A DNA stretch of 22,660 nucleotides, taken from the NCBI GenBank assembly GCA_003152255.1, contig PLZT01000085.1, positions 1 to 22,660 of the forward strand, written 5' to 3'. The notes beneath the pieces were generated by a model that did not search any database, was not told the origin of the DNA, and saw only the letters and a program-made list of their open reading frames with translations. A program made the translations under genes and the position numbers. This DNA is from Methylocystaceae bacterium (GTDB lineage: Bacteria; Pseudomonadota; Alphaproteobacteria; Rhizobiales; Beijerinckiaceae). The stretch's first letter is position 1. Each line of letters begins with the position of its first letter. Shown in pieces: positions 1 through 22,660 of the stretch.

Positions 1-257
1 TCGGCGGAATTGGCGGCGAGCCCGGCCGTCTTCGAATAGTCCTTCCATGCCTGCGCGACGGTATTGATGTCCTTGGCGCCGACCTTGATCTTCGACAGCG
101 ACGAGACGAAACGATCCGTCGCGCCGGTGTTGGCCATGCCCTTGGCCATCTCTTGAACCGCGCGCTCGGCGTCCTTGAGCGCCTGACCGACCGTGCGAGC
201 GGGTTTGCTCACATCGTCGATCATTTTCAAGGTGAGAGTCGATGTCAGGCTGGCCAT
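1..257 (-). CDS. Tail tape measure protein, N-terminal part (runs off the left edge)
   Basis: This frame starts at ATG 257-255 and stays open to base 1, giving about 85 residues. The protein begins MASLTSTLTLKMIDDVSKPA and continues as a charged, helix-prone sequence. That opening resembles the N-termini of tape measure proteins of P2-like and other contractile tails, which set tail length and pass through the tube into the host. The position supports the call: it follows sheath, tube and the E/E' chaperone, exactly where gene T lies in P2. The start overlaps the E' stop (247-245) by 13 nt, and GAGAAG lies 5 nt upstream as a ribosome-binding site. Most of the protein lies outside the window, so its length, membrane segments and any lytic domain cannot be judged. 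Confidence 0.8.
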   Translation of the reverse strand, partial: MASLTSTLTLKMIDDVSKPARTVGQALKDAERAVQEMAKGMANTGATDRFVSSLSKIKVGAKDINTVAQAWKDYSKTAGLAANSA

Positions 258-738
258 TGCGACTTCTCGATTTCCATCGCCTCGATGACCTCGGCGATAA
301 AGTCATCCCAATACATCGCGGACATTTCCGCCATGCTCCAGCCGATCACTCGTTTGACGTAGGCTCGATAGCTGCGCCATCCGGCTGGGCCGAACTGCTC
401 GCCAGCGCGGCCCGGAACCGGCGGGGTAAAAAAGGCTCGGCGCCCTCGTCGAGCGCGAGTTTGTCGTCGTCGTCGAGCGCGTCCATCACGGCGTTCGGAA
501 TGGGAGCGCCGGCGGCGTCGCGGAAGATCGGGAGCCGAGCATCGCCCTTGTCTTTGATCGCGACGATGAAATCCGCGACTTCCTTCGCTGTCAATTTGAC
601 GAGATGCACCTCGGCGAACACGCGACCTTCATGCTCGACTGGCCAGTCGAGCGCCACCACCTTGAACCGCGGACGCCCATTGTCGACGAAGCGCGGGGGC
701 GCCGGCGCGATGTCCGGCGCATTGGTTTCGTCAGTCAT
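245..738 (-). CDS. Tail assembly chaperone, -1 frameshift product (E+E'-like)
   Basis: Ribosomes that slip back one base at the T_TTT_TTA site (433-427) continue in a frame that is open for 60 more codons to TGA 247-245. The fusion would be 164 residues: the first 104 of the zero-frame protein plus a new tail. The extension contains YRAYVKRVIGWSMAEMSAMY, then WDDFIAEVIEAMEIE. The aromatic-rich GWS..E.....W pattern is what I expect of the second-frame partners of tail chaperones. No stop interrupts the frame between the slip site and 247. The E' end overlaps the tape measure start by 13 nt. The zero-frame protein stops at 346-348, inside this reading. The slip efficiency cannot be judged from sequence. 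Confidence 0.75.
346..738 (-). CDS. Tail assembly chaperone, zero-frame product (P2 gpE-like)
   Basis: This 130-aa acidic protein follows the tube gene by 10 nt and has a GGGGG ribosome-binding site before ATG 738. Its early part (RPRFKVVALDWPV) is followed by a helical segment (LVKLTAKEVADFIVAI) and a cluster of five aspartates. It shows no recognisable enzymatic motif. Position between the tube and the tape measure genes is where P2 gpE and other tail assembly chaperones lie; these bind the tape measure protein and recruit tube subunits. The strongest support is a T_TTT_TTA slippery sequence at codons 103-104 that leads into a second open frame, the classic arrangement of this gene pair. 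Sequence similarity to P2 gpE itself is not obvious, so the assignment rests on synteny and the frameshift. Confidence 0.8.
   Translation of the reverse strand: MTDETNAPDIAPAPPRFVDNGRPRFKVVALDWPVEHEGRVFAEVHLVKLTAKEVADFIVAIKDKGDARLPIFRDAAGAPIPNAVMDALDDDDKLALDEGAEPFLPRRFRAALASSSAQPDGAAIEPTSNE
427..433 (-). other. Programmed -1 ribosomal frameshift site, T_TTT_TTA
   Basis: Read on the minus strand, the zero-frame codons CCT TTT TTA carry the heptamer T TTT TTA in the correct X_XXY_YYZ phase; I checked the phase from ATG 738. Three bases downstream, CGCCGG (423-418) can pair with CTGGCG (405-400), closing a 12-nt loop, which could act as a stimulatory stem, though the spacer is short. The same heptamer type drives well-known viral -1 frameshifts, and P2 uses a run of T bases at the equivalent place in its tail chaperone gene. 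The downstream -1 frame is open and protein-like. Confidence 0.8.
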
Positions 739-748
739 GGAACCCCCG

Positions 749-1282
749 TTAGCCGGCGACGCGGAGGATCGCGTTCATATCGTTTTGGTTGACGCCATCG
801 ACGCGCCAGATGCGACCGAAGAAATCCCAGAAGTATTTTTCCGCCTGATTGAAATAAATCTCCATATGGGTGACCTCCTTCAACTCGAAGTCTTGGCCGA
901 CGAGATCGCCGCGCTTGTATTCGTCGTTGCCGACCTTCACCATGCGCGCCTGGATGATCGCCTTGTATTCGACCGGAATATTGCCGTTTTTGTTCCGCAC
1001 GCCGCCATAGATCGAATAGAAGTTCTGCGCCACCCCGTTGACGCCAAACTGACTCATCGATTGCGGATCGATGCCCTTGACCTTGAAGCTTAGATTGAAA
1101 GCTTTGTTTCCGAGGCCGCCAATCTCGATAGCCCCATAGGAGCCGCCTGGATGGAAGTCCTGCGTTAGCTCATCGAGGTCCGAGATTTTGATGTTATTGA
1201 CGATGAGGCCCTTGTCGGCGTCGCCGCCGCCGGAGCCGACGAATATCGTCCCCGCTTCCCAGATGAATAATGACGACGCCAT
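749..1282 (-). CDS. FII: Major tail tube protein (P2 FII-like)
   Basis: This 177-aa protein would form the inner tube of the contractile tail. It begins MASSLFIWEAGTIFVG and contains phrases typical of P2-type tubes: NNIKISDLDELTQDFHPGG near residue 30, GLGNKAFNLSFKVKGIDP near residue 60, and YKAIIQARM in the second half. It is close to the usual length of the family (about 170). ATG 1282 has AAGGAA 6 nt upstream. The gene lies directly after the sheath gene with a 42-nt gap, as FII follows FI in P2. The gap could hold the signal that sets tube versus sheath expression, but I see no clear hairpin there. Confidence 0.92.
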   Translation of the reverse strand: MASSLFIWEAGTIFVGSGGGDADKGLIVNNIKISDLDELTQDFHPGGSYGAIEIGGLGNKAFNLSFKVKGIDPQSMSQFGVNGVAQNFYSIYGGVRNKNGNIPVEYKAIIQARMVKVGNDEYKRGDLVGQDFELKEVTHMEIYFNQAEKYFWDFFGRIWRVDGVNQNDMNAILRVAG

Positions 1283-1324
1283 GGTGCGTTCCTTTGATTG
1301 AAGATTGAGAGACTGGCCCTAGCG

Positions 1325-3175
1325 TCAGCCGGCGAGCTGTTGCGCCTGGGTGGACAGCGTGGCGATTTCCTGAATGAGCGCCGTGCGGTCGAGTCCACTG
1401 TCGATCGTGACTTGCAGAATCGGCGCGGGCTCTTCGCCGTCGAAGAAGACGCGGAATTTGCCGGCGCGCAGATTGTCCGGCGTGTTGACCGAGCTGTCAA
1501 AGCCAACCGCCCAACCGATAAGACAGTCATTGGCCTTGAGATCGACCGAGATGGCCGCCATGTCGTTGAGAACGTCTTGCACGCCTTGCAGCGTGACGTT
1601 ATCGACGCCGAGGCGGAGGCGGATGCTTTTCAGCAACGCGAGGTGAATAAAGTCACGACCGCGCGTCTTGTTGAACAGATTCCACAGCGGGTCCGTGCTG
1701 GCGTTCATGTAGGAGATCAGCGACCATCCGCTATCCGTGAGCGAAGCGTCAGCATGATTGCCGCGCGCCACGACGCCGACGCCGCTGGCGAGGAGTTCCT
1801 GCCCGTCCGTCGCGCCGTCGAGTAGCGAGAAGCTGTCGACGCGCACGGTGCCGAGAATGCCTTGGATCGGCTGATTGGCGAACGAATGGAACGGATAGCC
1901 GGCATTTGCGAAATCGACCCGCACGCCGATGCCGAGCGCTTGAGCGACGACATCCTGTGTCTCGGTCCCGGTCCCGGCCAGATTTTCGATGATGACCGGA
2001 TCGTCGACCGGGATAAGGCGCTTGCTCGCCAGCGTCGTCTGCCAGTTGATCGCATCTGTTTTCGTGGTGCCGGGGCCGCCGACGATGGCATGGGCCATCA
2101 GCGCTTCGCAGACGGCGGGGAGCGCCGCGCAAAGCGGGTTGGCGAGCAATTCGCCCCCCGTTACTGCGACCGTGACATTGAACTCGTCGCCGATCTGGAA
2201 GTCTGGCGAACCGTCCGCGATGGTGAACCCGATCTGATCGGCATAGGCGCTGCCGACCGTCGCTTGCGGCAGCGGGTTGCCGAAAGGGTCAGCAACCGAG
2301 AATACGCCGCCATTGGTCGGCACGACCGCCGACACGGCGAGGTCGAACTCGTCGCCCTTGATGAAATCTGGCGTGCCGTCCGCGATGGTGAAGCCGATGC
2401 CGAGGCTGCTCGTGTAAGCCGCTCCGACCACCGCGAGACCGTCAACCGTGCCATCGGGGCGTAGAACCACGAAAGTGCCGCCATTGGTCGCGGTAAGCTG
2501 GCAGACAGCGCGCCACGTTCCGAGCGTCGTGCTGGCGTTCGATGTGAGCGAACCAAGCGTGCCCCCGCCGGTATTTCCGCCAGCCTTTGGCGCGGAAGCC
2601 GCCGATGTGCCGCCGCCGATGCAAATGAGTTCGTAAATGCCAGGCTGGACGCCGGTGAGATTTGGAGGACTCGCGAGAGTGAGCGCGCCGCCGCCGACAT
2701 TGCCGCCGACACGCGCCGCCGCCTCGGTGACGGTCATCGTGCCGCCGACGAAGGTGTATTCGCCGGTGAAGCCGGGGAAGCCCAGCAAACGCGGCGTCAC
2801 GCCGAGCAGCGATGGTGCGGTCAGCAGCGCATAAATGCCGGTCTTGGCGCCAGAGGTGCCGATGATGTTCGTCATCGTCTCGGCGGTATCTCCGCCGGTC
2901 GCCACGCGCACCACGACCGCGCGCGCCGAGACTTGCTGCGACATGAGCTGATTGTTGACGGCGAGCAGCGTCTTATAAAGCGGACCCGACCCGATGTTGG
3001 CGAGGACGGCCGGATCGCCAGTGTTGATGTCCACCGGCGTGTTGAGTGGAAACATCGTCGCGTTGGCGTCGTCGGACGGCAGCACAATGCCGAGCACCGA
3101 GAAGTCGCCATAGGTCGGCGGGTAAACATCGTTGTCGACGATGTTAAAGATTACGCCGAAAGACGGTTCTGTCAT
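1325..3175 (-). CDS. FI: Contractile tail sheath protein (P2 FI-like) with a large inserted domain
   Basis: This 616-aa protein is well above the roughly 390-500 residues usual for P2-type sheaths. Residues 1-145 (SFGVIFNIVDNDVYPP; GIYALLTAPSLLGVTPRLLG) and residues about 340-616 (NPLCAALPAVCEALMAHAIV; VDDPVIIENLAG; the WNLFNKTRGRDFIHLALLKS region; a C-terminal helix ending AQQLAG) read as a continuous sheath fold. Between them, residues 157-336 form a module also found in the decoration protein of the same phage (113 of 180 aligned positions identical, no gaps, hand count). The module sits just after the family's G.PG motif, a point likely to face outward. ATG 3175 has TTGGAG about 8 nt upstream. 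A strong terminator-like hairpin ends only 15 nt before the start codon. Confidence 0.93.
   Translation of the reverse strand: MTEPSFGVIFNIVDNDVYPPTYGDFSVLGIVLPSDDANATMFPLNTPVDINTGDPAVLANIGSGPLYKTLLAVNNQLMSQQVSARAVVVRVATGGDTAETMTNIIGTSGAKTGIYALLTAPSLLGVTPRLLGFPGFTGEYTFVGGTMTVTEAAARVGGNVGGGALTLASPPNLTGVQPGIYELICIGGGTSAASAPKAGGNTGGGTLGSLTSNASTTLGTWRAVCQLTATNGGTFVVLRPDGTVDGLAVVGAAYTSSLGIGFTIADGTPDFIKGDEFDLAVSAVVPTNGGVFSVADPFGNPLPQATVGSAYADQIGFTIADGSPDFQIGDEFNVTVAVTGGELLANPLCAALPAVCEALMAHAIVGGPGTTKTDAINWQTTLASKRLIPVDDPVIIENLAGTGTETQDVVAQALGIGVRVDFANAGYPFHSFANQPIQGILGTVRVDSFSLLDGATDGQELLASGVGVVARGNHADASLTDSGWSLISYMNASTDPLWNLFNKTRGRDFIHLALLKSIRLRLGVDNVTLQGVQDVLNDMAAISVDLKANDCLIGWAVGFDSSVNTPDNLRAGKFRVFFDGEEPAPILQVTIDSGLDRTALIQEIATLSTQAQQLAG
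2168..2707 (-). repeat. Shared surface module, sheath copy (residues 157-336)
   Basis: This segment encodes one copy of the module shared with the decoration protein. It starts at GGN.G.G, passes GIY..ICIGG, GGNTG.GTLGSL, W..VC, ATN.GTFVV..PDGTVDG, then a double unit each ending FTIADG..DF..GDEF...V. The last two units (about residues 229-283 and 285-338) resemble each other, so the module itself contains an internal tandem repeat. The partner is at 15383-15922. The two copies align over 180 residues with no gaps; the DNA also looks alike but is clearly diverged. Confidence 0.9.
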
Positions 3176-3190
3176 TGGGATAGCTCCAAT

Positions 3191-3212
3191 AAAAAACCCC
3201 GCGAGAGCGGGG
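3191..3212 (-). terminator. Terminator-like hairpin directly upstream of the sheath gene
   Basis: On the minus strand the sequence reads CCCCGC-TCTC-GCGGGG followed by TTTTTT: a perfect 6-bp GC stem, a 4-nt loop and a U-run, the textbook form of an intrinsic terminator. It lies between the small gene at 3243-3473 and the sheath start at 3175, inside the late operon. The sheath ribosome-binding site follows within a few bases, so there is no room for a new promoter between hairpin and gene. Sheath transcription therefore needs read-through, antitermination or processing at this hairpin. Confidence 0.85.
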
Positions 3213-3242
3213 CTATTGTCTGCGGATGAGGTCGCCCTCGGA

Positions 3243-3473
3243 TTAGAACGTCAGATTTGGCGTCACGACCTCGATATTGCCGACCGTCGTCGATTTGACG
3301 CGGACTTCGAGGATCGGCGGCCCGTTTACGCCGTTCGGTTCTCCAAACACGCGGATCGCGCGCACGAATGTCCCCGTGCTGGTCCCGTCGTCGACGGGGG
3401 CGGTCATGACGATGGAGTCAACGCTATCGATCTCGACAACCTGGTTGAGCGTGGTGACTTGTGATTGCGTCAT
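3243..3473 (-). CDS. Small protein of unknown function between fibre and sheath genes
   Basis: I do not recognise this 76-aa protein. It begins MTQSQVTTLNQVVEIDSVDS and is rich in V, T and S with alternating hydrophobic residues (AIRVFG, PPILEVRVKS), which suggests a small beta-rich fold. It has no membrane segment, signal peptide or cysteine. Its ATG overlaps the end of the 652-aa fibre gene by 4 nt, so it is probably translationally coupled to it. Such a place, right after a fibre gene, is often held by a fibre assembly chaperone or a tip-associated protein, but nothing in the sequence confirms either role. A strong terminator-like hairpin follows 30 nt downstream. Confidence 0.7.
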   Translation of the reverse strand: MTQSQVTTLNQVVEIDSVDSIVMTAPVDDGTSTGTFVRAIRVFGEPNGVNGPPILEVRVKSTTVGNIEVVTPNLTF

Positions 3474-5428
3474 GTTGGATCCGCCTGCTTACTAAACTTC
3501 GCTTCTAAGAGAAGATCGCTCTTCAAAAACTCAACCCCATTGGCATCAAAGTGATTCACTGCAATTTTATCCTTACGAGTCCCGATTAGGAGGATATTGT
3601 ATCTTCCCTTCAGCTCGAAAGTGGCCTGGAGTAATGTCATCTCTTCGTTGACTACGCCGTAACCTCGTCCAAAAGAATCGACTGATGAGACCCACACCTG
3701 CGGATTCTCGTTCAAGTGCTTCCAGTAATCTGGCAAATCCAGCGACACGGTTTGGTTGTCCTTGTCGGCCTCCATAAGGAAGCGATATATATTGTCTCCC
3801 CGTGTGGGACTCTCAACGAAGCAGTGCCGAAGTTTATGTGTCGCCGTTTTCGTCGGATCTGGATGATCAATAAGGAACGAACCAGCCCCTTTCGAGAGCG
3901 TGCCACTGACATTAAGACCATTATCCATCTGGACATTAGAGTGAAAAGTAACGCCACCACTAAACGTCGTTCCACTGAGGGACGCGTAGCCCGATAGCGC
4001 GCTAGACGTGATGTAGCCACGACCTGTCACGTAAGATTGGGTCGCGTAGTTGGCCGCAACATATGTGTCATAGACGCTAAAATTTGCCTGCACATAAGCT
4101 GTGGTAGCTAGCTGAGTGGAGTTATTGGCGCTCGACGCTGTAGGTGCAGTCGGTATGCCTGTGAACGGCGGCGATGCGAGTGGTGCGTAGCCCGAGCCGC
4201 CGGAGGGGGCGCCGCCGTCTTGAATTGTGCCAGCCGTGTCCGCGAACGTCGCGAGATGGCCCACGATAAAGCTGCCTGTGACCGAGGCGACCTTGGCATC
4301 AGATGCCGACGCCGCTTTGGTCGCCGCCGTTCCGAGCCCACTCACGTCGGTCGATGCGATCACCACCGCGCCAGTGCGACCGGCGACGCTCAGAACCTCG
4401 GACGGCAGACCGTCGAATTTGTCCCACGTCGTGCCGTTGAAAACAGCCAGATCGGCCGGCGTCCATTGCGAGATGCCGTTAAGTGTTGTCGTTCCAGCGC
4501 TGGAGACCTTGTAGTAAAAACCCTTCGTTCCGACTCCCGAAGCCAGCGTCGGCGTGTTCGAGGCAGCGTTCCATGAGCCTTGAAAATTGAGCGCGCCGAG
4601 AATAGACGCCGGTAACTGCGTCGTCGGCACCTTGCCGGAACCGTCGAGGCCCGCGACGCCGCTGGCGAGGCCGATTGGCAATTGCGCCGCCGGGACTTGG
4701 CTGGCTGAATTCAGCCCGGCGTAGCCGCTCGCCGCGCCCTTGGCGCTGGTATCTTGGACGCCAATGACCGCGCCCGACCGCCCATTGACCGACCCGACGC
4801 CCGCTCCCACCGCGACGAGCGCGATAGCGGCCATATCCGCCGCGATTGTCACTGCCTTGGCGTCAACATCGGCTTGCGCCGCGAGAACATCAGCCTTCGC
4901 CGCCAGCACCGTTGCCGTGCTTCCGAGCGCCGCGAGCGCGCCACCTGGACAACCGATGGCAATTACGTCGGTATAGGTCCCGGAGACGCCCGCCTGGATC
5001 GTGACATCGAGGTTTAAGCCGCCTGTCGTCGAATTGTAGGAAAGGACTTGCGCGATCAGGTAGTCGGTCGCGTTCGCCTCGCGAACCAAGACGACCCACG
5101 GCGGCGGGACGAACAGGCCAGCTTGCGTGGCGGTGATCGTGACTTCCGTCACTCCGGTCGCGAAAATGGCGTTCGAACCTACCGCGATCGGCGCGGACAG
5201 GAATCCGAGCGTCTGAATTTCGATAATTTTGTTGAACGCAGGAAGCAGCGCGGTGTTGATGCGGTCGAGGCCGAGTTGGGTCAGATTGGCGATCGCCACC
5301 GCGAGTTCTGGCTGCATATTCTCCAGCGCGCTGAGCCGCCCATCGATGTCGAACAATCGCGGATTCATGTCATCGGCGGAAAACTGCGTTACGCCGTCCG
5401 TGATCCGGTATTGCTGTTGGCGGTTCAT
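3470..5428 (-). CDS. Tail fibre protein with a distinct C-terminal tip domain
   Basis: This 652-aa protein has the modular, repetitive build of a phage fibre. Residues 1-160 form an N-terminal domain (FSADDMNPRLFDIDGRLSAL), probably for attachment to the baseplate. Residues 170-205 are an Ala-rich heptad-like stretch likely to form a coiled coil. Residues 205-450 hold fibre-type repeats such as VNGRSGAV, LDGSGKVPTTQLP, VAGRTGAVV and PLASPPFTGIPTAPTA..., ending LATTAYVQANF. Residues 516-620 (GSFLIDHPDP; the FVESP motif; LDLPDYWKHLNENP) resemble the C-terminal domain that in other long surface and fibre proteins reads IDHP...SFVESP...LPDWFEALN. The DNA for the last ~200 residues is visibly more AT-rich than the rest, suggesting tip exchange. 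The start overlaps the preceding small gene by 4 nt. Confidence 0.88.
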   Translation of the reverse strand: MNRQQQYRITDGVTQFSADDMNPRLFDIDGRLSALENMQPELAVAIANLTQLGLDRINTALLPAFNKIIEIQTLGFLSAPIAVGSNAIFATGVTEVTITATQAGLFVPPPWVVLVREANATDYLIAQVLSYNSTTGGLNLDVTIQAGVSGTYTDVIAIGCPGGALAALGSTATVLAAKADVLAAQADVDAKAVTIAADMAAIALVAVGAGVGSVNGRSGAVIGVQDTSAKGAASGYAGLNSASQVPAAQLPIGLASGVAGLDGSGKVPTTQLPASILGALNFQGSWNAASNTPTLASGVGTKGFYYKVSSAGTTTLNGISQWTPADLAVFNGTTWDKFDGLPSEVLSVAGRTGAVVIASTDVSGLGTAATKAASASDAKVASVTGSFIVGHLATFADTAGTIQDGGAPSGGSGYAPLASPPFTGIPTAPTASSANNSTQLATTAYVQANFSVYDTYVAANYATQSYVTGRGYITSSALSGYASLSGTTFSGGVTFHSNVQMDNGLNVSGTLSKGAGSFLIDHPDPTKTATHKLRHCFVESPTRGDNIYRFLMEADKDNQTVSLDLPDYWKHLNENPQVWVSSVDSFGRGYGVVNEEMTLLQATFELKGRYNILLIGTRKDKIAVNHFDANGVEFLKSDLLLEAKFSKQADPT

Positions 5429-5619
5429 GCGCGCACGTAGCTTTCAACGGAGGCTATGATTTCCTTCAAGACGCGCCCGGTGACGACGATATGCGACCCG
5501 CGATTCAGCGTGGTCACGCCAACCGTCACACTCTTTTTGAGCGTGATCTTGTATTGCGCCGTGTCGTCAATGTTCTCGGGCGCTTGGGCTGGCCCGACGG
5601 GGGTGCGTGGATTCGCCAT
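5425..5619 (-). CDS. Small protein of unknown function between the two fibre genes
   Basis: This 64-aa protein begins MANPRTPVGPAQAPENIDDT, a proline-rich and flexible opening, followed by YKITLKKSVTVGVTTLNRGS and a short helix near the C-terminus (GRVLKEIIASVESYV). ATG 5619 has a good ribosome-binding site (AGGTGA, 4 nt away). Its stop overlaps the ATG of the 652-aa fibre gene in an ATGA arrangement, so the two are likely coupled. I do not recognise a family. A small adaptor or baseplate-associated protein is a guess from position only; close packing and a sound start make it likely that the gene is real. Confidence 0.7.
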   Translation of the reverse strand: MANPRTPVGPAQAPENIDDTAQYKITLKKSVTVGVTTLNRGSHIVVTGRVLKEIIASVESYVRA

Positions 5620-5650
5620 GCGTTCACCTATTCAAGAGATCGGCGATAGA

Positions 5651-8023
5651 TCAGAACGCAAAATCCCAACGCTCCGTCGGGATCGGGAATCCGTAGCCGG
5701 TCGTCGTCGTGACGATTGTCTTGATGTCGTAAGCGGTGATCGCCGATGGCGTGAACACAAATTCGATTTTGACTTGCGTCGGATCGGTCGGATCGGGCGT
5801 CGTGGTGATCGTCCCAGCGGCTCCGCTGGTCACGCCGCCGGTTTCGAGGCGGACATCAAGCGTATGATGCGCGGCATCCCAGCCATTGACGTAATAGTCG
5901 ATTTTGACGGAGCTCGTCGCGGAGCCAAGCGAGCGCCCGTCCGACCAATGAGTAAGGCTCGTGGCCGTCAAAGTGACTTCGTTTTCTGCCTGCGTGAGAT
6001 CGATCCCCGGCATTAAATCGGACGTGCCGGTGAACACCGCGCGAAGCGGGACAAGCGACGGCGATCCGGCGAATGCGCCAGGGGTGTTGGAATTGAGCGG
6101 ATACCAAATGCCGCCGTTTTGCACTTCCCACGAAAGGGATGTCCCCTGTGGAACTTGCGCGGCGGCGGTGACGCGCATTGCGCTGATGCCGCCGGACAGA
6201 GCCGGCGACGCCATCGCCACCTCATATCTATTCAAGGTGAACTGCGCCATCAGCACTTGCATGAACAGCGCCTGCGGCGCCGAGGAAAGCAGCCAAACCT
6301 GTGTCGTGTCGTAATAGAAGAAACACCCGCTCGGATAGCCGTATTCCGCGAGTTCAACCGATCCGACGATATAGAAGCTGTGGTTGCCGGGCGTGTGGAC
6401 GATCAGCGCATAATGCGTGCCGCCCTGGAGATAAGCCGGCGTAATCGCGATCTGATTTCCGGCCGCGCCGGCGACGAGATTGGCGACCGGAACGACGGCC
6501 GACGCCATGACTTTGGTGTGATCTGGGCGCAGCGTCGAGTCGACCTCAACAACCTGGATCGTCAAATCGCCAGACCCGGCGACATCCCGCAGCCAAATAT
6601 TGGCATGCGTCATCCAGCCGTTGGACTGATTGAGCCACGATTGCGCGAACGCGCTGCCCGTATGAGAGCCGGTCTCGATGATTGCATCCCAATAGGGATC
6701 GTCGTAATGGTCATGCCAGCAAACATTTGGGCGCTCCGCCGAAAGCTTGGCGACATTCAGCTTGGCCCAAAAGCTCGCCCAATTAGGCGTATATGGCTCG
6801 CCGCCTCCACGCTGACACTTATAATAATCCATATCCGGGCGCCGCGCGATTTCCGCGAGGCCGGGAGCCGACGATTGATTGGCGACGACGCTTTTGCCAC
6901 ACAAGTTCGTCAAAGCGACGCCATGCGCGTTGCCGGCAGGAGAGATTGGGCTCACGCAATAATCGCCATATCGGACGACGTGGCGCGACAGATGGCGTCG
7001 CACGAAGCTGCGGGAAACAACCGGGAATGACGAGATCAGAACATAAGCTCGGCTAGCCCAATTCGCATTTGGCGGCACGAGCGAATAGCGCACGACCGGC
7101 GTATAGGCGGGCAGCGTGATATTGCCGACCGTGATGACTTTAGGATCGATCGGATTGAGTAGCGTGATCGCCGTTTGAACAGCCGTTGCGGTGCCGGGGA
7201 AGCGCAATCCGTCTTCAACCTTCGCGGAATAGCCGGCGTGCGACGTGTTCGTGTCGCCGATATTTATGAACCGATCTACCGCCGACCAGAAAGGACCCGA
7301 TGGCTTCGCGAGGATGTTCCAAATCTGGAGAAGCTGTGCGGCGATCGCCGCAACGGCCGCCGAGAGATCGGGCGGGATCGACGCCTTCACCTTCGCGAGG
7401 TCGCTCGAAAGCGTGTTGATCTGCTGCCCGACTTGCGCCTGCCAAATCGTGATTGCGCCGACTTCTTCCTGAACATCTGCGACAGATGATAGCTGCGTCG
7501 TCGGGTCCATCGTGATCGACACAATGCCCGCGTTGTTCATGAAAACATCGGCGATGGCGATAACCGAACTGCCAATAACACCCCGCGTCGGCGCACCACT
7601 TTCCGCGCCATAGACGACACTGAGTTGCGCCAGCCGCGAACTCTCGGTCGTCACCTCTTGCGGCGAGAATTGCTTGGTGTCCGCGTTGATCAGAATCGCG
7701 CGCGACTCGATGCTTTGTTCCTGGCTAACGCCCCACGCGATGACTGTGCCGATCTTATTGGTGGCGACGGGAAGATTGGCCTGAACGGAAATCACCGTCG
7801 CATTGGCGACCACGAACACCTGACCACCGGAATAATAGCGGCCGGGCGCGATCGTGATCTGGGTCGGTCCCGTCATGCTGACGGCGAGCCCGCTGTATTT
7901 TTGGCCCGGATCGATGCCGTCATAAACGATGTCATCAAACGACTGCTGAATATAGCTTTCCATGTTGGAAAAGTCAGACGACTTGACCGACTGGTTCGGG
8001 CGAAAGATGATCTGGTTTTCCAA
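5651..8023 (-). CDS. Large tail fibre or baseplate-periphery protein (DUF4815-like N-terminus)
   Basis: This 790-aa protein starts with TTG (8023-8021), supported by AAGGGA 8 nt upstream; the next ATG would be 20 codons later and cut into the conserved opening IIFRPNQSVKSSDFSNMESY. That opening and residues up to about 170 (SMTGPTQITIAPGRYYSGGQ; SVVYGAESGAP) resemble the DUF4815-type N-terminal domain of phage tail proteins. Residues 180-240 look helical and may trimerise. The remainder is beta-rich, with aromatic clusters (CWHDHYDDPYWDAI; SWLNQSNGWMTH) and a region about 480-600 that resembles a jelly-roll or carbohydrate-binding domain (YLQGGTHYALIVHTP). It follows gpI, where P2 has its fibre gene H. 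A role in host binding is inferred. Confidence 0.8.
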   Translation of the reverse strand: MENQIIFRPNQSVKSSDFSNMESYIQQSFDDIVYDGIDPGQKYSGLAVSMTGPTQITIAPGRYYSGGQVFVVANATVISVQANLPVATNKIGTVIAWGVSQEQSIESRAILINADTKQFSPQEVTTESSRLAQLSVVYGAESGAPTRGVIGSSVIAIADVFMNNAGIVSITMDPTTQLSSVADVQEEVGAITIWQAQVGQQINTLSSDLAKVKASIPPDLSAAVAAIAAQLLQIWNILAKPSGPFWSAVDRFINIGDTNTSHAGYSAKVEDGLRFPGTATAVQTAITLLNPIDPKVITVGNITLPAYTPVVRYSLVPPNANWASRAYVLISSFPVVSRSFVRRHLSRHVVRYGDYCVSPISPAGNAHGVALTNLCGKSVVANQSSAPGLAEIARRPDMDYYKCQRGGGEPYTPNWASFWAKLNVAKLSAERPNVCWHDHYDDPYWDAIIETGSHTGSAFAQSWLNQSNGWMTHANIWLRDVAGSGDLTIQVVEVDSTLRPDHTKVMASAVVPVANLVAGAAGNQIAITPAYLQGGTHYALIVHTPGNHSFYIVGSVELAEYGYPSGCFFYYDTTQVWLLSSAPQALFMQVLMAQFTLNRYEVAMASPALSGGISAMRVTAAAQVPQGTSLSWEVQNGGIWYPLNSNTPGAFAGSPSLVPLRAVFTGTSDLMPGIDLTQAENEVTLTATSLTHWSDGRSLGSATSSVKIDYYVNGWDAAHHTLDVRLETGGVTSGAAGTITTTPDPTDPTQVKIEFVFTPSAITAYDIKTIVTTTTGYGFPIPTERWDFAF

Positions 8024-8044
8024 GGCGGCGGTCCCTTCGGAAGG

Positions 8045-9508
8045 CTATGTTTGAACAACTTGGCCGGCGGTGATCGCGCCAGCGATGCTTGCCACGCCAG
8101 CGGTGACGATGGAATATGCGTTTGTGTCGATGAGCACGAGATCGCGGGCGCTTTTCGCCGCGCGAACGGCGTCGACGACATCCCAAAGCGGCGACATATC
8201 GGGATCGATGAGGTAGAACCCGTCGATGAAATCGGTGAGCGCGCACGCCGGGAGCTGCCCCACGACGGCGACCTTCACGATTGCGGTGTATGCGGGGAAT
8301 TGGAACCAGCAATTGTCGAGGAAGCTATAGGAACCCGGAGCCATTGAAACAGGGCCAGGGCTGTTTGGATCATAGAGGTAAAGACCTTGATAAATATTGT
8401 ATTCCGACCTGTCATCCGAGGTCGGGAACAGCGCGAAATCGCCGGTTGAAAGAACGTCAGGCGGCGCGTCGAGATACCAGTCCCAAGGCTTCGTCGGCGC
8501 GTCTTGCATGACCTGCGCCGGCTTGACGGTCACTAGATCGAGGCCCGGCGCCACGGTGACGGAAGTGAAAATTCCATTGTTCGCGCCGTAATCGGTTCCG
8601 TCCGTCTGAATCGAGATCGTGCGCGCGGCGATTGGATCGAATGAGCTTGGCGTGTATGACACAGCGCCGTCAACGATGTCTGGAGGCGTCGCTTCCATGA
8701 ACCAGACGTCGGAAAGATCAGTGGGCAGAACGATAATGCGATAATCCGCGACGGTCCCGTCTGGTTGTGCCACCGTCGCCGCGAGATCGCTTAACGGCGT
8801 CTGGATTCCGTTCTGCCAGAGATAGGTCTGATTGCCGAGATATTGCGATACATCGATGTCGACGAGCGGCACGAAATAGCTGTCGTCGCTCGGGAAGCAC
8901 GTCGAAAACCATTCGTCGTCTGGCAGAAATACCACCATCGGGGCGAAGCCGTCGCGCGAATAGCGATAGGTCCGCAACTGATCGAAGCCGGCTAGCCACG
9001 CCGCTGTTTCTTCCGGCGTCGGATCGGCTCCGGGGAAGCACATCAGTGGCGGCGCGTCGATCGAGAGGCATTGGCCGCCGGCGACACTGACATATTGCTC
9101 GATGCCGGCGCGCGTTCCTTTCTTGCGCTGCATTTCGAACGCGATGTCGGTGACATAACGCTTTTTGGAGACCGGCCAATTCGTGTTCCAAAGGTCGGTT
9201 GACCGCTCCCACGCCAGCAGCGGCAATAATGGCAGATCGACCCGCATCGGGTCTTTCGTGCGTAGCACGGCGTCCCAATCGAGTGGGTAGCGGCCGGCGT
9301 CGGTCAATTCCTGCGCGAGATCGAGTTTGGTCGGGTTGTTCGGCGGTAGCAGCGAGACCGGGAACGGAATCCCGATAAAAGACGCCGAATTTCCAGTCAG
9401 CGCAAACGAGCCCGTCGCGCCATTTAGGACGCGCGTCAGTTGCGCGACAAGATCGCTCCCGGTGACGGTGAATGCGCCGAACTCCGGCGTATGCGTATAA
9501 GTCGTCAT
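8045..9508 (-). CDS. I: Baseplate protein gpI (P2 gpI-like) with a long C-terminal extension
   Basis: Residues about 80-160 carry the P2 gpI signature: DLPLLPLLAWERSTDLWN, then KKRYVTDIAFEMQRKKGTRA, close to the family pattern LPWLAW..S.D.W...W....KR......HQRKGT. gpI joins the wedge of the contractile baseplate together with gpJ and gpW. The protein is 487 aa, more than twice the usual P2 length. The extra part (about residues 190-487) is beta-rich and aromatic, and I do not recognise it; it may bind a fibre or the sheath. ATG 9508 overlaps the preceding stop in a TGATG arrangement, so expression is probably coupled. The next gene starts 21 nt downstream. Confidence 0.85.
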   Translation of the reverse strand: MTTYTHTPEFGAFTVTGSDLVAQLTRVLNGATGSFALTGNSASFIGIPFPVSLLPPNNPTKLDLAQELTDAGRYPLDWDAVLRTKDPMRVDLPLLPLLAWERSTDLWNTNWPVSKKRYVTDIAFEMQRKKGTRAGIEQYVSVAGGQCLSIDAPPLMCFPGADPTPEETAAWLAGFDQLRTYRYSRDGFAPMVVFLPDDEWFSTCFPSDDSYFVPLVDIDVSQYLGNQTYLWQNGIQTPLSDLAATVAQPDGTVADYRIIVLPTDLSDVWFMEATPPDIVDGAVSYTPSSFDPIAARTISIQTDGTDYGANNGIFTSVTVAPGLDLVTVKPAQVMQDAPTKPWDWYLDAPPDVLSTGDFALFPTSDDRSEYNIYQGLYLYDPNSPGPVSMAPGSYSFLDNCWFQFPAYTAIVKVAVVGQLPACALTDFIDGFYLIDPDMSPLWDVVDAVRAAKSARDLVLIDTNAYSIVTAGVASIAGAITAGQVVQT

Positions 9509-9942
9509 CAGCCGTCAACAAACAGCGCGCCGCCATTTGGCGCGACCGTCTCGATGTCGCTGTTGAGCCCGTTTAGCACGAGCGATGCGCCGAGGTCATA
9601 GAATCCCAGCAGATTCTTGTTCGCCGCGCTGTCATCATAATAGACCACATAGCGATATGGCCCCATCGAGCCGATGCTCGACACCCAAGTCACCGCGCCG
9701 ACGTTGAAAGTCACGACTCCGGCGGCGTTCGTAACGCTCGTCGACGGGACGATCGCGCCGCCTTGCACATATCCGTTGCCTGCGACCAGCTCATTCGGCT
9801 GGAGGTCAGTGTAATAATGAGAGTTTGGATCTGGCGCGACATTGGTGAGCATCGCCTTGATGCTGTCGCTCGAAAGGTTGAACGCGCCGCGCCACTTGTC
9901 ATAGGCCGTGGAGTTGAACTTGCTGAAAGCGGCGTTCGGCAT
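9508..9942 (-). CDS. Conserved phage-type protein of unknown function between gpJ and gpI
   Basis: The 144-aa product begins MPNAAFSKFNSTAYDKWRGA and contains LSSDSIKAMLTNVAPDPNS, ELVAGNGYVQGG, then SIGPMG-like and YRYVVYYDD segments. It resembles a widespread group of phage proteins with the pattern A.FNKF......G.HNL..D..K.MLTN..P and AAGNGYT.GG, which I know from phage structural regions but without an established function. A structural or minor baseplate role is likely from position. P2 has no gene between J and I, so this is an insertion relative to P2. It ends in a TGATG overlap with gpI and starts 13 nt after gpJ. Confidence 0.75.
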   Translation of the reverse strand: MPNAAFSKFNSTAYDKWRGAFNLSSDSIKAMLTNVAPDPNSHYYTDLQPNELVAGNGYVQGGAIVPSTSVTNAAGVVTFNVGAVTWVSSIGSMGPYRYVVYYDDSAANKNLLGFYDLGASLVLNGLNSDIETVAPNGGALFVDG

Positions 9943-9955
9943 GGTCGCTCAGTCC

Positions 9956-10900
9956 TCAATCGTCGGGCGAATTGATCGTCACGACATTTAACGGCGCGCC
10001 GGTGAAGCTGCCGAATTGGAAGCGCTGCGTCGCGACGCTCGCGGCTGGCGATTGCACGACCACCGAGTCGACGCCCGCAACGGAAAGCGCCGCGATGATC
10101 GCTGAGAGCGGAACGCCAGCCGAGAGCCGCTGATATTTCGCTGCCATCGCGGTCAGAGCGGTCAGAGCGTTTGTCTGGATCAAGGTCGGATCGGGACCGG
10201 GAAGAATGTAGAGCGTCGCGATAACCGAATATGGCGTCGCTTGCGCCGCGCGGATGCTGATCGTGTCGGTCAGCAGCTTCACGTCATCCGCGAGCACTGC
10301 ATTTTGCACCGCCGTGATGATGTCGGGCGTCGGAACGCCGCCATTATTGTTCGACATGATCGTCAATTCGACCATCACGTCGGGCGTGCCGCGATTGAGC
10401 ACGGCGCATCCGCAATCGGCGACCAGCGGCGAGGCGCCCATCGCGTAATAGATGTAGCCGCCGGCGGTCCCTGTCGCCGAGTAGGCTTCAGGCGCGAGTT
10501 GGATGCGCGCGCGGTAGCGCGAGTCCAGCTCCATGACCGCCGGCGTTGTGATGTTGCCGTTTGGGTCGAGCACGGCCGGCGTCACAACCGCGCGCGCCGT
10601 TTGTTGATTTATGCCAAGCTGATCGAGAAACGGCCCTTGCGCGAAGGCGAGCAGAACAGAGAGTTGCGCGTCGCGGATCGTCTGATTCCCAAGCAACTCG
10701 CGGTAGGCGCCGCTCTCTTGCAGATAGATCGCCGGGTCGGTCTCAAGCGCCGTGACGTCATAGGCCCAGCCGGCAGCGGTGAGCCTTGCCACAATGTCGG
10801 CGACGCGCGCGGCGCGGATGCCTTCGAACGTCAGCGGCGTGAACAGCGTCGACGGGTCTAGAGTCGACAAATCTAATGATGAGGCCGTAAAACGCGCCAC
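9956..10900 (-). CDS. J: Baseplate protein gpJ (P2 gpJ-like)
   Basis: This 314-aa protein carries the features of the baseplate J family: an N-terminal region with LTAAGWAYDVTALETDPAIY and LQESGAYRELLGNQTIRDAQ, followed by FLDQLGINQQTAR, SRYRARIQLAPEAYSATGTA and YYAMGASPLVADC. These match the pattern L..DP..ll.E..AyRe...r.riNdaa and D..fr.ri....ea.s.AG....Y in P2 gpJ and T4 gp6. It forms the ring of baseplate wedges with gpW and gpI. The start is GTG 10900, 2 nt after the stop of the gp25-like gene, with GGCGG upstream. Length fits P2 gpJ (about 300). Confidence 0.93.
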   Translation of the reverse strand: MARFTASSLDLSTLDPSTLFTPLTFEGIRAARVADIVARLTAAGWAYDVTALETDPAIYLQESGAYRELLGNQTIRDAQLSVLLAFAQGPFLDQLGINQQTARAVVTPAVLDPNGNITTPAVMELDSRYRARIQLAPEAYSATGTAGGYIYYAMGASPLVADCGCAVLNRGTPDVMVELTIMSNNNGGVPTPDIITAVQNAVLADDVKLLTDTISIRAAQATPYSVIATLYILPGPDPTLIQTNALTALTAMAAKYQRLSAGVPLSAIIAALSVAGVDSVVVQSPAASVATQRFQFGSFTGAPLNVVTINSPDD

Positions 10901-10902
10901 GA

Positions 10903-11292
10903 TCAGCCGCCAATCTTGATTGTGCGCGGGATCGGAGACGGCGTGAAATCACCCTTGAGTGCGTTCGGCATATACACCCCGACGATGCTGAATTCGATCT
11001 TTCCGACGCGCAGCGTGTCGGGACTGTTTTGCGGCTGCGGATAGACGATCTGCGTCACGCGAAAGCGCGGCTCCCATAACTCGATGGCCAAAATGATCGC
11101 CGTAAAGAAGCGGGACATCGTGACGGGGACGAGGTTTTTCCCGAGAAGCCCCGGAACGGCCGAACCGAACAGCCGGCGCATGACGCGCGAGCCGATGTGC
11201 GTCGAGAAGATCAGATGGATCGATTGGACGACATGCGGCCAGTCTGAAAGTGATTTCCCGCTTTCCCTGTCTATTCCGGTCGAGTTCGCCAT
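10903..11292 (-). CDS. W: Baseplate wedge protein (P2 gpW / T4 gp25 family)
   Basis: This 129-aa protein has the gp25-type core: an N-terminal segment with SDWPHVVQSIHLIFSTHIGS, the conserved R-rich stretch RVMRRLFGSAVPGLL, a helix (MSRFFTAIILAIELWEPRFR) and VTQIVYPQPQN...LRVGKIEFSI. In the family the pattern .P.G.R.m.pefG....L...E.W..EPR is diagnostic. The protein links wedges in contractile baseplates. The order V-W-J-I is exactly that of P2. ATG 11292 follows the gpV stop by 10 nt with AAGGCGG as ribosome-binding site. The C-terminal part after the strand region is a little longer than typical. Confidence 0.92.
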   Translation of the reverse strand: MANSTGIDRESGKSLSDWPHVVQSIHLIFSTHIGSRVMRRLFGSAVPGLLGKNLVPVTMSRFFTAIILAIELWEPRFRVTQIVYPQPQNSPDTLRVGKIEFSIVGVYMPNALKGDFTPSPIPRTIKIGG

Positions 11293-11302
11293 GCCGACCG
11301 CC

Positions 11303-12820
11303 TTAGACTACGCGAGTCATGAGGATTGAGCCGTTTCTATAGAGGCCACCGACCGCGACGGCCCCGGCAGCCGCCGCAGCATCGTTGGCGTAGCTGACGA
11401 GGGCACCAAACCCGGCCAGTCTGGCCAGCGGCAACACGCCGCTCGTGATATTGGCCGCGTTCGTCGCGTCGGTCGTTGCCGAAGGCGCGAGGCCGGTAAC
11501 GTCAGCCGCGACGAGCGCCCGGAACGTCGCGGCTCCGTTCGATCCATTCGGCGCGGCGCAAACAAAATTCATGGTCTGCGACGCGAAACTTGGATTCGGG
11601 AGCGTCCCTGCTAGGACGCCGCCAAGGGTCCCCACATTCTCCGCCGCCGCGCCATCTTGCATCGCGCCGGCCGCGATTCCCGTGCTCGCACCTCCGCCAG
11701 TCGTCGCGTTGACTGCGCCATCAAACAAGGCGTCGCCAGTCGTCCTAAATCCCATCGTCGCGTGCGTGAGGCCGCCATCCGCGTCCTTCGCGACCTCAAG
11801 CGCTCCGCTCGAAAGGCCGCCGGCAAGGCTTAAAAGTTGCGATACGCCCAGCGTGCCCTGAACGTTTGTATTGCCATCATGCCCAATCTGCGTAGCGGTG
11901 TCTGTAATGCTTGTTCCAGCCGAACGGCTTATAGCCTGCCCAGCAGTATGGCTTATATTCTGTATTGCGTTGTGAACTATACTCTTTAGAGTCGTATGCG
12001 TTATGCCGGTCGCCGGATCGACGGAAATCGTATGATCTCCGCCCATAACGGAGTGCAAAATACCTTTTACAAAATCATATACTGTTTTATGCGTGCTAGA
12101 TGTGTCTGTCCCTGGCCCCGGCGTGCTTTGTTGCGTTTGCTCAAAGTTGACGCCGAATTGGAATCCCTTGGTTGGGTGGAGGGATACTTTATGCTTATCG
12201 TTGTTTACGCTATGCGTAATGCCGTTGCCGCCAGCCGTATCAATATCATGATAGTGGACCGTATCGCTGGCCTTTTGCTGCTGCGGACTGGTTTCTTGTT
12301 GCAGCGAGTCCGTTCCGTCGCGGCTGTCGCCAACCCGGTGATGAGCATTCCCCGATGTCACATGCCAGCTTGATTTGACGACCTGCTGTTGAACGTCGCC
12401 AGCCTTTTGCCACCAAACCGAGCGCTTCGCCGGATTATTAGGGTCCGTGCGCTGATCGACGTCCTTGTCCGGATCATTCGACGGCGACGGGATTTGTGTC
12501 GACCAAGTGAGCGGCAAGAAATACGCCTGCTCGAAATCGCCGTTCGGCGAGTGCAGCATTCCTTGTTGGCCGACAGACGGGACGGAGTGATGTTTCCGAT
12601 TGCCGGCAATCTGCGAATAGGGTTGCCATGGGCTTTTGACGGGCTGCCCGTTCTCGTCGACGCCGACCTGAAGGCGGATGGCATGCTTCTTTGCATCAAC
12701 GTCCGTAACCGGGCCCGGCCGATGGTTGCGCTCGTGGTAGCCTTCCATTGCCGCTAGGCGATCATGAATCTTGGTGATCGCCGATGTCATCTCGGCAATC
12801 GCGTCAATAAACTCTTGCAT
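11303..12820 (-). CDS. V: Baseplate spike gpV (P2 gpV-like) with a fibre-like C-terminal extension
   Basis: Residues about 30-110 form the OB-fold part (RPGPVTDVDAKKHAIRLQVG; QPYSQIAGNRKHHSVPSVGQ; MLHSPNGDFEQAY), the typical gpV/VgrG-like start of the puncturing spike. Residues 140-320 are rich in H, T and S and turn into beta-helix repeats (TISVDPATGITHTTLKSIVH; the NISHTAG and SITDTATQ segments). In P2 the protein ends soon after the helix; here about 185 further residues follow that read as fibre repeats (VGTLGGVLAGTLPNPSFA; ATFRALVAADVTG; ANITSGVLPLARL) and a tip (YANDAAAAAGAVAVGGLYRN). The DNA at about 11,880-12,330 is more AT-rich than its surroundings. ATG 12820 overlaps the preceding stop as TGATG. 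Confidence 0.88.
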   Translation of the reverse strand: MQEFIDAIAEMTSAITKIHDRLAAMEGYHERNHRPGPVTDVDAKKHAIRLQVGVDENGQPVKSPWQPYSQIAGNRKHHSVPSVGQQGMLHSPNGDFEQAYFLPLTWSTQIPSPSNDPDKDVDQRTDPNNPAKRSVWWQKAGDVQQQVVKSSWHVTSGNAHHRVGDSRDGTDSLQQETSPQQQKASDTVHYHDIDTAGGNGITHSVNNDKHKVSLHPTKGFQFGVNFEQTQQSTPGPGTDTSSTHKTVYDFVKGILHSVMGGDHTISVDPATGITHTTLKSIVHNAIQNISHTAGQAISRSAGTSITDTATQIGHDGNTNVQGTLGVSQLLSLAGGLSSGALEVAKDADGGLTHATMGFRTTGDALFDGAVNATTGGGASTGIAAGAMQDGAAAENVGTLGGVLAGTLPNPSFASQTMNFVCAAPNGSNGAATFRALVAADVTGLAPSATTDATNAANITSGVLPLARLAGFGALVSYANDAAAAAGAVAVGGLYRNGSILMTRVV

Positions 12821-13614
12821 CAGGGTGCCGTCAGCGTCGTCGAGGCGTCCGGATCTGGGCTGCTGATATCTGTGTCGTCGAGCGTGCCCTGCGACATGAC
12901 AGGAGCCGTCCCGGAGCCCGTCGAGGCTATCGGCCCCATTCCGATCTGCGAGAATTCGAACAGCGACAGCCCTAGGAAGATGCGATCACGCTCGGCTTGC
13001 GATAGCGCGCCGGGCGCTTCGAGTTCTGTTGTCAGCCAAGCGGCAAGAGATGCGAGGCCATCTGTTTGCGTATCAGCTCCGATCAGCGCGATGAGATCAG
13101 CCCATACGCCGGCAGGGACCGCGCCGGGTATCGGCTCTTGGACGATATCGCACTTGAACTGAATTTCGCGCGCCGCCGCGCGGACATGGTTCATCGTCTC
13201 AATATCATATGACGAGCAGATAATCTCCGGCGTCGTTAGGACAAACTCGCCCCACAACGCGGCCCAAGGCTCAGTCCCCGTCGCGAACGCGCGGGAAATG
13301 ATGAAGTAAAGCATATCTAGCGTCGCCTCGGCTCCGCGACCGCGCGTATCGAGCGCCAAGCCGGCGAGTGTCGTCGTCTCCGGCAGGAAAAGCTGGATTC
13401 GGAGGTCAAGGCTCGGATCGCCGCCGAATATTTCCCGACCTTCGTGCGTCGTCTTGAGGCCGCCGGTGTAGACCGTGGCAATAGGCGTCGAAGGGTTGTT
13501 TTCTAGCTGCGCGAAGGGATCGACCGGAGAATCTATAACCACGAAGTTTGACGGCAGCGCCGCTTGGAGCGCGCGCACAGTCGCGACGCGGATTGCGAAT
13601 GCGGCGAGGCTCAT
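12820..13614 (-). CDS. Putative neck or tail terminator/completion protein
   Basis: This 264-aa protein is placed after the head genes and before the baseplate genes, where tail completion and terminator proteins lie. The N-terminal 110 residues (FAIRVATVRALQAALPSNFV; SPVDPFAQLENNPSTPIATVYT) look like the R-A-L...V-.DS.IDP pattern of small tail-terminator proteins, which cap the tail and join it to the neck. Then come helical segments (LDMLYFIISRAFATG) and a loosely ordered C-terminus rich in S, T, D and P (SSPDPDASTTL). I do not recognise a specific family with certainty. The gene starts 4 nt after the previous stop and ends in a TGATG overlap with gpV. Confidence 0.65.
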   Translation of the reverse strand: MSLAAFAIRVATVRALQAALPSNFVVIDSPVDPFAQLENNPSTPIATVYTGGLKTTHEGREIFGGDPSLDLRIQLFLPETTTLAGLALDTRGRGAEATLDMLYFIISRAFATGTEPWAALWGEFVLTTPEIICSSYDIETMNHVRAAAREIQFKCDIVQEPIPGAVPAGVWADLIALIGADTQTDGLASLAAWLTTELEAPGALSQAERDRIFLGLSLFEFSQIGMGPIASTGSGTAPVMSQGTLDDTDISSPDPDASTTLTAP

Positions 13615-13618
13615 CGGA

Positions 13619-14002
13619 TCACGCCAATTTTACGAGCAAAAGCGTCGTCCGGTCGAAGCCGAACGGCATGACGGCGGAAACCCGCAACGATGGCGTCCCG
13701 TCTTCGTCGAGCAGCGTCACGAGATCGCCGGCGACGATTTGATAGGGGACAGCCGACGTCGTGAATCTCGCGGTATGTGTCGCCCCGCGCATCTCCGGGT
13801 TGTGGCCGGAATTCGCATTGGTGCCCGATGTCCGAATGAGTAACGGCGTTCCCGCGACATAAGCGTCAATCTCGATAACGGCGCGAGACGAGTCCGCGCC
13901 GCCAGAAACATAGCCGCCCGCCTTTTGCGGCACGATGCGGATTGTCTCGGCTGATTGCCGATCGACCGCATCGTGCAGCCGTTGAAGGCGGCAAGGTTGC
14001 AT
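13619..14002 (-). CDS. Putative head-tail joining (neck) protein
   Basis: An open frame continues upstream to 14176, but that part lies inside the capsid gene in another frame and reads as Arg/Ser-rich noise. ATG 14002 is therefore the better start: it lies 4 nt after the capsid stop and gives 127 aa beginning MQPCRLQRLHDAVDRQSAE. The rest is beta-rich (GGYVSGGADSSRAVIEIDAY; PYQIVAGDLVTLLDEDGTPS; FDRTTLLLVKLA), compatible with the small beta-barrel stopper or connector proteins that join head and tail. The position between capsid and tail terminator is that of lambda FII. The family match is not certain. The ribosome-binding site is weak, so coupling to the capsid gene is likely. Confidence 0.65.
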   Translation of the reverse strand: MQPCRLQRLHDAVDRQSAETIRIVPQKAGGYVSGGADSSRAVIEIDAYVAGTPLLIRTSGTNANSGHNPEMRGATHTARFTTSAVPYQIVAGDLVTLLDEDGTPSLRVSAVMPFGFDRTTLLLVKLA

Positions 14003-14006
14003 CCGG

Positions 14007-15029
14007 TTAGATCGTGCCGGACGCCAGCGCCTGCGGCATGGTGCAGACGTGCAGCGGGTAGCTGTAGACCTCGACGGACGCAAAGGAATCACGAACAGTA
14101 TCGACGACCATCCATGAATATCGTCCCTGGCCCGGCGTATTGACAAATTCGAAGCGCTCCGCCGGCGCGTAGGCAACTTGGAAAATTCCCGCGCCAGCCG
14201 GGAAAAACTTCACCTTGTTCGTCGGAACGGCGACAGTGGAATTGTCGTCCGTGCCACGGTAGTTGTGCCAAAGGATTCCACCGAAATCGTAGGTTTTCCA
14301 GGTGCGGCCAACAATACTGCGGAGTTGCGGGGCCTCAACGTTGAATTTGTAGGTGTCTCGCACCTCTTTTGACGTTGTGAAGGCGTCCCAAAAGGCGTCG
14401 CCACAGAGCGCATGGACCTCGACACCTGTCCCGCCGAGTCCCTTCAAGGATCGGATCATGGCGCGGATGATCGTATTGGATTGGGCGATGATAGCTCCCT
14501 CGGTCGCGGAAGAGCTAAAATTAAATACAATCTCGGCTCCAGGCGTCTGGCTGAACTCATCCCACCAATCGTATAGGACGCTCCCGTCAGCATCGACGAC
14601 AATGCCCTGAACGGCGCCGAGGCGCATGTTCTCTTCGGTGAGTTCGAAGTTCTTATTGATTTTCATTTGGCGGCGAGTGATCTCGATCGACAGGTCTTTG
14701 ACCGCCGCCTCTTGCCCGAATTCTCGAATCCCCTGCAATTCGTGCGCCCAAACCGTCGACGCCTCGAAAAGGCGAAATGTTTTGAAGCCGCGAACTTTTC
14801 GCTTGTCGCCGCCCTCGGTTGTGGGCGGTGCGCCACGCGGAGAGGTTTGGATAATTCTCTGCCCGAGGTCTCGCTCCTCAAGCCACACGCCTTCCGTGCG
14901 GATGGACTTTTTTTCAAAAAGACCCGGGATGGTTCCGAGGAAGCTTGGTGTGAATTCCTGCCGATCGATGGCATCAGTCAGAGAGCGAAACGAAAAGGCG
15001 TCGCCCAGGAAGACGTCTAGGATGGACAT
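14007..15029 (-). CDS. Major capsid protein (lambda gpE family)
   Basis: The 340-aa protein is the head shell subunit. It matches the lambda gpE family in length (341 in lambda) and in conserved segments: LTDAIDRQEFTPSFLGTIPG and the FEKKSIRTEGVWLEE stretch at the start, AVQGIVVDADGSVLYDWWDE and FNFSSSATEGAIIAQSNTI in the middle, GVEVHALCGDAFWDAFTTSK and TDDNSTVAVPTNKVKFFPAG after that, with FVNTPGQGRY toward the end. AAGGAAA lies upstream of ATG 15029 as a strong ribosome-binding site. The gene follows the decoration gene with a gap of about 134 nt that holds a strong terminator-like hairpin. No insertion or truncation is visible, in contrast to the decoration protein. Confidence 0.95.
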   Translation of the reverse strand: MSILDVFLGDAFSFRSLTDAIDRQEFTPSFLGTIPGLFEKKSIRTEGVWLEERDLGQRIIQTSPRGAPPTTEGGDKRKVRGFKTFRLFEASTVWAHELQGIREFGQEAAVKDLSIEITRRQMKINKNFELTEENMRLGAVQGIVVDADGSVLYDWWDEFSQTPGAEIVFNFSSSATEGAIIAQSNTIIRAMIRSLKGLGGTGVEVHALCGDAFWDAFTTSKEVRDTYKFNVEAPQLRSIVGRTWKTYDFGGILWHNYRGTDDNSTVAVPTNKVKFFPAGAGIFQVAYAPAERFEFVNTPGQGRYSWMVVDTVRDSFASVEVYSYPLHVCTMPQALASGTI

Positions 15030-15074
15030 TGATGTTTTCCTTCATGTTCCTTGGCGGCGACGCCTGGCGGAACG

Positions 15075-15104
15075 AAAAAGGGCCGCCCGAATGGACAGCC
15101 CTTT
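15075..15104 (-). terminator. Terminator-like hairpin upstream of the capsid gene
   Basis: On the minus strand the sequence reads AAAGGGCTGTCC-ATTC-GGGCGGCCCTTTTT. GGGCUGUCC pairs with GGGCGGCCC over nine base pairs (some G-U), with a 4-nt loop, flanked by AAA/TTT and a U-run. This has the form of an intrinsic terminator. It lies about 45 nt before the capsid start in the 134-nt gap after the decoration gene. A promoter downstream is not evident. It could limit transcription past the decoration gene, mark an RNA-processing point, or depend on antitermination. Confidence 0.75.
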
Positions 15105-15163
15105 GTGGTGGTTGAAACGAAAACGACGCCCGTGAAGGCTCCGCGCTTTAGATGGTCAGTAGA

Positions 15164-16108
15164 TCAGCGGAACTTGACGAGAGACGTGTTGAACGTAGCG
15201 ATAGCCGCCGCGATCTGTGCCGCCGTCGGCGAACCGCCGAACGTGATGTCGCTCAAACGCACCGTCGCGGCCGCATTGATAATAGCTATCTCCGCCGTCG
15301 TGCTCGCGCCCGTCGTTGCGCCATAGCCGGCGATGGCCGCTGGCGTATCTCCCGGCGTCCAGGCGACATATTCCTGATTGACGACAGTCACGTCGAACTC
15401 ATCGCCGACAATGAAATCGGGAGCGCCATCGGCAATCGTGAAGCCAAGCTGCGTCGAGAAGGCCGAGCCCACCGTCGCATTGGCGACGAAAACGCCCTTC
15501 GGGTCCGTGACCGAGAAAACGCCGCCGTTGCTGGGGACGACATTGGTCACGGTCATATCGAATTCGTCGCCGACGATGAAGTCCGTGCTGCCGTCCGCGA
15601 TGGTGAAGTTCGGGCCATGCGCCGAATTATAAGCGACGGCGACAGTTGCGATGCCGTCGACCGTGCCGTCCGGCTTGAACACCACAAAAGTGCCGGCATT
15701 CGTGGCGGCGACTTCGCAGACGACGCGCCAGGCGCCCGACACGGCATCGGAGTCGACGGTAAGCGAGCCGACCGTTCCATTGCCGGTATTGCCGCCGCTT
15801 TTCGCCGCCGAAGCGATCGATAGAGCGCCGCCGATGCAGACGACACGATAGATGCCTTGCTGCGACCCCGCGAGATAGGCGGGAGACGCCGGCGTCATGA
15901 GGCCCGCGCCGGTATTGCCGCCGGTCTTCGCGGCGTGCGAGACAGTCGTTGGCGTGGTCTTCAAAACCTGGCCGACGACAATCGTCTGACTGTTCCCGAT
16001 CACAGCCATATCGCGGGAAAGATAGCCGACGCCATCCGTATCATCGGAAATTAAGAAGGTGAACGGATGGAGAGCTTCGTTGAGTGTGATGCCTTGGGGA
16101 GTTCCCAT
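15164..16108 (-). CDS. Head decoration protein (lambda gpD-like) carrying an inserted module
   Basis: Residues 1-60 (GITLNEALHPFTFLISDD; GYLSRDMAVIGNSQTIVVGQ; VLKTTPTT) match the start of gpD-like decoration proteins, which stabilise the capsid from outside as trimers. Residues 245-314 (AWTPGDTPAAIAGYGATTGA; TAEIAIINAAATVRLSDITF; AAAIATFNTSLVKFR) match the end of that family. Residues 63-242 form a module inserted between, the same as in the tail sheath (113 of 180 identical by hand count). At 314 aa the protein is almost three times as long as lambda gpD (110 aa). ATG 16108 has GAGGT as ribosome-binding site 5 nt upstream. The order protease-decoration-capsid is that of lambda. Confidence 0.9.
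   Translation of the reverse strand: MGTPQGITLNEALHPFTFLISDDTDGVGYLSRDMAVIGNSQTIVVGQVLKTTPTTVSHAAKTGGNTGAGLMTPASPAYLAGSQQGIYRVVCIGGALSIASAAKSGGNTGNGTVGSLTVDSDAVSGAWRVVCEVAATNAGTFVVFKPDGTVDGIATVAVAYNSAHGPNFTIADGSTDFIVGDEFDMTVTNVVPSNGGVFSVTDPKGVFVANATVGSAFSTQLGFTIADGAPDFIVGDEFDVTVVNQEYVAWTPGDTPAAIAGYGATTGASTTAEIAIINAAATVRLSDITFGGSPTAAQIAAAIATFNTSLVKFR
15383..15922 (-). repeat. Shared surface module, decoration copy (residues 63-242)
   Basis: This segment encodes the second copy of the module found in the tail sheath (2168-2707). The alignment begins at GGNTGAG and ends at GDEFDVTV, running 180 residues without a gap. Both copies contain GIYR/E, one W-R-V-C segment, the ATN.GTFVV..PDGTVDG motif and two FTIADG..DF..GDEF units. 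Similar GTF..PDG...FTIADG repeats are known to me from decoration proteins of other proteobacterial phages; their fold is probably beta-sandwich-like, but that is inference. Confidence 0.9.
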
Positions 16109-16138
16109 GATTAACCTCGGTTGCGCCGGAGCGATTGA

Positions 16139-16594
16139 TTAACGACGGCCCGAGTTGCGGGCTTCCTCTTTGTTGACGACATCGACCGCGTTTTTCCAAA
16201 GCGAGGCGTTCGTCGTATTGCTCTTCTCACCTGTTTCGACGGGGAACTCGCCGAGAACCGTTGCGGCAGCGCGGGCGGCGACCGACGTGGTTTTCGGGAC
16301 GCCAGCAAGCGCGCCGACAGCCGCGTCGAGGCTCATGTCAGTATTGAGCGCGAAGTGCTGTGCGGTCGTCTCGCGGCCCTTGGCGTCGGCATGGCCGAGG
16401 ATGGCGACAATGCGCCCGCGCTCGGCTTTCGCGCCAGTCGCGAGCCCTTCCGCCAGTCCGGCCTTGTGGCCTTCGGCGACGCCAGCGGCCTTTCCTTCTT
16501 TAAACCCGGTCTCGCGGCCAACATTGTTGCCTTCGGTCACTCCGGCGTGTTGCCCTTCGGTGCGCGCGCGGTCCAAGTCAGTTTGATCAAACAT
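16139..16594 (-). CDS. Nested in-frame scaffold protein (lambda Nu3-like), internal start in the protease gene
   Basis: Within the protease gene, GGAG is followed after 7 nt by ATG 16594-16592, in frame. Reading from there gives 151 aa starting MFDQTDLDRARTEGQ. The product is helix-prone, charged, and rich in G/E repeats (TGFKEGKAAGVAEGHKAGLA), then ends in a C-terminal segment with NTTNASLWKNAVDVV. In lambda the scaffold Nu3 is made from an internal start in C in exactly this way. An earlier ATG at 16600 has the GGAG only 1 nt away, too close to use. Independent synthesis is inferred from this site; the scaffold part may also act only as the tail of the protease. Confidence 0.65.
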   Translation of the reverse strand: MFDQTDLDRARTEGQHAGVTEGNNVGRETGFKEGKAAGVAEGHKAGLAEGLATGAKAERGRIVAILGHADAKGRETTAQHFALNTDMSLDAAVGALAGVPKTTSVAARAAATVLGEFPVETGEKSNTTNASLWKNAVDVVNKEEARNSGRR

Positions 16595-17554
16595 CTTCAT
16601 GCTCCGATTGCTCGCGCGGCCTTTCGCCGACGAGGACAGGTTCCCGACAAGATCGGCAAACGATCCAATGTCGTCGACGAGGCCGGCCCCTTGCGCGGCA
16701 CGGCCGATATAGGTCCGCGCCTCGGTGGCGCGAGCCGCCTTCGCGGAAAGGCGTCTTCCACGCCCCGCCGCGACGGTATTCAAAAACTGGTCATAGAACG
16801 CATCGACCTCGGCCTGGAGGTCGGTACGGACTTCCTTCGACAACGGCTCGTATGGATTCCCATCGACCTTATGCGCGCCGGCATGGATGAATGTCGGCGT
16901 CACGCCAGCCCGGTCGATCGCGCGGGAATAGTCCGCGTGCATGAGGACGACGCCGATTGATCCCGCAAGGCCAGATTCGGTCGAGGTGATCGACTTCGCC
17001 CCGGAGGCCAACGCATAGGCCGCGCTCGCCGCCATCCCGTTGACGACCGCGTGAACCGGCTTCTCACCATTGACCTTGCGAATAAGCGCCGAAGTCTCCA
17101 TCGCGCCGACCGCCTCGCCGCCGGGGGACTCGATGTCGAGCACGATGGATTTGACTTTCGGATCACGAGCCGCGCTTTCGATTTGATGCGCGATGCCCTC
17201 ATAGCTCGTCATTCCAGACGATGCGCCGATGAATGCGCCCCGGTTCACAAGCGATCCGGTGATGGTGATGACAGCGACACCCTCCGGCGTGCGGCGGTAA
17301 GGCAACCGCGCTGGGCGCCCGTTAGCGTCAGTCTCCGTCGCATCGCCGACAAAGCGTGATGCGTCGGGGCGCCGCGCCATCGCTTGCGCGACCGCCTCCG
17401 CGACTTCCGGGTCATGTGCATTGACCATCGGCGCAATCGCGTCGACGCCAATGCGGCCAGCGAGCACTTCCGTCAGGATCGCCAGCTTGTCCGGCAAGAT
17501 CAGCAGCGGCCGGTTTATGACGCGATCAGCGATGTGGACGAGTAAATTCGACAT
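16139..17554 (-). CDS. Head maturation protease, S49 family (lambda gpC-like), with C-terminal scaffold
   Basis: The frame opens at TTG 17557, but ATG 17554 overlaps the preceding stop (TGATG) and is the likely start, giving 471 aa. Residues 90-300 form an S49/SppA-type serine protease: ITGSLVNRGAF, SIVLDIESPGGEAVGAME, then GMAASAAYALASGA with the catalytic Ser at about 177 (ATG numbering), LAGSIGVVLMH, and Lys at about 229 in HKVDGNPYEPLS as the general base. In lambda this enzyme is packed inside the procapsid. Residues 320-471 are Lys/Glu-rich with repeats of EG..AG..EG and match a scaffold domain. An internal start at 16594 would produce that part alone, as Nu3 is nested in lambda C. Confidence 0.92.
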   Translation of the reverse strand: MSNLLVHIADRVINRPLLILPDKLAILTEVLAGRIGVDAIAPMVNAHDPEVAEAVAQAMARRPDASRFVGDATETDANGRPARLPYRRTPEGVAVITITGSLVNRGAFIGASSGMTSYEGIAHQIESAARDPKVKSIVLDIESPGGEAVGAMETSALIRKVNGEKPVHAVVNGMAASAAYALASGAKSITSTESGLAGSIGVVLMHADYSRAIDRAGVTPTFIHAGAHKVDGNPYEPLSKEVRTDLQAEVDAFYDQFLNTVAAGRGRRLSAKAARATEARTYIGRAAQGAGLVDDIGSFADLVGNLSSSAKGRASNRSMKMFDQTDLDRARTEGQHAGVTEGNNVGRETGFKEGKAAGVAEGHKAGLAEGLATGAKAERGRIVAILGHADAKGRETTAQHFALNTDMSLDAAVGALAGVPKTTSVAARAAATVLGEFPVETGEKSNTTNASLWKNAVDVVNKEEARNSGRR

Positions 17555-17850
17555 CAAAACCGCCGATCATAATCGCGCCCCGGCCCGCGATACCGATAGC
17601 CTGCCCCTATGGCGAAACGGCGGTTTGGATCTGGCAGTCCTTGACACTTGGCGCATTCGCTTTGCGCCGAGCGCAGTTCCGATTGCAGCCGGTCGATGTC
17701 GACGCTCTGGAACCGCACGAGGTCTTCCGCGTCATATGTGCGCGTGCGGATTTCCGTCTCGCGGTTGCCGGAGAGCAGCGCGTAATATGCGATCTGGAGC
17801 GCTGCCGCGCGCGCGCAAGCATTGGTCCAATCAACGGGCGCGTCGGCCAT
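17554..17850 (-). CDS. gpW-like head completion protein
   Basis: This 98-aa protein matches the pattern of lambda gpW-type head-joining proteins: a helix (CARAAALQIAYYALLSGNRE), a beta-hairpin (EIRTRTYDAEDLVRFQ), a second helix (VDIDRLQSELRSAQ) and a positively charged C-terminus (GYRYRGPGRDYDRRF). gpW closes the portal after packaging so that the tail can bind. It is longer than lambda gpW (68 aa), mostly at the ends, and contains C-A-K-C near residue 66. It starts 2 nt after the portal stop and its own stop overlaps the protease ATG as TGATG. In lambda W precedes the portal gene; here it follows it. Confidence 0.82.
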   Translation of the reverse strand: MADAPVDWTNACARAAALQIAYYALLSGNRETEIRTRTYDAEDLVRFQSVDIDRLQSELRSAQSECAKCQGLPDPNRRFAIGAGYRYRGPGRDYDRRF

Positions 17851-17852
17851 CG

Positions 17853-19439
17853 TCAGTCCTTCGCCGTTGCATTGTCGGTTTTCGAGCCCTGTTTCATCGC
17901 GGGCGGCGCTATCACGGATGGATCGGGGAGTTTCAATTCCTTGCGCTTGTCGCGCTCACGGGCGAGTTGTTCCTGAACGTCCTCCCAATCGCTCCCGAGG
18001 TCGGCGCAGATACTCTCTTGCGTGACCACTCCGAGCCCGTAATAGGCTTCGGCGGCGCCGGCGGCTTTCACTTCGTCTGGAACGGGCTTCGGCGGTCCGC
18101 GCCAGTGAGCCGAGCATGCGGCGGCCCTATTGGCGATAAACCCTTCTACGCCGCCGGGGAACGGCGTGAGCCCCGCCTCGATATCTTCCTCCAGCCAGCA
18201 TTCGAACGCCGCCTGATAGAACGGCGCGGCGATATGCGAACGGCGCCAAAGTTGAATTGGCCAGTTCGTCGTCGTCGACATCTTGATCGACGAATAGGTC
18301 GCGCCGGTGTAATCGCCGGTCACGTCCTCGAATGTGAACCCGGCGCACGCCGCGATCTCGCGCAAAAGCCATCGCGAGAAGGGCTCGTAGTTGCTGTTTG
18401 GCGTCTCGCTGCGAAGGAATTTCAACTCCTCGTCGGGGAAGAGATGCGCGATGCGGCCCATGCCGCCGAGGTCGATGTTTGTCTTTTCGTGGAACGCGGC
18501 TTTCGCCTCCAATAGAGAGTCCAGCCCGCCGCCGAGCCCTTGCTCATCCGACGTGTCTAGTGCGTTCAAAATCTCCGCGCTCGGGGCCGACGATGTGATG
18601 GTCGCCGCGAATAGGGCCTGAAGGTTCGCGCTCGTCGCCGTGGCGTTGGCGAGATCGTCGAATTGCCGCAGCACTTGCAAGACGGACGCAAACGGAGACA
18701 TCCCGCGCATCTGTCCGACATCGCCGTCGAAGCAATGCACGATGACCGGACGATTGCCGGCGTCGCGCGCCGCAACCTCCAAAACCTGCCCGGTTTCCAG
18801 AATAGGCTGCGTCAGGCGTAACCGATAGCTGCGCGGCATCCCATTCTTATCGATCCGCACGCCTTGGAACAGATCGACACCGTTCGATTCCTGCGTCAGG
18901 CGCGGCGACGGAATGAGCATCAGCTTGGTCTTCGACTTCGACTCTGGCCGCGTGACCCATTTCGCCCAAGCAATATATTCGCCGGTCGCGAACCACGACC
19001 GCAACGCCGCCTTGGCGAGCTGATGAATGTCGCTCTTGCCGGAGGCATCGCATTCGAGCTTGGTCGACGCCCAAAGTTCCCAGCGCCGTTCGACATCGCG
19101 CGCCCAATCCGCCGACGCCTTTTGCGTCCAGCCGATTGCGGTATAATCCGGTTTCGCCGCCAACCGAAGGCCCGTCCCGATGACCGAGGCGCAGCCCTTA
19201 TTGACGACGCCGGCAACCCACCCGGAATTGTGGATCGTGTCGATCGTGCGGGCGGCGGCCCGCCAGTAAGCGGCGCGGACATCCTCGCGCGGATCGCGCA
19301 AAATCGGCTGCCACGACCGAAAGACCGAGGCCATCTCGCCGCGCATATATTGCGCCCCGGAGCGGCCCCGGCCGGGCGCTGGGGGCTTCTGGCCGGCGAA
19401 TGCGCCGAATAGACCGCGCATTGCAGAGCCAAAACCCAT
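17853..19439 (-). CDS. Portal protein (lambda gpB family)
   Basis: The frame opens at GTG 19448, but ATG 19439 has GGGG 8 nt upstream and is the better start, giving 528 aa. The protein matches the lambda portal family: an N-terminal region with SWQPILRDPREDVRAAYWRA and TIHNSGWVAGVVNKGCASVI, then WELWASTKLECDASGKSDIH, a middle part with GVDLFQGVRIDKNGMPRSYR and the VIVHCFDGDVGQMRGMSPFA segment, and a C-terminal clip region with CAGFTFEDVTGDYTGATYSS and WRRSHIAAPFYQAAFECWLE. The twelvefold ring forms the entry for DNA. The C-terminal tail is charged and flexible. It starts 14 nt after the terminase stop. Confidence 0.95.
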   Translation of the reverse strand: MGFGSAMRGLFGAFAGQKPPAPGRGRSGAQYMRGEMASVFRSWQPILRDPREDVRAAYWRAAARTIDTIHNSGWVAGVVNKGCASVIGTGLRLAAKPDYTAIGWTQKASADWARDVERRWELWASTKLECDASGKSDIHQLAKAALRSWFATGEYIAWAKWVTRPESKSKTKLMLIPSPRLTQESNGVDLFQGVRIDKNGMPRSYRLRLTQPILETGQVLEVAARDAGNRPVIVHCFDGDVGQMRGMSPFASVLQVLRQFDDLANATATSANLQALFAATITSSAPSAEILNALDTSDEQGLGGGLDSLLEAKAAFHEKTNIDLGGMGRIAHLFPDEELKFLRSETPNSNYEPFSRWLLREIAACAGFTFEDVTGDYTGATYSSIKMSTTTNWPIQLWRRSHIAAPFYQAAFECWLEEDIEAGLTPFPGGVEGFIANRAAACSAHWRGPPKPVPDEVKAAGAAEAYYGLGVVTQESICADLGSDWEDVQEQLARERDKRKELKLPDPSVIAPPAMKQGSKTDNATAKD

Positions 19440-19453
19440 GCGTCGCACCCCGG

Positions 19454-21580
19454 TTATCGATTCAATCTTGCGGCCAGTTCGGCGAAGCGGTTGCGCGACG
19501 GCGCGGTGGTCTGCTTCGCGGCGCGCGCGGCGTGGATCGCCGCAAGTCCGCCGAGCAGCTCATCACGTTCCGGCTCTGGCGCCTGGATGTAGACAGGTTG
19601 CGCTTCCACGATTGGCGCGGGTTTTGGAACAGGTATCGCTCGCGGCACATGCTCGCGCGCCGCCGCCGCGAACACCCGCGCCTTGGTCTCCGCCTGAGCC
19701 GCTTTCATGGAGTCGATTCCGAGCCGCCATGCCGCCGCCGCAGCCATCGCTTCGCAATCTAGGAAATGATTCTCACGATAGCGCGGAACCCATATCCAAC
19801 GCCCGGACGGCCCTTTGACGCGCGCCTCGGCGACAATCTGCTGGCAATAGTCGTCATCAGCCGCCGCATTCAGATGCAGCGCGCCGGGCGCGTCGCGGTC
19901 GAATGACAGCCGCTCGTGGACAACTGCCTTCCAGTGGTCGGCATCGAGCCGGAGCAGCTCCAGGCCAAATTTCTTTGTCTTGCCGTCCGCCGGTTGAACC
20001 TCAATCGCCGAAGCGATAAGCGGGCGCGCCATCGGCCCTGACGAGCCCTTGGTCGCGAAGACGAACCGCCGATGCTTGCGCGCGAACTCGTAAACGCGGT
20101 GAATCGGCAGGCTTTCTTTCTTGCCGGGGCGGAATCCGGAATCGACAAAGGCCAACTTGATAAGCCGGCCATCGATCGGCGACGTCAGCTTTTCCGAGAG
20201 CTTGTCCCAGATCTCTTGATTCTTGGTCGGCCCCCACAAATACCCGTGTTCGATCAGCCATGACGTGCCGTGCGCGCCGAATCCTCGGATGACGTAGGGC
20301 AGGCGGTTGCCTTGCACGTCGACGGCGGCGACCATGTAAACGACGCCTTCGGGGATACGCTTGGAATAAGTCTCGCGCCGCTTGGCGACATCCTGCCATT
20401 CCGGCACTTCGCCGCCGCCGGCGAGATAAAGCTCGCCGAACCCGGCATTGACCGCCGTTTGAATCTTATCCTGCTCGCCGGACGCCAACGCCACGAGGTA
20501 GCGCTCAGCCCGCTCGCCAATGGTCTTGAACGGCGAACAAAACCCGGAAATCCAAAATGAGAGCGTCGAGGTTTCCATCGGCGCGCCGGTGATCTTGCCG
20601 CCTTTGTCTATGACCTCACCCGGAGCCACGAAAGACCCGCGCGCGTTGCAGACCGCTTTGCTGTCTTCCCTGATCTCGGCGGCGCAGTTCGGGCATTCAA
20701 TCCACGAGCCAACCAATGCCGTGGCCGGCGTCGAGCCAGTCGGGTAGCGCAGAAGCTTCGATCTCGGGACGAAATATTCTCCGCACTCGGGACATGGCCA
20801 GCAGAAATGATGCCGAGTGCCCTGTTGCCAAAGCCGCCAGATCGGCGAGGAGACATCCTCCGCATCCCCGGCGCCCCAAAATTCCAGCCCGCTCGCCTCG
20901 TCCTTCACGATCTCGACCATCCCCATTGTCGGGGTTGAGGTGATGCCGCATTGGAAATCGGCATAGGTATCGCCGCGCGCCTCGACCAGAACGAGCGGAT
21001 CACCTTGACCACGCACGTTGCGCATCATCTCGTCGTATTCGTCGACAAGCGCGATGGCCGCCGCATCGGATTTCAGGGCGCCGGATGATCCGGCATGGGC
21101 GAGCCGAAGCCTGACGCCGGCGACGCGCTTCAGCGTCTTTTTCTGCTCCTTGCTTTCCAGGCCACCCATGACCTTAGCGCCAAGAGATTTCGACTGGCGG
21201 AACATCTCTTCGATGCGCGGTTCGAGCTGGTCGGTCAGAAATTCCTTGGTCGGGCCAACATAGAGGATTGGGACAGGGCGGTTGTCGAGCCGCTCGCCGA
21301 TGATATCGAGGATAGTCGCGGTCTTCCCGCTCTGCGCCGCCGTTACGCCGACCACGCGCCGGTATCGGCTGTCGCTAAAGGAGCGGGAGAATGCCGTCAT
21401 ATACGGCGTCAGGCTTGGATCGCGCGGCCCCGGCCAGCCTGTCTCTGGGCCGTAAATGATATTCTCGGCGGCCCACTCGTCAGGATTCTGTTTCTTCGTC
21501 CTCCAAAAGGATATCGCCATCCGCTTGTAGAGCCGCCATTGATTCTTCAAACTTGCGGCGGGCGCGATCAGAGGCGTCAT
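19454..21580 (-). CDS. Large terminase subunit (lambda gpA family)
   Basis: The 708-aa protein is the packaging motor. Residues 80-88 (TAAQSGKTA) are the deviant Walker A, residues 177-184 (ALVDEYDE) the Walker B with catalytic Glu, and residues 215-218 (STPT) a coupling motif. A zinc-binding-like cysteine set lies at 260, 263, 266 and 296, 299. The nuclease part contains Asp421 (AAVDVQGNRL), Asp480 (FVDSGFRPG) and Asp608 (NHFLDCEAM). This order matches lambda gpA and its relatives. The C-terminal 70 residues are Ala/Pro-rich and lie beyond the usual nuclease end. ATG 21580 lies 101 nt inside the small-subunit gene and has no good ribosome-binding site; ATG 21520 is an alternative. Coupled translation is likely. 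Confidence 0.96.
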   Translation of the reverse strand: MTPLIAPAASLKNQWRLYKRMAISFWRTKKQNPDEWAAENIIYGPETGWPGPRDPSLTPYMTAFSRSFSDSRYRRVVGVTAAQSGKTATILDIIGERLDNRPVPILYVGPTKEFLTDQLEPRIEEMFRQSKSLGAKVMGGLESKEQKKTLKRVAGVRLRLAHAGSSGALKSDAAAIALVDEYDEMMRNVRGQGDPLVLVEARGDTYADFQCGITSTPTMGMVEIVKDEASGLEFWGAGDAEDVSSPIWRLWQQGTRHHFCWPCPECGEYFVPRSKLLRYPTGSTPATALVGSWIECPNCAAEIREDSKAVCNARGSFVAPGEVIDKGGKITGAPMETSTLSFWISGFCSPFKTIGERAERYLVALASGEQDKIQTAVNAGFGELYLAGGGEVPEWQDVAKRRETYSKRIPEGVVYMVAAVDVQGNRLPYVIRGFGAHGTSWLIEHGYLWGPTKNQEIWDKLSEKLTSPIDGRLIKLAFVDSGFRPGKKESLPIHRVYEFARKHRRFVFATKGSSGPMARPLIASAIEVQPADGKTKKFGLELLRLDADHWKAVVHERLSFDRDAPGALHLNAAADDDYCQQIVAEARVKGPSGRWIWVPRYRENHFLDCEAMAAAAAWRLGIDSMKAAQAETKARVFAAAAREHVPRAIPVPKPAPIVEAQPVYIQAPEPERDELLGGLAAIHAARAAKQTTAPSRNRFAELAARLNR

Positions 21581-21977
21581 TTATCAGAGACTCAATCTTT
21601 TCCCGGACATCCTTGTCCCTAGATGTAGCGGCGGCGACGCCTGAAAATTCCGATCTGAGGCAACCAAAGGCGTTGGCGACAATTGCGTCCACCTTATCGG
21701 CCTCGATTAGGCGGCCCTCTTCCTTCGCTATGCGAAGCTCTATTTCCTTGGCCCGGGCCTGTTGGACCCGGCTCTGCGCCGATGTCTTGCTGGTGCGGCG
21801 CTCTTCGTCCTTCAGCCATTTGATGTAGCCCTGGACGGCGGCGGCGAGCGGGACCGACGCGCGCTCAATCCCCGTGATGTAGCCCTTACGCCCGAGGTCG
21901 CGAACCCATTGCTCCGTTAGCATCAGCAGCGCGGCAGCTTGCTTGATGGTGATTATGTCGGCCACCGGGTCAGTCAT
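21480..21977 (-). CDS. Small terminase subunit (Nu1-like)
   Basis: The frame opens at TTG 21989, but ATG 21977 gives a 165-aa protein that begins MTDPVADIITIKQAAALLM and has the start of a winged helix-turn-helix (TIKQAAALLMLTEQWVRDLG, residues 10-30) followed by GYITG, as in Nu1 and in other small terminase subunits. Residues 60-100 form a long charged helix (SRVQQARAKEIELRIAKEEG), typical of the oligomerisation segment. The C-terminus is acidic (DGDILLEDEETES), probably the contact to the large subunit. The gene overlaps the large-subunit gene by about 100 nt. It probably recognises the packaging site, which I cannot locate in this window. Upstream is a possible promoter overlapping the GTTAGACTAAC repeats. 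Confidence 0.88.
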   Translation of the reverse strand: MTDPVADIITIKQAAALLMLTEQWVRDLGRKGYITGIERASVPLAAAVQGYIKWLKDEERRTSKTSAQSRVQQARAKEIELRIAKEEGRLIEADKVDAIVANAFGCLRSEFSGVAAATSRDKDVREKIESLINDASDRARRKFEESMAALQADGDILLEDEETES

Positions 21978-21989
21978 GGAGCCCGTCAA

Positions 21990-22000
21990 GTTAGACTAAC
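21990..22000. promoter_or_regulatory. Operator-like palindrome GTTAG-A-CTAAC, copy 1
   Basis: The sequence GTTAGACTAAC reads as an 11-bp palindrome around one central base. An identical copy lies at 22013-22023, so the copies are 23 bp apart start to start, about two helical turns, on the same face of the DNA. Both lie in the 50-bp gap between the divergent small terminase and nuclease genes. This layout is typical of a pair of binding sites for a dimeric repressor or activator. No regulator gene is seen in the window. Confidence 0.55.
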
Positions 22001-22012
22001 TGATGCGCGCGT

Positions 22013-22023
22013 GTTAGACTAAC
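22013..22023. promoter_or_regulatory. Operator-like palindrome GTTAG-A-CTAAC, copy 2
   Basis: Second identical copy of the motif at 21990-22000. It ends 4 nt before the nuclease ATG (22028), so nearly no 5' leader is left for a Shine-Dalgarno sequence. On the plus strand, TAGACT in copy 1 (21992-21997) and TAGACT in copy 2 (22015-22020) are separated by 17 bp and could serve as a weak -35/-10 pair, which would place the transcription start at about the ATG. On the minus strand the copy overlaps the candidate -10 of the terminase promoter. Confidence 0.55.
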
Positions 22024-22041
22024 ACTCATGGCTCTTATCAA
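22013..22041 (-). promoter_or_regulatory. Candidate minus-strand promoter for the terminase operon
   Basis: On the minus strand, TTGATA (22041-22036, 5 of 6 match to TTGACA) is followed by a 17-nt spacer and TCTAAC (22018-22013, 4 of 6 match to TATAAT). Transcription would begin shortly after and run into the small terminase gene. The -10 lies inside the upstream copy of the GTTAG-A-CTAAC repeat, so a protein bound there would block it. The call is based on motif resemblance only; the host sigma factor consensus may differ. Confidence 0.4.
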
Positions 22042-22498
22042 ATACGTCAACGTCGCAGATGAGATCGAAGCGCGCGCCCGCGTGAAGCGAGAACGTGATC
22101 GACAAACGGCATTCAACCGGACCGAATATCAGCGCGAATACATGCGCGATAGGCGGTCATCCGTCTGTTATGTCTACGTAATCGGCGTAAAAGACGGACC
22201 GATGAAGATCGGCGTAAGCACCGATCTGGCTCAACGCATGGACACGCTAGGGGCGCAAAGCCCATATCCGCTGACGATCTTCGCCGTCTGGCAGGCCGCT
22301 AGCCGGAAACAGGCGGAGGATATTGAATACGCGGCGCATTCGAGTCTCTCAGGCTTCCATTCGCATTACGAATGGTTTGCCTGTCCGCTTGATGCCGCCA
22401 TGGATGCAGTGAAAGCTGGCGGCGCGTCGATCGTTGTGGACCTAACCACAATCAGCCTGAACCCCGAGAAGCGGAAACCTTGGCTGCGCAGAAAGTGA
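22028..22498 (+). CDS. GIY-YIG-type nuclease-like protein (T5orf172 group)
   Basis: This is the only rightward gene. The 156-aa protein has a basic N-terminal helix (RVKRERDRQTAFNRTEYQRE) followed by a T5orf172/GIY-YIG-like domain: Y48-V-Y50 (CYVYVIGV) in place of GIY, M-K-I-G (59-62) in place of YIG, Arg70 after STDLAQ, and Glu100 in AEDIEYAAH, with H104 and EWF at 115-117. The family contains DNA nucleases and related proteins. The second tyrosine of the classic motif is replaced by Lys, as is common in this group. No ribosome-binding site precedes ATG 22028, and the upstream repeat ends 4 nt before it. Its place next to the terminase genes could mean a role in packaging or a mobile endonuclease; this is open. 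Confidence 0.75.
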   Translation: MALIKYVNVADEIEARARVKRERDRQTAFNRTEYQREYMRDRRSSVCYVYVIGVKDGPMKIGVSTDLAQRMDTLGAQSPYPLTIFAVWQAASRKQAEDIEYAAHSSLSGFHSHYEWFACPLDAAMDAVKAGGASIVVDLTTISLNPEKRKPWLRRK

Positions 22499-22660
22499 CA
22501 TCGCATTGGCGTGCTCGGCGCTGGTTGCCAAGTTACCGCCGTTCTTTATGCCGCAGCGGTAGCCGTTGGGCGGCGTTTTCCTATAGACCAGGCCTGAAAA
22601 GCAAATCGTTGATTGAGATTTTCAATATATCCGCGCACCCCGGGCCTCCCCGCCGCATGT

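Follow-up and report, generated by a model that had tools for sequence, protein, structure and literature searches.

The window, the whole 22,660-nucleotide stretch of DNA from a Methylocystaceae bacterium analysed here, carries head and tail genes of a contractile-tailed phage, all of them on the minus strand. The tail sheath gene (1325..3175, -) specifies 616 amino acids that include an inserted module; its ORF matches phrog_23, ‘tail sheath’ (E 9.1e-39), and, among PDB sequences, the pyocin sheath PA0622, and the conserved sheath core fold is present. Adjoining it is the gene for the tail tube protein (749..1282, -), recognized by PF04985 Phage_tube (E 1e-13) and by phrog_55 (E 2.6e-16), a family which carries the name ‘head closure’. 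For the head there is major capsid protein E (14007..15029, -; PF03864, E 2.1e-70) and, encoded directly upstream of it, a gpD-like head decoration protein of 314 amino acids (15164..16108, -), also with an inserted module. An S49 peptidase (16139..17557, -; PF01343, E 1.6e-36) bears a long C-terminal extension, which might act as a scaffold built into the protein; lambda C/Nu3 is a precedent. Near the terminase end, and encoded on the other strand from the structural genes, is a 156-amino acid frame (22028..22498, +) with a T5orf172 domain (PF10544, E 5.2e-10).

How alike are the inserts of the two proteins? An earlier note, made from the letters of the DNA, had claimed by hand count a match of 180 positions without a gap and with about 113 identities (about 63%). 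The count was exact: on direct alignment of the translations, sheath residues 157–336 (2168..2707, -, as that note had correctly placed them) and decoration residues 63–242 (15383..15922, -) share 113 of 180 residues (62.8%) with no gaps. The best local alignment starts 11 residues earlier, and on that basis the nested FTIADG module is taken as residues 146–336 of the sheath (2168..2740, -), where an AlphaFold model also bears on its extent, and residues 52–242 of the decoration protein (15383..15955, -). The alignment scores 597, the maximum reached by 200 shuffles being 74, and neither at the protein nor the DNA level is identity low or the match patchy, as there are 10–16 identities in each 20-residue block and the DNA is 64% identical. 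Codon positions 1, 2 and 3 are 68, 78 and 45% identical, which points to a relationship that is old and has been under selection; with third positions at 45%, a recent intragenomic duplication is ruled out. No Pfam family matches the module of either protein above its cut-off.

The module has an internal order, A1(A2B2)B1, with a second unit sitting between the A and B halves of the first. In the sheath, A1 comprises about residues 157–185 (2621..2707, -), the complete inner unit A2B2 residues 199–283 (2327..2581, -), and B1 residues 287–336 (2168..2317, -); in the decoration module the complete inner unit is residues 105–189 (15542..15796, -). When A1 and B1 of the sheath are joined and compared with A2B2, 40 of 78 residues are identical, and a second outer to inner comparison gives 41 of 78, with a score of 145 against shuffle maxima of 25 for the first and 32 for the second. 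The outer half-units, taken together, are thus homologous to the inner unit, i.e., the module is self-nested in the manner A^nB^n, and a half-unit scan reads it as AABB. In further predicted proteins, of which some have gpD flanks, the series extends to n=5: P0144 reads AAAAABBBBB, and P0140, P0141, P0146, P0053 and P0224 read AAAABBBB. Among the 244 proteins scanned, which came from three queries, two of them nested, 25 have a tandem arrangement and 7 an irregular one; the half-unit profiles had been rebuilt from these very proteins, and in the control with reversed sequences a single A was found in 24 of 244 and B in none. The protein searches each scored 7990–7996 candidates, from which the best 120 of 377 and the best 120 of 415 matches were taken, together with all 20 from the search with the sheath region. 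As the second unit is between the A and B of the first, the points where the chain enters and leaves remain next to each other at the base.

For each unit the predicted fold resembles that of a domain of the flagellar proteins FlgL and FlgK, presumably the D2-type one. In structure comparison the inner unit (model range 96..189) aligns to one such domain of FlgL, 5zj0, and 83 residues of the outer halves (model range 52..245) to one of FlgK, 2d4y; the match to the FlgL/FlgK outer-domain fold spans the whole unit, and the top fold rows are FlgL, FlgK and Wzc. The model of the decoration protein has a pLDDT of 89, and block means in the AlphaFold sheath model are 79–92 at residues 181–330 and 60–84 at residues 141–180. 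Profile likenesses are fainter. The flgK_1st_1 profile matches weakly in 3 of 27 decoration proteins (best E 0.0099), Big_8 in 2 of 21 sheaths (best E 0.037) and 4 of 27 decoration proteins (0.056), and WZC_N, in the 21 sheaths, at best with E 4e-5. PF22639, domain I of T4 gp18, has matches with E no higher than 1 in 5 of 21 sheaths (best 2.3e-4), and none in the sheath or the decoration protein of the window in the Pfam scan. Some relatives’ units score near the cut-off of that profile and P0151, a decoration protein with nested units, scores above it (30.8 bits, cut-off 27), as P0144 does for WZC_N (37.7 bits, cut-off 27); both scores are summed over repeats with no single stretch passing, and the gp18 match extends over roughly half the domain, positions 2–45 of 93. 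The tail sheath proteins A0A6J5RGN8 and Q2L551 are among the weaker matches in a structure search of viral models. Taken with the gp18 and Wzc scores, this weakly suggests that the superfamily of the FTIADG unit may decorate other sheaths too. Matches to PDB sequences of designed beta-trefoils were discarded, as they rest on a short PDGT-DG word.

Where in the sheath does the module sit? It follows directly on the PRLLGFPG segment, and the earlier note’s reading, that it had been inserted just after a conserved G.PG segment and replaced nothing obvious, holds up. The sheath profile matches the pyocin R2 sheath PA0622 in two pieces with their junction at residue 138, and of 93 sheath cores, the window’s included, 45 are empty at this site, in the sense of having no insert of more than 40 residues. 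In one such relative, L043, the chain runs uninterrupted, PGYTSQRGVGEANPVCA. The site holds the FTIADG module in 30 cores and a GSGYT-type repeat in 16, and the remaining two have an insert elsewhere; the latter, L069 and L078, have it at core position ~41–43 and with sequence alike in both. The GSGYTSAPTV-type repeats, 68–181 amino acids long and in the same slot, are those of L003, L029, L031, L037, L040, L041, L053, L055, L067, L091–L093, L095, L102–L104 and L116; no Pfam family was found for the inserts of the six such proteins scanned, and the profile searches for FTIADG and GSGYT inserts match disjoint sets of 35 viral records. A tree of the cores (93 rows, none identical to another and each covering 330 or more core positions, from 18 proteins, 59 viral loci and 16 genome loci) has 15 changes of slot state against a mean of 40 after shuffling, and its starred branches alone give at least 8 changes for FTIADG and at least 9 for GSGYT, with the proviso that the tree was built quickly, has support from SH-aLRT alone, includes many near-identical empty rows and comes with a long-branch warning. 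The viral scan took the best 80 of 178 loci, so that distant sheaths, probably with an empty site, are undersampled, and the genome scan took 44 loci. So far as these alignments go, the insertion site is a slot that in relatives is empty or filled by other domains. That empty and differently filled sites are common would suit a module that is carried neutrally and persists because its place in the loop does no harm. However, the far greater conservation of codon positions 1 and 2 than of 3 goes against it, as does the reading of 32 of the 34 distinct module-bearing sheath frames as AABB, the other two being fragments that start within the module, and we consider neutral carriage very improbable.

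The decoration protein has a counterpart of this slot. gpD-type decoration proteins are trimers, and here the N-terminal part of the fold (residues 1–51; 15956..16108, -) aligns with bare decoration proteins of 123–130 amino acids, and the C-terminal part (residues 243–314; 15167..15382, -) aligns with relatives and contains, at residues 244–305, a match to PF02924, lambda D (E 4.5e-4), whose 20.8 bits are below the Pfam cut-off of 29.1. All 27 aligned proteins of the decoration set match PF02924 at E up to 1, the best at 1.6e-29. In 20 viral records, 15 decoration proteins are bare (123–130 amino acids), four, those of G007, G008, G012 and G019, have one unit (224–226 amino acids), and one, from G002, a near-identical record of the window’s phage, has the nested module; G006 has a nested module as well, and the occurrence of FTIADG-type units in decoration proteins of other phages, which the earlier note had mentioned, is thereby borne out. 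As the alignments have it, the gpD-like site is empty or holds a single unit in relatives and the nested module in the window’s phage. FTIADG units were also seen in proteins whose precomputed Pfam domain is other than lambda D, namely P0035, P0084 and P0101 (PF22758) and P0043, P0073 and P0164 (PF09956).

Does a phage with the module on its tail also have it on its head? From 35 viral loci, picked mostly by length, 21 have a readable decoration gene and 14 do not (the record of one of the latter, G017, starts at its capsid gene, which is present). Units are in the decoration protein of 5 of the 8 phages with a module-bearing sheath and of 1 of the 13 others, for which Fisher’s p of 0.014, calculated on viral records with kin included, overstates the evidence, as many of the 13 are close relatives. 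The five are G002 and G006, with the full nested module, and G007, G008 and G012, with one unit, so that a profile search did find further phages sharing the module, G006 in full, between the two proteins. G013, G014 and G015 have it on the sheath only, with a bare decoration protein, and G019 is the reverse case, with an empty sheath site and one decoration unit. Co-occurrence on head and tail is frequent, not obligatory, and given these four phages a matched head-tail surface is not required. The earlier note’s interpretation, of one domain displayed on head and tail shaft for a shared surface function, is partly supported. A more general rule of matching coats is ruled out, since GSGYT was not found in decoration-sized frames and in some phages FTIADG units are on one protein only; frames with the GSGYT repeat are of 465–610 amino acids, i.e., sheath-sized, plus one of 1351, and none of decoration size was found among the open frames searched. 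Nineteen of the 44 genome loci were examined separately, outside this count. Among them G038 has a sheath identical to that of G014 and a decoration gene of bare size, G052 has a sheath with the slot empty and a decoration gene with one unit, probably of the same prophage, and G050, a fragmented genome, has GSGYT frames and one-unit decoration genes on separate contigs. The prophage L090 of Microvirga flocculans ATCC BAA-817 combines an FTIADG sheath with a decoration gene of bare size. With tblastn against 50,697 phage records, the 180-residue module has no match at 1e-5 and the whole decoration protein matches 10 records at 1e-2. One weak single FTIADG unit (L260, G058:C1:40622-40936; 35.1 bits) lies in a 912-amino acid frame of G058, whose decoration protein also has a unit. 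The large protein looks like a tailspike; 783 of its residues match no Pfam or PHROG family, and for want of a family its unit was left out as evidence.

The window’s decoration module is 70% identical to that of another sheath, P0122, and 62% to that of its own sheath, so homogenisation within the phage is not seen. Two phages have the full module on sheath and decoration protein alike, and in neither are the phage’s own two modules each other’s closest relatives, which suggests that exchange is from phage to phage and not clearly inside a single genome. A tree of complete modules (73 non-identical segments of 160–215 amino acids with at least 165 model positions, 32 from sheaths and 41 without a sheath core, chiefly from decoration proteins; single units were omitted) has four changes between sheath and non-sheath labels, at least three by starred branches, and places window-type decoration modules P0001–P0006 among sheath modules with support of 98/85 and 96/89. 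One clear case comes from the sheath L020, which is identical to the sheath P0139 at 110 of 137 positions before the module (80%) and 223 of 275 after it (81%), but at 101 of 179 within it (56%), where instead it matches the decoration module of P0002 at 150 of 183 (82%). L020 is a single metagenome contig, 13,367 bases long, that includes a tube gene and on which neither a decoration nor a capsid gene was found, so that a chimeric assembly is conceivable and the conflict between core and module may stem from one. The tree and this case support passage of modules between sheath and decoration genes, with transfer possible in either direction. Could there rather have been just one old copying between the two genes, followed by vertical descent of both? 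The divergence of the window’s two modules, to 45% at third codon positions, would accord with that, and once the L020 row is removed, the test does not clearly reject a single clade for the sheath modules (AU p=0.052, borderline). However, with L020 present one clade for all 32 is rejected (AU p=0.000135), and the label changes and the disagreement of L020 core and module make a single transfer improbable.

What, then, might the module do? Comparison of both proteins with their relatives indicates that it is absent from many close relatives of each, that its sequence is under selection and that the sheath slot has been repeatedly refilled. The interpretation that we favour, with moderate confidence, is of a mobile self-nested beta-domain that serves as an outward low-affinity binder in many copies and has been added on to two virion proteins of a single contractile-tailed phage, themselves unrelated. 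The module would point away from the particle, nesting would lengthen its projection while the host loop is not pried open, and what is weakly bound would be something external, e.g., cell-surface or matrix polysaccharide. The window’s modules are most likely outward accessory modules and probably weak multivalent binders, orientation and binding being what we infer. Alternatively, the module could be cladding, or cement, that stiffens sheath and capsid by touching the subunits next to it and binds nothing outside. In fold it comes closest to outer domains of the flagellar junction proteins, whose role is structural, and such a fold would also suit a module with a purely structural role. In the available text of Evseev et al. 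2022 (PMC9230969), stabilisation is among the roles proposed for additional domains of sheaths, and capsids are often cemented by decoration proteins (PMC7602432). However, the head and sheath lattices differ in geometry, and contact with one particular lattice is the less likely as the module serves both a head decoration protein and a helical sheath and, in the sheaths of relatives, the unrelated GSGYT repeat or nothing takes its place. Related proteins also have anything from one to five nested units. Cement seems unlikely to us, if well worth weighing.

Returning to the outward binder, nesting allows a broader and more tentative proposal: a surface domain that nests recursively in itself, A^nB^n up to five deep, might form rods and be an interchangeable outward binder traded among head and tail proteins. 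With the ends of the rod together at its base, the module would fit closed loops of unlike virion proteins, the decoration protein, the sheath and perhaps others, and such geometry would let phages dress head and tail in one interchangeable, outward-facing binder. Recursive nesting is an unusual route for domain growth, as both chain ends are kept together. With one module on head and tail, apparently moved between them, it can also be tested whether selection acts on the particle surface as a whole and not on one protein. Sheaths whose slot is empty, filled by GSGYT or filled by FTIADG form a natural comparison for the roles of accessory sheath domains, which in the available text on sheaths (PMC9230969) are still hypotheses.

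In the open-licence literature, as far as it was available, no report was found of a decoration-protein unit nested recursively, or of a phage whose sheath and decoration protein have a module in common, in line with the earlier note’s impression that sharing between head and contractile tail is not commonly described. How does the module compare with what is known? The FlgL/FlgK outer domain (5zj0, 4ut1, 2d4y) is flagellar, and here the units are in virion proteins. As with lambda gpD-type proteins (PF02924), the decoration gene is beside the capsid gene and the flanks align with bare gpD-like proteins; unlike them, the window’s protein has a 190-residue nested module inside the fold and a PF02924 score below the cut-off. 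Among the closest known systems are the Ig-like domains of phages (Fraser et al. 2006, via PMC9022992, PMC9230969 and PMC13320782), which, in the accessible parts of these sources, are many-copy accessory beta-domains on head and tail proteins, exchanged between phages and proposed to be weak carbohydrate binders; the accessible part of PMC9022992 has them on five classes of virion protein, with the sheath not listed. Many-copy accessory beta-domains that are exchanged and occur on head and tail are common to both, weak carbohydrate binding having been proposed for the Ig-like ones, but the FTIADG module has its best fold match in FlgL/FlgK, is self-nested, and is on the sheath and decoration protein of one phage. 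Additional sheath domains, in the text available from Evseev et al. 2022 (PMC9230969), lie away from the part that contacts the tube, with adhesion or stability proposed for them. Like those domains the module is an extra beta-domain that interrupts the conserved sheath core, and to what is described there it adds homology with a decoration-protein module, a single slot with empty and alternative states, and what appears to be traffic of a domain between head and tail.
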